Assembly (NCBI GenBank): GCA_013378335.1
Contig: CP040556.1
Coordinates: 248,001-312,000 of the forward strand
Length of the DNA: 64,000 bases
DNA from: Streptococcus sanguinis
Lineage (GTDB): Bacteria > Bacillota > Bacilli > Lactobacillales > Streptococcaceae
Reading direction: 5' to 3'
In this document: in pieces, positions 1 through 64,000 of the stretch
How the letters are laid out: every line of letters begins with the position of its first letter
Position numbering within the stretch: the stretch's first letter is position 1
Translations under genes and position numbers: made by a program
Notes under the pieces: generated by a model
What the model saw: only the letters and a program-made list of their open reading frames with translations
Told to the model about the DNA's origin: nothing
Database searches by the model: none

Positions 1-46
1 ATCGACCTTTTAAATATTTGCAAAAACAGCGTCATAGCAGCTCTTA

Positions 47-74
47 TTGGCATTTTCGAAAAATATGGTATAAT
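47..74 (+). promoter_or_regulatory. rnpA promoter
   Basis: TTGGCA (47-52) and TATAAT (69-74) are separated by 16 bases. The -10 is preceded by TGG, giving an extended -10. It lies about 30 bases upstream of the rnpA start and probably drives rnpA-yidC-khpB. Nothing else is visible in positions 1-46. Confidence 0.75.
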
Positions 75-104
75 AGATATAATTTTGGTGGATGGAGTTG
101 AGTT

Positions 105-464
105 TTGAGAAAAAACTATCGCGTCAAGAGCGAAAAAGATTTTAATGCGATTTTTAAAAAAGGACAGAGTTTTGCTAATCGAAAATTTGTCGTCTACATG
201 CTAGAAAAAGAGCAAAAGCATTTTCGGGTTGGAATTTCCGTCAGTAAAAAGCTGGGGAATGCAGTGGTTCGTAATCGTATTAAAAGAAAAATCCGCCATG
301 TCTTGATGCAGCATCAAAAACAGTTAGTCCAGGCAGACTTCGTCGTTATCGCCCGTAAAGGAGTGGAGGAGCTGGACTACCACCAAGTTGAACAAAATTT
401 ATTGCATGTGTTAAAAATTGCTAAACTTTATCAGGAAGGATTCATTTGTGAAACAGAAAAGTAA
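105..464 (+). CDS. rnpA: Ribonuclease P protein component
   Basis: Small basic protein subunit of RNase P, which helps the catalytic RNA remove the 5' leader from precursor tRNAs. The 119 residues match the usual family length. The RNR-type signature is visible as [13 protein letters not shown] around residues 51-63, preceded by a conserved [10 protein letters not shown] stretch. The start is TTG at 105, preceded by a GGATGGAG ribosome site. The end overlaps the start of yidC by 17 bases, so the two are translationally close. The order rnpA-yidC-khpB is standard for Firmicutes. No rnpB RNA gene is seen in the window. Confidence 0.95.
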
Positions 465-1263
465 ATTAGGGATTTTGCTGGTCGCCTCGCTGCTCTTTCT
501 CACAGCCTGCGGAACCAGTCAAGTAACGGCCGATTCAAATGGCTTCTGGGAGAAGCTGGTCTATTTCTTTGCGGACACCATTCGGTTTCTATCCTTTGGT
601 GGAAGCAAGGGGATTGGGATTATTCTCTTTACCTTGATTATCCGGACAGTTCTCCTGCCGGTCTTCCAATTCCAGACGACTTCTTCACGCAAGCTGCAGG
701 AAGTACAGCCGCATATCAAGCAACTGCAGGAAAAGTATCCTGGCAAGGATATGGAGAGCAGAACAGCCTTGGCTGAGGAAACTCAAAAACTCTACAAAGA
801 AATGGGTGTCAATCCTTATGCCTCATTCATTCCACTCTTTATCCAGATGCCGGTGCTCTTGGCTCTGTTTCAAGCCCTGACTCGGGTTGAATTTATGAAA
901 ACAGGTCACTTCCTCTGGCTTAATCTAGGAGCGACAGATCCGACCTTTATTCTTCCGCTGTTGGCGGCTCTCTTCACTTTCTTCAGTACCTGGCTTTCAA
1001 ACAAGGCCTTGCCTGAGAGAAATGGCGGGATGACAGTCATGATGTACCTGATGCCAGTGGTGATTTTCTTTTTTGCCCTTTATGCGGCGAGCGGGGTAGC
1101 CCTCTACTGGGCGGTCTCAAATGCTTATCAGGTGGTTCAGACCTTGCTGCTGAGCAATCCTTTTAAAATCATTGCTGAGCGGGAAGCCAAGGAACGGTCA
1201 GAGCGTCAATTGGAACAGAAAAAGAAACGTGCCCTGAAAAAAGCACAGAAAAAGAAAAAGTAA
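448..1263 (+). CDS. yidC: Membrane protein insertase YidC (lipoprotein form)
   Basis: YidC/Oxa1/SpoIIIJ-family insertase that places membrane proteins into the cytoplasmic membrane with or without SecYEG. I chose the GTG at 448 because AGGAAGGA (433-440) is correctly spaced; an in-frame ATG at 418 lacks one and lies deeper in rnpA. The protein (271 aa) begins with a lipoprotein signal ending in LTAC, so Cys21 is probably lipidated. The Oxa1 core follows, with hydrophobic segments near residues 50-70, 125-150, 165-185 and 205-235. The tail is very Lys/Arg rich, typical of ribosome-contacting YidC. It sits between rnpA and khpB. Streptococci usually carry a second YidC elsewhere, so this is probably YidC1. 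Confidence 0.93.
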
Positions 1264-1284
1264 GTAAGAAGGAGGACTCTTGCA

Positions 1285-2310
1285 ATGGTTATTTTTACAG
1301 GAGCAAGTGTTGAAGAAGCAATTCAAAATGGTTTGAAAACGTTGGATATTCCACGTATGAGAGCGCATATTACTGTTATTTCACGTGAGAAAAAAGGCTT
1401 TTTAGGTTTGTTTGGCAAGAAGCCAGCTCAGGTGGATGTCGAGCCGATTGCTGAGACGACAGTTGTCAAGGCCAATCAAAAGGCTGTAAAAGGTGTTCCC
1501 GAAGAGATTAACGCTCAGAATGATCCTGTGCAGTCTGTTAGTGAAGCGACGGTTGATTTGGGCCGTGTGGTAGCTGCCATCAAGAAGGTCGAAGGAGAAG
1601 GCGAAGTTATCTCAGATGAGGTCAAGGCTGAAATTCTCAAAAATGACAAGCAAGCCAATACGATTTTAGAAGAGACTGGCACCATTGATCTTCTCAAGAC
1701 CAACCAAGCTATCGATGAGGCAGTTGCTCAAGCAGAAGCAGACGATAACAAGGTTATCTCTTTTGAACAAGCGGCTAAAGACAAGGCTGAGCCGACAGAA
1801 ACAGAAGAAAGCTCTTTTGCTGATTTAGGCATCCAAGTCGAAGCAGACTACGATATTGAAGAAGTAGTTGAAAACGTAACGAACTATGTTCAGAAAATCG
1901 TTGATGAGATGGATGTTGAAGCGGGTATTTCCAGCAGTCACAACCGCCGGACTATCAACATGCAGATTGATACCAATGAACCGGGGCGCGTGATTGGCTA
2001 CCACGGAAAAGTCTTGAAAGCTCTGCAGCTATTAGCGCAAAACTATCTTTATAACCAATATTCTAAGAGCTTCTACATTTCAATTAATGTCAATGACTAT
2101 GTTGAGCATCGGGCTGAAGTGCTGCAAAGTTATGCTCAGAAACTGGCTCAGCGAGCTTTGGAAGATCGACGCGGTCAGCACACTGATCCTATGTCTAACA
2201 GCGAGCGCAAAATTATTCACCGCATCATCTCTCGCATCGATGGCGTGACTAGCTATTCCGAAGGCGACGAGCCAAACCGCTATGTCGTTGTGGATATTGA
2301 CAGCGAATAA
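1285..2310 (+). CDS. khpB: RNA-binding protein KhpB (Jag/EloR)
   Basis: SpoIIIJ-associated RNA-binding protein; in pneumococcus the homologue works with KhpA to control cell elongation and division. Length 341 aa. The N-terminal Jag-N domain (about 1-55) contains the KKGFLGLFGKKPA stretch. A long acidic linker (about 60-190) follows, then a type II KH domain (about 195-265) with the GRVIGYHGKVLKAL loop, and a C-terminal R3H domain (about 275-335) with Arg and His around RRGQHTDPMSNSERK. A strong AAGGAGGA site precedes the ATG. It lies 21 bases after yidC and ends at a short terminator. Confidence 0.94.
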   Translation: MVIFTGASVEEAIQNGLKTLDIPRMRAHITVISREKKGFLGLFGKKPAQVDVEPIAETTVVKANQKAVKGVPEEINAQNDPVQSVSEATVDLGRVVAAIKKVEGEGEVISDEVKAEILKNDKQANTILEETGTIDLLKTNQAIDEAVAQAEADDNKVISFEQAAKDKAEPTETEESSFADLGIQVEADYDIEEVVENVTNYVQKIVDEMDVEAGISSSHNRRTINMQIDTNEPGRVIGYHGKVLKALQLLAQNYLYNQYSKSFYISINVNDYVEHRAEVLQSYAQKLAQRALEDRRGQHTDPMSNSERKIIHRIISRIDGVTSYSEGDEPNRYVVVDIDSE

Positions 2311-2318
2311 AAGGAAAG

Positions 2319-2339
2319 CCAGCAGAGATGCTGGTTTTT
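2319..2339 (+). terminator. Terminator after khpB
   Basis: CCAGCA and TGCTGG arms with a 4-base GAGA loop, followed by five T. It ends the rnpA-yidC-khpB transcript; some read-through into the next gene, 20 bases on, is possible. Confidence 0.7.
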
Positions 2340-2359
2340 GTATATAGAAAGGATTTTTT

Positions 2360-2992
2360 ATGTCACTTTTTCCAGCTATTGAAAGTTATCTGCCTCATCA
2401 AGGGGCTAAGTATATCTCTCCAGACAAGGCAGGGCAGCTGCGTGAGTCTATGTTGGAGTTGAGAGCTAAGGGGCAGGCGGCACGCAAGGAGTTTGCAGAC
2501 TTGGTCAAGGATTTTCAAAGCCTCTATCCTAAGCTGACCTTGGAGCGAACCAGCCAGTGGATGAATCAAGCGCAGATACTACGACCCCATTTTTGGAATT
2601 ATCTTAAAGGCTATGGAGAAATTACTGAGCCAATGTTCGCCCTGCGCTTGTATGGAAGTGCAGAAGATTTCGGAGTGTCGCTGGAGGTGAGCTTCATGGA
2701 GCGCAAGAAAGATGAGCACAGCCTCAGCAAGCAAAATCGGGTCTTGGAGCTGCCTATTCAGCCGCCAGCTTACTATTTTGCTCAGATAGATGGTGTGAGT
2801 CAGCGCTTTGAAGGCACTGAGGAAAATCGTCAGTTCCTTACTCAGCAGCTGGAGATCGGTCAGGTTCGTAAGGTCTTGGTCAAATACGATGTTCCCCTTT
2901 CTCAGGCTGCTTCAAGAGAGCAGGTGCTGTCTCAGTTGCAGGAGGCCATGACAGCCTTGATTCCATTTTATGAAGCGACTCGGGCTTTATGA
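2360..2992 (+). CDS. Conserved protein of unknown function
   Basis: Soluble 210-residue protein with no signal peptide or membrane segment. I do not recognise a catalytic motif. It is rich in Gln, Glu, Leu and aromatic residues and has a segment resembling an HI_0552-type fold (pattern HFWNYLKGYG near residue 75), but that similarity is only an impression. The start is the ATG at 2360 after GAAAGGA. It lies between the khpB terminator and the rpmH promoter, so it is probably expressed by read-through or from a weak promoter. No function is proposed. Confidence 0.75.
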   Translation: MSLFPAIESYLPHQGAKYISPDKAGQLRESMLELRAKGQAARKEFADLVKDFQSLYPKLTLERTSQWMNQAQILRPHFWNYLKGYGEITEPMFALRLYGSAEDFGVSLEVSFMERKKDEHSLSKQNRVLELPIQPPAYYFAQIDGVSQRFEGTEENRQFLTQQLEIGQVRKVLVKYDVPLSQAASREQVLSQLQEAMTALIPFYEATRAL

Positions 2993-3027
2993 TTACGTTT
3001 ACAAAGAGAAAGTTATTTAAGTAAGTA

Positions 3028-3056
3028 TTGACAAAAGCCTCGGAATCATATAGAAT
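3028..3056 (+). promoter_or_regulatory. rpmH promoter
   Basis: Consensus TTGACA (3028-3033), 17-base spacer and TAGAAT (3051-3056). It gives a leader of about 70 nt before rpmH. Confidence 0.82.
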
Positions 3057-3130
3057 AGTAAAGTATGTTTAGTAACTGATCACAACTAGCCGGCTAAACG
3101 AATACAAGAATCTAAGAGGAGGTATTCATC

Positions 3131-3265
3131 GTGAAACGTACTTATCAACCAAGTAAAATCCGTCGTGCGCGTAAACATGGTTTCCGCCACCGTATGTCAA
3201 CTAAAAACGGTCGTCGTGTATTGGCAGCTCGCCGTCGTAAAGGACGCAAAGTTTTGGCTGCTTAA
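3131..3265 (+). CDS. rpmH: 50S ribosomal protein L34
   Basis: Ribosomal protein L34, a 44-residue, extremely basic component of the large subunit. It reads from GTG at 3131 after GAGGAGG (3115-3121). It starts with the family hallmark [20 protein letters not shown] and ends KGRKVLAA. Length and sequence match the family exactly. It has its own strong promoter and its own terminator, so it is a monocistronic unit. Confidence 0.97.
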
Positions 3266-3284
3266 TCCAAACGATTTATCAAGA

Positions 3285-3317
3285 AACCAGCGGAGACTCG
3301 AGACCGCTGGTTTTTTT
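3285..3317 (+). terminator. rpmH terminator
   Basis: AACCAGCGG and CCGCTGGTT arms (9 bp) followed by a run of T. A clear intrinsic terminator 20 bases after the L34 stop. Confidence 0.88.
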
Positions 3318-3436
3318 GCGCTTTTAACGAGAGGACTCTATAGAACGAAGTTCAGTACTTAATAAGTGGTAGCAGTTTTGTCCTTTTTTTCTGAGTTCAT
3401 AGATTTGAACTTTGTCCTCATAAGTTAATTTCATTT

Positions 3437-4483
3437 CCTAAATTGTCAAATTAAGTTAGACTTTTCAAGTAACTCAGAAAAACTTGGTATGGTGTTTGAT
3501 AATTTAAAGATTTCCTAGGAATTCTATTTCTTTTATCAGCGATAGCTGATAAATAATTTTGAGAAATAGCAGTAAAATCCATTTGTTTCGGTAATCCATT
3601 TCGTCTTAATAAGCCATTAGAATGTTCATTGAGGCCTCTTTGACCAGGACAGCCTGGATCCGCAAAGAAAATATCAATGTCATGCGCATTCGAAATAGAC
3701 TTCCAATTAGAAAATTCTTTCCCACAATCAAAAGTTATCGACTTAAAGAGATGGCTGGGGACTTGAGACAACCATTGATTGATGGAAACCTCAATATCAC
3801 TTGCTTTCCGTCCATTAGTTTTCAGTGTGATGATGGCTTTTGAGAGGCGTTCTACCAAAGTAATAACCGCACTTTTGTGTTTCTCGCCAACAATGGTATC
3901 CCCTTCTAGATGACCAAATTCTGTCTTAAAATTAGGATAAATGGCTGCTCTCTCACGTAAATCTCTGCGAAACGCTTGTTTTCCTCGTTTTTCGCTATGA
4001 CCATTTGGTTTTCTTTTGCCTTTCCAAGGGAGATCCTCTTTCTTTAGAATACCACGGTCTGCTAGTCGATAGAGAGTTCTCATAGAACAAGAAATCCTAT
4101 CTGGATAAGCTCCCTTAATGACATCAAGGCTCCAGCTTAGATTTAAATGAGTTTGGATAAAATCTTTTTCTGCTTGTGTAAGCCTTGTTTTATTCCTGCC
4201 ACAGCGTTTCTTATTGATTTTATATCGGTTATAGTAATCATAAGCAGAGTGCTCCTCTTTCAGATAGTTGATGACATTGTAGATGGTCTGTTTTGATCTT
4301 CCAAGAGCTTTTAGAATATCTGTAACTTTTATACCTTCTTTGTAGTAAGCCTCTATCATTACAAGCTCGTTTGTGGTAAGATGTGTATAGGTCATTTATG
4401 TTAGTTCCTTTCAGACAAATGTGGTGTTTATCTGAGCCTAACATAGATGGCTTTTTCTGTCTAGCTTAATTTTACAAATTGGG
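3437..4483 (-). mobile_element. IS30-family insertion sequence, copy 1
   Basis: The element is 1047 bp. Comparison with the second copy (40673-41719) fixes both ends: the copies agree from CCTAAATTG to CAAATTGGG and diverge outside. The terminal inverted repeats are about 25 bp and imperfect (CCTAAATTGTCAAATTAAG against CCCAATTTGTAAAATTAAG). A 3-bp TTT lies on both sides and is the probable target duplication. It contains one minus-strand transposase. It lies between rpmH and the minus-strand operon ending at 4586 and breaks no recognisable gene. Confidence 0.93.
3451..4395 (-). CDS. IS30-family transposase (copy 1)
   Basis: DDE transposase of the IS30 family, 314 aa, which cuts and joins the element ends. 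The N-terminal helix-turn-helix (about 10-45, with VTDILKALGRSKQTIYNVI) binds the inverted repeats. The catalytic core begins near residue 160: GHLEGDTIVGEK gives the first Asp, ITFDCGKEFSNW the second, and the Glu is in QRGLNEHSNGLLRR. The protein is identical in sequence to the one at 40687-41631 and looks intact, so it is probably active or recently so. Confidence 0.95.
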   Translation of the reverse strand: MTYTHLTTNELVMIEAYYKEGIKVTDILKALGRSKQTIYNVINYLKEEHSAYDYYNRYKINKKRCGRNKTRLTQAEKDFIQTHLNLSWSLDVIKGAYPDRISCSMRTLYRLADRGILKKEDLPWKGKRKPNGHSEKRGKQAFRRDLRERAAIYPNFKTEFGHLEGDTIVGEKHKSAVITLVERLSKAIITLKTNGRKASDIEVSINQWLSQVPSHLFKSITFDCGKEFSNWKSISNAHDIDIFFADPGCPGQRGLNEHSNGLLRRNGLPKQMDFTAISQNYLSAIADKRNRIPRKSLNYQTPYQVFLSYLKSLT

Positions 4484-4492
4484 TTTAAAAAA

Positions 4493-4533
4493 CACCCCAA
4501 AAGTTAGATTTTTTGTGTCTAACTTTTGGGGTG
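4493..4533 (-). terminator. Terminator of the minus-strand membrane-protein operon
   Basis: A perfect 16-bp stem (4493-4508 with 4518-4533) and a 9-base loop. Read on the minus strand, the hairpin is followed by six T, so it terminates the operon at 6704-4586. The arms (CACCCCAAAAGTTAGA) also resemble ends of IS3-type elements common in streptococci, so it may be an IS relic now serving as a terminator. Confidence 0.8.
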
Positions 4534-4585
4534 CGGTTCATAATCTACTTTCTGGTTTTTGAATGTCGTTAAGATCCATTGCTCC

Positions 4586-5998
4586 TTATCCTGCTGGTAA
4601 AAACATTGGATACAGATAGCAGAGCACGGTAAAGCTTATCAGGGCGTAAAAGATACCGATGCGAATAGCTTGGATAGGTTTATAGAAACGAATCAGGGTC
4701 AGTAGGCACCAAACCAAGAGAACTAGGATGAACCATGCTGAGATCAAGCGCAGCGGTGTTGGTCCGTAAAGGTAGATGTAGATGCCAAATAATTTCCAGC
4801 CAGCTAGCAAGGCCAGCAGACCAGTGAAGATAAAGAGGATAGTAGCTGCGAATCGCGTCCCTTTCTGATCCCAGAGCGGTTTTTTGGCAATCAGATAGAA
4901 GACACCTAGGACCGCAAAGTTAAGGATAGAGACCCGAACCAGCTGCCAGAAGCCAGCTACTGCAACAGTCGAAGCATTCTGCGGAGAAATAGCCTGAGCT
5001 ACTGTTCCGGCGCTTAGGAGCTGGCCGAGCTCACCCAGACCCGTCAGGAAGAAGAGTGCATAGGTCAGGCAGAGACTGCCGATGATAATGTAGGCTGCCA
5101 AAGCGGGTGCTACTCGCAAAGGGCGGATACTTGCTTGAAATTTTTTGTAGCTAAGTTTGGTATCTTTTTTGCCTAACAGACTGCCGGCAAGGAGCCCATA
5201 CAAGTACAGACTGATAGGGACAGCCAGGCAGGCCTTGAAGAGAATCATGCTGCTATCAAGACTTGAAAAGAGGGAGTCGAATAGACTCTCAATAAAATCA
5301 GCGGTATTGCTGAAGAATGAGGCAAAGCTGTCTGAAACCTGACTCAGCTGGGACCAGACAAAGTAGACCAAGATTCCAGCGACAAAGAAGCTACTTACGA
5401 TAATCGCGAGCTGTTGGGCTTTCTTTGAAGACATACTGTCAGAGCTGTCGGAAGAGTCCTGCTGCTTGCCTTCTATAAAGACTAGAATAGCAGCAATGAA
5501 ATTCTTAAAGGGCAGGATGCAGAAGGCTTGAATGGCATCAAACCAGACCAGGATACCCAAACGCCCTTGGCTTAACCAGCCGGTGCGGGACAGAATATAG
5601 AAAGCGAATGAGATGTGGATGGCTAGAAATTGGAAAAATTCTAGCTGGCGATGAAGCCCCCAGAGACTTAAAGCCAGAGCTTGAGCTAACGTCATGATCA
5701 GAAAGCTTCTAGCCTCTACCTTACTGTCAAGATTTTTTATCCGCAGTGATGGATTGGACAATTTCCTGATTAGGGTTTCGCTTAGCAATATAAGACCAAT
5801 TGCAAAAGGGAAAAAGGATGCAGTTTGATAATTAAAAAATACAGCAGAGTAAAAGTAAGTTAAGAGATAGAGAATCAGATAGCTGATTTTAAAGAATCGC
5901 AGTTGCTTGTCCTCTAGGCCTGTGAAGATGGTCTGTCGTTCTGCTTCTGCGGGCAGACAAGACTGGACATTCATCTCTTCTTGTGCTGGATATTCCAT
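4586..5998 (-). CDS. Polytopic membrane protein (DUF4153/DUF4173-like)
   Basis: A 470-residue integral membrane protein with about ten to twelve hydrophobic segments separated by short loops. A Ser/Asp-rich loop lies near residues 170-185 and another at about 225-245. No catalytic motif is recognisable; the overall pattern resembles DUF4153/DUF4173 proteins, but this is an impression. The start is the ATG at 5998, whose AGGAGG site lies inside the end of the upstream XRE gene, only 2 bases away, so expression is probably coupled. It is the last gene of the three-gene minus operon. Function and substrate are unknown. Confidence 0.8.
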   Translation of the reverse strand: MEYPAQEEMNVQSCLPAEAERQTIFTGLEDKQLRFFKISYLILYLLTYFYSAVFFNYQTASFFPFAIGLILLSETLIRKLSNPSLRIKNLDSKVEARSFLIMTLAQALALSLWGLHRQLEFFQFLAIHISFAFYILSRTGWLSQGRLGILVWFDAIQAFCILPFKNFIAAILVFIEGKQQDSSDSSDSMSSKKAQQLAIIVSSFFVAGILVYFVWSQLSQVSDSFASFFSNTADFIESLFDSLFSSLDSSMILFKACLAVPISLYLYGLLAGSLLGKKDTKLSYKKFQASIRPLRVAPALAAYIIIGSLCLTYALFFLTGLGELGQLLSAGTVAQAISPQNASTVAVAGFWQLVRVSILNFAVLGVFYLIAKKPLWDQKGTRFAATILFIFTGLLALLAGWKLFGIYIYLYGPTPLRLISAWFILVLLVWCLLTLIRFYKPIQAIRIGIFYALISFTVLCYLYPMFLPAG

Positions 5999-6000
5999 AA

Positions 6001-6219
6001 TTATTTCTCCTCCTCATCGTCAGGGATATACTCCAAAATGTCGCCAGGCTGGCAGTCTAGTTCACGGCAGAGAGCGTTGAGTGTTGAAAAGCGGACGGCC
6101 TTGGCTCGGTTATTTTTTAGGATAGATAGATTGGCTGGTGTTAGGTCAATCAACTCTGCTAAACGGCCAGCACTGATGCGCTTTTGCGCCATGACAAGGT
6201 CTAAATTTATCTGAATCAT
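6001..6219 (-). CDS. Small XRE-family (Cro/CI) transcriptional regulator
   Basis: A 72-residue protein that is essentially one helix-turn-helix: recognition region about residues 18-45 (GRLAELIDLTPANLSILKNN), then LNALCRELDCQPGDILEY and an acidic tail. It resembles YozG-type regulators, which are typically found next to DUF2975 membrane proteins, as here. Its RBS (AGGAGGT) lies at the end of the preceding gene. It probably autoregulates the operon; a perfect palindrome in the promoter is a candidate binding site. How the membrane partners affect it cannot be seen. Confidence 0.9.
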   Translation of the reverse strand: MIQINLDLVMAQKRISAGRLAELIDLTPANLSILKNNRAKAVRFSTLNALCRELDCQPGDILEYIPDDEEEK

Positions 6220-6227
6220 AAGACCTC

Positions 6228-6704
6228 CTAAATAGTGTAGTCCACTTGATCCTGCAGCTCAATGGCCTTGCCAAAGGCATTACGGATGACACGGATAATC
6301 AGGGTCAAGATACTGCAAGAAACAGTGACTAAGAGCATGGGCAAATAGGCTGTCAGTCCCATAAAAAGAGAGATAAGAGCCACAGTGCCCACTTCCCAGC
6401 CAAGGTAGCGCATGTACTGAACATTTTGCGTGATAAAGACCTGATTTTTACCAATGCGGCTAAGGAGTCGATAGAGATGGACAATGCAGGCTAGAGCCAG
6501 GCAGCCGAGGACATAGCCGAGCAGCAGCAAGACCCAAAAGCGTGTCTCCCCTTGAAAGAAAGGAGAGGGAAATTCGATAACTAGATTGACGACCCAAGGT
6601 CCTAGGGCTATCAGGATAATGGAAGCAATAAATAAAAGGCTGATACTGATTTTTGTAAGAGTAATGCTCATATCTTCAGCAGTCTTTTTCATTTTGTCTG
6701 TCAT
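6228..6704 (-). CDS. DUF2975-like membrane protein
   Basis: A 158-residue membrane protein with four predicted hydrophobic segments (about 20-45, 62-82, 103-125, 128-150), the layout of DUF2975 proteins. It is the first gene of the operon, followed directly by the small XRE regulator, the usual partner of this family. The start ATG at 6704 has a GGAGG site. In other Firmicutes such pairs are thought to be signalling or stress modules, but the role is not established; no enzymatic residue is visible. Confidence 0.82.
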   Translation of the reverse strand: MTDKMKKTAEDMSITLTKISISLLFIASIILIALGPWVVNLVIEFPSPFFQGETRFWVLLLLGYVLGCLALACIVHLYRLLSRIGKNQVFITQNVQYMRYLGWEVGTVALISLFMGLTAYLPMLLVTVSCSILTLIIRVIRNAFGKAIELQDQVDYTI

Positions 6705-6737
6705 AATTTCCTCCGACTAACGTTTCATTTCTTAGTA

Positions 6738-6766
6738 ACTATAACACGCATCTTATCGATAATCAA
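6738..6766 (-). promoter_or_regulatory. Promoter and probable operator of the DUF2975-XRE operon
   Basis: On the minus strand, TTGATT (6761-6766), a 17-base spacer and TATAGT (6738-6743) with an upstream TGT form a promoter. A perfect palindrome TTATCGATAA (6753-6762) lies in the spacer and touches the -35. A partial copy of the half-site (CTATCGA) lies just upstream near 6773. The position fits repression by the operon's own XRE protein; this is inference. Confidence 0.65.
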
Positions 6767-6902
6767 TAAAAAACTATCGAAAAAGGATAAAATCAGTCTT
6801 AAGAACTAGATGAAATTTTATAAAAATCTCTTATTTTATAGAGATGGATTTTTTGTCAAGAGATGAACAGAGCAGAAGACGATGAATATTTTGCTTGATT
6901 TT

Positions 6903-6911
6903 TGGTATAAT
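6903..6911 (+). promoter_or_regulatory. Extended -10 promoter of the ArsR-type regulator
   Basis: TGG plus TATAAT (6906-6911) with no good -35, about 70 bases before the start at 6980. Upstream, 6820-6860 holds a weak stem (ATCTCT/AGAGAT) of unknown role. Confidence 0.6.
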
Positions 6912-6979
6912 GAAAAACAGGAATTGTATACTCTTTTTGGTTAGAAGCGGAGTATGTGTATGTAAGGAGGGAAGAGACT

Positions 6980-7996
6980 GTGGGTGTAAAGCTTGTTCAT
7001 TATCGTAGTAAGTTATATGAATTTCTCATGGTGCCTGCCATCGTTTCAAGAGATGATAAACATATGTGGATGGATTTACGGCAGAATCAAAAGGAGCTGC
7101 TTCTTGATGTACAGCCGCACTATGATAAGCTCTATCAGGATTTACTTCCTTTGAAAAAAGAGCTTGTTGCGGTTAGTTTGTTTGAAGAAGCTACGGTGGG
7201 ACTGGCTCCGCTCCTCTACCTCTACTTGCTAGAAAAAGGAGAAGATCCGGCCAATCCGCATGACTTGTTAGAATGTTTGAAAAAACTAGATGCAGAGCAA
7301 ATCATCTATTGTTTATCACTTAAGCTTTCTAAAGGGGAAGTCACCAAGGGACATCCTGAAGATTTGCTGGCTTTTATAGAGAATAGTGACAAGTCTCCGG
7401 AAAATAAATGGTACTGGTACCAAGCTATTCAGCATCCAGAGAAGCTTCGGGATCAATTAGTTTCCTTGCTGGAAAGAGTGTTCGAGCTCTATCAGCCTAT
7501 TTATGAGCAGTTTGAGCAGGAAGTACTAGCTTTTGAACAAGAATTTAGCCTATCTGATGTGATGAATGATGATGAGCAGAATGCCAAGCTCCTTGAAAAG
7601 GATACACAAGTCTTTGTTCTGTCACCCATGTTTATTGACTCTTTTCTCGAAAAGGTTCCTGATTTCACCTCCTATTCCTTAGTCCTTTCGACGAGAAGTT
7701 CCCAGTTATCAAAGGCGGAATCGGAGCTTAACGATGAAACATTGGCTCTGACCTTAAAAACTCTTGGAGATGAAACCCGCTATAAAGTCTTGATTGAATT
7801 GATTCAACCGCATGCCAAGAATAAAGATATAGCTAAAAAACTGGGGCTTACAAGAGCCTCTATCTCATTCCATACGCAAAAGCTCCTAAATTCTGGCTTG
7901 CTGGAGCTTGTGATGGATGATGATTCTGTTAAATACACGGTCAATAAAGAACTGATTCGAAAGATTATAGAGAAGTTCAAACAGGACCTAACATAG
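6980..7996 (+). CDS. ArsR-type winged-helix transcriptional regulator
   Basis: A DNA-binding protein of 339 aa from the GTG at 6980, chosen because AAGGAGG (6964-6970) is well placed; the upstream ATG at 6956 has no RBS. The winged helix is at the C-terminus (about residues 255-335): LKTLGDETRYKVLIELI, then KNKDIAKKLGLTRASISFH as the recognition helix. The N-terminal 240 residues are helical and acidic and may sense a ligand or partner; I do not recognise a specific domain. No metal-binding Cys cluster is present, so it is not a classical metal sensor. It is followed by an MFS exporter with its own promoter, a likely target. Confidence 0.83.
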   Translation: MGVKLVHYRSKLYEFLMVPAIVSRDDKHMWMDLRQNQKELLLDVQPHYDKLYQDLLPLKKELVAVSLFEEATVGLAPLLYLYLLEKGEDPANPHDLLECLKKLDAEQIIYCLSLKLSKGEVTKGHPEDLLAFIENSDKSPENKWYWYQAIQHPEKLRDQLVSLLERVFELYQPIYEQFEQEVLAFEQEFSLSDVMNDDEQNAKLLEKDTQVFVLSPMFIDSFLEKVPDFTSYSLVLSTRSSQLSKAESELNDETLALTLKTLGDETRYKVLIELIQPHAKNKDIAKKLGLTRASISFHTQKLLNSGLLELVMDDDSVKYTVNKELIRKIIEKFKQDLT

Positions 7997-8000
7997 TTTC

Positions 8001-8035
8001 AGAAGACCTGGATTCATTCTAGGTCTTCTATTTTG
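8001..8035 (+). terminator. Terminator after the ArsR-type regulator
   Basis: AGAAGACCT and AGGTCTTCT arms (9 bp, extendable) followed by ATTTTG. It separates the regulator from the MFS gene. Confidence 0.75.
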
Positions 8036-8058
8036 TAAAATAGTAATCTAATATAAAT

Positions 8059-8099
8059 TTGACAATCACCTAACTTATTGTTATAATTTGTTAAACAAA
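8059..8099 (+). promoter_or_regulatory. MFS gene promoter with near-palindromic site
   Basis: Consensus TTGACA (8059-8064), 17-base spacer, TATAAT (8082-8087). Overlapping the likely transcription start is TTTGTTAAACAAA (8087-8099), a near-perfect palindrome that could be the operator of the upstream ArsR-type protein. The promoter is seen directly; the operator role is inferred. Confidence 0.75.
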
Positions 8100-8127
8100 A
8101 ATCTAACAAGAGTAAAGGAGATGTCAT

Positions 8128-9369
8128 ATGATTGTTTTTGCAAAAAACAAAAATTTTCGCCAGTTGCTCATCAATCAATGGATTTCAGGTTTTGGAGACA
8201 TTGTTTTCTATTTGGCTTTGATGAACTATGTCTCCGCTTATTCTTTTGCTCCACTTGCGGTTTTATTGATTTCTTTTTCTGAAACGCTACCTCAGTTAAT
8301 TCAAGTTTTTACCGGAGTTGCGGCGGACTTTCAGAAGAATCGTATCCATAAATACCTGCTTATACAGTTTAGTAAGGTACTCTTATATAGCTTGGTAACA
8401 TTTTTGCTTCTTGGACAAGATTTCTCTTTCTTGACTCTGCTTGTGATTTGCTTGATTAACTTTCTGTCGGATAGTCTGAGTTATTTTTCAGGTGCCATGC
8501 TGACGCCGGTTTATGTAAAGGTGATTGAGCAAGATATGACCTCTGCTATGGGCTTTCGGCAGGCTAGTATGAGTCTGGTTCATATTTTTGGGAATCTAGC
8601 TGGCGGTTTTCTCATCGCTTGGATGAGTATCGGAGCTTTGGCAGGTCTGAATGCTCTGACATTCTTGCTAGCTTACCTAGGCTTTTGGCATATTAGTCAA
8701 AAATTACAGGACTTAGAACCGGAGCTCAGCAGTGCCAAGGAGCTAACTAGAGAGAATTATTGGCAGCATTTATTGGATTCTCTTAAGGTCTTACTGGGAT
8801 TGAAAAACGTTGTGAGGTTGTTATTGGTTTCAACCTTTGGGCAAGTCACTCTGAACATTCTGACGCCAGTAGCGACTCTTTTATTGCTGAAAAGGCCTTT
8901 TTGGAATCTGCAGATTGGTCAGTCCATTGCTGTGTTAATTATTCTAAGTTCCGCTGGTCTGATCTTAGGGAATATTTTGAGTGGCAGTTTACTGAAAAAA
9001 CTTTCGACTAAGCTTGCTATGTATGCAAGCTTAGTATTTGAGGGCTTTATTCTTTGCGGTTTTTTCTGGCAAAACTTTTTACTTGTACTGATAGCAAGCT
9101 TTGCTTGTGCTGTTGTAGTCGGTCTGCTAAGTCCTAGATTGCAGAAATCTGTATTCAGTATGATTCCAGAAGAGTCCATGGGGGCCATCCAGTCAGCTAT
9201 TAATCTATTTAGCATGGCTGTTCCGAGTGTTTTATCCATGCTGTTAATAGCTCTTGCCAGCAGCATGGGAATTATTTATATTCTCCTCCCGCTTGTGTTA
9301 ATGCTAGCACTGTCTTTCTACTTAATTATTCCAATGGAGAACTTGAAGACGGATTCGGACAGCTGTTGA
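8128..9369 (+). CDS. Major facilitator superfamily transporter
   Basis: A 413-residue MFS protein with about twelve membrane segments and a central basic/acidic loop (about 190-220). The N-terminus (NFRQLLINQWISGFGDIVFY) and GVAADFQKNRIHK loop resemble the Mef-like exporter group of Firmicutes. The likely role is proton-driven export of a drug or metabolite; the substrate cannot be told. The start has AAAGGAG upstream. It sits directly behind an ArsR-type regulator. This is not called mefA: the resemblance is only to the broad group, and no resistance phenotype can be inferred. Confidence 0.85.
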   Translation: MIVFAKNKNFRQLLINQWISGFGDIVFYLALMNYVSAYSFAPLAVLLISFSETLPQLIQVFTGVAADFQKNRIHKYLLIQFSKVLLYSLVTFLLLGQDFSFLTLLVICLINFLSDSLSYFSGAMLTPVYVKVIEQDMTSAMGFRQASMSLVHIFGNLAGGFLIAWMSIGALAGLNALTFLLAYLGFWHISQKLQDLEPELSSAKELTRENYWQHLLDSLKVLLGLKNVVRLLLVSTFGQVTLNILTPVATLLLLKRPFWNLQIGQSIAVLIILSSAGLILGNILSGSLLKKLSTKLAMYASLVFEGFILCGFFWQNFLLVLIASFACAVVVGLLSPRLQKSVFSMIPEESMGAIQSAINLFSMAVPSVLSMLLIALASSMGIIYILLPLVLMLALSFYLIIPMENLKTDSDSC

Positions 9370-9427
9370 ATGGTAGCTATCTTATTTTTTCTGCTTTGAA
9401 GAGACTTCTGATTTTTCAGGTCATTTT

Positions 9428-9436
9428 TGGTATAAT
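9428..9436 (+). promoter_or_regulatory. tatD promoter (extended -10)
   Basis: TGG followed by TATAAT (9431-9436); no clear -35. It is 30 bases before the tatD start and probably serves tatD-rnmV and downstream genes. Confidence 0.62.
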
Positions 9437-9465
9437 AAAGGACAGGAAATACAAGGAAGTAAACC

Positions 9466-10236
9466 ATGAAGATTTTTGATACACACACGCATTTAAATGT
9501 GGAAGAATTTGCTGGTCGAGAGGAAGAGGAGCTTCAATTAGCCAAAGAAATGAGTGTTGTTGCACACAATATTGTCGGTTTTGACCGACCGACTATTGAG
9601 CGCGCCCTGGAGTTGGCAGACAGCTATGATCAGCTTCATGCTACGATCGGCTGGCATCCGACTGAGGCGGGGACTTATGATGAGGCGGTGGAAGCCTATT
9701 TGCTGGACAAGCTTCGTCACCCCAAGGTGGTGGCTCTGGGCGAGATTGGTCTGGATTATCACTGGATGACAGCGCCAAAGGACGTTCAGGAGCGGGTATT
9801 TCGCCGCCAAATCCAGCTCTCTAAAGAGCTAAACCTGCCCTTTGTCGTTCACACACGTGATGCTTTGGAAGATACTTATGAGATAATCAAGAGTGAGGGA
9901 GTTGGACCTCGAGGCGGTATTATGCACTCTTATTCTGGCTCTTTGGAAATGGCAGAGCGCTTTATCGAGCTAGGGATGATGATTTCCTTTTCTGGAGTTG
10001 TGACCTTTAAGAAAGCGACGGATATTCAGGAAGCTGCACAGAACTTGCCCTTGGACAAGATCCTCGTCGAAACTGATGCACCTTATCTGGCGCCAGTTCC
10101 CAAGCGTGGTCGAGAAAACAAAACAGCCTATACCCGCTATGTGGTAGAGAAAATTGCTGAGCTTCGTGGGCTGACTGTCGAAGAAGTAGCGCAGGCGACC
10201 TATGATAATGCAAAGAAGGTGTTTGGGCTTGACTGA
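9466..10236 (+). CDS. tatD: TatD-family metal-dependent hydrolase/DNase
   Basis: TIM-barrel metallo-hydrolase of the TatD family (YabD in Bacillus), associated with 3'-5' nuclease activity. Length 256 aa is typical. Metal ligands are visible in order: DTHTHLN (residues 4-10), GEIGLDYHW (about 92-100), HTRDA near 128, HSYSG near 153 and ETDAPYLAP near 203. The start has AAGGAAG upstream. The 3' end overlaps rnmV by 8 bases, the conserved streptococcal order tatD-rnmV-ksgA. Confidence 0.93.
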   Translation: MKIFDTHTHLNVEEFAGREEEELQLAKEMSVVAHNIVGFDRPTIERALELADSYDQLHATIGWHPTEAGTYDEAVEAYLLDKLRHPKVVALGEIGLDYHWMTAPKDVQERVFRRQIQLSKELNLPFVVHTRDALEDTYEIIKSEGVGPRGGIMHSYSGSLEMAERFIELGMMISFSGVVTFKKATDIQEAAQNLPLDKILVETDAPYLAPVPKRGRENKTAYTRYVVEKIAELRGLTVEEVAQATYDNAKKVFGLD

Positions 10237-10798
10237 GAAGATAAAAATCCCCCAGGTAATCGTCGTTGAGGGCAAGGATGACACAGCCAATCTGCAGCGA
10301 TTTTACCAAGTTGACACTTACGAGACGAGAGGCTCTGCTATCAATGAAGAAGACTTAGAGCGGATTGAGAAACTGCACCAGCTGCGTGGGGTTATTGTCT
10401 TTACCGATCCAGACTACAACGGTGAGCGTATCCGTCGAATGATTATGGAGGCTGTGCCTACTGCTCAGCATGCCTTTCTCCACCGTGACGAGGCGGCTCC
10501 CAAGTCTAAGAACAAAGGAAAATCGCTTGGGGTAGAGCACGCTTCATTTGAGGATTTACAGCAGGCATTGGCTGGTCTGGTCGGATATTTCGATGATGAG
10601 GATAATTTTGACATCACCAAAGGCGACCTTGTGCGACTAGGTCTGCTTATGGGAAGCGACAGCCGTCAGCGTCGAGAGTATCTGGGCGAGCAACTCCGCA
10701 TCGGCTATTCTAATGGCAAGCAACTGCTCAAACGTTTGGAATTGTTTGGTGTGACCTTGGCGGAAGTGGAAGAAGCCATGCGCAAGTATTCAATCTAA
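10229..10798 (+). CDS. rnmV: Ribonuclease M5
   Basis: Toprim-fold nuclease that performs the final maturation of 5S rRNA in low-GC Gram-positives. I place the start at TTG 10229 (189 aa), overlapping tatD, with AAGAAGGTG upstream; an in-frame ATG at 10202 would extend the protein without family support. The Toprim motif is clear: VVEGKDD near the N-terminus (catalytic Glu) and FTDPDYNGERIR (Asp pair) near residue 55. The C-terminal half carries MGSDSRQRREYLGEQLRIGY, typical of RNase M5. Confidence 0.93.
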   Translation: MTEKIKIPQVIVVEGKDDTANLQRFYQVDTYETRGSAINEEDLERIEKLHQLRGVIVFTDPDYNGERIRRMIMEAVPTAQHAFLHRDEAAPKSKNKGKSLGVEHASFEDLQQALAGLVGYFDDEDNFDITKGDLVRLGLLMGSDSRQRREYLGEQLRIGYSNGKQLLKRLELFGVTLAEVEEAMRKYSI

Positions 10799-10809
10799 CG
10801 GAGTAAGAA

Positions 10810-11664
10810 ATGAAAAAAGTAATTATTACGGGCGGCAATAGTGGTATTGGCTACCAGGCTGCTAAACAGTTAGCTGAAAAGGGGTGGTCAGTAACTCTAT
10901 TTTGCCGCCGAAAAGAAGCAGCTGAGCAAGCCTGTGAAAAAATCTGTCAACAAACAGGAAATCCGCATGTAGATTATATCTTGGTTGATTTATCTGATAT
11001 GAAAAGTGTCAAGAAAGCGGTAGAACAGTATATCCAAAAAGAAGAGACTTTAGATGTTTTAATTAACAATGCAGCCGATTTTGATTTATCGGTCAAAAAG
11101 CCGATTCTTACCAAAGACGGATTGGAAAAGCAATTTGCGACCAATGTGGGCGCTCCGTACTTACTTTCTTCTTTATTGAAAGGTTTGTTGGAAAAGTCAG
11201 AAAGTGGTCGGATTATTAATATTTCTTCCCAAGGGCTGGTGCTTTATCCTTTCATGAAGCTTGATTTTGAAAATTTATCCGGTCAAAAACATTATAGTCC
11301 TGCTAAGACCTATTATCAGAATAAGCTGGCCTTGTTGATGCTGTCGCTTTATATGCGGAAACATTGGAAAGGTATCAAGGTTCAGGCGATCCGTGTGACC
11401 AATGTCAAAGTAGATATGCGCCGCTATGATCACCTCAGCGCTTTTATGAAAAATCTATATAAAATTAAGTCAAGATTTTCGATTAGTCCTGAAAAAATGG
11501 CGAAAGTCTATATAGCTCTATCTACAGAAGATAGCTATGAGGGCTTTTTGTATGACGAGAAATGCAAAGAAGTTAAGGCTAATGCATTTGCTTACGAGGA
11601 AGAAGAGCAGAAAAAACTTTACACCTTGCTAGGGCAAATGACCTCCTTAAAAGATAATGAATAA
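10810..11664 (+). CDS. Short-chain dehydrogenase/reductase (SDR)
   Basis: A 284-residue SDR oxidoreductase with an NAD(P)-binding Rossmann fold: TGGNSGIG (7-14) is the TGxxxGxG cofactor motif, VDLSD near 64 the adenine-contact motif, NNAADF near 92, and the catalytic Ser/Tyr/Lys set is visible as ISSQG near 141 and YYQNK near 168. It resembles the retinol-dehydrogenase-like branch. The substrate is unknown. It lies between rnmV and ksgA, which are usually adjacent in streptococci, and is visibly more A/T- and Lys-rich than its neighbours, suggesting insertion. Confidence 0.87.
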   Translation: MKKVIITGGNSGIGYQAAKQLAEKGWSVTLFCRRKEAAEQACEKICQQTGNPHVDYILVDLSDMKSVKKAVEQYIQKEETLDVLINNAADFDLSVKKPILTKDGLEKQFATNVGAPYLLSSLLKGLLEKSESGRIINISSQGLVLYPFMKLDFENLSGQKHYSPAKTYYQNKLALLMLSLYMRKHWKGIKVQAIRVTNVKVDMRRYDHLSAFMKNLYKIKSRFSISPEKMAKVYIALSTEDSYEGFLYDEKCKEVKANAFAYEEEEQKKLYTLLGQMTSLKDNE

Positions 11665-11684
11665 CGAATTAGAAAAGAGAAAAA

Positions 11685-12557
11685 ATGCGAATTGCAGATC
11701 ATAGTGTGACCCGTGCCATTCTGGAGCGTCACGGTTTCACTTTTAAAAAATCTTTCGGTCAGAATTTCCTGACGGACACCAACATCCTCCAGAAGATTGT
11801 GGACACAGCTGAGATTGACAAAAAGGTCAATGTCATTGAAATTGGGCCCGGTATTGGGGCTTTGACAGAATTTTTGGCGGAAAGTGCCGCGGAGGTCATG
11901 GCCTTTGAGATTGATGATCGGCTGGTGCCGATTTTGGCGGATACTCTGCGCGATTTTGACAATGTGACAGTGGTTAATCAGGATATTCTCAAGGTTGATT
12001 TGGCCCAGTACATAGCAGAGTTTAAGAATCCAGACCTGCCTATCAAGGTAGTGGCAAATCTGCCCTACTACATTACAACGCCGATTCTTATGCATTTGAT
12101 TGAGAGCGGAATTCCTTTTAGTGAGTTTGTCGTGATGATGCAGAGAGAAGTGGCGGATCGGATTTCGGCTCAGCCTAATACCAAGGCCTACGGTAGTTTG
12201 TCGATTGCGGTCCAGTATTACATGACGGCCAAGGTTGCCTTTATCGTGCCGCGGACAGTCTTTGTGCCAGCGCCAAATGTGGATTCGGCTATTCTCAAGA
12301 TGGTGCGCAGAGACCAGCCTGCAGTTGCGGTACAGGACGAGAAATTCTTTTTCAAGGTCTCCAAAGTCAGCTTTGTCCATCGCCGGAAGACTCTCTGGAA
12401 TAACCTGACCAGTTATTTTGGGAAGTCTGAGGCTACTAAAGGCAAACTGACAGCAGCTTTAGAACGAGCGGATTTATCTCCAAGTGTTCGGGGAGAATCT
12501 CTTAGTTTAGAGGAATTTGCTCGCTTGAGCGATGCTTTGAGAGAAGAAGGTCTATGA
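11685..12557 (+). CDS. rsmA: 16S rRNA dimethyladenosine transferase RsmA/KsgA
   Basis: SAM-dependent enzyme that dimethylates two adjacent adenines in the 3' hairpin of 16S rRNA, a late ribosome-assembly step. Length 290 aa is typical. The N-terminus has [13 protein letters not shown]; the SAM motif is [13 protein letters not shown] near residue 52; the target-adenine motif NLPYYI is near 126; VDSAILKM near 205 opens the C-terminal domain. The start ATG has an AGAAAAGAG stretch upstream. A good terminator follows. Confidence 0.95.
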
Positions 12558-12602
12558 TAGAGTTTGGAATAATTTGTATCAAAATTGGATAAAAATAAAA
12601 AT

Positions 12603-12632
12603 GAGAGAGCCACTCGACTCTCTCGTTTTTTC
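12603..12632 (+). terminator. ksgA terminator
   Basis: GAGAGAG and CTCTCTC arms with an 8-base loop, then a T run. It stands just before the convergent tRNA-Leu gene. Confidence 0.82.
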
Positions 12633-12635
12633 TTA

Positions 12636-12718
12636 TGCGGAGGAAGGGATTTGAACCCTCACACCCGTACGGGCACATGCGCCTGAAGCATGCGTGTCTG
12701 CCGTTCCACCACCTCCGC
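12636..12718 (-). tRNA. tRNA-Leu (anticodon CAG)
   Basis: The minus strand folds as a class II tRNA of 83 nt. The acceptor arms are GCGGAGG and CCTCCGC with discriminator A. The anticodon stem is CATGC/GCATG around loop TTCAGGC, giving anticodon CAG (reads CUG). A variable arm with TGCCCGTACGGGTG is present, and the T arm has GGTTCAAATCC. CCA is not encoded. It has its own consensus promoter at 12729-12757. Confidence 0.95.
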
Positions 12719-12728
12719 TTGAGATTCT

Positions 12729-12757
12729 ATTATAACTCATTTTTGTGAAAATGCCAA
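12729..12757 (-). promoter_or_regulatory. tRNA-Leu promoter
   Basis: On the minus strand, TTGGCA (12752-12757), a 17-base spacer and TATAAT (12729-12734), ending about 10 bases before the tRNA. Confidence 0.8.
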
Positions 12758-12902
12758 TAGAGAATGTGAAATTTTTTCATACTACGAAAAAGTCTCTATT
12801 TTTTCTTTGCTAAAATAGTTCTATAATATTGCCATTATAGTAAGTATTTGTTACAATAAAATTAATTGCTTATTTAGGTAATGAAATAAAAAGGAGAATG
12901 TT

Positions 12903-15900
12903 ATGAAACTGAAAAAATGGCTGCTATTTTTGATGCTGCCCTTTCTGTTTTTGCTGGATTTGAAGCTCTTTACAGCAACGGCTCAAGCGGATGTTTTGAA
13001 GAATGCAATTACAGATATTAAAATCTGGGACCACTCTAATGGCCGCGAAGCAACCAAGGTTAATGGTGCTTATAATTTGGTTCAAGGGGGGAATTATCGT
13101 TATGAGTTAGTTTTTGATTTATCTGCTTACGATAGCAAGCTCAAGGACGGGGACACCTTTACCTTTACAGTACCAAACGGTGCAACCATTGCTAATGGCA
13201 CAACCTTTACCTTGACGGATAATGAAACGCAGGTCCAGCTTGGAGCTGCTAAGATGACGTCGAATGGTTCGGGTAAGGGCGGTGTCATTACGGTAACACT
13301 TCAAAATTTGGCCGATTACAAGTCCAAGACAACTGCCAGTGGAGTAAGAGGAAGTTTTTTCTTTGATTTTCAGGCGACGACAGTAGGCGCTGAACAGGAT
13401 TGGAATTACAATCCTGAGGAAACTCAAGGGGCGATGAGCCATAAGGTAACCATTAACGAGCGCAAACAGAGCAGTTTTTCAACAGCTGGTGAAAACTACG
13501 CTAAGATTGGAGGAGTCATTGCTAAGAAGCCATATAATTCGGCTATTCTAGGCAAGAGCGGTGACTATTCACATAACTGGACTGTTCGTATCAATACTCA
13601 GCAAAAGACCTATAACTCTCCGATTGTTATCAAGGATGTCATTCCAGATAGCAGTGCACCTATGCAATTCGTTCCGGAGCAATTTGTCCTTCGCCAAGGG
13701 GAGTACACACAGAGTTTATCAAGTATTGCGAATTCTGTTATCTTGAAAGAAGGTCAAGATTACACGGTTACTTATAATGAGACCTATACAGAGTTTACTC
13801 TGACCATTCTTAATCCAGACAACCATGCCTTTATGTTGAACTATATGACAACTTCACCAGCTGATGGTTCTTTGGTGTCGAATACGGCTGAGATGGAAGT
13901 TAATAATGAAAAATTGCCATTCAGAGATGATCGACCTGGTCAGACGAGTTCTACAATAGAACGTAGTAGCCGGATTACAGAAGGCGGTGTCATTACAGCT
14001 GATATCAGTAACAGTCTGGTTCTCTACAAGCAAGATTCTAAGACTGGCAAAATGCTGGAAGGTGCTGTCTTTAAGGTGACAACTCCTAGCGGTGAAGAGA
14101 TTACTTTGCCGCCGACAGATGCTAACGGTCGGGTTTCTACACAGCCTTTCTCAAGTGAAGAAATCAAGAAAGGTCAATTCACAGTAGAAGAAGTAACAGC
14201 TCCGGAAGGCTATGTACTGGACAGCAATCCGATGAAGGTGACTATCAAGGCTGATGGAGCGGTTAAGACAGTCAAGAATACAGTGGATCCAAATGCCAGC
14301 AAAAAGCTGACAGTCAAGAAAATTTGGAAAGATGAAAACAATCAGGATGGCAAACGTCCAGCTTCTATTGCTGTAGATGTCTACGCTAACGGTCAAAAGT
14401 TAGCTGATAAGACAGTGACCGTAACTGGTGGCAGTACAGATGCGGAGTGGACAGCTCAGACAACTGATTTTCCAATCTTTGATGCAAATGGTCAAAAAAT
14501 CACCTATACAATCGGTGAAGATCAGCTTGATGGTTACGATGCTCCAGAAGTAGATCAGGAAAATCTCACTGTTACCAATAGTCGTACGCCAGAGAAAATC
14601 GCTATCAAAGCCAGCAAGAAATGGGATGACGCTGAAAATCAAGACGGCAAACGTCCTGCCAATGTTGTTGTAAAACTTTATAAAGAAGTCGGTAGTCAGA
14701 AATCAGAAGTTGCGAACCGAACTCTGACTGAAGCTGACCAGTGGGCAACCGAGTTCACCGACTTGAACAAATATGAAAAAGGACAAGAAGTTGTTTATTC
14801 TCTGGAAGAAGACGCGGTCCCTCACTATCAATCACAGGTAACTGGCAATGCTGCTGACGGCTTTGTGGTGACCAACACTTATAAACCAGAAACCATCAAG
14901 ATTTCCGGTCAGAAGAAGTGGGATGATGCGGAAAACCAAGACGGCAAGCGTCCAAATGCTGTTAGAGTCAAGATCATGAAAGGCCAAGATATTGTCGATG
15001 TTCAGGAAGCGATGGCTGCTAACGGCTGGAAATATGAATCCAATCCTCTTCCTAAATATGCAGCTGGCCAAGAAATTGCTTATACTGTTGCAGAAGAAGC
15101 TGTCTCAGGCTACACGAGCAAGGTGGATGGCTACAACATCACCAACACTTACAAGCCAGAAACGGTCAAGATTTCCGGTCAGAAGAAGTGGGATGATGCA
15201 GACAACCAAGATGGCAAGCGTCCAAAATCTGTTACAATCAAAATCATGAAAGGCCAAGATGTCGTTGATGTACAGCAAGTAACAGCGGATAAAGATTGGA
15301 AATACGAATCAAATCCACTGCCTAAATATGCGGCAGGTCAAGAAATTACTTATACCGTAAGTGAGGAAGCTGTACCAGGTTACACTAGCAAAGTGGATGG
15401 TTACAACATTACCAACTCTTACACTCCAGAGACAACGACTGTGTCTGGAAGCAAGACTTGGGAAGATGGCGATAACCAGGATGGCAAGCGCCCAGCTTCT
15501 ATCACAGTTAATCTGCTAGCTGACGGTCAAAAAGTCAATACGCAAACAGTCGGAGAGGCAGAAGGCTGGTCTTACAACTTTACTGGCTTGCCAGTCTACA
15601 AGGATGGCCAACGAATTACATATACAGTAACGGAAGAAGCTGTACCAGGTTATTCAACCAGTCTCAACGGCTACAATATCACCAACTCTTATACACCAGA
15701 AAAGACAGAAATCACTGCCAGCAAGACTTGGAATGACAGCGACAATCAAGACGGCAAACGTCCAACTAAGATTAACATTAAGCTGATGAAGACAGTCAGC
15801 GGTGTCAAGACAGAAGTAGCTAGCAAGGAAGTGACTGCTGCTGATCAATGGCAAACCAAATTTGAAAATCTGCCAGTCTATGAAAATGGTCAGAAGATTG

Positions 15901-17588
15901 ATTACTATATTGAGGAAGATGATGTAGCTGGATACACTAAAGAAATCAAAGATTTCACAGTTACCAACTCTTACACTCCAGAGATGATCAAGATTTCCGG
16001 TCAAAAAGTCTGGGATGACGCTGATAACCAAGATGGCAAGCGTCCAGCTTTTGTTAAGGTTAAGGTGAAAAATGGCGATACTGTGGTGGACGAGCTTGAA
16101 GTAACAGCTGCTAACGATTGGAAGTTTGAGTCGAAAGCCCTTCCTAAGTATGCAGCAGGTCAAGAGATTGCCTATACTGTTACTGAAGAAGCAGTTGCGG
16201 ACTATCAAACTAAGATTGATAAGTTCACCATTACTAATTCTTACACTCCTCAAAGTACAGAATATGCTGTGACTAAGGTTTGGGAAGATGCTGATAACCA
16301 AGACGGAAAGCGTCCAGTTTCTATCACAGTGCAGCTGTATCGCTCAGTAAATGGTCAAGATCCAATTGCTGTCGCAGGTAAGACATTAACCTTGACGGCT
16401 GATAATGAGACAGCTGCTAACACTTGGAAAGCAAGCTTCACCAATCTGCCTCAGTTTGACAAGGGACAGGAGATCACCTACTCTGTCAAAGAGGATAATG
16501 CAACAGTAGCCGCTTTGAAAGAAAAAGGTTACAGTCCGAAAGTAGAAGGTCAGACGATTACCAACTCTCATACTCCAGAGCAGGTTAAAGTTTCTGGTCA
16601 GAAAGTTTGGAATGATGCAGATGACCAAGATGGTAAACGCCCTGCATCTATTACAGTTAAGGTAATGGATGGAAGCACAGTTGTTGATAGACTGGAAGTA
16701 ACAGCTGCTAATGGATGGAAGTTTGAATCTAAAGACCTGCCTAAATATAGAAATGGTCAAGAGATTGCCTATACACTTACTGAAGATGCCGTTGCTCAGT
16801 ATGAAACGAAGATTGATAAGTTCACCATTACCAACTCCTACACTCCAGAAACCGTTAAAGTCTCTGGTCAAAAGGTTTGGGATGATGCTAATAATCAAGA
16901 TGGCAAGCGCCCAGCATCTATCAAGGTCAAGATTTTGGACGGAGATAAGGTGGTAGATGAGCTGGATGTGACAGCTGCTACTGATTGGAAGTTTGAGTCC
17001 AAAGATTTGCCTAAGAATAAGAAGGGCAAGAAAATCAACTATACAGTCCTTGAAGAAGTGACAGTTGAGGGGTATAGCAGCAGCCAAGAACAAGCAACAG
17101 ATGGCAGCTTCACTTTGACTAATAGCTATAAACCAACACAGATTGCTGTTAAGGGAACTGCTGTATGGTCAGATGCTGAAAATCAAGATAAAGTTCGACC
17201 TTCTAAGATTACTGTTCGCCTCTTGGCAGATGGCAAACCAATCAAAGAACTGGTTGTGTCAGAAGAAAATGGTTGGCAGTATAACTTTAGCGACCTTCCT
17301 AAGTACAAGGATGGCAAGGAAATTGTCTATAGCGTTGCGGCTGATTCAGTAGGTGATTATAAGCTTGACATCAACGGAACTCAGCTGACCTTCAGTCGCA
17401 TCCCTGCTAAGAAAGTGGCAGTTGAAGGAGAGGTTTCACCTAATAAGCGAGGCGGTCAGGCTCTGAAAGCAGAAGGAAAAGCTCTTCCTCGTACTGGTCA
17501 GGAAGAAAATCTCCTTGTTACTATTCTTGGCTTCCTAGCAGCTCTTCTCGCAGGAGGAATGCTGATGGCTAAGGCGAAACGCAGCTAA
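12903..17588 (+). CDS. LPXTG-anchored Cna-B repeat surface adhesin
   Basis: A 1561-residue cell-wall protein. Signal peptide: residues 1-30, ending near TAQADV. A non-repetitive N-terminal adhesin region (about 30-355) has the Ig-like collagen/fibrinogen-binding layout. One SpaA/prealbumin-like domain follows (about 370-465: LYKQDSKTGKMLEGAVFKV). Then come eleven tandem Cna-B domains, each opening with a W-x-D-x-x-NQDGKRP motif and ending in a TVTEEAV-like and TITNSYTPE segment; the last is divergent (NQDKVRP). The sortase signal is LPRTG (1528-1532), then a hydrophobic stretch and AKAKRS. Cna-B domains typically form Lys-Asn isopeptide bonds and act as rigid stalks. AAAGGAG precedes the start. 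Neighbouring repeats share long identical DNA stretches, so repeat number may vary. The ligand is not known. Confidence 0.94.
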   Translation: MKLKKWLLFLMLPFLFLLDLKLFTATAQADVLKNAITDIKIWDHSNGREATKVNGAYNLVQGGNYRYELVFDLSAYDSKLKDGDTFTFTVPNGATIANGTTFTLTDNETQVQLGAAKMTSNGSGKGGVITVTLQNLADYKSKTTASGVRGSFFFDFQATTVGAEQDWNYNPEETQGAMSHKVTINERKQSSFSTAGENYAKIGGVIAKKPYNSAILGKSGDYSHNWTVRINTQQKTYNSPIVIKDVIPDSSAPMQFVPEQFVLRQGEYTQSLSSIANSVILKEGQDYTVTYNETYTEFTLTILNPDNHAFMLNYMTTSPADGSLVSNTAEMEVNNEKLPFRDDRPGQTSSTIERSSRITEGGVITADISNSLVLYKQDSKTGKMLEGAVFKVTTPSGEEITLPPTDANGRVSTQPFSSEEIKKGQFTVEEVTAPEGYVLDSNPMKVTIKADGAVKTVKNTVDPNASKKLTVKKIWKDENNQDGKRPASIAVDVYANGQKLADKTVTVTGGSTDAEWTAQTTDFPIFDANGQKITYTIGEDQLDGYDAPEVDQENLTVTNSRTPEKIAIKASKKWDDAENQDGKRPANVVVKLYKEVGSQKSEVANRTLTEADQWATEFTDLNKYEKGQEVVYSLEEDAVPHYQSQVTGNAADGFVVTNTYKPETIKISGQKKWDDAENQDGKRPNAVRVKIMKGQDIVDVQEAMAANGWKYESNPLPKYAAGQEIAYTVAEEAVSGYTSKVDGYNITNTYKPETVKISGQKKWDDADNQDGKRPKSVTIKIMKGQDVVDVQQVTADKDWKYESNPLPKYAAGQEITYTVSEEAVPGYTSKVDGYNITNSYTPETTTVSGSKTWEDGDNQDGKRPASITVNLLADGQKVNTQTVGEAEGWSYNFTGLPVYKDGQRITYTVTEEAVPGYSTSLNGYNITNSYTPEKTEITASKTWNDSDNQDGKRPTKINIKLMKTVSGVKTEVASKEVTAADQWQTKFENLPVYENGQKIDYYIEEDDVAGYTKEIKDFTVTNSYTPEMIKISGQKVWDDADNQDGKRPAFVKVKVKNGDTVVDELEVTAANDWKFESKALPKYAAGQEIAYTVTEEAVADYQTKIDKFTITNSYTPQSTEYAVTKVWEDADNQDGKRPVSITVQLYRSVNGQDPIAVAGKTLTLTADNETAANTWKASFTNLPQFDKGQEITYSVKEDNATVAALKEKGYSPKVEGQTITNSHTPEQVKVSGQKVWNDADDQDGKRPASITVKVMDGSTVVDRLEVTAANGWKFESKDLPKYRNGQEIAYTLTEDAVAQYETKIDKFTITNSYTPETVKVSGQKVWDDANNQDGKRPASIKVKILDGDKVVDELDVTAATDWKFESKDLPKNKKGKKINYTVLEEVTVEGYSSSQEQATDGSFTLTNSYKPTQIAVKGTAVWSDAENQDKVRPSKITVRLLADGKPIKELVVSEENGWQYNFSDLPKYKDGKEIVYSVAADSVGDYKLDINGTQLTFSRIPAKKVAVEGEVSPNKRGGQALKAEGKALPRTGQEENLLVTILGFLAALLAGGMLMAKAKRS

Positions 17589-17636
17589 TCAGTTTTGTAG
17601 CTTACTAAAAATCGCAGTGAGCATCTCATTCGATAT

Positions 17637-17675
17637 AAAAAAGCGAACAGGTTCTTTTGAGCTTGTTCGCTTTTA
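17637..17675 (+). terminator. Terminator of the adhesin gene
   Basis: AAAAGCGAACA and TGTTCGCTTTT arms with an A run before and T run after, so it may work on both strands. Confidence 0.85.
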
Positions 17676-17786
17676 TCATGCCAGTTTTATTCCAAATATT
17701 TTAAAGTAGTTGTTTTCTATGAAAAATGAACCTAATCTTAAGAAATGCCTTCTATGCAAAACAAGCAAGCTAAATCTCGCATTTTT

Positions 17787-17795
17787 TGTTATAAT
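17787..17795 (+). promoter_or_regulatory. rsgA promoter (extended -10)
   Basis: TGT plus TATAAT (17790-17795), 27 bases before the rsgA start; no strong -35. It probably reads into rsgA-rpe-thiN-rmuC-yhaM. Confidence 0.65.
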
Positions 17796-17822
17796 GAGTG
17801 TATTAACTTTTAAGGAGCAATC

Positions 17823-18701
17823 TTGCAAGGAAAAATCATAAAGGCTCTGGCTGGTTTCTATTATGTAGAGTCGGACGAACAGGTTTATCAAACCAGAGCG
17901 CGGGGTAATTTTCGCAAAAAAGGGCAGACACCTTATGTCGGTGATGAAGTCGAATTTTCAGCAGAAAAAGATTCGGAAGGCTATATTTTAAAAATAGCAG
18001 AGCGAAAGAACAGTCTTGTGCGGCCGCCGATTGTCAATATTGACCAGGCAGTTGTAATCATGAGCGCGAAAGAGCCAGATTTCAATGCCAATCTGTTGGA
18101 TCGCTTTCTGGTGCTTTTAGAGCATAAGCAGATCCATCCTATCATCTACATCAGTAAGTTAGACCTGCTTGAGGATGAGCAGGGCTTGGATGTCTATGTG
18201 CAGACCTATCAGGCCATCGGTTATGAGGTCCTTAAGGCTACTGAGGAGTTGCTGCCGCTGCTGACAGGGAAAATCACTGTTTTCATGGGACAGACTGGGG
18301 TTGGAAAGTCCACTCTGCTCAATAAAATCGCTCCAGACCTGCAGCTGGAAACAGGAGAGATTTCCGAAAGTTTGGGCCGCGGCCGTCATACGACACGGGC
18401 CGTCAGCTTTTACAATCTAAATGGTGGAAAGATTGCCGATACACCAGGGTTTTCGTCTTTGGATTACGAGGTGAGTACAGCTGAAGATCTCAATCATGCT
18501 TTTCCTGAGATTGCTGAGTTCAGCCAATTCTGTAAATTTCGTACTTGTACCCATACTCACGAGCCGGCTTGTGCTGTCAAGCCAGCAGTTGAGTCCGGCC
18601 AGATAGCTTCATTCCGCTTTGATAATTATCTGCAATTTCTCAGCGAGATTGAGAATCGTCGGGAAACCTATAAAAAAGTTGCCAAAAAAAATTCTAAATA
18701 A
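17823..18701 (+). CDS. rsgA: Ribosome small subunit-dependent GTPase RsgA
   Basis: Circularly permuted GTPase that checks late 30S maturation. Length 292 aa. The start is TTG at 17823 after AAGGAGC. The N-terminal OB fold (about 1-70) is followed by the permuted G domain: ISKLDLL (G4, near 107) comes before [12 protein letters not shown] (G1, near 158) and DTPGFSS (G3, near 205). A C-terminal zinc knuckle has [14 protein letters not shown]. It heads a tightly packed cluster with rpe 11 bases downstream, as in other streptococci. Confidence 0.95.
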
Positions 18702-18712
18702 GGAGAAAAGCT

Positions 18713-19372
18713 ATGACATCATTCAAAATTGCCCCTTCAGTCTTAAGTGCGGACTATGCTAATTTTGAAGCAGAATTGAAGAAGTTAGAAGCGACAGGTG
18801 CAGAGTATGCCCATATCGATATTATGGATGGTCATTTTGTACCAAATATCAGCTTTGGGGCTGGGGTTGTTGCCAGTATGCGTCCTCACAGCAAGCTAGT
18901 CTTTGACTGCCATCTGATGGTTTCCAATCCTGAGCACCATATCGAAGAATTCGCTCGTGCCGGTGCAGATATTATCAGCATTCATGCTGAAGCGACGCCA
19001 CATATTCACGGAGCGTTGCAGAAGATTCGGGCAGTAGGAGTTAAGCCTAGTGTTGTGATTAATCCGGGAACACCAGTCGAAGCAGTCAAAAATGTTTTGA
19101 ATTTGGTTGACCAAGTCCTTGTGATGACAGTTAATCCAGGCTTTGGCGGTCAGGCCTTTCTGCCAGAAACTATGGATAAGATTCGTGAACTGGTCGTTCT
19201 GCGCGAAGTCAATCAGCTGAATTTTGATATTGAGGTGGATGGCGGTATTGACGATAAGACTATTGGGATTGCTAAAGAAGCTGGTGCCAATGTCTTCGTA
19301 GCTGGCAGCTATGTCTTCAAAGGTGATGTCAACCATCAAGTCCAAACCTTACGGGATGCCCTACATGACTAA
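18713..19372 (+). CDS. rpe: Ribulose-phosphate 3-epimerase
   Basis: TIM-barrel enzyme interconverting D-ribulose 5-phosphate and D-xylulose 5-phosphate in the pentose phosphate pathway. Length 219 aa. Metal and catalytic residues are in HIDIMDGHFVPN (near 34), DCHLMV (near 66), MTVNPGFGGQ (near 138) and EVDGGI (near 174). AAGGAG precedes the ATG. The stop overlaps the thiN start by 8 bases, indicating coupled translation. Confidence 0.95.
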   Translation: MTSFKIAPSVLSADYANFEAELKKLEATGAEYAHIDIMDGHFVPNISFGAGVVASMRPHSKLVFDCHLMVSNPEHHIEEFARAGADIISIHAEATPHIHGALQKIRAVGVKPSVVINPGTPVEAVKNVLNLVDQVLVMTVNPGFGGQAFLPETMDKIRELVVLREVNQLNFDIEVDGGIDDKTIGIAKEAGANVFVAGSYVFKGDVNHQVQTLRDALHD

Positions 19373-19997
19373 GGTTGCGCTGTTTGCTGGCGGAAACTTG
19401 GAGCATTTTAGCTTAGATTTTGATGTTTTGGTTGGAGTAGACCGTGGGAGCCTCTTTCTGCTTGGGCAGGGAGTTTGTCCTGACTTGGCTGTCGGGGATT
19501 TTGACTCTGTTACCGAGGAAGAATTACTGCGCATAAAAGATAGTGTCAAGGAAGTCGTTCAGGCCCATCCTGAAAAGGATGATACAGACCTGGAGTTAGC
19601 TGTTCTGGCTTGTTTTGAACGGTATCCAGATGCCCGTTTGACCATTTTCGGAGCCTTTGGCGGCCGTCTGGATCATGCCTTGGCCAATGTCTTCCTGCCC
19701 AGTAATGAAAAAATTGCACCATATATGGAGAAGATTTTTCTGGAAGACGAACAGAATCTGCTGACCTATGTTCCCAAGGGGCGCCATGAAATCAAACCAG
19801 TAGCTGGCATGCGCTATCTGGCCTTTCTGCCATCGGATGATGTTGCCTTAACGATTGAGGGCGCCAAATATCCGCTCAATAAAGATAACTTTTTTTTCAA
19901 AAAAGTGTATGCTTCTAACGAATTTATAGATAAGCCCATTTATTTGGACTTTGATAGCGGCTATACAGTCGTCATTTACAGCAAAGACAGGAGCTGA
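19365..19997 (+). CDS. thiN: Thiamine pyrophosphokinase
   Basis: Converts thiamine and ATP to thiamine diphosphate, the cofactor of transketolase (tkt at 51638) among others. Length is 210 aa from the ATG at 19365, which overlaps the rpe stop; upstream in-frame ATGs lie inside rpe. Visible motifs: GVDRGSLFLL near 22, VGDFDSVT near 43, EKDDTDLELA near 68 and FGAFGGRLDHALAN near 90, the ATP/thiamine site of the family. Confidence 0.92.
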   Translation: MTKVALFAGGNLEHFSLDFDVLVGVDRGSLFLLGQGVCPDLAVGDFDSVTEEELLRIKDSVKEVVQAHPEKDDTDLELAVLACFERYPDARLTIFGAFGGRLDHALANVFLPSNEKIAPYMEKIFLEDEQNLLTYVPKGRHEIKPVAGMRYLAFLPSDDVALTIEGAKYPLNKDNFFFKKVYASNEFIDKPIYLDFDSGYTVVIYSKDRS

Positions 19998-19998
19998 T

Positions 19999-21255
19999 AT
20001 GGAGTTTATAATTATCCTCATTATTTTGGGAAACCTAGTGCTGACCTTTCTCCTATGGCAAAAGCTCAGCCAGCAGACCGATACGCTAAAGCAAGTCTTG
20101 GAAAATCAGGCAGATCATCTATCGGATCAGTTGGACTATCGCTTGGAGCAGGAAAGTCAGAAAAAGCAAATGGCTCAGAAAGAGCTGGAATTAGCTCTGG
20201 GAGACCGTTTGAGCGAGGTCAGGACAGACTTGCACCGCAACTTGACAGAGCTGCGCATGGAAATCAGTGACAACCTGACCAAGAATCGGGATAAAACTGA
20301 TGAGCGTATGCGGCAGATTCAAGAGTCAAACGAAACCCGTCTAGAGCAGATGCGGCAGACTGTTGAAGAAAAATTGGAAAAAACACTTCAGACTCGTCTT
20401 CAGACTTCTTTTGAAACCGTTTCTAAGCAGTTGGAGTCTGTCAATCGTGGCCTGGGAGAAATGCAGAGTGTTGCCCGAGATGTCGGTACACTGAACAAGG
20501 TTCTTTCCAACACCAAGACCCGAGGAATTCTAGGCGAGCTGCAGCTTGGGCAGATTATCGAGGACATCATGACGGCCAGCCAGTATGAGCGAGAATTTGT
20601 AACGGTGGCTGGTTCCAGTGAGCGTGTCGAATATGCCATTAAACTGCCAGGACAGACAGAGCATGAATATGTCTACCTGCCTATTGATTCTAAGTTTCCT
20701 CTGGCTGATTACTACCGTTTGGAAGATGCTTATGAGTCTGGCAGCAAGGAAGAGATTGAGCTCTACCGCAAGTCTCTCTTAGCAAGTGTTAAACGCTTTG
20801 CCAAGGATATTAAGAGTAAATATCTGGCACCACCAGCTACGACCAATTTTGGAATTATGTTTCTGCCAACGGAAGGTCTCTATTCGGAAGTTGTCCGCAA
20901 CCCAGCCTTTTTTGACAGTTTGCGGCGGGAGGAGCAGATTGTGGTAGCGGGGCCATCAACCCTATCTGCCTTGCTTAATTCACTGTCTGTCGGCTTTAAA
21001 ACGCTCAATATCCAAAAAAGTGCGGACGACATCAGCAAGGTTCTGGGTTCAGTCAAATCCGAGTTTAACAAGTTCGGTGGCATTCTGACCAAGGCACAGA
21101 AACATTTGCAGCATGCTTCGGGCAATATTGATGAACTCTTGACCCGTAGGACAGGAGCTATCGAAAGAACCTTACGCCATATTGAGCTGTCTGACCAAGA
21201 CCTCGATTTGAACTTACTTGATTTTTCAGAAGAAAGGGAAAACAATGAAGATTAA
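19999..21255 (+). CDS. rmuC: DNA recombination protein RmuC homologue
   Basis: RmuC-family protein linked to limiting DNA inversions and rearrangements; biochemical role uncertain, nuclease-like fold. Length is 418 aa from ATG 19999 with ACAGGAG upstream. It begins with one membrane segment (about 3-20), then a long charged coiled coil (about 22-150), then the RmuC domain (about 155-370, with GILGELQLGQIIEDI and LPIDSKFPLADYYR). It is in the rsgA-purR cluster, overlapping yhaM by 11 bases. Confidence 0.92.
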   Translation: MEFIIILIILGNLVLTFLLWQKLSQQTDTLKQVLENQADHLSDQLDYRLEQESQKKQMAQKELELALGDRLSEVRTDLHRNLTELRMEISDNLTKNRDKTDERMRQIQESNETRLEQMRQTVEEKLEKTLQTRLQTSFETVSKQLESVNRGLGEMQSVARDVGTLNKVLSNTKTRGILGELQLGQIIEDIMTASQYEREFVTVAGSSERVEYAIKLPGQTEHEYVYLPIDSKFPLADYYRLEDAYESGSKEEIELYRKSLLASVKRFAKDIKSKYLAPPATTNFGIMFLPTEGLYSEVVRNPAFFDSLRREEQIVVAGPSTLSALLNSLSVGFKTLNIQKSADDISKVLGSVKSEFNKFGGILTKAQKHLQHASGNIDELLTRRTGAIERTLRHIELSDQDLDLNLLDFSEERENNED

Positions 21256-22189
21256 TCAAATGAAAAAAGATGAGCTGTTTGAAGGTTTCTATCTGATCAA
21301 GTCAGCAGAAGTCCGTCAGACAAGGGCTGGGAAAAATTATCTGGCCTTCACTTTCCAAGACGATACAGGAGTGATCGAGGGTAAACTTTGGGATGCTCAG
21401 CCACATAATGTTGAAGAATTCACTGCTGGTAAGGTCGTACACATGCAAGGCCGACGGGAAGTCTACAATAACACGCCCCAGGTAAATCAATTAACCCTGC
21501 GCCTTCCTAAGGCTGGAGAGCCCAATGATCCAGCAGATTTCAAGGAAAAACCACCAGTAGACCAGAAAGAAATCCGAGACTATTTATCTCAGATGATTTT
21601 CAAGATTGAAAATTCTGTCTGGCAGCGCGTGGTCCGCTCGCTTTATAGCAAGTACGACAAGGAGTTCTATTCTTATCCAGCAGCTAAGACCAATCACCAT
21701 GCTTTTGAGTCTGGTCTAGCCTTTCATACAGCTACTATGGTCAAGCTGGCAGATGCTATCGGAGACATTTATCCTCAGCTTAATAAAAGCTTGTTGTTCG
21801 CAGGGATCATGCTTCATGATTTGGCCAAGGTTATTGAGCTTAGCGGTCCGGAAAATACAGAGTACACTGTGCGAGGCAATCTGATTGGGCACATCGCTTT
21901 GATTGATGAAGAATTGACCAAGACCTTGATGGAGCTGAAAATTGACGATAGTAAGGAAGAGGTTATTGTCCTGCGACATGTGCTTCTCAGCCACCACGGT
22001 CTCTTGGAATATGGCAGTCCTGTCCGGCCTAAGATTATGGAGGCAGAAATTCTGCATATGATTGATAATCTGGATGCGGAGATGATGATGATGACTGCTG
22101 CCTTAGGACTTGTAGATCCGGGTGAAATGAGCAATAAAATATTCGCTCTTGAAGGCCGTTCTTTCTACAAACCAAAACTTGAACAGTAA
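21245..22189 (+). CDS. yhaM: 3'-5' exoribonuclease YhaM family
   Basis: Exonuclease of the YhaM/Cbf1 group: N-terminal OB fold (about 10-90) and C-terminal HD domain. Length is 314 aa from ATG 21245, preceded by AGAAAGGG and overlapping the end of rmuC; the upstream ATG at 21218 is rejected. HD metal ligands are visible as HHAFESGLAFHT (near 140), MLHDLAK (near 190) and LLSHHG (near 243). In pneumococcus the homologue (Cbf1) trims small RNAs. A moderate terminator follows. Confidence 0.92.
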   Translation: MKINQMKKDELFEGFYLIKSAEVRQTRAGKNYLAFTFQDDTGVIEGKLWDAQPHNVEEFTAGKVVHMQGRREVYNNTPQVNQLTLRLPKAGEPNDPADFKEKPPVDQKEIRDYLSQMIFKIENSVWQRVVRSLYSKYDKEFYSYPAAKTNHHAFESGLAFHTATMVKLADAIGDIYPQLNKSLLFAGIMLHDLAKVIELSGPENTEYTVRGNLIGHIALIDEELTKTLMELKIDDSKEEVIVLRHVLLSHHGLLEYGSPVRPKIMEAEILHMIDNLDAEMMMMTAALGLVDPGEMSNKIFALEGRSFYKPKLEQ

Positions 22190-22200
22190 AATACGAAAAA

Positions 22201-22234
22201 TGGACATTACTTGGAAAAGAATGTTCGTTTTTTT
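22201..22234 (+). terminator. Terminator after yhaM
   Basis: Stem of TGGACATT with AATGTTCG (two G-T pairs) and a run of seven T. The right arm overlaps the candidate PurBox. Confidence 0.6.
22220..22232 (-). promoter_or_regulatory. Candidate PurBox upstream of purR
   Basis: The minus strand reads AAAAACGAACATT, matching 12 of 13 positions of the lactococcal/streptococcal PurBox AWWWCCGAACWWT. It lies 16 bases upstream of the purR -10, so it could mediate autoregulation. It also forms part of a terminator stem, so the match could be incidental. Confidence 0.4.
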
Positions 22235-22244
22235 GTTTCTGTTA

Positions 22245-22253
22245 TGGTATAAT
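22245..22253 (+). promoter_or_regulatory. purR promoter (extended -10)
   Basis: TGG plus TATAAT (22248-22253). It overlaps an in-frame ATG at 22252, which therefore cannot be the start codon; this supports the start at 22282. Confidence 0.68.
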
Positions 22254-22281
22254 GAATAAAATAACTTTAATTGGTGAAAAA

Positions 22282-23097
22282 ATGAAATTAAGAAGAAGTG
22301 AGCGTATGGTGGTTATCTCCAATTATTTGATTAACCATCCTTATGAATTAACGAGCTTAAATACATTTGCAGAAAAATATGAATCTGCCAAATCTTCTAT
22401 TTCAGAAGATATTGTCATTATTAAGCGAGCCTTTGAAGAGATTGAAATTGGGACCATTGAAACGATTACTGGTGCCGGTGGAGGAGTCATTTTCAGCCCG
22501 TCCATCTCAGATGCAGAAGCTAAGACTATTGTGCAAGGTCTTTGTAATCAGCTGTCTGAAAGCAATCGGATTCTTCCGGGGGGCTACATTTACCTATCTG
22601 ATCTGCTCAGTACTCCATCCATTTTGAAGAATATCGGACGGATCATTGCCAAAAGTTTTAAGGATCAACAGATTGATGCTGTCATGACGGTTGCGACTAA
22701 GGGAGTTCCTTTGGCCAATGCCGTAGCCAATGTTCTCAATGTGCCTTTTGTCATCGTTCGTCGGGATTTAAAGATTACAGAAGGATCAACGGTCAGTGTC
22801 AACTACGTATCGGGCTCCAGCGGAGATCGTATTGAAAAGATGTTCTTGTCCAAGCGCAGTCTCAAGGCTGGCAGTCGCGTCTTGATTGTAGATGACTTCC
22901 TCAAAGGCGGGGGGACCATTACAGGGATGATTAGTCTCTTATCTGAGTTCGACTCTGAGCTGGCAGGTGTAGCGGTCTTTGCGGACAACGCTCAGGCCAA
23001 CCGGGATTATCTGGACTATAAATCGCTCTTGAAAGTAACCAATATTGATGTCAAGGCGAATACCATTGATGTGGAAATTGGAAATATATTTGATTAG
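22282..23097 (+). CDS. purR: Pur operon regulator PurR
   Basis: Regulator of purine synthesis in Firmicutes: an N-terminal winged helix (about 1-70) fused to a phosphoribosyltransferase-like domain that senses PRPP. Length is 271 aa from ATG 22282. DNA-binding region: LRRSERMVVISNYLINHPY. PRPP loop: VLIVDDFLKGGGT near residue 205. VATKGVPLANAVA near 144 is also typical. It ends the rsgA cluster but has its own promoter. In lactic streptococci PurR activates pur genes through PurBoxes. Confidence 0.94.
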   Translation: MKLRRSERMVVISNYLINHPYELTSLNTFAEKYESAKSSISEDIVIIKRAFEEIEIGTIETITGAGGGVIFSPSISDAEAKTIVQGLCNQLSESNRILPGGYIYLSDLLSTPSILKNIGRIIAKSFKDQQIDAVMTVATKGVPLANAVANVLNVPFVIVRRDLKITEGSTVSVNYVSGSSGDRIEKMFLSKRSLKAGSRVLIVDDFLKGGGTITGMISLLSEFDSELAGVAVFADNAQANRDYLDYKSLLKVTNIDVKANTIDVEIGNIFD

Positions 23098-23118
23098 GGA
23101 AAAGGGCGGAGATTATAG

Positions 23119-23583
23119 ATGAAAACAGTTTTAGAAAAGTTTGACCACAGTCCGCTGTGGATTCGTTTAGGAGTATTGTCGATTTTATTTGGGATTCTGA
23201 TTACAGGCATGATTTTGGTGCAGGGACAGTCTAATTCCAATAAGAATTCAGTTAGTTCTGCTGCCAGCATCGCATCAAGCAGCTCTTCCTTACAGCTATC
23301 TTCTGCTCAAAAAGAAGCACAGGAAAAAGAAATTCAGGAAGAGGAGCAAGCAGTTCAGGCTGCAGAAGAAGCGGTTAAGCAGCTTGAAACCATGCAAACA
23401 TTGGAAGATTTGCAGCTAGCTAAGACTGCAGCAGAGAAAGTCAAGGATGCAGCAACGAAGGCTAGATTCCAAAGCCGTATTCAGGCAATAGCTGTCCTGA
23501 TTGACCCAGAAGGGGCTCAGGCTGGTGTTTATGAAAATCCAGCTGCTGCATCAGAAGAAGCAGTGGCTCAGCCGCAGCAGTAA
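23119..23583 (+). CDS. Membrane-anchored Ser/Ala/Glu-rich protein
   Basis: Protein of 154 aa with one N-terminal membrane segment (about 17-38), then a Ser/Asn-rich spacer (about 40-62) and an Ala/Glu/Gln/Lys-rich region with coiled-coil character (about 65-125). No lipobox Cys and no sorting signal, so it is probably a signal-anchor protein facing outside. GCGGAGA lies before the start, 21 bases after purR, suggesting co-transcription. Function unknown; the composition suggests a structural or wall-spanning role at most. Confidence 0.75.
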   Translation: MKTVLEKFDHSPLWIRLGVLSILFGILITGMILVQGQSNSNKNSVSSAASIASSSSSLQLSSAQKEAQEKEIQEEEQAVQAAEEAVKQLETMQTLEDLQLAKTAAEKVKDAATKARFQSRIQAIAVLIDPEGAQAGVYENPAAASEEAVAQPQQ

Positions 23584-23633
23584 CCTAGTGCTAATCTCAG
23601 AGGCAGAGATAAGCTTAAAATAGAAAAAATGTA

Positions 23634-23662
23634 TTGACACAAAAGTATCGTCGTGCTATAAT
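23634..23662 (+). promoter_or_regulatory. rpsL-rpsG promoter
   Basis: TTGACA (23634-23639), exact 17-base spacer, TATAAT (23657-23662) with upstream TGC: a full consensus, extended -10 promoter, as expected for ribosomal protein genes. Confidence 0.92.
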
Positions 23663-23679
23663 GATAGACGGTACTTTTT

Positions 23680-23732
23680 ACTTTTGGTCTCTCAAAAGTG
23701 TACAGAGACGTGCTGACAAATGTTGCAAAAGT
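23680..23732 (+). promoter_or_regulatory. Structured rpsL leader
   Basis: The untranslated leader is about 130 nt. ACTTTTG (23680-23686) can pair with CAAAAGT at 23693-23699 or with a second copy at 23726-23732, so two alternative hairpins are possible. Str-operon leaders are sometimes feedback sites for ribosomal proteins; no such function is shown here. Confidence 0.35.
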
Positions 23733-23798
23733 ACACGCAGATGGTAGCTGTCACCAAGTGTATCATCACCAAAATTAAAAAAATACAGGAGAATGTAG

Positions 23799-24212
23799 AT
23801 GCCTACAATTAACCAATTGGTTCGCAAACCGCGTAAATCAAAAGTAGAAAAATCTAAATCACCAGCTTTGAACATTGGTTACAACAGCCATAAAAAAGTT
23901 CAAACAAACGTATCTTCACCACAAAAACGTGGAGTTGCAACCCGTGTCGGAACTATGACACCTAAGAAACCGAACTCTGCCCTTCGTAAGTTTGCCCGTG
24001 TACGTCTGAGCAACCTGATTGAAGTTACAGCTTACATCCCAGGTATCGGACACAACCTGCAAGAGCACAGTGTGGTGCTTCTTCGTGGTGGACGTGTAAA
24101 AGACCTTCCAGGGGTACGTTATCATATCGTCCGCGGTGCACTTGATACAGCAGGTGTTACTGATCGTAAACAAGGCCGTTCTAAATACGGTACTAAAAAA
24201 CCAAAAGCATAA
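23799..24212 (+). CDS. rpsL: 30S ribosomal protein S12
   Basis: Decoding-centre protein, 137 aa. It opens [13 protein letters not shown] and contains the conserved [11 protein letters not shown] loop, whose Lys is the classical streptomycin-resistance position and is wild type here, and the [13 protein letters not shown] loop. ACAGGAG precedes the ATG. It is co-transcribed with rpsG, 19 bases downstream. Confidence 0.98.
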
Positions 24213-24231
24213 GGAAAGGGGAGAAAGATAA

Positions 24232-24702
24232 ATGAGTCGTAAAAACCAAGCGCCTAAGCGCGAAGTATTGCCAGATCCGCTTTACAATTCAAAATTAGTT
24301 ACTCGTCTTATCAACCGCGTTATGCTTGATGGTAAGCGTGGTACAGCGGCTTCTATCGTTTACGGAGCTTTTGACCAAATCAAAGAAGCAACTGGAAACG
24401 ATGCGCTGGAAGTATTTGAAACAGCTATGGAAAACATCATGCCTGTACTTGAAGTTCGTGCTCGCCGTGTCGGTGGTTCAAACTACCAAGTTCCGGTTGA
24501 AGTTCGTCCAGAACGCCGTACAACACTTGGACTTCGCTGGTTGGTAACTATTGCTCGTCAACGTGGTGAGCACACAATGGTTGACCGCCTTGCAAAAGAA
24601 ATCTTGGATGCATCTAACAACACTGGTGCAGCTGTTAAGAAACGTGAAGACACTCACCGTATGGCAGAAGCTAACCGTGCCTTCGCACACTTCCGTTGGT
24701 AG
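24232..24702 (+). CDS. rpsG: 30S ribosomal protein S7
   Basis: Primary 16S rRNA-binding protein of the 30S head, 156 aa. It opens [16 protein letters not shown] and contains [20 protein letters not shown], the family's rRNA-binding stretch. AAGGGGAG precedes the start. A terminator 190 bases downstream separates it from fusA, which has its own promoter, the streptococcal arrangement. Confidence 0.98.
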
Positions 24703-24804
24703 TATAGGATGCGAAAGCGTTAAGAGAGTCCCAGAGAAAATAGGGAATCGAAGCAGGTTGCGATTGCAACCAATGAGATTCATCTTTTTCTCCAGACTTT
24801 TAGC

Positions 24805-24824
24805 CCGAGTTCAATTGAGCTCGG
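24805..24824. repeat. Palindrome in the rpsG-fusA gap
   Basis: CCGAGTTCAATTGAGCTCGG, a 20-base dyad with one mismatched pair. No T run follows, so it is not an obvious terminator. A second loose dyad, TCAACT/AGTTGA, lies at 24843-24866. The rest of the 273-base gap holds only the terminator and fusA promoter. Confidence 0.5.
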
Positions 24825-24895
24825 TCAGCTCTTAACTATCATTCAACTGATCATCTGACAAGTTGAGACCAACAAAAACAAGATAAGCATTGAGA

Positions 24896-24923
24896 ACGGG
24901 TAGGTCCTGCCTATCCGTTTTTG
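24896..24923 (+). terminator. Terminator upstream of fusA
   Basis: ACGGGTAGG and CCTATCCGT arms (one G-T pair) with a 5-base loop and T run. It ends the rpsL-rpsG transcript. Confidence 0.8.
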
Positions 24924-24931
24924 CTAAATAA

Positions 24932-24940
24932 TGTTATAAT
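24932..24940 (+). promoter_or_regulatory. fusA promoter (extended -10)
   Basis: TGT plus TATAAT (24935-24940), 36 bases before the fusA ATG; the -35 is not clear. Confidence 0.65.
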
Positions 24941-24975
24941 AAACTGTAAAATAAATTAATAGGAGAAATAACCAA

Positions 24976-27057
24976 ATGGCTCGCGAATTTTCACTTGAAA
25001 AAACTCGTAATATCGGTATCATGGCCCACGTCGATGCTGGTAAAACAACAACAACTGAGCGTATTCTTTACTACACTGGTAAAATCCACAAAATCGGTGA
25101 AACTCACGAAGGTGCGTCACAAATGGACTGGATGGAGCAAGAGCAAGAGCGTGGTATCACTATCACATCTGCTGCGACAACTGCTCAATGGAACAACCAC
25201 CGCGTAAACATCATCGACACACCAGGACACGTGGACTTCACAATCGAAGTACAACGTTCTCTTCGTGTCTTGGATGGTGCGGTTACCGTTCTTGACTCAC
25301 AATCAGGTGTTGAGCCTCAAACTGAAACCGTTTGGCGCCAAGCAACTGAGTACGGAGTTCCTCGTATCGTATTTGCTAACAAGATGGACAAGATTGGTGC
25401 AGACTTCCTTTACTCAGTAAGCACTTTGCATGATCGTCTTCAAGCAAACGCTCATCCAATCCAATTGCCAATTGGTTCAGAAGATGACTTCCGCGGAATT
25501 ATCGACTTGATCAAGATGAAGGCTGAAATCTATACTAACGACCTTGGTACAGATATTTTGGAAGAAGATATCCCAGCTGAATACCTTGAGCAAGCGCAAG
25601 AATACCGTGAAAAATTGGTGGAAGCAGTTGCTGAAACTGATGAAGAATTGATGATGAAATACCTTGAAGGTGAAGAAATCACAACTGACGAATTGAAGGC
25701 TGGTATCCGCCGTGCAACTATCAACGTTGAATTCTTCCCAGTATTGTGTGGTTCTGCTTTCAAGAACAAGGGTGTTCAGTTGATGCTTGATGCAGTTATT
25801 GACTACTTGCCAAGCCCGCTTGATATTCCAGCAATCAAAGGTATCAACCCAGACACTGAAGAAGAAGAAACTCGTCCAGCATCTGATGAAGAGCCATTTG
25901 CAGCTCTTGCCTTCAAGATTATGACTGACCCATTCGTAGGTCGTTTGACTTTCTTCCGTGTCTACTCAGGTGTTCTGAACAGCGGTTCATACGTATTGAA
26001 CACTTCTAAAGGTAAACGTGAGCGTATCGGACGTATCCTGCAAATGCACGCTAACAGCCGTAACGAAATTGAAACTGTTTATGCGGGTGATATCGCTGCT
26101 GCTGTAGGTTTGAAAGATACAACTACTGGTGACTCACTGACTGATGAAAAAGCTAAAATCATCCTTGAGTCTATCAACGTTCCAGAACCAGTTATCCAAT
26201 TGATGGTTGAGCCTAAGTCTAAGGCTGACCAAGACAAGATGGGTGTTGCCCTGCAAAAACTGGCTGAAGAAGATCCAACTTTCCGCGTTGAAACTAACGT
26301 TGAAACTGGTGAAACAGTTATCTCTGGTATGGGTGAGCTTCACTTGGATGTCCTTGTTGACCGTATGCGTCGTGAGTTCAAGGTTGAAGCAAACGTAGGT
26401 GCGCCTCAAGTATCTTACCGTGAAACTTTCCGTGCTTCTACTCAAGCTCGTGGATTCTTCAAACGCCAATCTGGTGGTAAAGGTCAATTCGGTGACGTTT
26501 GGATCGAGTTTACACCAAACGAAGAAGGAAAAGGCTTCGAGTTTGAAAATGCTATCGTCGGTGGTGTGGTTCCACGTGAATTCATCCCTGCAGTAGAAAA
26601 AGGTTTGGTTGAGTCAATGGCTAACGGTGTCCTTGCTGGTTACCCAATCGTTGACGTGAAAGCTAAACTTTACGATGGTTCATACCACGATGTTGACTCA
26701 TCTGAAACAGCCTTCAAGGTTGCGGCTTCACTTGCATTGAAAGAAGCTGCTAAGACTGCTCAGCCTGCTATCCTTGAGCCAATGATGTTGGTAACAATCA
26801 CTGTTCCTGAAGAAAACCTTGGTGACGTTATGGGTCACGTAACAGCTCGTCGTGGACGTGTTGATGGTATGGAAGCGCATGGTAACAGCCAAATCGTTCG
26901 TGCTTATGTTCCACTTGCTGAAATGTTCGGTTATGCGACAGTTCTTCGTTCAGCATCACAAGGACGCGGTACTTTCATGATGGTATTTGACCACTACGAA
27001 GATGTACCTAAGTCAGTACAAGAAGAAATCATTAAGAAAAATAAAGGTGAAGCCTAA
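24976..27057 (+). CDS. fusA: Elongation factor G
   Basis: Translocation GTPase, 693 aa. GTPase motifs: [10 protein letters not shown] (G1, residues 17-26), DTPGHVDF (G3, near 82) and [10 protein letters not shown] (G4, near 136). The switch I region carries [10 protein letters not shown]. Domains II-V follow, with [20 protein letters not shown] in domain IV and [14 protein letters not shown] in domain V. AGGAG precedes the start. Codon use is highly biased, as expected for an abundant protein. Confidence 0.98.
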
Positions 27058-27075
27058 GCTTTGAGCTGAACCTAG

Positions 27076-27103
27076 GCACTCGCGTTTGCGGGTGCTTTTT
27101 CTA
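27076..27103 (+). terminator. fusA terminator
   Basis: GCACTCGC and GCGGGTGC arms (one T-G pair), loop GTTT, followed by T5. The remaining 27104-27265 is AT-rich with nothing else recognised. Confidence 0.82.
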
Positions 27104-27265
27104 TTTTTGGAGAACTGACCCCTTAATAAAAAGGGGAAATGATTGATTTTGTAAGTTGTATTTCTATATTTTCAAAAGATACTGCTTTGCTTTTTCAAAT
27201 CAATGAAAGTCGAAATGAAAGTTAGTGAAATAATTCATAATACTTGTTAATAACAATGAAATCAG

Positions 27266-27294
27266 TTGCATTTTACCTCAATTAAGTATATAAT
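27266..27294 (+). promoter_or_regulatory. gap promoter
   Basis: TTGCAT (27266-27271), 17-base spacer, TATAAT (27289-27294). Leader of about 80 nt, ending in AAGGAGG before gap. Confidence 0.82.
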
Positions 27295-27379
27295 AGAAAT
27301 GTTGAAAGGTGATTTGTAGCAACTCAAGTTACTCTTTTCACATAAAAATTTTTTGATTTTCATAAGGAGGAAATCACGA

Positions 27380-28390
27380 ATGGTAGTTAAAGTTGGTATT
27401 AACGGTTTCGGTCGTATCGGTCGTCTTGCTTTCCGTCGTATCCAAAACGTAGAAGGTGTTGAAGTTACTCGCATCAACGACCTTACAGATCCAGTAATGC
27501 TTGCACATCTGTTGAAATATGACACAACTCAAGGTCGTTTCGATGGTACTGTTGAAGTTAAAGAAGGTGGATTCGAAGTTAACGGTAAATTCGTTAAAGT
27601 TTCTGCTGAACGTGACCCAGAACAAATTGACTGGGCTACTGACGGTGTAGAAATCGTTCTTGAAGCAACTGGTTTCTTTGCTACTAAAGCAGCTGCTGAA
27701 AAACACTTGCATGCTGGTGGTGCTAAGAAAGTTGTTATCACTGCTCCTGGTGGATCAGATGTTAAAACAGTCGTATTTAACACTAACCACGATATTCTTG
27801 ATGGTACTGAAACAGTTATCTCAGGTGCTTCATGTACTACAAACTGCTTGGCTCCAATGGCTAAAGCTCTTCAAGATAACTTCGGTGTTGTTGAAGGATT
27901 GATGACTACTATCCACGCTTACACTGGTGACCAAATGATCCTTGACGGTCCACACCGTAAAGGTGACCTTCGTCGTGCACGCGCTGGTGCTGCAAACATC
28001 GTTCCTAACTCAACTGGTGCTGCTAAAGCAATCGGTTTGGTTATCCCAGAATTGAACGGTAAATTGGACGGAGCTGCACAACGCGTTCCTACTCCAACTG
28101 GATCAGTTACTGAATTGGTAGTTGTTCTTGAAAAGAACGTTACTGTTGATGAAGTAAATGCAGCTATGAAAGCAGCAGCTAACGAATCATACGGTTACAC
28201 TGAAGATCCAATCGTTTCTTCAGACGTTGTAGGCATGTCTTACGGATCATTGTTTGACGCAACTCAAACTAAAGTTCTTGACGTTGACGGCAAACAATTG
28301 GTTAAAGTTGTTTCATGGTACGACAACGAAATGTCTTACACTGCACAACTTGTACGTACTCTTGAATACTTCGCGAAAATCGCTAAATAA
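27380..28390 (+). CDS. gap: Glyceraldehyde-3-phosphate dehydrogenase
   Basis: Glycolytic NAD-dependent enzyme producing 1,3-bisphosphoglycerate, 336 aa. The start is ATG 27380 with AAGGAGG 10 bases upstream; the ATG at 27353 has none. The Rossmann motif is [16 protein letters not shown] (residues 5-20). The catalytic Cys lies in [12 protein letters not shown] near 152, and the phosphate-site motif follows. Strong promoter, strong terminator and optimal codons fit a highly expressed gene. In streptococci this protein is also found on the surface. Confidence 0.98.
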
Positions 28391-28404
28391 TTCAATAGTA
28401 AAAG

Positions 28405-28430
28405 AAAGAGGCTCATTTGAGTCTCTTTTT
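28405..28430 (+). terminator. gap terminator
   Basis: AAAGAGGCTCA and TGAGTCTCTTT arms (11 bp, one G-T pair), 2-base loop, T run. Confidence 0.85.
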
Positions 28431-28595
28431 CTGTACCTTGCTTTGTGAGAATCATCAAAGACAGGGCTGTGGTATGTCGTACTTCTATTTCCCAATTTTT
28501 AGTCATATAGAAAGTCATTTTTACTAGATCTGTCCATTTTCTAAATGCTTCAAGGGGCTGTTTAGTGAAGAGAGAATCCAAGCATACTTCCCTTA

Positions 28596-28614
28596 AAGAA
28601 GACTATACCAATTT
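28596..28614. promoter_or_regulatory. Probable NagR operator 1 (dre-like)
   Basis: AAGAAGACTATACCAATTT lies 5 bases upstream of the glmS -35. Its complement contains ATTGGTATAGTC, like the dre sites bound by GntR-type NagR/YvoA regulators of amino-sugar genes. An exact copy is at 28674-28692. Confidence 0.75.
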
Positions 28615-28619
28615 CATGC

Positions 28620-28648
28620 TTGACAAAGTGAAAAACTGTGTGTATACT
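28620..28648 (+). promoter_or_regulatory. glmS promoter
   Basis: TTGACA (28620-28625), exact 17-base spacer, TATACT (28643-28648), located between the two dre-like repeats. Confidence 0.88.
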
Positions 28649-28673
28649 AGCTTTGTTGGAGTTTTTGGACTCC

Positions 28674-28692
28674 AAGAAGACTATACCAATTT
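28674..28692. promoter_or_regulatory. Probable NagR operator 2 (dre-like)
   Basis: Exact 19-base repeat of the site at 28596-28614, placed about 20 bases after the predicted transcription start, so bound regulator would block transcription. Confidence 0.75.
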
Positions 28693-28739
28693 TTAATAAG
28701 AAGGGCTGGTTTCTAAGACTAGAAATCAGAAGTAACGTT

Positions 28740-30551
28740 ATGTGTGGAATTGTCGGAGTTGTCGGAAATCGCAACGCAACAGATATTTTGATGCAGGGCT
28801 TGGAAAAGCTGGAATACCGAGGTTATGACTCAGCTGGAATTTTTGTAACAACAGGGAAAACTTCTAGTCTGATCAAGTCAGTCGGTCGTATCGCTGACCT
28901 ACATGCTAAAATTGGCATTGATGTTGCTGGGACTACTGGTATCGGACATACTCGTTGGGCTACTCATGGAAAACCAAGTGAAAATAATGCCCATCCTCAT
29001 ACTTCACAGACCGGTCGTTTTGTCTTGGTTCACAACGGTGTGATTGAGAACTACCTTGATATTAAGAATACTTATCTAGCTGATCATGACTTCAAGGGGC
29101 AGACAGATACAGAGATTGCTGTGCATCTGATTGGCAAATTTGCTGAAGAAGAAGGCTTGTCTGTTTTAGAAGCATTTAAAAAAGCTCTTCACATTATACG
29201 TGGTTCTTATGCCTTTGCTTTGGTGGATTCAGAAGATGCAGATGTTATCTATGTTGCTAAGAATAAATCTCCGCTTTTAGTCGGACTGGGTGAGGGCTAC
29301 AATATGGTCTGCTCAGATGCTATGGCCATGATTCGTGAGACAAGTCAGTTTATGGAAATTCATGATCAAGAGCTGGTTATTGTCCGTAAAGACAGTGTGG
29401 AAGTGCAGGATTATGACGGGCATACTCTGGAGCGTGAAAGCTATACTGCTGAGCTAGATCTGTCCGATATCGGTAAGGGGACTTATCCATACTATATGCT
29501 CAAAGAAATTGATGAGCAGCCAACTGTGATGCGTAAGCTAATCAGCGCTTATACAGATGATAAGGGGCAAGTATCAGTTGATGCGGATATTGTTAAAGCT
29601 GTTCAGGAAGCTGACCGTCTCTATATCCTTGCAGCTGGAACTTCTTACCATGCTGGCTATGCTTCTAAGCGTATGCTGGAAGAGCTAACGGATACACCTG
29701 TTGAGCTGGGTATTGCCTCTGAGTGGGGCTATGCTATGCCGCTCCTTAGCAAGAAGCCTCTCTTTATCTTTATCAGCCAATCTGGTGAAACAGCTGACAG
29801 CCGTCAGGTCTTAGTCAAGGCGAATCAGATGGGTATTCCAAGTTTGACCGTGACCAATGTTCCAGGTTCTACGCTTTCTCGGGAAGCCAATCATACCATG
29901 CTGCTGCATGCAGGTCCTGAGATTGCGGTTGCTTCTACTAAGGCCTATACAGCTCAAATTGCAACCTTGGCTTTCTTGGCTAAAGCTGTTGGTGATGCCA
30001 ATAATTCTGAGAAAGCGGCAGCCTTTGACTTGGTTCACGAGCTGTCCTTAGTTGCGCAGTCTATTGAGTCCACTTTGTCAGAAAAAGAGTTGATTGACAA
30101 TAAGGTCCGTAGCCTTCTGGAAACAACCCGCAATGCTTTCTATATCGGCCGTGGTCAAGACTACTATGTGGCGATGGAAGCTAGCTTAAAACTCAAAGAA
30201 ATTTCTTATATCCAGTGTGAAGGCTTTGCAGCTGGTGAGCTCAAACACGGTACGATCTCTCTGATTGAAGACGGAACACCAGTTTTGGCCCTGCTTTCAG
30301 ACGAAGTCTTAGCTAGCCATACTCGGGGCAATATTTCAGAAGTCGTAGCTCGGGGTGCCAAGGTGCTGACCATTGCTGAGGAGAATGTAGCCAAAGAAGA
30401 CGATGATATAGTACTCAATCAGGTTCATCCATACTTGTCACCAATCTCTATGGTGGTACCAACACAGCTCATTGCTTACTTTGCAACCTTGCACCGTGGT
30501 CTGGATGTTGACAAACCGCGTAATCTGGCTAAGTCTGTCACTGTAGAATAA
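28740..30551 (+). CDS. glmS: Glutamine-fructose-6-phosphate aminotransferase
   Basis: Makes glucosamine 6-phosphate from fructose 6-phosphate and glutamine, the first step to UDP-GlcNAc and peptidoglycan. Length is 603 aa from ATG 28740; the start is fixed because the N-terminal Cys (MCGIVGVVGN) must be exposed as the glutaminase nucleophile. The glutamine amidotransferase domain (1-220) has TRWATHGKPS; two SIS domains follow, with ISQSGETADSR near 345 and AYTAQ near 400, ending KPRNLAKSVTVE. Control appears to be by two dre-like operators, not a ribozyme. Confidence 0.97.
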   Translation: MCGIVGVVGNRNATDILMQGLEKLEYRGYDSAGIFVTTGKTSSLIKSVGRIADLHAKIGIDVAGTTGIGHTRWATHGKPSENNAHPHTSQTGRFVLVHNGVIENYLDIKNTYLADHDFKGQTDTEIAVHLIGKFAEEEGLSVLEAFKKALHIIRGSYAFALVDSEDADVIYVAKNKSPLLVGLGEGYNMVCSDAMAMIRETSQFMEIHDQELVIVRKDSVEVQDYDGHTLERESYTAELDLSDIGKGTYPYYMLKEIDEQPTVMRKLISAYTDDKGQVSVDADIVKAVQEADRLYILAAGTSYHAGYASKRMLEELTDTPVELGIASEWGYAMPLLSKKPLFIFISQSGETADSRQVLVKANQMGIPSLTVTNVPGSTLSREANHTMLLHAGPEIAVASTKAYTAQIATLAFLAKAVGDANNSEKAAAFDLVHELSLVAQSIESTLSEKELIDNKVRSLLETTRNAFYIGRGQDYYVAMEASLKLKEISYIQCEGFAAGELKHGTISLIEDGTPVLALLSDEVLASHTRGNISEVVARGAKVLTIAEENVAKEDDDIVLNQVHPYLSPISMVVPTQLIAYFATLHRGLDVDKPRNLAKSVTVE

Positions 30552-30667
30552 GCGCAGCAGGCTTTGCCTATAAAGATTACCTATCTCGTCTATAGAAAAT
30601 ATATATGGTACTTATCTAAAAAGGGTACAAAAAATAAGTTTATTCAGCAGAGTCTGAAAAGCCTTGA

Positions 30668-30694
30668 AAAAGCTAGCTTAGTCTAGCTTTTTTA
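30668..30694 (+). terminator. glmS terminator
   Basis: AAAAGCTAG and CTAGCTTTT arms (9 bp), 6-base loop, T run. Confidence 0.85.
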
Positions 30695-30729
30695 TTTTGC
30701 TTTGATAAATATTTTTAATCAGGCTGATA

Positions 30730-30770
30730 GGGAAAATATATTTCCCAGGAGAAAAAGAGGATGGTATGAT
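30730..30770 (+). promoter_or_regulatory. Promoter and palindrome of the UroD-like/ABC operon
   Basis: An extended -10, TGG plus TATGAT (30765-30770), is preceded by an inverted repeat GGGAAA-N5-TTTCCC (30730-30746) that covers the expected -35 region. A repressor or activator site is plausible; the regulator is unknown. No riboswitch or T-box features are seen in 30695-30799. Confidence 0.6.
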
Positions 30771-30799
30771 ATATTACAAATTCAAAGAAGGAGGAAGCA

Positions 30800-31807
30800 A
30801 TGGTCAGCAAGAAAGAATTAGTGCTAAGAGCTTTTCGGGGTGAAGAAGTTGACCGAGTGCCTGTTGGATTCTGGTTTCACTTTGTAAGCCAAGAGGAAAA
30901 GATGCTGGGCCTGAACAATCCTGTGATTTTCAATAAAAGTGTTGAGGGGCATGCTGCTTATGTTCGAGCTGCACGGCCAGACTTTGTCAAGATTATGAGC
31001 GATGGTTTCTTTAAGTATCCCAGCGAGCTTTATTCGGATCATATTGAGTCCATTCGGGACTTGGCAGCTATTCAGTCTATCGGTGAGGATCATCCTTGGA
31101 TTGAGCAGCAGATTGAGATGGTGAAGGCTGTGAAAGAAAGCTATCCGGAGGACCTCGCTTCCTTCTACAATATCTTTGCGCCGGTCTCCTATTTCAAGCG
31201 CTGGTTCCGCAGGGAAGGATCGCGAGGAGATAGAGAAATTGCAGATTTTCTAGCAGAGGATCCCGAGCTGACAGGACATGTTCTAGATGTCATTGCCGGT
31301 GATATTGCTATTTTGACTAGACGCATCATTGAGGAAGCGGGCATTGAGGGGATTTATCTCAGTACCCAGCAAGTCCAAGACGGCCGAGTAGATGGGGCTA
31401 GTTATCGTCGTTATATTGAGCCTAGTACGGTCAAGGTTCTGGCTGCAGCCAATGCGGCTGGCGGTCAGAATATTCTCCACATCTGTGGCTTTGAAGGGGC
31501 CAGCAATGATTTGGAACTGTTCAAAGACTATCCGGCTCAAGTCTTTAACTGGGCAACCCATCATGAGGGGGTCAGCTTAGTGGAAGGGCGCAAGCTCTTT
31601 GGCGGTCAGACTGTCCTGGGCGGCTTTGAAAATGGCAGAGCGGCCCTTCTAAATACCGGCAGTCGTGCAGAATTAGAGGCTGAGACCAAGCAACTGCTGG
31701 CTGAAACTGGTAGTCAGGGAGTGATTCTAGGGGCTGACTGCACAGTACCAGATGATTTCGAAACAGAAAGACTGGACTGGATTCGTCAGGCAGCTAGTCA
31801 GTTCTGA
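30800..31807 (+). CDS. UroD/MtaA-fold protein 1 (probable zinc-dependent methyltransferase)
   Basis: A 335-residue protein of the uroporphyrinogen decarboxylase superfamily. The N-terminus reads KKELVLRAFRGEEVDRVPVG, shared with the MtaA/CmuA methyltransferase branch, and lacks the RQAGRY motif of true HemE. His227 and Cys229 in NILHICGFEG and Cys314 in GADCTVP form the H-x-C...C zinc-thiolate site known from MtaA-type enzymes that move methyl groups to a thiol. GGFENG lies near 274. The likely role is methyl transfer or related chemistry on the molecule imported by the ABC system downstream; this is inference. AAGGAGG precedes the start. A paralogue is at 32151. Confidence 0.82.
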   Translation: MVSKKELVLRAFRGEEVDRVPVGFWFHFVSQEEKMLGLNNPVIFNKSVEGHAAYVRAARPDFVKIMSDGFFKYPSELYSDHIESIRDLAAIQSIGEDHPWIEQQIEMVKAVKESYPEDLASFYNIFAPVSYFKRWFRREGSRGDREIADFLAEDPELTGHVLDVIAGDIAILTRRIIEEAGIEGIYLSTQQVQDGRVDGASYRRYIEPSTVKVLAAANAAGGQNILHICGFEGASNDLELFKDYPAQVFNWATHHEGVSLVEGRKLFGGQTVLGGFENGRAALLNTGSRAELEAETKQLLAETGSQGVILGADCTVPDDFETERLDWIRQAASQF

Positions 31808-31862
31808 CGGACTCAGCAAAGCGATAAAGAGCAATTTTCAACTCTTTCAAGGAGGAAGATAG

Positions 31863-32063
31863 ATGAACTGGTATCAAAAACGGCTTGCTGCTCTTGCTCT
31901 GATATTCTTGATAATAGGAAGCTTTCTGTGCATCAGTCAGATTTATGCTTATCAGTCTTCAGACAAAAAAGAAGATGACTTGCAGGTGCTCAAGAAACTG
32001 CCAGAGCAGTCAACTGGCTTGATGCAGCCCAATGATATCGCGGCTCTGCTCTTGTCGGATTAG
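31863..32063 (+). CDS. Small membrane protein between the UroD-like genes
   Basis: A 66-residue protein with one hydrophobic segment (about 8-29) and a charged tail (DKKEDDLQVLKKLPEQ). It has a strong AAGGAGGA site, and the next gene lies 87 bases downstream, so it is probably a real gene of the operon. No known family is recognised. It has no processing signal typical of pheromones; an accessory subunit of the transporter is one possibility. Confidence 0.62.
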   Translation: MNWYQKRLAALALIFLIIGSFLCISQIYAYQSSDKKEDDLQVLKKLPEQSTGLMQPNDIAALLLSD

Positions 32064-32150
32064 AATTTTACTTAAAAAGATGAATTAGCCTAATTAAAAA
32101 GCTAAAAAACAACTCATTGGCTAGATAGGAACAATAAAAAAGGAGAGAAG

Positions 32151-33152
32151 ATGACTTCAAAAAGAGAATTAGTACTGAAGGCTTTCAGAGGAGAGCCCGT
32201 TGACCGAGTGCCAGTTGGTTTCTGGCATCATTTTACCAGCGAGGAAGAGTGGCTGGCAGGTTTTGGAAATCAGGCCATTATTGAGAAAAATCTGGCAGGT
32301 CATCAAGCTTTTCTGGCAGAAGTCGAGCCAGACTTTATCAAGCTGATGAGTGATGGTTATTTTGCTTATCCTAACGAGCGCTTGAAAAAAGTCCAATCTA
32401 TCAAGGAGTTGGCAGATATTGAGCCGCTAGGTGCTGACCACCCTTGGATTAGTGAGCAGGTGGAGCTGGTTCAGAAGATTAAGGCTAGCTTTACAGAGGA
32501 CTTGGTCGCTATTTACAATATTTTTGCGCCAGTGACCTATTTCAAATGGTTGGTCGGCAAGGTTGCCGGTGGAGATGACATCATTGCAGATTTCTTGGCG
32601 GAGGATGCGGTACTCACGAAGCGGGTGCTGGATGTGATTGCTCAAGATATTGCGACTCTGACAGAGCGGATTATCAAGGAAGCTGGTGCGGATGGAATCT
32701 ACCTCAGCGTTCAGAGCATTCAGGATGCACGGGTGTCTGCTGAAGACTATAAGGCTTTTATTGCTCCTAGTGAATTGGCGATGCTGGAAGCAGCCAGCGC
32801 AGCTGGCGGAGTGAATATCCTGCACATTTGTGGCTACGAAGGCGCGCGAAACGATGTTCATCTTTTCACAGATTATCCAGCTCAAGTCATCAACTGGGCA
32901 GTAGGGCCAGAAGGCATCAGCCTAGCGGAGGGCAGGAAATTGTTTGGCGGCCGGACTGTTCTGGGTGGTTTTGAAAATGGCAAGGACGGTCTGCTCTACA
33001 CGGGCAGTCAAGCGGCTATTCAAGACGAGACCAAGCGGCTGATAGCAGAGGCTGGCAAGGACGCTTTGATTATCGGGGCTGACTGTACTATTCCAAGCGA
33101 CATTAAGGCAGAGCGGATTCAGTGGGTTCGTCAAGCAGCAAGCTTATCATAA
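32151..33152 (+). CDS. UroD/MtaA-fold protein 2 (probable zinc-dependent methyltransferase)
   Basis: Second UroD-superfamily protein, 333 aa, clearly a paralogue of the one at 30800 (same KRELVLKAFRGEPVDRVPVG opening and the same blocks throughout). The zinc site is conserved: His225 and Cys227 in NILHICGYEG and Cys312 in GADCTIP; GGFENG is also kept. Differences cluster in the region about 80-145, near the expected substrate pocket, so the two may act on different substrates or as a heterodimer. AAAGGAG precedes the ATG. It is 15 bases before the ABC binding-protein gene, so it is surely in the same operon. Confidence 0.82.
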   Translation: MTSKRELVLKAFRGEPVDRVPVGFWHHFTSEEEWLAGFGNQAIIEKNLAGHQAFLAEVEPDFIKLMSDGYFAYPNERLKKVQSIKELADIEPLGADHPWISEQVELVQKIKASFTEDLVAIYNIFAPVTYFKWLVGKVAGGDDIIADFLAEDAVLTKRVLDVIAQDIATLTERIIKEAGADGIYLSVQSIQDARVSAEDYKAFIAPSELAMLEAASAAGGVNILHICGYEGARNDVHLFTDYPAQVINWAVGPEGISLAEGRKLFGGRTVLGGFENGKDGLLYTGSQAAIQDETKRLIAEAGKDALIIGADCTIPSDIKAERIQWVRQAASLS

Positions 33153-33167
33153 AAAGGAGACGAAAGA

Positions 33168-34052
33168 ATGAGTAAGAAAAAATGGATTATTGGTGGAGCA
33201 GCAGTGATTGCTATTGTAGCGGCAACTTATTTGGGTCGGACCTTGACGGGGGCTTCATCTAGCAAGACGAGCAGCTCTGCATCAGGCAGTGGCAAGGTCA
33301 CAACTTTGAAAGTGGCACATACACAGAACTATGTTCCTTATGACTTTGTGGATGAAAAAGGCGAATCAGATGGCTATGAGGTTGCTGTTCTCAAGGCCAT
33401 TGATGAGAAGCTGCCAGACTATCAGTTTGAATATACTGGTACCAGTGATGAAGATCTCTTAGTCGGTCTGGAATCTGGGAAATATGATATTGGAACCAAG
33501 GGAGCATGGTACACCGAAGAGCGGGCGAAGAAGTTCATCATTCCAGAAAGCCCAATCGGGGCTAGCATTATCGGTTTCACTATCCGCAAGGAAGATGCTG
33601 AAAAATACAAAACTATTGATGATTTTGCCAAGGAAAAGGGTAAGCTGGTACCAATCTCTCCGCAGAATGCTCAATGGGCCGTTATCGAAGAGTATAACAA
33701 AAAGCATAGCGGTGCTCCTATTGATTTGACTGCAGCAGAGTCCTTCAAGGTAGCTGATGCTTATGCTTGGGTTCTGGAAGGGCGCTACGATGCTTTCTTT
33801 GACATCAAGCTGTCTTTTGAAAAAGCTGTGACAGACAAGGAAGGTTCTTACCATCAGTATGCGGATCAACTGACTTGGTTCCCTTACAAGGGGATTCCGA
33901 CCTATCCCCTGCTTCATAAAAACGAAAAAAATGAAGAATTTGCCAAGGCATACGAGAAGGCAATTAAGGAACTGGAAAAAGACGGAACCTTGGCTAAACT
34001 ATCGGAGAAGTATTTCGGAGAAGATGTCTTCTCTTATGTGGACAAGGATTAG
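33168..34052 (+). CDS. ABC transporter substrate-binding protein (amino-acid type)
   Basis: Family 3 extracellular solute-binding protein, 294 aa, probably delivering an amino acid or small amine. N-terminal hydrophobic segment (about 6-25), then a Ser/Gly/Thr linker and the two-lobed binding domain (about 43-285, opening TLKVAHTQNYVPYDF). Unusually there is no Cys at the signal end (the region reads ATYLGRTLTGASSS), so it is not a standard lipoprotein and is probably held by an uncleaved anchor. It is followed after a 206-base gap by two permeases and an ATPase. The ligand is unknown. Confidence 0.88.
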   Translation: MSKKKWIIGGAAVIAIVAATYLGRTLTGASSSKTSSSASGSGKVTTLKVAHTQNYVPYDFVDEKGESDGYEVAVLKAIDEKLPDYQFEYTGTSDEDLLVGLESGKYDIGTKGAWYTEERAKKFIIPESPIGASIIGFTIRKEDAEKYKTIDDFAKEKGKLVPISPQNAQWAVIEEYNKKHSGAPIDLTAAESFKVADAYAWVLEGRYDAFFDIKLSFEKAVTDKEGSYHQYADQLTWFPYKGIPTYPLLHKNEKNEEFAKAYEKAIKELEKDGTLAKLSEKYFGEDVFSYVDKD

Positions 34053-34258
34053 TGGCTGCTGTCTGCTGATCACGGAAAATCAAAGGCTGACTGAGAAGCT
34101 AGCTGAATAAAGAACTGGAGAGTTCCAAGCTGACCTTGATGCTGTTTGAAGGAATTTTCAAAGAGGATAGCTAGGTGAGAGCATGGCTGCTCCAATCTGA
34201 AAGCGCCCGTCCAAGAGAAGCTTATTCTATCTAATCACTGTCGAAGGAGAAGAAAATT
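34053..34258 (+). other. 206-base gap inside the ABC operon
   Basis: No promoter, terminator or open frame of note was found here. It is unusually long for a gap between co-transcribed genes and may be a leader or a gene remnant. An RBS (AAGGAGAAG) stands at its end. Confidence 0.4.
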
Positions 34259-34951
34259 ATGGTCTCGTATGACTTATCCCGTGTCTTTGGCCTGCTGCCT
34301 AGTCTGCTGCAGGCTCTGCCGACCACTTTATGGATTATGTTTGTGACAGCATTGATTGGCTCCTTGCTGGGTGGTCTGTTGGCTTGGGCTCAGATTGCTG
34401 AGGAGCAGTCTTTTGCTGGTCTGGCTAGAGGATATATATTTATTCTTAGATGTACACCGCCTATTGTCTTACTTTTCTTGGTTTTTTATGGCATTCCAGA
34501 GTTTTTAGAATGGTGGCTGGGGCTGGATATCAATAATTGGTCGCGGACTGTGTTTGTCATCATCACCATGATTCTGCTCTTTGCGGCCATGATTGCGGAA
34601 GTCTTCAAGGCAGCTTATCTTGCTGTTCCCAAGGGACAGACTGAGGCAGGTCTCAGTATTGGCTTGACACCGGCGCAGACTTTTCTGCGTATCGTCCTGC
34701 CACAGGCTTTTCGCATCGCCCTGCCCAATCTGACTACTGCCCTTCTTAATCTCATGCGGGATGCTGCGCTGGCTTATACGATTGGGGCTGTTGATGTCAT
34801 GGGAGCAGGACAAAATCTCATCAGCCGTAATCTGGGAAATTATTCCCTAGAAACCTATACAGCGGTGGCCTTGATTTACTGGGGGATTGCCCTAGTGGTT
34901 TCGCTGGCTTCCCAGCTTCTGGAAAAAAGTCTGACAGTCAAGGAGAGGTAA
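34259..34951 (+). CDS. ABC transporter permease 1 (amino-acid type)
   Basis: Membrane subunit of a polar amino-acid-type importer (HisMQ family), 230 aa, about five membrane segments. The family's coupling motif, which contacts the ATPase, is visible near residue 125-150 as EAGLSIGLTPAQTFLRIVLPQ. RCTPPIVLLFLVFYG near 62 is also typical. It is three bases from the second permease gene and so translationally coupled; together they form a heterodimeric channel. Confidence 0.92.
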   Translation: MVSYDLSRVFGLLPSLLQALPTTLWIMFVTALIGSLLGGLLAWAQIAEEQSFAGLARGYIFILRCTPPIVLLFLVFYGIPEFLEWWLGLDINNWSRTVFVIITMILLFAAMIAEVFKAAYLAVPKGQTEAGLSIGLTPAQTFLRIVLPQAFRIALPNLTTALLNLMRDAALAYTIGAVDVMGAGQNLISRNLGNYSLETYTAVALIYWGIALVVSLASQLLEKSLTVKER

Positions 34952-34954
34952 AGC

Positions 34955-35641
34955 ATGGATTTGAATTATATTGTAAATACCTTTCTGGTAACGTTGAAAG
35001 GCATACCGGTAACCTTAATCATTATGGTGGTGGCTATTCTGCTCAGCTTTATTCCAGCTCTGCTTCTAGCTCTGGGACAGATTTATAAAGTTCGAGGTGT
35101 GCGGACCTTTTCGGTGGTTTATCTGGCCTTCATTCGGGCGACGCCTCCTATTTTGCTCATTCTCTTTTTCTACAGTCTTTTTCCAAGCTTACTGAATCAA
35201 ATTTTCAAAAGTCTGGGTAGTCAGGTAGACGTCTTTAAGTTCAATCCGCTTTACTATGCTTTCATTATTTATAGCCTGATGACAACAGGGAGTTTGTCGG
35301 AAATACTGCGCTCTGCCATTTTGACAGTGGATAAAGGGCAGTTGGAGGCGGCTCAAGCGATTGGTTTAACGAATTTTCAAGCCTATCGGAGAATTGTTTT
35401 TCCTCAGGCATTGCGCTCTGCCTTGCCTAATCTGGCCAATCTGGTTATCAATCTAGTCAAGGGAACCTCGCTGGTGTTTGTCATGACTGTCAAGGATATC
35501 ACAGCCTTGGCTAAGATAGAGGCCTCCCATTCTTACCAGTATTCAGAGTCTTACCTGGTGATTTTTGTTATTTATCTCATTATTTGTGGCTTGATTCAGT
35601 GGATTTTTAGGAGCTTGGAAAAGCGCTACGCTCTTGCTTAG
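34955..35641 (+). CDS. ABC transporter permease 2 (amino-acid type)
   Basis: Second membrane subunit, 228 aa, with about five membrane segments and the matching coupling motif EAAQAIGLTNFQAYRRIVFP near 130. RATPPILLILFFYSLFP near 65 parallels permease 1. It starts three bases after permease 1 and ends 12 bases before the ATPase gene. Confidence 0.92.
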   Translation: MDLNYIVNTFLVTLKGIPVTLIIMVVAILLSFIPALLLALGQIYKVRGVRTFSVVYLAFIRATPPILLILFFYSLFPSLLNQIFKSLGSQVDVFKFNPLYYAFIIYSLMTTGSLSEILRSAILTVDKGQLEAAQAIGLTNFQAYRRIVFPQALRSALPNLANLVINLVKGTSLVFVMTVKDITALAKIEASHSYQYSESYLVIFVIYLIICGLIQWIFRSLEKRYALA

Positions 35642-35653
35642 GAAGGAAAGATT

Positions 35654-36418
35654 ATGTTAGAAGTAAAACATATCTCCAAACGATTTGGAGAGCACCAGGT
35701 GCTGGCAGATGTCAGTCTCAAGGTCAATCAAGGCGATGTTGTGGTTATTCTGGGACCCTCAGGCTCTGGGAAAACAACATTTCTGCGCTGTCTGAATCAC
35801 TTAGAAAAAGCGGATAGCGGCCAGCTGACTTTGTCTGGTAAGGACTATGATTTGGCTAAGCTCAGCAAAAAGGAGATTTTGGAAATTCGTAGAAAGACGG
35901 CCTTTGTCTTCCAGCATTATAATCTCTTTGCCAATAAAACGGCCCTTGAAAATATCTTAGAGGGCTTAGTAATCGCTCGTAAGATACCGAGGGAAGAAGC
36001 GCTTGAGATTGCGGAAGAGTCCTTGAAGCGCGTGGGCCTTTTGGCCTACAAGGACTATTATCCTTCTCAGCTATCAGGCGGTCAGCAGCAGCGGATTGGA
36101 ATTGCCCGTGCCATTGCTGTCAAGCCAGATGTCATCCTGCTGGATGAACCAACCTCGGCTCTAGATCCGGAATTGGTCGGTGAAGTTCTCAGCGTCATGA
36201 AACAGCTGGCTCAAGAGGGAGTGACCATGGTCGTTGTGACCCATGAGATGAGCTTTGCCCGTGATGTGGCCAACCATGTCATCTTTATGGACGGAGGTCA
36301 CATCGTCGAAGAAAATCCTCCTCAGGAATTCTTCAGCAGTCCAAAGGAAGAGCGGACCAAACAGTTTCTGTCCCGCATTCTGTCGGATGCCAGCTATAGT
36401 GTAGAGTATATGATTTAA
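35654..36418 (+). CDS. ABC transporter ATP-binding protein (amino-acid type)
   Basis: ATPase subunit, 254 aa, energising the importer. Walker [10 protein letters not shown] (residues 34-42), Q loop VFQHYNLF near 86, signature LSGGQQQR near 140, Walker [14 protein letters not shown] near 158, H loop VVVTHEM near 195. These match the GlnQ/polar amino-acid group. AGGAAAG precedes the ATG. Last gene of the operon, followed directly by a strong terminator. Confidence 0.95.
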
Positions 36419-36446
36419 AAATCTGGATTGTGTCCAGATTTTTATT
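36417..36446 (+). terminator. Terminator of the UroD-like/ABC operon
   Basis: AAAATCTGGA and TCCAGATTTT arms with a short loop and T run, overlapping the ATPase stop codon. Confidence 0.87.
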
Positions 36447-36497
36447 ATAATAAATCGTCTTTATAGGAATGAAAAGGATCTAAACGAAAATTTTGAT

Positions 36498-36507
36498 TAC
36501 AACTGTA
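36498..36507. promoter_or_regulatory. TACAnnTGTA box 1
   Basis: TACAACTGTA, an exact match to the TACAnnTGTA box bound by CopY/BlaI-type repressors, 30 bases upstream of a promoter -35. A second copy is at 36567-36576. Confidence 0.5.
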
Positions 36508-36537
36508 AATTTATTTTAAAAAATTATGTAAAATCTA

Positions 36538-36566
36538 TTGACAAATAAATTCTGTCATGGTAAAAT
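36538..36566 (+). promoter_or_regulatory. Promoter in the clpL upstream region
   Basis: TTGACA (36538-36543), 17-base spacer, TAAAAT (36561-36566) with upstream TGG. It is bracketed by the two TACAACTGTA boxes. The nearest gene is clpL, giving a leader of about 300 nt. Confidence 0.65.
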
Positions 36567-36576
36567 TACAACTGTA
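36567..36576. promoter_or_regulatory. TACAnnTGTA box 2
   Basis: TACAACTGTA directly after the -10, where a bound protein would block transcription start. Confidence 0.5.
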
Positions 36577-36877
36577 AACAAAAAAGTTTACGTAAATTTA
36601 ATCAGAAGGTATGAATACAGCCGTAAGGCAATTATTTTTGGGAGGATTAAAAATTATGTAAAATCATCTTCTTCTGAAAGGAATCTAATTCACTCATAAA
36701 AGTAGAGGCTGACTCAGTCTTGATTTTTGGGAATCAGATAAGTTATGTAAAATAATAGATAGGAGAAGATCTCCCAAATGAATATTTATAGTAGATAAGG
36801 AAGAGATTTCTTATCTGGAACTTTGGTAAAAGTAAAAATTATGTAAAGCGAAAAATGAAGAAAAGTGAGGCAATGCT

Positions 36878-39016
36878 ATGAACAACAACTACAACAATTT
36901 TAACAATATGGACGACCTTTTCAACCAACTCATGGGGCGCATGGGCGGCTACAACAGCGAACACCGGCGCTACTTGATTAATGGTAGAGAGGTCACACCG
37001 GAAGAGTTTGCTCAGTATCGGGCTACTGGCAAGCTCCCCGGTCAAGGAGCAGGTGAGCAGACTAGCCAGACTGCTGCTCAGGGACCTAAGCAGGATGGTA
37101 TCCTGGCTAAGCTAGGTCGCAATCTGACCCAAGAAGCGCGTGATGGTAAGTTAGATCCAGTCATTGGGCGCAATAAGGAAATCCAAGAAACTGCTGAAAT
37201 CCTTTCCCGCCGGACTAAGAATAATCCTGTATTGGTCGGAGATGCAGGTGTCGGAAAGACAGCTGTCGTAGAAGGATTGGCTCAGGCTATCGTCAATGGT
37301 GATGTGCCAGCGGCCATCAAGAACAAGGAGATTATTTCTGTTGATATTTCTGGTCTAGAAGCTGGTACTCAATATCGTGGTAGCTTTGAAGAAAATATCC
37401 AAAACTTGGTCAATGAAGTCAAGGAAGCCGGCAACATTATCCTCTTCTTTGATGAAATCCATCAAATCCTAGGAGCAGGATCTATCGGTGGAGATAGTGG
37501 CTCTAAGGGCATGGCGGATATTCTCAAACCAGCACTTTCTCGCGGTGAGCTGACCATTATCGGGGCTACTACTCAGGACGAGTACCGTAACACCATTCTC
37601 AAAAATGCAGCTCTGGCTCGCCGGTTCAATGAAGTCAAGGTCAATGCACCGTCTGCCGAAGATACTTATCAGATCCTTCGAGGTATTCGGGACCTGTACG
37701 AAAAGCACCACAATGTCATCCTGCCGGATGAGGTGCTGAAAGCAGCTGTGGACTACTCTGTTCAGTATATTCCACAGCGGAGCCTGCCAGACAAGGCGAT
37801 TGACCTGGTCGACGTGACGGCAGCTCACCTGGCAGCCCAGCATCCAGTAACTGATGTTCATGCGGTTGAACATGAGATTGCTGAGCAAAAAGACAAGCAG
37901 GAAGCAGCTGTTGAAAAAGAAGATTATGAAGCAGCTCTGAATGCCAAGACCCGCATTGAAGAGCTGGAAAAGAAAATTCAAAACCACACCGAGGACATGA
38001 AGGTAACGGCTACGATCAACGATGTAGCAGAGTCTGTTGAGCGGATGACGGGAGTGCCGGTATCTCAGATGGGTGCCAGCGACATTGAGCGCCTCAAGGG
38101 CATGAATGACCGTCTCAAAGCCAAAGTTATCGGCCAAGACAAGGCTGTAGAAGCTGTGGCTAGGGCTATCCGCCGTAACCGTGCAGGCTTTGATGAAGGC
38201 AACCGTCCAATCGGAAGCTTCCTCTTCGTTGGTCCGACAGGTGTCGGAAAGACTGAGCTTGCTAAACAACTGGCTCTAGATATGTTCGGTACCAAGGAAG
38301 CCATCATCCGTCTGGATATGTCTGAATACTCCGACCGGACTGCCGTTTCCAAGCTGATTGGTACCACTGCGGGCTATGTCGGCTATGATGATAACAGCAA
38401 TACCTTGACTGAGCGTGTGCGCCGCAATCCTTACTCTATCATCCTCTTGGATGAGATTGAAAAGGCGGATCCACAGGTGATTACCCTTCTCCTTCAAGTT
38501 CTGGATGACGGTCGTTTGACAGATGGTCAAGGGAATACAGTCAACTTCAAGAACACGGTTATCATTGCAACTTCCAATGCGGGCTTTGGCTATGAAGCAG
38601 GCTTGGAAGAGGATGCAGAAAAGCCTGATCTGATGGATCGACTCAAAGCTTATTTCCGTCCAGAGTTCCTCAATCGTTTCAATGCAGTTATTGAGTTCTC
38701 TCATCTCAAGAAAGAAGATTTGATGGAGATTGTGAATCTCATGCTGATTGAAGTAAATCAAACCTTGAGCAAGAAAGAAATTGATCTGGCAGTATCTGAT
38801 GCAGCTAAGGAATTCCTGCGCGATGCTGGTTATGACCAGGTCATGGGTGTTCGTCCGCTCCGTCGTGTCATCGAGCAGCAAATTCGTGACAAGGTGACTG
38901 ACTTCCACTTGGATAATCTAGATGCTAAGCACTTGACGGCCGATTTGGAAGATGGTGTCTTGGTTATCCGGGAAAAAGGCGCTGCCGCATCTGAAGAAGA
39001 CAAGCAGGCAGAATAA
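36878..39016 (+). CDS. clpL: ATP-dependent Clp ATPase ClpL
   Basis: HSP100-type chaperone ATPase of streptococci and lactobacilli, 712 aa, which helps protect against heat and wall stress. It opens with an Asn-rich tail ([18 protein letters not shown]) and a short linker instead of the usual Clp N-domain, the ClpL hallmark. AAA module 1 has Walker A GDAGVGKT (121-128) and FFDEIHQ near 190; a middle coiled coil spans about 325-375; AAA module 2 has GPTGVGKTE near 450 and [11 protein letters not shown] near 525. No ClpP-binding tripeptide was noticed. The long upstream region suggests complex control. Confidence 0.94.
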
Positions 39017-39041
39017 AGCTTACTAAGTCAATTAAGTTTTC

Positions 39042-39077
39042 AAAGACCTCCTTCTTAGATGAAGGCAGGTCTTTTTT
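39042..39077 (+). terminator. clpL terminator
   Basis: AAAGACCT and AGGTCTTT arms, with further CTTC/GAAG pairing, then T6. Confidence 0.83.
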
Positions 39078-39383
39078 GTTGAGTAGGAATTCCAAATAAA
39101 TCCCCTTTCTGGAAATTAATTAGGATTTATTCCAAAATCTCAACTAACCCCTTCTTAACAACACCTAAAAGAAATGTTACTATTAGGTATATAAAAACAT
39201 TGAAATCTGATGCTGATGAAAAGCCAGGATTGCTTAGGAAGTATTGGTAAAATGAAACAAAGTTTTGATATTGCCGAAGCAGTCGATGACTCGAATCAAC
39301 CTAGCTTCTCTCAAATAAGAGATTAGGCTCGCATGCTTTAGGATTTTCAAGGAAAAATTTAGACAATTTGGAGGAAAGCAGCA
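39078..39383 (+). other. 306-base region between clpL and the serine hydrolase
   Basis: No clear promoter is seen. A 24-codon frame (ATG at 39252, MKQSFDIAEAVDDSNQ...) with AGGAAG upstream is the only small ORF of note; it has no recognisable family and may be chance or a gene remnant. Confidence 0.35.
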
Positions 39384-40391
39384 ATGACAACTTTTCTAAA
39401 AAGCAGGCAACTTTATGAAGCCAGTATATTAGCCTATCAAGGGGATCAACTCTATTTGGAAGAAAACAAGGGACAGATGACGAGTGACACGCCTTTTGCC
39501 ATTGCCAGTATTTCCAAGTTATATACTGATGCGATTGTTTTCCAACTGATTGACCAAGGAAAGCTGACCTATAATACAGGCTTGACGGATATTTTACCGC
39601 CAGAAGTGACCAAGCATTTGCCTCAAGCTGAGCAGGTCACTGTACGACATCTACTAGATCAAATATCCGGCTTTCCGAATTATGAAATGGATCGTCAAAC
39701 AAATGGTAAGGTTTTGATAGATGACTTGTACAAAGCCGATTGGCGGGTAGCTTTTGAAGAAGCCCTGGAAATGATAGCAGAATTGCCAGCTAGATTATGT
39801 CTGGATGGAGATAAAGCCTACTACGCTGATATCAATGCTATGCTCTTAGGAAAAATGGCTGAAACAGTGACTGGCCAGACCGCTGAGCAACTATTAGAAC
39901 ACATCATTTGCCAGCCGCCTCAGCTTAGTCAGACCCATTGGGCGACAGGCCATGAGAAACTTGCTCCCCTATACAATGGCCAGCAAACTATAGCTTTTCA
40001 AGCCTATCTTTCCAGTCAAGTCTACCAAGGCGGTATTGTGGCGACTAACAGGGAGTTAATGACCTTTATCCGTGCTTTCTTTACTGGCAGATTGTTTGCA
40101 AAGTCCCATATTCAGCAGCCGGCTTTTCGCCCTATTCAATTCCGCCCTCTTAAGTATGGCAGCGGTATGATGCAGCTGACAATCAGCTCTTTCATGTCTC
40201 TCTTTTTCGGTGGCGCGCATGAAATTCGCGGTCATAGTGGGATAACAGGAAGTTTCGCCTTTTATTGTCCAGAAAAGGATGTCTTTGTAACAGGTACGTT
40301 CAACCAGACAAAAAAACGTCCCTACCCTACCATTTTTCGGGCTATTGCGGCCAGTGTCAAGAGACAGAAGGATTTAAAACAAGAGAGATGA
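39384..40391 (+). CDS. Beta-lactamase-like serine hydrolase
   Basis: Serine hydrolase of the penicillin-binding/class C beta-lactamase fold, 335 aa, without a signal peptide, so probably cytoplasmic. The active-site SxxK is SISK (near 44-47, in FAIASISKLYTDA); YADIN near 150 replaces the usual Tyr-x-Asn; HSGITGS near 298 is the third motif. Such proteins include esterases and peptidases; the substrate is unknown, and drug resistance is not implied. A GGAGG site precedes the ATG. The broken CPBP gene begins 27 bases downstream, so the two were once probably one transcript. Confidence 0.83.
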   Translation: MTTFLKSRQLYEASILAYQGDQLYLEENKGQMTSDTPFAIASISKLYTDAIVFQLIDQGKLTYNTGLTDILPPEVTKHLPQAEQVTVRHLLDQISGFPNYEMDRQTNGKVLIDDLYKADWRVAFEEALEMIAELPARLCLDGDKAYYADINAMLLGKMAETVTGQTAEQLLEHIICQPPQLSQTHWATGHEKLAPLYNGQQTIAFQAYLSSQVYQGGIVATNRELMTFIRAFFTGRLFAKSHIQQPAFRPIQFRPLKYGSGMMQLTISSFMSLFFGGAHEIRGHSGITGSFAFYCPEKDVFVTGTFNQTKKRPYPTIFRAIAASVKRQKDLKQER

Positions 40392-40672
40392 ACAATTTTT
40401 TGACGAAAGGAGACTGCTATGAAACAGTCCATAACTACAATTAAGCGCAATGTCATTATCTTTGCATTCTTCAGCACCCTATGTGGCTGGATTGGTTATG
40501 TTGTTGATAAAGTAACCGGCTAAGCTCATTACGGAAATATCGGAACAGAGATAAGAAGCGGCTCTTTAGGGATGCTGATTTGGCTGGTAGCTCCGTTAAT
40601 CTGTACCATCTTTCTTCGAAGCTTTGGCGGAGACGGCTGGAAAGAGGCAGGGTTTTCCATTAATTTTAAAAA

Positions 40673-41719
40673 CCTAAATTGTCAAATTAAGTTAGACTTT
40701 TCAAGTAACTCAGAAAAACTTGGTATGGTGTTTGATAATTTAAAGATTTCCTAGGAATTCTATTTCTTTTATCAGCGATAGCTGATAAATAATTTTGAGA
40801 AATAGCAGTAAAATCCATTTGTTTCGGTAATCCATTTCGTCTTAATAAGCCATTAGAATGTTCATTGAGGCCTCTTTGACCAGGACAGCCTGGATCCGCA
40901 AAGAAAATATCAATGTCATGCGCATTCGAAATAGACTTCCAATTAGAAAATTCTTTCCCACAATCAAAAGTTATCGACTTAAAGAGATGGCTGGGGACTT
41001 GAGACAACCATTGATTGATGGAAACCTCAATATCACTTGCTTTCCGTCCATTAGTTTTCAGTGTGATGATGGCTTTTGAGAGGCGTTCTACCAAAGTAAT
41101 AACCGCACTTTTGTGTTTCTCGCCAACAATGGTATCCCCTTCTAGATGACCAAATTCTGTCTTAAAATTAGGATAAATGGCTGCTCTCTCACGTAAATCT
41201 CTGCGAAACGCTTGTTTTCCTCGTTTTTCGCTATGACCATTTGGTTTTCTTTTGCCTTTCCAAGGGAGATCCTCTTTCTTTAGAATACCACGGTCTGCTA
41301 GTCGATAGAGAGTTCTCATAGAACAAGAAATCCTATCTGGATAAGCTCCCTTAATGACATCAAGGCTCCAGCTTAGATTTAAATGAGTTTGGATAAAATC
41401 TTTTTCTGCTTGTGTAAGCCTTGTTTTATTCCTGCCACAGCGTTTCTTATTGATTTTATATCGGTTATAGTAATCATAAGCAGAGTGCTCCTCTTTCAGA
41501 TAGTTGATGACATTGTAGATGGTCTGTTTTGATCTTCCAAGAGCTTTTAGAATATCTGTAACTTTTATACCTTCTTTGTAGTAAGCCTCTATCATTACAA
41601 GCTCGTTTGTGGTAAGATGTGTATAGGTCATTTATGTTAGTTCCTTTCAGACAAATGTGGTGTTTATCTGAGCCTAACATAGATGGCTTTTTCTGTCTAG
41701 CTTAATTTTACAAATTGGG
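40673..41719 (-). mobile_element. IS30-family insertion sequence, copy 2
   Basis: A 1047-bp element in the same orientation as copy 1 (3437-4483) and, wherever I compared, the same sequence. Left end CCTAAATTG, right end CAAATTGGG. AAA flanks both sides as the target duplication. It interrupts the CPBP gene, which proves the boundaries because excising it restores the reading frame. Confidence 0.95.
40687..41631 (-). CDS. IS30-family transposase (copy 2)
   Basis: Transposase of 314 aa, identical at protein level to the copy at 3451-4395. Helix-turn-helix near residues 20-45 and DDE residues in GHLEGDTIVG, ITFDCGKEF and GLNEHSNGL are intact. Identity between the two copies suggests recent transposition or gene conversion. 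Confidence 0.95.
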   Translation of the reverse strand: MTYTHLTTNELVMIEAYYKEGIKVTDILKALGRSKQTIYNVINYLKEEHSAYDYYNRYKINKKRCGRNKTRLTQAEKDFIQTHLNLSWSLDVIKGAYPDRISCSMRTLYRLADRGILKKEDLPWKGKRKPNGHSEKRGKQAFRRDLRERAAIYPNFKTEFGHLEGDTIVGEKHKSAVITLVERLSKAIITLKTNGRKASDIEVSINQWLSQVPSHLFKSITFDCGKEFSNWKSISNAHDIDIFFADPGCPGQRGLNEHSNGLLRRNGLPKQMDFTAISQNYLSAIADKRNRIPRKSLNYQTPYQVFLSYLKSLT

Positions 41720-42509
41720 AAATAATAAAAAATTATACCTTGTTAGTTTTTTAGTCTACCCTCTTGTTACGATGATAGTGATATTCTTGGGATTGATGAC
41801 ACAAGGCATCAGAGTGACAGATGTGAAGGTCGAGTTCACGGCCTATCTTGGAATCTTGCTAACACAGATAGGGACTCAATTCATAAAAAATATTTTTGAA
41901 GAATCTGTTTGGAGGGCATATCTTACCAATCAATTAATCAAATTAAAATTATCCGACTTAAAACTATATCTACTTGTTGGCTTTATCTGGTGGATTTGGC
42001 ATCTGCCTTACATTATGAAGTTTCTGTCTGAGAGAGAAATCCAAAATACCTTGCCGGTTGGAAGGTTTACATTTTTCCTTATCGGGATGATAACTGTTGC
42101 ATGCTGGACGGTCATGTATACAGAGATTTTTAGAATTACCAAATCTGTTTGGCCGCTGGTAATTATGCATACTATGGAAGATGCAGTTATAAATCCTTTA
42201 CTATTACTAGGATTTGTCTCGGTAGAAAAAAATCAGGCTTTCCTCTTCTCGCTTTCAGTGGGGATGATTCCGACTATTCTTTATTTAACAGTCGGTCTAG
42301 CTATACGGAAATGGAGGAAAAAACAGGAATACGGAAAGACGAGCTAACAAAGTAACAAAAGACGATAATGTTGATTTATTTTTCTACTTAATAGAGGCAA
42401 AAGACTCTCAAAAGTCTATAAAATTTGAAAAGTTGACATTTCAATGAATTATGTTCTAATTTTTTTGTAATTTTCAAGTTTTTATATATGTAAATGTCAG
42501 AAAAAAGTG

Positions 42510-42515
42510 TATAAT
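42510..42515 (+). promoter_or_regulatory. Promoter -10 of the 85-residue protein gene
   Basis: TATAAT, 37 bases before the start. A second possible promoter lies upstream (TTGACA at 42434). The rest of 42348-42551 is AT-rich with no other feature. Confidence 0.5.
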
Positions 42516-42551
42516 AGATTAGTAAATTAAATTTTAGGAGAGGATTTAATT

Positions 42552-42809
42552 ATGAAAAAGTTGGATATTACAACCATGCCTGACTATAGGAAAGTCGAGG
42601 CTGTTGTTCAGTTGTTAGTTAATGGAACCTTAACTAGTTATCGAATAGCGACGGATGCAAACATCAGCAAGATGAGTATCCTGACCTTAACTAAAGGGAC
42701 CAGCAAAATTAAGAACATTACTTATCAAACTGCGATGGCCTTAATTAATTGGTATGAAGAAAATCATGAAAAATATGGCATCACCATTCATCAAAAGGCC
42801 GCAGGATAG
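42552..42809 (+). CDS. Small putative DNA-binding protein
   Basis: An 85-residue protein with a helix-turn-helix-like middle (about 25-50: GTLTSYRIATDANISKMSIL) and a C-terminal helix (ALINWYEENHEK). It resembles short XRE-like regulators, but the match is weak. Strong AGGAGAGG precedes the ATG, and it has its own promoter and terminator, so it is probably a real monocistronic gene. Target and role are unknown. Confidence 0.72.
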   Translation: MKKLDITTMPDYRKVEAVVQLLVNGTLTSYRIATDANISKMSILTLTKGTSKIKNITYQTAMALINWYEENHEKYGITIHQKAAG

Positions 42810-42836
42810 TCTAAAACTATGATGTAGCTCAACCCT

Positions 42837-42869
42837 AACCCAGCTAACCATTTGGATAGCTGGGTTTTT
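42837..42869 (+). terminator. Terminator of the 85-residue protein gene
   Basis: AACCCAGCTA and TAGCTGGGTT arms (10 bp), 10-base loop, T run. Confidence 0.88.
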
Positions 42870-42881
42870 CTATGCCTCTTA

Positions 42882-43187
42882 ATGAGACAAGCCAGAGGCG
42901 CAGTCGAATTTAGAGGCATTGATGCAGACTAAGCGCAAGCGAAGTCTACGTTCCGATAATTTTTTAGCGATTGCCGGCTCGCAGAGTCAAGCAGAGCTTA
43001 GAGGCGAAGATGCCGTTTGAGTAGTAGCGAGAACTAGGTTCTGCTAACACTTAATGAGACAAGCCGGTGGCGCCGTCGAATTTAGAGGCATAGATGCAGT
43101 TTGAGTAGTAGCGAAAACTATGTTCTGAAAAAACTTCATGAGACAAGCCAGCGGCGCCGTCGAACTTAGGTGCAGCGATGCTCACTT
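42882..43187 (+). repeat. Tandem repeat, four units of about 85 bp
   Basis: Units begin at about 42882, 42967, 43053 and 43138. Units 1, 3 and 4 open with ATGAGACAAGCC and continue with a GGCGCCGTCGAATTTAGAGG-like stretch; units 2 and 3 share GTTTGAGTAGTAGCGA. Unit 4 is truncated near 43187. It lies between two terminators and has no open frame of interest. GC content is higher than the flanks. Confidence 0.85.
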
Positions 43188-43198
43188 TCTTACTTTTT

Positions 43199-43223
43199 TC
43201 TGTCCTTAGGGGCAGATTTTTTT
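43199..43223 (+). terminator. Terminator after the tandem repeats
   Basis: TCTGTCC and GGGCAGA arms (one T-G pair), 4-base loop, T7. It would end any transcript crossing the repeats. Confidence 0.7.
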
Positions 43224-43238
43224 GACAGTCCAAGAGTG

Positions 43239-43253
43239 AACAGTCACCTGTGT
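43239..43253. promoter_or_regulatory. Candidate operator upstream of the ula promoter
   Basis: AACAGTCACCTGTGT, an imperfect dyad sharing the CTGTGT half-site with the palindrome before ulaG (50152-50167). It could bind the PRD regulator at 48219; inference only. Confidence 0.35.
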
Positions 43254-43267
43254 AATTCTTGGTCTTT

Positions 43268-43283
43268 TTGTTACCGTTTTCAA
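43268..43283. promoter_or_regulatory. CcpA-type cre site at the ula promoter
   Basis: TTGTTACCGTTTTCAA matches 15 of 16 positions of the cre consensus WTGNNARCGNWWWCAW. It sits just upstream of the -10 (43288-43293), so CcpA binding would repress transcription when glucose is present. Confidence 0.68.
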
Positions 43284-43287
43284 GATT

Positions 43288-43293
43288 TATAAT
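43288..43293 (+). promoter_or_regulatory. ula operon promoter -10
   Basis: TATAAT, 45 bases before ulaA; the -35 is poor, fitting an activator-dependent promoter. Confidence 0.6.
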
Positions 43294-43337
43294 AAATCTA
43301 TAAGAATAAGAAAAATAAAAAATAAAGGGGAGTTACC

Positions 43338-44795
43338 ATGAATATCCTTCTTAATATTCTAAATTGGTTCTCGCAGAACATTCTGCAAAATCCAGCTTTC
43401 TTCGTTGGCCTTTTAGTGCTAATCGGTTATGCATTGCTTAAGAAACCGGCCCATGATGTGTTCGCCGGTTTCATTAAAGCCACGGTCGGCTATTTGATTC
43501 TTAATGCCGGAGCAGCCGGTCTGGTGAATACTTTCCGGCCAATTCTGGCAGCCCTGAACTTTAAGTTCAAAATCGGGGCGGCGGTGATTGATCCTTACTT
43601 TGGATTGACAGCGGCGAATACAAAGATTGCGGAAGAATTTCCAAGCTTTGTTGGGACAGCCACAACAGCTCTCTTGATCGGCTTTGGCTTCAACATCCTA
43701 TTAGTAGCTTTCCGTAAGGTTACTAAGATTCGGACTCTCTTCATCACTGGTCATATCATGGTTCAGCAGGCTGCTACTGTATCACTGATGGTGCTCTTGC
43801 TGGTGCCGCAGCTGCGCAATAGCTGGGGAACTTTGGCTATCGGCCTTCTCTGTGGTCTCTATTGGGCTGTTAGCTCCAATATGACTGTCGAAGCTACTCA
43901 GCGTTTGACTGGCGGTGGTGGTTTCGCCATCGGCCACCAGCAGCAATTTGCCATCTGGTTTGTTGATAAGGTTGCTCCTTTCTTTGGTAAAAAAGAAGAA
44001 AATCTGGACAATCTGAAGTTGCCTAAGTTCCTGTCTATCTTCCATGATACAGTTGTTGCTTCTGCAACTTTGATGCTAGTCTTCTTCGGTGCCATCCTCT
44101 TAGTCTTGGGCCCAGATGTTATGGCCAACAAAGAAGTTATCACGACAGGTACACCATTTGACCCTGCCAAGCAAGACTTCTATATGTATATCATTCAGAC
44201 AGCCTTTACCTTCTCTGTCTATCTCTTCATCCTCATGCAAGGGGTGCGTATGTTCGTATCTGAGCTGACTAATGCCTTTCAAGGTATTTCAAGCAAGCTT
44301 TTGCCAGGTTCCTTCCCTGCGGTGGATGTGGCAGCGTCTTATGGATTTGGCTCACCAAATGCCGTTCTCTCTGGCTTTGCCTTTGGTTTGGTTGGTCAGC
44401 TGATTACCATTGTACTATTGATTGTTTTCAAAAATCCAATCCTGATTATCACTGGTTTCGTTCCTGTTTTCTTTGACAATGCAGCGATTGCAGTCTATGC
44501 CGATAAACGTGGTGGCTGGAAAGCAGCCCTTGTCCTATCATTTATTTCAGGTGTGCTGCAGGTAGCCCTTGGTGCTCTCTGCGTGGCACTGCTGGGCTTG
44601 GCTTCTTATGGCGGATATCACGGTAATATCGACTTTGAAATTCCATGGTTAGTTTTTGGCTACATCTTCAAATATCTGGGAATTATCGGTTATGCTCTGG
44701 TTTGCTTCTTCTTCCTGCTCATTCCTCAGCTGCAATTCGCTAGAGCTAAGGATAAGGAAGCCTACTATCAAGGTCAGGTACAGGCAGAAGACTAA
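43338..44795 (+). CDS. ulaA: Ascorbate PTS transporter subunit IIC
   Basis: UlaA/SgaT-type membrane permease for L-ascorbate, 485 aa, about eleven membrane segments. It takes up ascorbate while UlaB and UlaC pass the phosphate. Conserved family stretches include GLLVLIGYALLKKPAHDVFAG (written here as residues 18-38), the AGAAGLV region near 60 and GSPNAVLSGFAFG near 335. AAAGGGGAG precedes the ATG. It heads ulaABCDEF. Expression is probably controlled by CcpA through the cre site and by the PRD regulator at 48219. Confidence 0.94.
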   Translation: MNILLNILNWFSQNILQNPAFFVGLLVLIGYALLKKPAHDVFAGFIKATVGYLILNAGAAGLVNTFRPILAALNFKFKIGAAVIDPYFGLTAANTKIAEEFPSFVGTATTALLIGFGFNILLVAFRKVTKIRTLFITGHIMVQQAATVSLMVLLLVPQLRNSWGTLAIGLLCGLYWAVSSNMTVEATQRLTGGGGFAIGHQQQFAIWFVDKVAPFFGKKEENLDNLKLPKFLSIFHDTVVASATLMLVFFGAILLVLGPDVMANKEVITTGTPFDPAKQDFYMYIIQTAFTFSVYLFILMQGVRMFVSELTNAFQGISSKLLPGSFPAVDVAASYGFGSPNAVLSGFAFGLVGQLITIVLLIVFKNPILIITGFVPVFFDNAAIAVYADKRGGWKAALVLSFISGVLQVALGALCVALLGLASYGGYHGNIDFEIPWLVFGYIFKYLGIIGYALVCFFFLLIPQLQFARAKDKEAYYQGQVQAED

Positions 44796-44842
44796 ATTTC
44801 TATGACTATAAAATAAGATTTAAGATTTCGGAGGAAACTAAA

Positions 44843-45121
44843 ATGGTTAAAGTATTAACAGCATGCGGAAATGGCATGGGATCATCTATGGTGATTAAAA
44901 TGAAAGTGGAAAATGCACTTCGTAATTTGGGACAAACAGACTTTACAGTCAATTCTTGCAGTGTCGGAGAAGCTAAAAGCTTAGCTTCGGGCTACGATAT
45001 TGTCATTGCTTCTCTGCATTTAATCCATGAATTGGAAGGCCGAACCAATGGAAAATTAATCGGCTTGGACAACCTGATGGATGATAAGGAAATCACTGAA
45101 AAATTAAGTCAGGTATTGTAA
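44843..45121 (+). CDS. ulaB: Ascorbate PTS subunit IIB
   Basis: Cytoplasmic phosphocarrier, 92 aa. Phosphorylated Cys8 lies in LTACGNGMGSS, the IIB signature. It receives phosphate from UlaC and gives it to ascorbate bound to UlaA. CGGAGGA precedes the ATG. The order IIC-IIB-IIA matches other streptococcal ula operons. Confidence 0.95.
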   Translation: MVKVLTACGNGMGSSMVIKMKVENALRNLGQTDFTVNSCSVGEAKSLASGYDIVIASLHLIHELEGRTNGKLIGLDNLMDDKEITEKLSQVL

Positions 45122-45269
45122 GAATTTTTATCTATAAAGATGGGTTCTCAGTTAGGGTGGGGTGGTTAGGCTGCCCCACCTTCCTATATTATCTATTGTG
45201 AGATTGAGCAGGGGTTAAAATTCTGGAAAGGATTGAGGATGCCCCTTGTATCTAATGAAAGGAAGAGAA

Positions 45270-45755
45270 ATGAATTTAAAACAAGCATTGACAGACAACA
45301 AGTCTATTCGTTTGGGTCTTTCAGCCGCAACTTGGCAGGAAGCGGTCAAACTGGCTGTAGAGCCCTTGATTGAGAGCGGTGCTGTTCAGCCTCAGTACTA
45401 CGATGCTATCGTCGATTCGACAGAAGAATATGGACCTTATTACATTCTCATGCCGGGCATGGCGATGCCTCATGCCAGACCAGAGGCTGGGGTTAATCGC
45501 GACGCTTTCTCCCTGATCACACTGATAGAACCAGTCACTTTTTCAGATGGCAAGGAGGTTAGTGTTCTGCTTTCTTTGGCGGCTACCAGCTCCAAGATTC
45601 ATACCAGCGTGGCCATTCCGCAGATTATTGCACTTTTTGAGCTGGAAAATTCCATTGAGCGGATTAAGGCTTGCAAGAGTGATGAAGAAGTGCTGGCTCT
45701 GATAGAGGAATCAAAGGACAGTCCTTACTTGCAGGGCTTGGATCTGGATTCCTGA
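45270..45755 (+). CDS. ulaC: Ascorbate PTS subunit IIA
   Basis: EIIA of the mannitol/fructose-like class, 161 aa from ATG 45270 with AAAGGAAG upstream; the earlier ATG at 45246 lacks one. The phosphorylated His68 lies in MPGMAMPHARPEAGV. It accepts phosphate from HPr. The 148-base gap from ulaB contains a GGGGTGG/CCACC-rich dyad near 45157-45181 that could modulate transcript stability. Confidence 0.93.
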   Translation: MNLKQALTDNKSIRLGLSAATWQEAVKLAVEPLIESGAVQPQYYDAIVDSTEEYGPYYILMPGMAMPHARPEAGVNRDAFSLITLIEPVTFSDGKEVSVLLSLAATSSKIHTSVAIPQIIALFELENSIERIKACKSDEEVLALIEESKDSPYLQGLDLDS

Positions 45756-45808
45756 TGGATGCTCAGAAAGACTAGAAAATGATTGAAACTAAGAAGTGAG
45801 GTAAAAAG

Positions 45809-46474
45809 ATGTCAAAACAGATTCCAAATTTACAGGTAGCATTGGATCATTCGGATTTGCAGGGAGCCATCAAGGCTGCTGTTTCTGTCGGCCATGAAGT
45901 AGATGTGATTGAGGCAGGAACGGTCTGTCTCTTGCAGGTGGGAAGCGAGCTTGTTGAAGTGCTCCGTAGTCTTTTTCCAGAGAAAATCATCGTGGCTGAT
46001 ACCAAGTGTGCGGATGCTGGCGGAACCGTAGCTAAAAACAATGCAGTACGTGGTGCAGATTGGATGACCTGTATCTGCTCAGCAACTATTCCAACCATGA
46101 AGGCAGCCTTGAAAGCTATTCAGGAAGAGCGCGGCCAACGTGGGGAAATTCAGGTCGAACTCTATGGAGACTGGACCTATGAACAGGCTCAGACTTGGCT
46201 GGATGCAGGTATTTCGCAGGCTATTTACCACCAATCCCGCGACGCTCTTTTGGCTGGGGAAACTTGGGGAGAAAAGGATCTTAATAAGGTCAAGAAACTG
46301 ATTGAGATGGGCTTCCGTGTATCAGTGACAGGCGGTCTGAATATTGATACGCTCAAACTCTTTGAAGGAGTTGATGTCTTCACTTTTATTGCCGGCCGCG
46401 GCATTACCGAAGCTGAAGATCCAGCTGCTGCTGCGCGGGCCTTTAAAGATGAAATCAAGCGAATTTGGGGGTAG
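45809..46474 (+). CDS. ulaD: 3-keto-L-gulonate-6-phosphate decarboxylase
   Basis: TIM-barrel decarboxylase of the OMP decarboxylase suprafamily, 221 aa, converting 3-keto-L-gulonate 6-phosphate to L-xylulose 5-phosphate with loss of CO2. Conserved parts: QVALDHSDL near 10, IEAGTVCLL near 34, VADTKCADAGG near 61 (catalytic Asp-x-Lys-x-x-Asp), YGDWTYEQA near 118 and SVTGGL near 172. GAGGTAAA precedes the start. It is 3 bases from ulaE. Confidence 0.94.
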   Translation: MSKQIPNLQVALDHSDLQGAIKAAVSVGHEVDVIEAGTVCLLQVGSELVEVLRSLFPEKIIVADTKCADAGGTVAKNNAVRGADWMTCICSATIPTMKAALKAIQEERGQRGEIQVELYGDWTYEQAQTWLDAGISQAIYHQSRDALLAGETWGEKDLNKVKKLIEMGFRVSVTGGLNIDTLKLFEGVDVFTFIAGRGITEAEDPAAAARAFKDEIKRIWG

Positions 46475-46477
46475 GCC

Positions 46478-47341
46478 ATGGCACGTCCAATTGGAATTTA
46501 TGAAAAGGCGACACCCAAGCATTTTTCTTGGCCTGAGCGTTTAGCTTTTGCCAAAGAACTAGGCTTTGACTTTGTCGAAATGTCGGTGGATGAGTCGGAT
46601 GAACGTCTAGCTCGCCTTTCCTGGTCTAAGGAGCAGAGGCTAGAGTTAGTAAAGGCCATTTATGAAAGCGGCGTCCGCATTCCGACCATATGCTTTAGCG
46701 GGCATCGGCGCTACCCGCTGGGTTCCAATGATCCAGAGCTGGAAGCTAAGTCACTGGAAACTATGAAGCAGTGTATCGAGCTGGCTCAGGACTTGGGAGT
46801 ACGGGTCATTCAGCTAGCAGGCTACGATGTTTATTATGAGGAGAAATCTCCTGCAACTCGTGCCCGCTTCCTGAAAAACCTCCGCCAGGCTTGTGATTGG
46901 GCGGAGCAGGCTCAGGTCATGCTGGCGATTGAGATTATGGATGATCCTTTTATCAACAGCATTGAGAAATATCTGGCTGTCGCGAAAGAAATCAATTCGC
47001 CTTATCTCTTTGTCTATCCGGATACAGGAAATGTCTCTGCCTGGCACAATGACCTTTACAGTGAGTTTCTGCTGGGACATCAAGCCATTGCAGCCCTACA
47101 TTTGAAAGATACCTATGCCGTGACCGAGCAGTCCAAAGGCCAGTTTCGTGATGTGCCTTTTGGCAAGGGCTGCGTTGACTGGGAAGAAATGTTTGCTGTC
47201 CTCAAGCAGACCAATTATCAGGGGCCTTTCCTTATCGAAATGTGGTCTGAAAACTGTGAGACAGTAGAAGAAACAAAAGCAGCCATTCAGGAAGCCAAAG
47301 ACTTCCTCTATCCACTCATTGAGAAAGCGGGGTTGATGTAA
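46478..47341 (+). CDS. ulaE: L-ribulose-5-phosphate/L-xylulose-5-phosphate 3-epimerase
   Basis: UlaE/SgaU-type epimerase, 287 aa, a xylose-isomerase-like TIM barrel converting L-xylulose 5-phosphate to L-ribulose 5-phosphate. Metal-site acids are in EIMDDPF near 151, PDTGNVSAW near 180 and the final EMWSE near 253; HLKDTY near 210 is also family-typical. It starts 3 bases after the ulaD stop and its stop overlaps ulaF by one base (ATGTAATG), so the three are tightly coupled. Confidence 0.93.
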   Translation: MARPIGIYEKATPKHFSWPERLAFAKELGFDFVEMSVDESDERLARLSWSKEQRLELVKAIYESGVRIPTICFSGHRRYPLGSNDPELEAKSLETMKQCIELAQDLGVRVIQLAGYDVYYEEKSPATRARFLKNLRQACDWAEQAQVMLAIEIMDDPFINSIEKYLAVAKEINSPYLFVYPDTGNVSAWHNDLYSEFLLGHQAIAALHLKDTYAVTEQSKGQFRDVPFGKGCVDWEEMFAVLKQTNYQGPFLIEMWSENCETVEETKAAIQEAKDFLYPLIEKAGLM

Positions 47342-48042
47342 TGCTCTTACCAGAATTGAGAAAACGTGTTTATGATGCCAATGTAGCCCTGCCCCAGCAC
47401 GGTTTGGTCAAATTTACCTGGGGCAATGTCTCTGCGATTGACCGAGAGGATGGCTACATCGTGATTAAGCCTAGCGGAGTCCCTTATGAAAAGCTGTCGC
47501 CAGAAAATATGGTAGTTACAGATTTGGACGGGCGTGTTGTAGAAGGAGAGCTTAATCCTTCCTCTGACCTTCCAACCCATGTGGAACTCTATAAGGCCTT
47601 CCTTAAGATTGGCGGAGTTGTTCATACACACTCGACAGAGGCTGTTGGCTGGGCTCAGGCTGGTCGGGATATTCCTTTTTACGGGACGACTCATGCGGAC
47701 TATTTCTATGGTCCCATTCCAGCGGCTCGTTCTCTGACTGAGGATGAAATCAACCGCGCCTATGAGTTGGAAACAGGTAGTGTGATTATCGAGACCTTCC
47801 GCGAGCGCGACATTGACCCAATGGCAGTGCCTGGCGTCACCGTGCGCAACCACGGTCCTTTCACTTGGGGTAAGTCGCCGGAAGAAGCAGTCTATCATAG
47901 TGTTGTACTGGAAGAAGTGGCTAAGATGGCACGTTTTACAGAGCAGATTAATCCACGTGTCGAGCCAGCACCTAAATATCTGATGGACAAGCACTATTTG
48001 CGCAAACACGGTCCTAATGCCTATTATGGACAGAAAGGCTAA
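47341..48042 (+). CDS. ulaF: L-ribulose-5-phosphate 4-epimerase
   Basis: Class II aldolase-type epimerase, 233 aa, making D-xylulose 5-phosphate from L-ribulose 5-phosphate. The zinc His pair is in VVHTHSTEA near 95 and the third in RNHGPFTWG near 170. FTWGNVSAID near 24 and IKPSGVPYE near 41 form the phosphate site. The product enters the pentose phosphate pathway, where transketolase (51638) uses it. Last gene of the operon; a terminator follows. Confidence 0.94.
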   Translation: MLLPELRKRVYDANVALPQHGLVKFTWGNVSAIDREDGYIVIKPSGVPYEKLSPENMVVTDLDGRVVEGELNPSSDLPTHVELYKAFLKIGGVVHTHSTEAVGWAQAGRDIPFYGTTHADYFYGPIPAARSLTEDEINRAYELETGSVIIETFRERDIDPMAVPGVTVRNHGPFTWGKSPEEAVYHSVVLEEVAKMARFTEQINPRVEPAPKYLMDKHYLRKHGPNAYYGQKG

Positions 48043-48076
48043 GCAAAGTTTACTAGAAATACTTTTACGGCAAGTT

Positions 48077-48102
48077 GGAGAGAACAGATGCTCTCTCCTT
48101 TT
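48077..48102 (+). terminator. ulaF terminator
   Basis: GGAGAGA and TCTCTCC arms, 8-base loop, T4. Confidence 0.8.
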
Positions 48103-48181
48103 GTCGTTTTAGCAGTAGGTCGTCTGGGGAGGGGATTAGGTTGGCTTGTCATGTCTCGTTCATCATATTGTAATATCCTAA

Positions 48182-48190
48182 TGTTATAAT
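48182..48190 (+). promoter_or_regulatory. Promoter of the PRD regulator gene
   Basis: TGT plus TATAAT (48185-48190), with no strong -35. A small dyad ATATTGTAATAT lies just upstream (48165-48176). Confidence 0.6.
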
Positions 48191-48218
48191 GTCCTGTAAA
48201 TTTTTTAAAGGAGGAATC

Positions 48219-49928
48219 ATGATTTTACTGGATAAAACAAGTTGTGAACTCTTGCGCTACCTGATTGGGCTGCAAGAAGCAGCCACTATTATGACTATTT
48301 CCCGAGAGCTGGGCCAGTCGCGCAGAAAAGTTTACTATCATTTGGAAAAAATCAATGATGCTCTGGCGGACTATGAAGAAGAAATCGTTAGCCAGCCGCG
48401 GATAGGGATTTTACTGACAGAGCAGCAGAAGAATCTGTGCCGAGACTTGTTGCTGCATGTGGATACCCATAGCTATATCCTGAGTGCAAATGAGCGCATG
48501 CAGCTCGTATCCCTCTATATCTGTACGGCCAAGGAGCGAGTAACCATCGAAAAGCTGATGGATTTGACAGATGTCTCGCGCAATACCGTGCTCAATGACC
48601 TAAACGATATCCGCAATCAACTGGCGACGGAGCAGTATTTAGTTAACCTCTATTCTACCAAAGCCAGAGGCTATTATCTGGACTGCCATCCTCTCAATAA
48701 AATTCAGTACGTACACTCGCTGCTCTATCACATTTTTATTGAGGGCAGCCAAGCTTTCGTAGATGTTTTAGTGAAGAAGTTCAAGGAACTCTTTGATGGA
48801 GAGGTGCTCCTATCTAGTCAACTACAGAGCTTCCTCAGTCAGCAAGTCCCTTTAGTAGAGCAGGACTTGGGCAAGAAAATCAACAGTCATGAGATTGGCT
48901 TTATGCTGGAAGTGCTGCCTTATCTGCTGCTCAGCTGTCGCAATATGGAGCTGGAAGCGAAAGAAGAGAACAGCATCTCTCAGGAATTTAGCCTCATTCG
49001 CAAGCGGATCGAGTATCGGGTGGCCAAATTCTTAAGTGAGCGTATGGAGCACGAGCTAGCCATTCGGCTGAGTGATATTGAAATCTCACTTCTAGCCGTG
49101 CTTTTGCTGTCTTATCGTAAGGATAAGGATATTCATGCGACCAGTCAGGATTTTGCCCAGCTGCAGGAAGCTCTGGAGGCCTTTCTCTGGCGTTTTGAAG
49201 CTTCTTCCTATGAGATTGAGAACTGGGATGACTTGCTGCGCAATCTCCTAACCCATTGTAAGGCTTTGCTCTTTCGCAAGACTTACGGCATCATGTCCAA
49301 AAATCCGCTCACGTGTCTTATAAAGACTAAGTATGCTGACTTGTTTGCTTTTACCAAATCCTCTGCTGTGATTCTAGAAGAGGCGTGGTTTGTGACGCTT
49401 ACAGACGATGATATTGCTTATCTGACTATCCATATTGGAGGCTCTTTGAAAAATAGCCAAGCAGAGCAGCAGGATAATCGACAAATCTATTTGGTTTGTG
49501 ATGAAGGATTGGGACTTTCAAAGCTACTGCTGAAACAGTGCCGTTATTACTTACCCAATGAGCGTTTGGAAGCTGTCTTTACAACAGAACAGTTCAAAAG
49601 TGTTGAGGATGTGCTCACTGCTGATCTGCTTATCACCACCAATGAAGATCTAGAAACAGACCTACCAGTCATTCAGGTTCATCCGATTTTGGATCATGAG
49701 GATATTCTCAATATCAGTCATTTTGTCAAGGCTCAGAGTCCCGAACAAGCCAGCACTTTTAATCATGATTTGGAAAAACTGCTATCAAGCTATGTCAAAG
49801 ATGTCAGCCGCTCACAGGAGTTAAAAGAAAAGATTCAAAAATTAGTCCACGAGAAACTGCTGACTAGCTCCGCTGAAGACGCAGAAGACTGGATGAAAAA
49901 TATTAGAGAGTGGGACAGAAATCGGTAA
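48219..49928 (+). CDS. PRD-containing transcriptional regulator of the ula genes
   Basis: BglG/MtlR-type regulator, 569 aa from ATG 48219 with AAAGGAGG upstream. Two N-terminal helix-turn-helix domains (about 5-60, with TIMTISRELGQSRRKVYYHL, and about 80-145), two PRD domains (about 170-280 and 290-395) whose His are phosphorylated by the PTS, and a IIB-like domain (about 410-490) with CDEGLGLSKLLL. No full IIA domain is seen at the C-terminus. Position between ulaF and ulaG suggests it senses UlaABC phosphorylation and activates the operon. The last residues (EWDRNR) and the stop are encoded by an intergenic hairpin repeat, so the natural tail may differ. Confidence 0.88.
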   Translation: MILLDKTSCELLRYLIGLQEAATIMTISRELGQSRRKVYYHLEKINDALADYEEEIVSQPRIGILLTEQQKNLCRDLLLHVDTHSYILSANERMQLVSLYICTAKERVTIEKLMDLTDVSRNTVLNDLNDIRNQLATEQYLVNLYSTKARGYYLDCHPLNKIQYVHSLLYHIFIEGSQAFVDVLVKKFKELFDGEVLLSSQLQSFLSQQVPLVEQDLGKKINSHEIGFMLEVLPYLLLSCRNMELEAKEENSISQEFSLIRKRIEYRVAKFLSERMEHELAIRLSDIEISLLAVLLLSYRKDKDIHATSQDFAQLQEALEAFLWRFEASSYEIENWDDLLRNLLTHCKALLFRKTYGIMSKNPLTCLIKTKYADLFAFTKSSAVILEEAWFVTLTDDDIAYLTIHIGGSLKNSQAEQQDNRQIYLVCDEGLGLSKLLLKQCRYYLPNERLEAVFTTEQFKSVEDVLTADLLITTNEDLETDLPVIQVHPILDHEDILNISHFVKAQSPEQASTFNHDLEKLLSSYVKDVSRSQELKEKIQKLVHEKLLTSSAEDAEDWMKNIREWDRNR

Positions 49929-50085
49929 TTCGTTAGAATTCGATTTCGCCGTCCCACCTCCGCACAGTTGAGTAGGGCTGTAAAAGCTGATGAAATCAGC
50001 GTAATAGAGCCCACTCAACCACTGCGTCTTGCTCGACAATCCAAAGACAATTGAGGAGGCTAGGACTTTTGTCCCAGCCTCTTTT
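49908..50085 (+). repeat. Three-hairpin intergenic repeat element
   Basis: Three consecutive stems: 49910-49957 (GTGGGAC/GTCCCAC with inner GAAATCG/CGATTTC), 49967-50019 (GTTGAGTAGGGCT with AGCCCACTCAAC and inner GCTGAT/ATCAGC) and the terminator stem 50056-50081. Elements that begin GAGTGGGACAGAA and end GTCCCAGCCTC are common between streptococcal genes. Its left end supplies the stop of the ula regulator. Confidence 0.8.
50056..50085 (+). terminator. Terminator at the end of the hairpin element
   Basis: GAGGCTAGGAC and GTCCCAGCCTC arms (one mismatch), TTTT loop, then T4. It ends the regulator transcript. Confidence 0.82.
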
Positions 50086-50151
50086 AGCTGAAAAAGGAAT
50101 ATTTTCTTAAAAGTGGGATAAGAACAAGTCTTGCTTCATAGTCCAGTTTTG

Positions 50152-50167
50152 AACACAGGACTGTGTT
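50152..50167. promoter_or_regulatory. Palindrome upstream of ulaG
   Basis: AACACAGGACTGTGTT, perfect 7-base arms around GA, about 35 bases upstream of the ulaG -10. A plausible activator or repressor site; the half-site recurs before the ula operon. Confidence 0.5.
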
Positions 50168-50200
50168 TTATTTGGTCTTTTTTTCTCCCCTGAGGCAGAC

Positions 50201-50206
50201 TATACT
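50201..50206 (+). promoter_or_regulatory. ulaG promoter -10
   Basis: TATACT, 42 bases before ulaG, with no consensus -35, fitting an activated promoter. Confidence 0.5.
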
Positions 50207-50247
50207 AGAAGCATAGAAATCAATCATTTTTTGAGGAGGAATGGACT

Positions 50248-51339
50248 ATGCCGAACGTGAAAGACATTACCAGAGAATCTTGGATTTTGTCAACTTTTCC
50301 AGAATGGGGCACTTGGCTCAATGAAGAAATTGAAGAAGAAGTGGTGCCAGAAGGCAACTTTGCTATGTGGTGGCTGGGCAACTGCGGTGTCTGGATTAAG
50401 ACGCCGGGCGGTGCCAATGTAGTCATGGACCTGTGGTCTAACCGCGGAAAATCAACCAAAAAGGTCAAAGATATGGTCAGAGGGCATCAAATGGCTAATA
50501 TGGCCGGTGTCCGCAAGCTGCAACCGAATCTGCGCGTGCAGCCTATGGTGATTGATCCTTTTGCTATCAATGAACTAGATTATTATTTGGTTTCTCATTT
50601 CCATAGCGATCACATTGACATCAATACCGCAGCGGCTATTGTCAACAATCCTAGCTTGGACCATGTTAAGTTTGTCGGACCCTATGAGTGCGGCGAGATT
50701 TGGAAAAAATGGGGTGTGCCTGAAGAACGCATCATCGTTATCAAGCCAGGTGAAAGCTTTGAGTTTAAGGACATCAAGGTGACAGCTGTTGAATCATTTG
50801 ACCGTACCTGTCTGGTGACCCTGCCAGTCGAAGGTGCTGAAGCTCAAGATGGGGAACTGGCTGGACTGGCTGTGACCGATGAAGAAATGGCACGCAAGGC
50901 AGTTAACTATGTCTTTGAAACACCAGGCGGAACTATCTATCACGGTGCAGATTCTCACTTCTCTAACTACTTTGCTAAGCACGGTAAGGACTTCCAGATT
51001 GATGTAGCTATCAATAACTATGGTGACAATCCTGTCGGTATTCAGGACAAGATGACTTCTATCGACTTACTGCGTATGGCTGAAAACCTGCGGGCTAAGG
51101 TCATCATCCCAGTTCATTATGATATCTGGTCCAACTTTATGGCTTCAACCGATGAGATTTTAGCCTTGTGGAAGATGCGCAAAGAACGTCTTCAATATCA
51201 GTTCCATCCATTCATCTGGGAAGTGGGCGGCAAGTATACCTACCCTCTGGACAAAGATAGAATCGAATACCATCATCCTCGTGGCTTTGATGACTGTTTC
51301 GAGCAAGAGTCCAATATTCAATTTAAAGCCCTCCTTTAA
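50248..51339 (+). CDS. ulaG: L-ascorbate-6-phosphate lactonase
   Basis: Metallo-beta-lactamase-fold hydrolase, 363 aa, opening the lactone ring of L-ascorbate 6-phosphate to give 3-keto-L-gulonate 6-phosphate, the substrate of UlaD. Metal motif SHFHSDHID near residue 117; further ligands in [11 protein letters not shown] near 232 and [11 protein letters not shown] near 290. The N-terminus ([22 protein letters not shown]) is characteristic of UlaG. GAGGAGGAA precedes the ATG. It has its own promoter and is separated from ulaABCDEF by the regulator, as in other streptococci. Confidence 0.95.
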
Positions 51340-51509
51340 AATTCTTTGAAAATCTTTCAAACCTTGTCAGCCCTGCCATGCTGTGGTCAAATTCAGTCCT
51401 TGGTTAGCTTTCTAGTTTGCTTTTAGATTTTCATTGATTATAAAATGTTTTTTCTACTTGATGAGGCATGAGTTCAGATGAATGAAGGCTTCAGAAAGTA
51501 TCCGATGAG

Positions 51510-51543
51510 ATTATCCCTATCTTGCGATATAGGGATAATTTTC
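51510..51543 (+). terminator. Terminator between ulaG and tkt
   Basis: ATTATCCCTAT and ATAGGGATAAT arms (11 bp), 8-base loop, TTTC. It lies 170 bases after ulaG; 51340-51509 holds only a small TTTGAAA/TTTCAAA dyad. Confidence 0.7.
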
Positions 51544-51544
51544 A

Positions 51545-51550
51545 TATAAT
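51545..51550 (+). promoter_or_regulatory. tkt promoter -10 (candidate)
   Basis: TATAAT directly after the terminator stem and 88 bases before tkt; its -35 region would overlap the stem. Confidence 0.5.
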
Positions 51551-51590
51551 AGATATGAGACAATTTTTCGTTTCTACGACCATTGTTTAT

Positions 51591-51612
51591 CCTGTTCTGA
51601 TGTCAGAACAGG
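51591..51612. promoter_or_regulatory. Perfect palindrome in the tkt leader
   Basis: CCTGTTCTGA (51591-51600), central TG, then TCAGAACAGG (51603-51612). No T run follows, so it is not a terminator. It ends 26 bases before the tkt start and could be an operator or an RNA hairpin. Confidence 0.6.
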
Positions 51613-51637
51613 TCATAGTAAAAATAAGGAGAATCCA

Positions 51638-53614
51638 ATGTCACAATTATCAGTTAATGCCATTCGCTTTTTAGGGATTGACGCGATTGAAAAGTCTAAG
51701 TCAGGTCACCCTGGTGTAGTCATGGGCGCTGCGCCGATGGCTTACGACTTGTTTACTAAACAACTGCGTATTAATCCAGAACAGCCAAACTGGATTAACC
51801 GCGACCGCTTCGTCCTATCTGCAGGACATGGCTCTATGTTGCTTTATGCCTTGCTTCATCTGTCTGGCTTTAAAGATGTCAGCATGGAGGAAATCAAAAA
51901 CTTCCGCCAATGGGGTTCTAAGACACCAGGTCACCCAGAGTTTGGGCATACAGCTGGTGTTGATGCCACTACTGGCCCGCTAGGGCAGGGTATTTCTACA
52001 GCTACTGGATTTGCTCAGGCAGAGCGTTTCTTGGCTGCCAAGTACAATCGTGAAGGCTATCCAATCTTTGACCATTACACTTATGTCATCTGTGGTGATG
52101 GCGATTTGATGGAGGGGGTTTCAGCTGAGGCTGCTTCTTACGCTGGTCTGCAAAAGCTGGACAAGCTGGTTGTTCTCTATGATTCAAATGATATCAACCT
52201 AGATGGAGAGACCAAGGATTCCTTTACAGAAGATGTTCGTGCCCGCTATGAAGCCTATGGTTGGCATACTGCCTTGGTGGAAGACGGAACAGACCTTGCA
52301 GCGATTGATGCAGCTATCAATGAAGCTAAAGCTTCTGGCAAGCCATCTTTGATTGAAGTTAAGACGGTTATTGGTTACGGTTCTCCAAACAAGCAAGGAA
52401 CTAATGCTGTTCACGGCGCGCCTCTTGGAGCAGAAGAAGCAGAAGCTACTCGTCAAGCCTTGGGCTGGGACTATGCCCCGTTTGAGATTCCTGAGGAAGT
52501 CTATGCTGACTACCGTACAAATGTAGCAGAGCGTGGTGCAGCGGCTTACGATGCTTGGAAACAGTTAGTGGAGGACTACAAGCAAGCCCATCCAGAATTG
52601 GCGGCAGAAGTAACAGCCATCATTGCTGGTCAGGATCCAGTAGAAATCAAACCAGAAGATTTCCCAGTACTTGAAAATGGCTTCTCTCAAGCAACCCGTA
52701 ATTCTAGTCAGGATGCCCTCAATGCAGCAGCTAAGGTCCTTCCAACTTTCCTCGGCGGTTCTGCTGACTTGGCTCATTCCAATATGACCTACATCAAGGA
52801 AGACGGTCTGCAGGATGATGCCCACCGTCTCAACCGCAACATCCAATTTGGTGTGCGCGAGTTTGCTATGGGAACAATTCTCAACGGTATGGCGCTTCAT
52901 GGTGGTCTTCGCGTTTACGGTGGTACCTTCTTCGTCTTCTCAGACTATGTCAAGGCAGCTGTCCGTTTGTCTGCCCTGCAAGGTTTGCCAGTGACTTATG
53001 TCTTCACACACGATTCTATTGCAGTTGGTGAAGACGGGCCAACTCATGAGCCGATTGAGCATTTGGCTGGTCTGCGTGCCATTCCAAACCTGACTGTTTT
53101 CCGCCCAGCAGATGCGCGTGAAACTCAGGCGGCTTGGTACCTAGCTCTTAAGAGTCAATCCACTCCGACTGCTCTGGTCTTGACCCGTCAAAATCTAACA
53201 GTTGAAGACGGCACAGACTTTGACAAGGTAGCTAAAGGTGCTTATGTGGTCTACGAAACAGGGGCAGACTTCGATACAATCTTGCTGGCTTCTGGTTCTG
53301 AGGTTAATTTGGCTGTTGCAGCTGCTAAAGCACTTGCAGCAGAAGGTGCTAAAATCCGCGTGGTCAGCGTGCCATCAACAGAGCTTTTTGATGCTCAAGA
53401 TGCAGCCTACAAAGAAGAAATTCTGCCAAATGCAGTTCGTCGCCGCGTAGCGATCGAGATGGCAGCTAGCCAGCCTTGGTACAAGTATGTCGGTCTGGAT
53501 GGTGCAGTTATCGGAATTGACCAGTTCGGTGCATCTGCTCCAGCAAGCAAGGTGCTTGAAGAATACGGATTTACAGTTGAGCACGTAGCAGAAGTTGTTA
53601 AAAATCTTAAATAA
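51638..53614 (+). CDS. tkt: Transketolase
   Basis: Thiamine-diphosphate enzyme of the pentose phosphate pathway, 658 aa, moving two-carbon units between sugar phosphates. Substrate site [20 protein letters not shown] near 98-117; TPP motif [20 protein letters not shown] near 151, ending in NDIN; second-domain [17 protein letters not shown] near 455. AAGGAG precedes the ATG. It follows the ula genes, whose product D-xylulose 5-phosphate is its donor substrate; the adjacency is functional as well as physical. Confidence 0.97.
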
Positions 53615-53623
53615 AAAGACATA

Positions 53624-53655
53624 AAATCAGGGTGCTGGTCATCCTGATTTTTGCT
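53624..53655 (+). terminator. tkt terminator
   Basis: AAATCAGG and CCTGATTT arms followed by T run. Confidence 0.8.
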
Positions 53656-53731
53656 TTTTTAGAAAATGTCGTTAGGTCAGTCATTCTTCCTCCGACTTGA
53701 GATGGACTTTGCCTGAAAAGTCAGAATCATC

Positions 53732-53760
53732 TTGTAAAAATAAGGGAAATCTGCTATAGT
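53732..53760 (+). promoter_or_regulatory. yajC promoter
   Basis: TTGTAA (53732-53737), 17-base spacer, TATAGT (53755-53760) with upstream TGC. Confidence 0.75.
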
Positions 53761-53792
53761 AGTTCATATATCATATTCGAAGGAGAAAATAA

Positions 53793-54128
53793 ATGAATCC
53801 AACTATGCTTATTGTCTTTGCGGTTGTACTGATAGGGATGACCTATTTCCAAATGCGTGCTCAAAAGAAACAGGCTCAGCAGCGTATGGAAAGTCTTAAC
53901 AAGCTGCAAAAGGGTTATGAAGTCATTACCATCGGTGGTTTGTATGGAACGGTAGATGAAGTCGACACAGATAAAAAGACAGTTGTTCTGGATGTGGACG
54001 GTGTTTATCTGACCTTTGAACTGACAGCTATTAAGACTGTACTGCCATTGACTGAGGGGATTCCTGCTGTTGCTGACGGTGAAGGAAGCGTTGACCTTCC
54101 TGAGGAAGAATCAGCGATTGAAGAGTAA
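53793..54128 (+). CDS. yajC: Preprotein translocase subunit YajC
   Basis: Small Sec-accessory membrane protein, 111 aa. One N-terminal membrane segment (about 3-21), then the YajC core with MRAQKKQAQQRMESLNKLQK and GYEVITIGGLYGTVDEVD, and an acidic tail. GAAGGAGA precedes the ATG. It has its own promoter and terminator. Confidence 0.93.
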   Translation: MNPTMLIVFAVVLIGMTYFQMRAQKKQAQQRMESLNKLQKGYEVITIGGLYGTVDEVDTDKKTVVLDVDGVYLTFELTAIKTVLPLTEGIPAVADGEGSVDLPEEESAIEE

Positions 54129-54135
54129 AGAAATA

Positions 54136-54159
54136 AACAGCTTGCGGGCTGTTTTTTTG
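54136..54159 (+). terminator. yajC terminator
   Basis: AAACAGC and GCTGTTT arms, 6-base loop, T7. The following 54160-54317 has no recognised feature. Confidence 0.8.
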
Positions 54160-54317
54160 TTTTGGTTCATGTAGCTAGGAGGTGTTTGATTGCAACCTTA
54201 TCTGCCTCGCAGTTTGGACAGGCTGGGTGAGTTTGGATTCTCTGGTTGACATTCTGTCCTTATTTTATGCTCTCGGGCTTGAAAAAGCGGATGAATTGCC
54301 CACATTCCAAGGATTTA

Positions 54318-54326
54318 TGATATAAT
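54318..54326 (+). promoter_or_regulatory. uppS promoter (extended -10)
   Basis: TGA plus TATAAT (54321-54326), 32 bases before the uppS ATG. A TTGCCC lies 19 bases upstream. It likely drives uppS-cdsA-rseP-proS. Confidence 0.68.
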
Positions 54327-54358
54327 GAACTGACAAAACTTTAAATAGGATAAAAAGT

Positions 54359-55107
54359 ATGTTTAGTTTTAAGAAAAAAGAAAAGCTGAACGCACCGCTG
54401 AATGTTCCAAAACACATTGCTGTTATTATGGACGGCAACGGCCGTTGGGCCAAAAAAGGATGCAGCCGCGCGTGTTCGGCCATAAGGCTGGCATGGAAAC
54501 CCTGCAAAAGGTAACGATTGCTGCCAAGGAAATGGGTGTTCAGGTCTTGACTGTCTATGCCTTTTCAACGGAAAATTGGTCTCGGCCGGAAAAGGAAGTT
54601 TCCTTTATCATGAATCTGCCAGTTGAATTTTACGACCGCTATGTGCCGGAGCTGCACAAGAACAATGTAAAAATCCAGATGATTGGTGATACGGCTAAGC
54701 TCCCTAAGGCGACATTTGAAGCTCTGGAAAAGGCTGAAAGCCTAACCAAGCTCAATACAGGTTTGATTCTCAATTTTGCCCTCAACTACGGTGGTCGATA
54801 TGAGATCAATCAGGCTGTTAAAGAGATTGCTCAAGATGTGTTAGATGCCAAACTCAGTCCTGGCGACATTACTGAGGAAGTCATTGGCAACTACCTCTAT
54901 ACCAGCAACTTGCCTAAGATGCTGCGTGATCCGGATCTGGTGATCCGGACCAGTGGAGAGCTGCGTCTCAGCAATTTTCTGCCTTGGCAGTCAGCCTACA
55001 GTGAGCTGTATTTTACGGATATCCTCTGGCCTGACTTTGATGAGAAGGCTTTGAAGGCTGCAATTGCAGAATACAGCCGTCGGAATCGACGCTTTGGCGG
55101 TGTTTAA
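54359..55107 (+). CDS. uppS: Undecaprenyl diphosphate synthase, with apparent frameshift
   Basis: Builds the C55 lipid carrier of peptidoglycan and teichoic acid synthesis. Translation from ATG 54359 (AGGATAAAAAGT upstream) gives MFSFKKKEKLNAP... and the catalytic HIAVIMDGNGRWAKK, then runs out of frame at six A (54452-54457) and stops at 54512-54514. The family reads WAKKRMQPRVFGHKAG; adding one A (or a -1 shift) gives exactly this and joins the frame ending at 55107. The rest is intact: TVYAFSTENWSRP near 73, LNYGGRYEI, and the C-terminal RTSGELRLSNFLPWQSAYSE. The downstream frame alone lacks the catalytic Asp. As the gene is normally essential, a sequencing indel or slippage is more likely than loss. 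Confidence 0.85.
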
Positions 55108-55125
55108 GGGAGAAAGTAAAAGAGT

Positions 55126-55929
55126 ATGAGTAAAAATTTACAAAAACGTCTAATCTTTGGAGGAATCGCTCTTGCTATTTTTATTCCTCTGGTATTGACA
55201 GGAGGCGTCATCTTTCAGATTTTTGTGGGACTGCTGGCTATGATGGCGGTGCATGAATTTCTCCAAATGAAAGGTCTGCCGACAGCGACAATCGAGGGTG
55301 TCTTGGCCATGCTGGCAGCCTTTGTCCTAACCCTGCCTCTGGAGAACTATCTGAAGTTTCTGCCGGTCAATGGCAATGTCGTGGCCTATGGCTTGGTCGT
55401 CTTTCTTCTGTTGATTTCGACTGTTCTAGGTTCCAACTACACCTTTGAAGATGCGGCTTATCCGATTGCGGCTAGTTTTTATGTCGGTCTTGGTTTTAAT
55501 GCCTTGATTGATGCCCGCTTGATGAGTATTGACAAGGTTCTGCTAGCTCTCTTTATCGTCTGGGCTACTGACAGTGGAGCTTATCTGGTCGGGGTGCGTT
55601 TCGGTAAAAGAAAGCTGGCGCCAAGAGTTTCTCCTAATAAGACTATTGAAGGCAGCCTTGGCGGCATTCTATTAGCTGTTCTAGTGACTGGAATCTTTAT
55701 GTTGGTTCGACCGCAAGTGTATGGACCTTATAATGCCTTTGTCTTTTTAATTCTGGCAGTGCTCTTTAGTATTGGCGGCCAGTTGGGTGATTTGGTCATA
55801 AGCTCAGTCAAGCGTCATTTCGGGGTCAAGGATTCTGGTAAATTCATTCCTGGTCACGGCGGTGTCTTGGATCGTTTTGACAGCCTTCTCTTTGTCTTTC
55901 CGCTGATGCATTTCTTCGGCTTGATCTAA
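55126..55929 (+). CDS. cdsA: Phosphatidate cytidylyltransferase
   Basis: Integral membrane enzyme making CDP-diacylglycerol from phosphatidic acid and CTP, the branch point of phospholipid synthesis. Length 267 aa, about eight membrane segments. The CDS signature is at the C-terminus: SSVKRHFGVKDSGKFIPGHG, then GVLDRFDSLLF; SPNKTIEGSLGG near 168 is also conserved. A GGGAGAAAG site precedes the ATG. It is 18 bases after uppS. Confidence 0.95.
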   Translation: MSKNLQKRLIFGGIALAIFIPLVLTGGVIFQIFVGLLAMMAVHEFLQMKGLPTATIEGVLAMLAAFVLTLPLENYLKFLPVNGNVVAYGLVVFLLLISTVLGSNYTFEDAAYPIAASFYVGLGFNALIDARLMSIDKVLLALFIVWATDSGAYLVGVRFGKRKLAPRVSPNKTIEGSLGGILLAVLVTGIFMLVRPQVYGPYNAFVFLILAVLFSIGGQLGDLVISSVKRHFGVKDSGKFIPGHGGVLDRFDSLLFVFPLMHFFGLI

Positions 55930-56156
55930 GACAGTCGTGAATGGCTGAAAGCAAGGGATGGCAAGCTTGTCCAAAGACCGCACAATCTGAGAAGGAACTG
56001 GGATTTGGAGCTCAAAAATTTTGAGTTGAGCTTCTACCCTATTTTCAAAAGTGTCAGTTATGCAGGGGCGGGAAGCTCGGTATTTGGCCGTTTTCTGCTC
56101 CTTCTTTGATTTAAAGAAAAAAACAAGATTTCTAGGAAAGGTAAAATTAGAAGTTC
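55930..56156 (+). other. 227-base gap between cdsA and rseP
   Basis: These genes are usually close together. The gap contains a dyad CTCAAAAATTTTGAG (56011-56025) and no clear promoter, terminator or open frame. Confidence 0.4.
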
Positions 56157-57413
56157 ATGCAGTTTATAACCTTTATTATTATTTTTGGGATCATTGTGGT
56201 GGTCCATGAGTTCGGACACTTCTACTTTGCGAAGAAGTCCGGCATTTTGGTCAGAGAGTTCGCTATCGGTATGGGACCCAAGATTTTCTCCCATATTGGC
56301 AAGGACGGGACGGCCTATACGATTCGGATTTTACCCTTGGGAGGCTATGTGCGCATGGCCGGCTGGGGGGAAGACTCCACTGACATTAAAGTGGGGACAC
56401 CGGCTAGTCTGACCTTGGATGCAGAGGGCAAGGTAGTTCGCATCAATCTCTCTGGCAAAAAGGTTGACCAGACAGCTCTGCCCATGAATGTGACCGGCTT
56501 TGACTTTGAGGAAAAGCTGGAAATCACAGGTCTGATCCTTGACGAGCTCAAGACTTATGCAGTAGATCATGATGCAACGATTGTTGAAGAAGATGGCACT
56601 GAGGTGAGGATTGCACCTCTGGATGTTCAGTATCAGAATGCTAGCATCTGGGGTCGCCTCATCACCAACTTTGCTGGGCCTATGAATAACTTCATCCTGA
56701 GCGTGCTGGTATTTATGCTGCTGGCCTTTGTTCAGGGCGGCGTTCGTGATGAGAACAGCAATCATTTTCAAGTCATGGATGGTAGTGCTATAGCAGCTGC
56801 TGGGGTTCAAAATAATGACCAAATCCTTAAGATTAATGACTATGAGATTGGCAACTGGGCGGATCTAACCAGCGCTCTGGCGAAAATCACAGCCAAGAGT
56901 AAGGAAGCGCCGACCTTGTCTGTTACCTACAAACACGGCAGCGAAACGAAAGAGATTACCGTACAGCCTAAAAAAGACGGCAATCGTTATCTGCTAGGGG
57001 TATCTCCAACGGTCAAGACAGGCTTTTGGGACAAGGTGATTGGCGGCTTTACTGCAGCTTGGTCTACCACGGTTCGCATTTTGTCAGCTCTGAAAGATAT
57101 CGTCTTCAACTTCAATATCAATAAGCTGGGCGGTCCGGTCGCTATTTACAATTTCAGCAGTCAGGCTGCAGAGCAAGGCTTGCCAGCAGTACTCAGCCTT
57201 TTGGCCATGCTGTCGCTCAATATCGGTATTTTCAACCTGATTCCCATTCCAGCCTTGGACGGTGGAAAAATCGTCCTCAATATTCTGGAGGCTATCCGCA
57301 GAAAACCACTGAAAAGAGAAACGGAGACCTATATCACTCTGTCTGGAGTGGCTATTATGGTCATCTTGATGATTGCCGTTACCTGGAACGATATTATGAA
57401 ATTATTCTTCTAA
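56157..57413 (+). CDS. rseP: Intramembrane zinc metalloprotease RseP/Eep
   Basis: Site-2 protease of 418 aa. HEFGH (residues 18-22, in [16 protein letters not shown]) is the zinc-binding HExxH in the first membrane helix; [12 protein letters not shown] near 360 supplies the third ligand Asp. A PDZ domain spans about 195-275. In streptococci and enterococci Eep trims lipoprotein signal peptides and releases peptide pheromones. TAGGAAAGG lies upstream of the ATG. It is in the uppS-cdsA-rseP-proS order typical of the genus. Confidence 0.94.
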
Positions 57414-57457
57414 GAGCCTAAGGTTCATAGAGCCATGAAAAAGAAATTATTCAATGA

Positions 57458-59329
<1,872 letters not shown>

Positions 59330-59332
59330 AAC

Positions 59333-59363
59333 AAACTGCCAGTTTTGTCTGGCAGTTTTCTTT
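59333..59363 (+). terminator. proS terminator
   Basis: AACTGCCAG and CTGGCAGTT arms (9 bp), 6-base loop, T run. Confidence 0.85.
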
Positions 59364-59391
59364 TGCTTATTGGTCTTGAAAATGCTATAGT
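59363..59391 (+). promoter_or_regulatory. Promoter of the PH-domain protein gene
   Basis: TTGCTT (59363-59368), 17-base spacer, TATAGT (59386-59391) with upstream TGC. Confidence 0.7.
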
Positions 59392-59416
59392 AGGAAAAAA
59401 TAGATTGGAGGACCAA

Positions 59417-59800
59417 ATGATGGGATTATTCAGCGGTTTATTAGGCAATGCCTCTCAGAAAGATATTGAAAAAACAGAAAGACAATTGGAGGATATTCTG
59501 ACATCAACAGAGAATGTAGAACTGGCATTTAGTCTCATTCGCGACTTGATTGTCTTTACAGATAAGCGTTTAATCTTGGTCGACAAGCAGGGAATGACTG
59601 GCAAAAAGACTTCCTATAAGTCCTTCCCTTATCGCTCTATCGGTCGCTTCTCAGTAGAAACAGCCGGGCATTTCGACTTAGATGCTGAGCTGAAAATCTG
59701 GGTTTCCAGCGCTCAAGAGCCAGCAGAAGTCCTGCAATTTACAAGCGATCGCAGCGTCATCGCCATTCAAAAAGCCTTAGCGGAAGCAGTGTTAAGATAG
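59417..59800 (+). CDS. Bacterial PH-domain protein
   Basis: Cytoplasmic protein of 127 aa consisting mainly of a bacterial pleckstrin-homology domain (bPH_1/YvbH-like): SLIRDLIVFTDKRLILVDKQ near 38, SYKSFPYRSIGRFSVETAG near 66, and a C-terminal helix ending ALAEAVLR. The start is one of two adjacent ATGs (59417 or 59420) after TTGGAGG. Function unknown; homologues are widespread in Firmicutes. It is a monocistronic unit. Confidence 0.85.
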   Translation: MMGLFSGLLGNASQKDIEKTERQLEDILTSTENVELAFSLIRDLIVFTDKRLILVDKQGMTGKKTSYKSFPYRSIGRFSVETAGHFDLDAELKIWVSSAQEPAEVLQFTSDRSVIAIQKALAEAVLR

Positions 59801-59804
59801 ACAG

Positions 59805-59859
59805 AAAAAGCCTTCTGAGTATTAACTGTAAAGTTGAATCACTCAGAAAGCTTTTTTTT
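59805..59859. terminator. Bidirectional terminator between convergent genes
   Basis: A long stem (59805-59820 with 59841-59856, one mismatch) with A run before and T run after, serving the PH-domain gene and the minus-strand lipoprotein gene. Confidence 0.82.
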
Positions 59860-60403
59860 ATTCTTCTGTCAAACCTTGCTCTCTCATAAAGTTAAAGACC
59901 TCTTCAGGTTTATCTTGGAGTTTATTAAAGATAGTTTGATTGCTATTAGAACCACCTGTGGACTGAATCAGCTGTTCTTGATCTATTTTGCTGAGGTCAA
60001 AGTCAAAAATTGCTGAAGCTATTTTCTTGTCTTCGGAAATCTCAACGTGAATTTCAAGTCCTTTTAACTTTTCCTTGTTTTCTATCATAGAGTTTTTCTG
60101 AGCATATTCGCTATAGAATTTTGTTAATTCTTCGACGCTCATCTTTTGATTTTCTTCAGAGATAGTTTGGCTAGCGATGAGTTGAAAAGATACAATCTTC
60201 TCTTTTGTATAGAAAAACTTGATTGAATTGGTATAATGCTCATCGATTTTTTTAGAAAAAGTTTTCGTCTTCACCTTTTCTTCTTTTTTGGCTTTGCTTT
60301 GACTTTGATTTTGCTTGGGTTTGTTTTCTTGCTTATTCGGATTGGGCATACTGCAGGCAGTCAGGGTCAGCAGACAAGCGCTGGCTAAGAGAATTTTCTT
60401 CAC
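59858..60403 (-). CDS. Putative lipoprotein, DUF1307-like
   Basis: Lipoprotein of 181 aa. Signal peptide with lipobox LTAC; lipidated Cys17 (MKKILLASACLLTLTACS). A Lys/Gln/Asn-rich spacer (about 20-45) is followed by a single domain with TFSKKIDEHYTNSIKFFYTK and IASAIFDFDLSKID, like the YehR/DUF1307 group of unknown function. It is the only minus-strand non-IS gene in the second half of the window and shares a terminator with its convergent neighbour. Confidence 0.83.
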   Translation of the reverse strand: MKKILLASACLLTLTACSMPNPNKQENKPKQNQSQSKAKKEEKVKTKTFSKKIDEHYTNSIKFFYTKEKIVSFQLIASQTISEENQKMSVEELTKFYSEYAQKNSMIENKEKLKGLEIHVEISEDKKIASAIFDFDLSKIDQEQLIQSTGGSNSNQTIFNKLQDKPEEVFNFMREQGLTEE

Positions 60404-60435
60404 AATTAAGACTCCTTTTGATAAATGTTTTTTCT

Positions 60436-60444
60436 ATTATATCA
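60436..60444 (-). promoter_or_regulatory. Promoter of the lipoprotein gene
   Basis: On the minus strand, TGA plus TATAAT, an extended -10 about 33 bases before the start. Confidence 0.65.
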
Positions 60445-60533
60445 TAACTTAGCACCATGAAGAACGACTTGATAATTGTGTAGGAACTCGCGCTTTGCCC
60501 TACTCTTTTTCTATCGAAAAAAGTACTGATTTA

Positions 60534-60542
60534 TGGTAAAAT
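60534..60542 (+). promoter_or_regulatory. polC promoter (extended -10)
   Basis: TGG plus TAAAAT (60537-60542), 28 bases before the polC ATG. Confidence 0.55.
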
Positions 60543-60569
60543 AGGGTCACTACTGTACGAGGAAATGTC

Positions 60570-63500
60570 ATGTCAAACAAGTTTGAAATTTTAATGAATC
60601 AGCTGGATATGCCACTGGAAATGAGAAATTCAGAGGCCTTTTTGAATGCAGAAATTGAGAAGGTTCTGGTCCACAAGGTCAGTCGGGTCTGGGAGTTTCA
60701 TTTTTCTTTTGCGAATATTCTGCCCATTGAGATTTTTCGGGAATTGCAGAAGCGCCTAGCTCAAGAGTTTTCTAAGACGGGCAATCAAGCTGTTTTTGAA
60801 ATTCACTGTCAGGCACCTCGGATATCGGATGAGCTCTTGCAGGCTTATTACCAGCTGGCCTTTGAGGAGGGGCCTTGTGCCAGTCATGGCTTCAAGAGTC
60901 TGTATCAGGATTTGCGGGTTCATTTGGATGGGAACAAGCTGCTGATTGAGGGGGCTTCGACCATTGATACGGAGCATTTTCGGAAGAACCACCTGCCCAA
61001 TCTCAGCCAGCAGCTGGTCAAATATGGCTTTCCTCAGTTGACCTGTCTGGTTCAGCACAGCGATGAGCTGACCCAGCAGCAAGCGGAGAATTTCCAGGCT
61101 GAGAATGACAAGATTGTTCAGGCGGCTAATGAAGAAGCGCTCAAAGCCATGGAATCCCTGCAGCAGATGGCACCACCGCCAGAGGAAAAGCCAGCCTATG
61201 ACTTCCAAGCTCGCAAGGCTGCGGCTAAACCAAAGCTGGACAAGGCAGAGATTACCCCTATGATTGAAGTTCAGACTGAGGAAAACCGTCTGGTCTTTGA
61301 GGGAATGGTCTTTGATCTGGAGCAGAAGGTCACTCGGACCGGCCGGGTCTTGCTCAATTTCAAGATGACAGACTACACTTCCAGCTTCTCCTTGCAGAAA
61401 TGGCTGAAAAACGAAGAGGAAGCCAAGAAGTTTGACATGATTAAGAAAGGTGCCTGGCTGCGCGTGCGCGGAAATGTGGAGATGAACAACTTCACCCGTG
61501 ACCTGACCATGAATGTGCAGGATGTGCAGGCCGTTACCCACTATGAGCGCAAGGATTTGATGCCTGAGGGGCAGAAGCGGGTTGAATTTCATGCTCATAC
61601 CAATATGTCTACGATGGACGCCCTGCCTGAGGTAGAGGAAATCGTTGCAACGGCAGCCAAGTGGGGCCACAAGGCTGTCGCCATTACTGACCATGGCAAT
61701 GTGCAGAGCTTTCCCCATGGCTACAAGGCTGCCAAGAAAGCTGGTATCCAGCTGATCTACGGTATGGAGGCCAATATTGTAGAAGACCGGGTGCCTATCG
61801 TCTACAATGAAGTGGATATGGAGCTGAGCGATGCGACCTATGTGGTCTTTGACGTGGAAACAACAGGGCTTTCAGCTGTTTACAATGACTTGATTCAGGT
61901 TGCTGCCAGCAAGATGCACAAGGGCAATATCATCGCTGAGTTTGATGAGTTTATCAATCCTGGGTATCCTCTTTCGGCCTTTACGACGGATCTAACCGGG
62001 ATTACAGATGAGCATGTCCGCAATGCCAAACCGCTAGAGCAAGTGCTGAAAGAGTTTCAGGAATTTTGCCAGGACAGTGTTCTCGTTGCCCATAATGCTA
62101 CCTTTGACGTGGGCTTTATGAATGTCAACTATGAGCGGCATGGCCTGCCAAAAATTACTCAGCCAGTTATTGACACGCTGGAATTTGCCCGCAACCTCTA
62201 TCCAGAGTACAAGCGTCATGGTTTGGGGCCTTTGACCAAGCGTTTCCAGATTGCTCTGGAGCACCACCACATGGCCAACTATGACGCGGAAGCGACAGGC
62301 CGCCTCCTCTTTATCTTTATCAAGGATGTGGCTGAAAAGCATGGTGTGACCAATCTCAAGGATTTGAATACGGATCTGGTCGATGAGAATTCCTACAAGA
62401 AGGCGCGGGTCAAGCATGCGACCATTTATGTGAAAAATCAGACGGGACTCAAGAATATTTTCAAGTTAGTCAGTCTGTCCAATACCAGGTATTTCGAAGG
62501 TGTCCCGCGGATTCCACGGACCGTGCTGGATGCTCATCGTGAAGGCCTGATTCTGGGCTCAGCCTGCTCAGAAGGCGAAGTCTATGATGCTGTTGTCTCT
62601 CAGGGGGTGGATGCGGCTGTCGAGGTAGCCAAGTATTATGACTTTATCGAGGTCATGCCACCGGCTATCTATGAGACACTGATTGCCAAGGAGCAGATCA
62701 AGGACCAGGAAGAACTGCAGACCATTATTCGCAATCTGATTGAGGTCGGAGATCGCTTGGGCAAGCCTGTCCTTGCGACGGGGAACGTCCACTATATTGA
62801 GCCGGAAGAAGAGATTTACCGTGAGATTATCGTCCGGAGTCTGGGTCAGGGAGCCATGATTAACCGGACTATTGGCCACGGTGAAAATGCTCAGCCTGCG
62901 CCGCTCCCTAAGGCTCACTTCCGGACCACCAATGAGATGCTGGACGAATTTGCCTTCTTGGGCGAGGACTTAGCTAAGAAGCTGGTTATCACCAATCCCA
63001 ATCAGCTGGCGGAGACCTTTGAGCCGGTCGAGGTGGTTAAGGGCGACCTCTATACACCTTTCATTGACAAGGCTGAGGAGACAGTTGCCGAGCTGACCTA
63101 TCAAAAAGCTTTTGAGATTTATGGCAATCCGCTGCCAGATATCGTGGACTTGCGGATCGAAAAAGAATTGACCTCCATCTTGGGTAATGGTTTTGCCGTG
63201 ATTTATCTGGCTTCGCAGATGCTGGTGCAGCGCTCCAATGAGCGGGGCTATCTGGTAGGCTCGCGGGGGTCTGTCGGGTCTAGCTTTGTCGCGACCATGA
63301 TTGGAATTACCGAGGTTAATCCTTTGTCGCCCCACTATGTCTGTGGCAAATGTCAATACAGCGAGTTCATCACGGACGGCTCCTATGGTTCTGGCTTTGA
63401 TATGCCAGACAAGGACTGTCCAGAGTGTGGTCACAAGCTGAGCAAGAACGGTCAGGATATTCCTTTTGAGACCTTCCTTGGATTTGATGGGGACAAGGTA

Positions 63501-64000
63501 CCTGATATTGACTTGAACTTCTCCGGAGAGGATCAGCCGAGCGCCCACTTGGACGTGCGGGATATCTTTGGTGCGGAGTATGCCTTTCGGGCTGGTACTG
63601 TTGGTACCGTTGCGGCTAAGACGGCCTATGGATTTGTCAAGGGCTACGAGCGCGACTACGGGAAGTTCTACCGAGACGCAGAAGTTGAGCGTCTGGCTCA
63701 GGGAGCTGCTGGAGTCAAGCGGACGACTGGACAACACCCGGGTGGAATCGTTGTTATCCCTAACTATATGGATGTTTATGACTTTACACCGGTCCAATAT
63801 CCAGCTGACGATGTGACGGCCGAGTGGCAGACCACCCACTTCAACTTCCACGATATCGATGAAAATGTCCTCAAGCTAGACGTTCTGGGACACGATGATC
63901 CGACCATGATTCGGAAGCTTCAGGACTTGTCTGGCATTGATCCTAATGACATTCCTATGGATGATGCTGGCGTCATGGCCCTCTTTTCTGGAACAGACAT
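60570..64000 (+). CDS. polC: DNA polymerase III PolC, 5' part (continues beyond the window)
   Basis: Replicative polymerase of low-GC Gram-positives with built-in proofreading. The frame stays open from ATG 60570 to the window end (1143 codons); a full PolC is about 1450-1470 aa, so roughly 320 residues are missing. The start is after GAGGAAA; the ATG at 60565 is out of frame. Domains in order: N-terminal domain (1-210), OB fold (about 225-325), first PHP part ([13 protein letters not shown] near 338), 3'-5' exonuclease ([11 protein letters not shown] near 427), rest of PHP, zinc ribbon (CGKC and CPECG near 930-955) and the polymerase core with the catalytic Asp pair in [12 protein letters not shown] near 980. 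Confidence 0.96.

Follow-up and report, generated by a model that had tools for sequence, protein, structure and literature searches.

An operon joining two UroD-family proteins to an amino-acid-type ABC importer in Streptococcus sanguinis, and its candidate role in cobalamin-free sulfur metabolism

Why should a streptococcus encode two proteins of the UroD/MtaA family in one operon with an amino-acid-type ABC importer? The window, that is, the whole 64,000-nucleotide stretch of Streptococcus sanguinis DNA analysed here, holds such a locus, and the initial annotation read it as a candidate undescribed system, apparently under one promoter and one terminator. All seven genes were recovered on one strand at the places given for them (Table 1). 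A promoter-like match and an inverted repeat are compatible with one predicted transcription unit, in keeping with part of that claim, whereas a 206-bp gap 5' of the first permease gene speaks against it. The promoter match is weak, since 24 matches of this kind occur in the region where shuffled sequence gives 9.6, and the terminator-like repeat was spotted by eye and not listed by the automated scan. Relatives of the 66-residue peptide with an NDIAxxLL end were found at 17 of the 37 loci scanned.

Table 1. Genes and predicted signals of the operon (positions in the window).
Feature	Position	Strand	Remarks
CmbR/CysR-type box, predicted LysR-regulator site	30703..30729	+	TGATA-N9-AATCA-N3-TGATA
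Sigma-70-like promoter match, weak	30742..30770	+	TTCCCA-17-TATGAT; 9/12
UroD1, UroD/MtaA-family protein, 335 aa	30800..31807	+	Triad H227, C229, C314; frame call and PF01208
66-aa predicted single-span membrane peptide, between both UroD genes	31863..32063	+	Frame call
UroD2, UroD/MtaA-family protein, 333 aa	32151..33152	+	Triad H225, C227, C312; PF01208
Family-3 solute-binding protein, cystine/glutathione-receptor-like, 294 aa	33168..34052	+	PF00497
ABC permease 1	34259..34951	+	PF00528; top NCBIfam model cystine permease, below cut-off
ABC permease 2	34955..35641	+	PF00528; top NCBIfam model HisM, below cut-off
ABC ATPase	35654..36418	+	PF00005; top NCBIfam model cystine ATPase TcyN, below cut-off
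Inverted repeat and T run, probable terminator	36417..36443	+	By eye

Upstream of the operon lies a predicted cysteine-regulator-like box, with one mismatch to a CmbR/CysR consensus. When the 361 bp upstream were shuffled 500 times by mononucleotides, no shuffle came within two mismatches of that consensus. The box is also the sole zero-mismatch site genome-wide for a pattern that had been widened (W) to fit the box itself, and it agrees with the published 21-bp pneumococcal operator at 16 of 21 positions, a score reached by eight sites in the window.

UroD1 and UroD2 are paralogues (59-60% identical), UroD1 appearing to derive from a duplication inside Streptococcus. Their PF01208 scores of 62.8 and 70.8 bits (cut-off 23.9) place both in the UroD superfamily, while each gained only 34.9 bits against the MtaA/CmuA model TIGR01463 (cut-off 235.4). 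The residues proposed to form a His-Cys-Cys triad are indeed present, as HICG (227-230) and GADC (311-314) in UroD1 and as HICG (225-228) and GADC (309-312) in UroD2. Among 66 aligned relatives, H225 and C312 (UroD2 numbers) never vary and conservation of C227 is 90% or higher; the 12 relatives with at least 36% identity keep all three without exception, and the triad is thus not a product of chance. It aligns with the His-x-Cys...Cys residues of MtaA (4ay7), a methyltransferase of methanogens, the zinc itself being predicted only, and His-Cys-Cys is the mark of S/Se-methyltransferases in the UroD superfamily (PMC10418091). In the fold comparison HemE ranked as high as MtaA (pLDDT of the UroD2 model, 96.3), a result that we count against the reading favoured below.

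The remaining genes supply a complete PAAT-type set of a family-3 binding protein, two BPD permeases and an ATPase. The nearest solved structures to the binding protein are the glutathione receptor GshT and the cystine receptors YtmK and Lmo2349, with only about 25% identity; to our knowledge, none of these three importers has been described with a UroD enzyme. The cystine-specific NCBIfam models all fell below cut-off (binding protein 64 of 312 bits, permease 122.5 of 300, TcyN 317 of 406).

A search of genomic context for the enzyme together with family-3 ABC genes, as the initial annotation had suggested, revealed that this unit is far wider than a single genome and is conserved across phyla. 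Across 147 Streptococcus genomes, the same 58 possess UroD and the binding protein, and the other 89 have neither. UroD occurs with the full ABC set, on the same strand within 5.5 kb, at 32 of 32 streptococcal loci with UroD over threshold (33 examined), at all four loci from other Lactobacillales and at 68 of 79 non-streptococcal loci; nine of these 79 have UroD without any ABC part, which counts against the favoured reading. Relatives are encoded in no fewer than 454 stretches of a single public genome collection, many from oral, gut and rumen bacteria, under annotations such as uroporphyrinogen decarboxylase, methylcobalamin:coenzyme M methyltransferase, hypothetical protein or amino-acid transport.

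Within 9 kb of the non-streptococcal loci we also identified genes of sulfur metabolism, namely the cystathionine-enzyme family (38/79), PatB C-S lyase (35/79) and CysK (17/79), against a chance level of roughly 1-2% estimated from 45 full-length PF01053 matches in 17 genomes. No such genes lie near the 32 streptococcal loci, and this we count against the favoured reading. At one locus (L110), genes resembling MetE and MetF lie upstream. A further point against that reading is that UroD need not serve as the sole methionine synthase, since each of the 46 carrier entries (45 distinct genomes) encodes MetE, a corrinoid protein of MetH size or a homocysteine methyltransferase of PF02574.

Judged by sequence, the operon corresponds to S. 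mutans SMU.932-936 in a version with two enzymes. The five genes common to both follow one another alike, from UroD through the binding protein and the two permeases to the ATPase; the second UroD and the 66-residue peptide are additions of the window. This orthology rests on C-terminal ends rather than on full S. mutans sequences by name: the published end of SMU.932 was found in the family UroD of locus L142, and that of SMU.933 in the binding proteins of L140, L146 and L165. SMU.932-936 is probably the published tcyDEFGH 'cystine transport' operon of the HomR regulon, and the system can therefore hardly be called undescribed. The literature treats the S. mutans operon simply as cystine transport, with SMU.932 as hypothetical, and our search of it found no paper assigning a function to the operon's UroD enzyme.

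Comparison with better-known relatives sets the enzymes apart. The type 1 mlp clusters of Kountz and Balskus (PMC10418091) likewise encode, among methionine and sulfur genes, His-Cys-Cys proteins of the UroD superfamily, frequently several together; they differ in that the Mlps are accompanied by a corrinoid protein and a Ram activase, whose domains exceed cut-off in none of the 24 streptococcal carriers, and the present operon, unlike them, is tied to an ABC importer. The MtaA/MtbA methylcobalamin:CoM methyltransferases share the fold and the aligned His-x-Cys...Cys, but UroD1 and UroD2 stand far below the MtaA/CmuA cut-off and have no corrinoid partner in streptococci. From the corrinoid-free homocysteine methyltransferases MetE and MmuM they differ in having no Pfam match to PF01717 (MetE) or PF02574 at E<=1.

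The explanation that we favour, tentatively and at somewhat short of even confidence, is that the operon imports a cystine-like or S-methylated amino acid and that its enzymes, needing no B12, pass a methyl or S-alkyl group to a thiol bound by zinc, with homocysteine the probable acceptor. The binding protein would capture an L-amino acid whose side chain contains sulfur, to be carried inward by the permeases and ATPase; zinc on His225, Cys227 and Cys312 (UroD2 numbers) would hold the acceptor as a thiolate, and methyl transfer would yield methionine and release a thiol that enters the cysteine pool. Under a shortage of sulfur amino acids, a LysR regulator of CmbR/CysR or HomR type may activate the operon. 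As guesses, UroD1 may pair with UroD2 as a heteromer or use a second substrate, and the membrane peptide may anchor the enzymes to the importer. The original proposal of import with zinc-dependent, cobalamin-free methyl transfer thus holds up in part: no corrinoid partner domain exceeds cut-off in the 24 streptococcal carriers and the binding protein resembles sulfur receptors, whereas we infer the zinc, the substrate and the reaction. In weighing this reading we counted co-occurrence, ABC adjacency, sulfur neighbours, the aligned triad, receptor likeness and the missing corrinoid domains for it, and the sub-threshold cystine and MtaA NCBIfam models and the literature's plain cystine-transport label against it.

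A broader version, which we regard as conceivable yet rather doubtful, is a cross-phylum transport-and-demethylation module, in which amino acids with methylated sulfur (or selenium) would pass from the importer to an MtaA-branch methyltransferase that works by zinc-thiolate chemistry and needs no cobalamin, converting homocysteine to methionine and sending the thiol to the cysteine pool in bacteria without a corrinoid methyl carrier.

A serious competitor, though on balance a somewhat improbable one, is a plain cystine/cysteine importer whose UroD performs other thiol chemistry: methyl-free zinc-thiolate alkyl transfer, as exemplified by epoxyalkane:CoM transferase, disulfide handling, or zinc/cysteine buffering. 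The likeness of the binding protein to cystine and glutathione receptors agrees with it, as do two studies, one terming HomR-activated tcyDEFGH cysteine transport (PMC5131005) and the other recording induction of tcyEFGH by zinc stress (PMC9387928), but it leaves unexplained both the retained His-Cys-Cys site and the absence, across the 147 Streptococcus genomes, of any case in which one of enzyme and importer occurs alone.

Much less probable is a corrinoid-dependent Mlp/MtaA-type methyltransferase using a corrinoid protein encoded elsewhere. The nearest described relatives are corrinoid enzymes, PF02607 occurs in 20 of 22 non-streptococcal carrier entries and the activase domain in 4 of 45 carriers, and free cobalamin could be available in S. 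sanguinis, a species reported to synthesise B12. Yet 19 of 22 PF02607 rows belong to frames as long as MetH (793-929 aa), and the corrinoid carrier (PF02607), activase (PF14574) and B12-binding (PF02310) domains each exceed cut-off in 0 of 24 streptococcal carriers, while controls matched. A Pfam search likewise detected no corrinoid protein or Ram activase within the operon; the initial annotation had seen no corrinoid protein nearby.

That the UroDs are HemE of the porphyrin pathway, as the Pfam family name and one study that assigns a UroD gene of a streptococcus to porphyrin synthesis (PMC5786311) would have it, is extremely unlikely: the HemE model TIGR01464 (NCBIfam) matches neither at E<=1 and exceeds cut-off in 0 of 45 carriers against 6 of 14 control genomes, the triad is present, and the association with an amino-acid importer is fixed.

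The favoured reading, if true, would account for a streptococcal importer that never occurs without the enzyme. It also turns the locus into a testable question, namely what the so-called cystine operon truly imports and what its first gene does to that cargo. If the enzyme transfers methyl groups without cobalamin, it would represent a new branch among the few corrinoid-free methyl/alkyl transferases of the UroD superfamily.

The UroD-importer unit is real, conserved and mostly overlooked. The window spans positions 248001-312000 of contig C1 in Streptococcus genome G000, and in it seven co-oriented genes make up the unit: UroD1, a 66-residue peptide, UroD2, a family-3 binding protein, two permeases and an ATPase, separated by 3-87 bp with the exception of 206 bp ahead of the first permease. 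The His-x-Cys and distal Cys positions reported by the initial annotation were borne out, as they are present in UroD1 and UroD2 alike. Among the best 120 of 1511 database matches (E ≤ 1e-5), the closest named proteins come from S. sanguinis (95-96% identity) and S. cristatus (95%). Coordinates of these and other features are collected in the table.

Coordinates of features in the window and in related loci
Feature	Locus	Position	Remark
UroD operon	window	30800-36418	+ strand
UroD1	window	30800-31807	335 aa
UroD2	window	32151-33152	333 aa
Strong sigma-70-like promoter match	window	36538-36566	11/12; upstream of Clp-ATPase-like gene at 36878
First uroD copy with internal TAG stop	L168 (Streptococcus genome G031)	8026-8715	
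Tandem pair of binding-protein genes	L105	11129-12875	within one operon
Tandem pair of binding-protein genes	L169	6550-8336	within one operon
GFO/IDH/MocA oxidoreductase and second, different UroD-family protein, separating UroD from binding protein	L158	10014-12159	Lactobacillales
LarE-type sulfur transferase gene, flanking operon	L106	6932-7792	Acidaminococcaceae-type; 334 bits, cut-off 150

UroD relatives (E ≤ 1e-8) were found in 58 of 147 Streptococcus genomes, 28 of 246 in the order-level set and 12 of 299 in the phylum-level set; these sets overlap, and some matches in the latter two are just ~27% identical. The binding protein (E ≤ 1e-60) occurs in exactly the 58 Streptococcus genomes with UroD, its match in one of them (G126) covering the second half only. 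Genome G066 has two binding-protein matches, as do the tandem loci of the table. In the named genome collection, 454 stretches encode UroD relatives. The best 80, 79 of them non-streptococcal, were combined with the window and 40 separately fetched loci into a profile pass of 121 loci; some of these are near-duplicates, and the set lacks phylogenetic independence. UroD has all four ABC parts on its own strand, no more than 5.5 kb away, in 68 of the 79 non-streptococcal loci, in 4/4 loci from other Lactobacillales and in all 32 streptococcal loci with UroD over threshold; a 33rd streptococcal locus, L141, is a distant copy in genome G043 with UroD below threshold. Among loci of the ~27% identical relatives, UroD exceeded threshold in 0/5. 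The 11 misses comprise two loci with three of the four ABC parts (L081, L113) and nine with none, two of which (L091, L100) are close to contig ends. The nine relatives without a nearby ABC part (also L083, L088, L089, L093, L094, L120 and L131) are mostly from spirochaetes and Dialister. Part of the Lachnospiraceae place the binding-protein gene ahead of UroD, and four Acidaminococcaceae-type loci have the order permease-UroD-ATPase; the UroD-importer link has thus outlived rearrangement. L157 shares the gene order of L158, in which the second UroD-family protein matches PF01208 at 81.7 bits.

The binding protein's top relatives in profile and fold searches are YtmK, Lmo2349 and two GshT receptors, at ~25% identity and with moderate fold matches (TM-score 0.55-0.60 by query; the model is poor over the first 40 residues). 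Cystine models of NCBIfam are nearest for the ATPase, binding protein and first permease, every match falling below cut-off. Within 9 kb on either strand, the non-streptococcal loci carry genes of the cystathionine synthase/lyase family (38/79; chance would give ~1-2% of loci, as 17 carriers together hold 45 full-length PF01053 genes at E ≤ 1e-100), PatB-family C-S lyases (35/79) and cysteine synthases (17/79). Three representative PatB proteins (475, 456 and 486 bits, cut-off 340) and one CysK (453 bits, cut-off 351) pass their models. For two representative cystathionine enzymes several models gave matches, and each of those listed scored below the model's cut-off. In Treponema locus L110, MetE-like and MetF-like genes, named by eye from sequence, are divergent from a LysR-like gene adjoining UroD. 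The profile pass found none of the three enzyme gene families near UroD in the 32 streptococcal loci, 10 of which have a divergent LysR gene. LarE-type genes are also close to UroD in L118 and L125, among some Acidaminococcaceae-type loci.

The AlphaFold2 model of UroD2 (66 sequences; pLDDT 96.3) has HemE and MtaA, then MetE, as its top structural matches, a ranking that shows the predicted fold and says nothing of the reaction. Profile alignment superimposes the HxC and distal Cys on those of M. mazei MtaA; Kountz and Balskus describe His-Cys-Cys zinc ligands as marking S-methyltransferases of the UroD superfamily, and carboxylates as marking O-methyltransferases (PMC10418091). Of the distant relatives L036-L041 and L045-L051 (~27%), several that were aligned carry His where the first Cys would be, and this H-x-H...C pattern may perhaps denote a different zinc chemistry. 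HemE exceeded cut-off in none of 45 carriers (three weak matches). We are confident that the streptococcal unit lacks a corrinoid partner: the corrinoid-carrier domain PF02607 and the activase domain PF14574 were each absent from 24 streptococcal carriers, and PF02310 passed cut-off in 0/26 Lactobacillales carriers, with three sub-threshold matches, one in the window's genome. Overall, PF14574 was found in 4/45 carriers. PF02607 was present in 20/22 non-streptococcal carrier handles, 19 of its 22 matches lying in MetH-sized frames of 793-929 aa and three in shorter ones. In Streptococcus genomes G129 and G026 (loci L145, L152), the UroD operon and a PF02574 homocysteine methyltransferase are kept, and full-length MetE and PF02607 were not found.

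All 14 streptococcal rows of the tree form one supported clade (100/99), within which UroD1 is a supported sub-clade of three rows (100/100); G340 has its own UroD pair (100/98). The match table gives two neighbouring copies in 33/58 Streptococcus carriers, one copy being partial in G137 and another, in G031, interrupted by the stop, which suggests that one copy may be decaying with the rest of the operon kept. Peptides with an NDIAxxLL-like end occur in 17 of 37 loci scanned, and were found neither in single-copy loci L010-L014 nor in two-copy loci L015-L027, L135 and L163, the last two having other short frames at that position.

Scanning with the CmbR-type box consensus revealed a predicted box ~97 bp upstream of UroD1, at equal distance in loci L153 and L166. 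The best site has at most two mismatches in 9/32 streptococcal loci, some distant from the start, and five or six in five other Lactobacillales loci. With one letter widened to fit the window site, the pattern occurs three times genome-wide at ≤1 mismatch, all on the forward strand, compared with no occurrence for the backwards control; the second genomic box is directly ahead of an amino-acid-type permease and ATPase, and the third is intergenic, flanked by two genes that have no obvious connection. The operator printed in PMC5131005 agrees with the first part of the consensus, but the window box matches its 21 bp at only 16/21, a score reached by 8 sites in the window and surpassed by one.

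The S. mutans operon tcyDEFGH is presumably SMU.932-936. PMC10782952 gives the C-terminal ends of SMU.932, present in the UroD of L142, and SMU.933, present in binding proteins from loci L140, L146 and L165. SMU.932-936 are listed as amino-acid transporters responding to saliva, coculture or manganese (PMC10900908, PMC11921374, PMC6952196), metBC and tcyDEFGH are activated by HomR in S. mutans (PMC5131005), zinc stress raises tcyEFGH (PMC9387928), and tcyDEFGH is termed a cysteine transport operon (PMC10233336). In this literature the operon is thus already mapped as cystine transport and its enzyme passed over. We are confident of a link between UroD and an importer of the sulfur type and, for loci outside Streptococcus, of a further link with sulfur amino-acid genes; the predicted chemistry of the UroD enzymes is likely of the zinc-thiolate S-alkyl kind.
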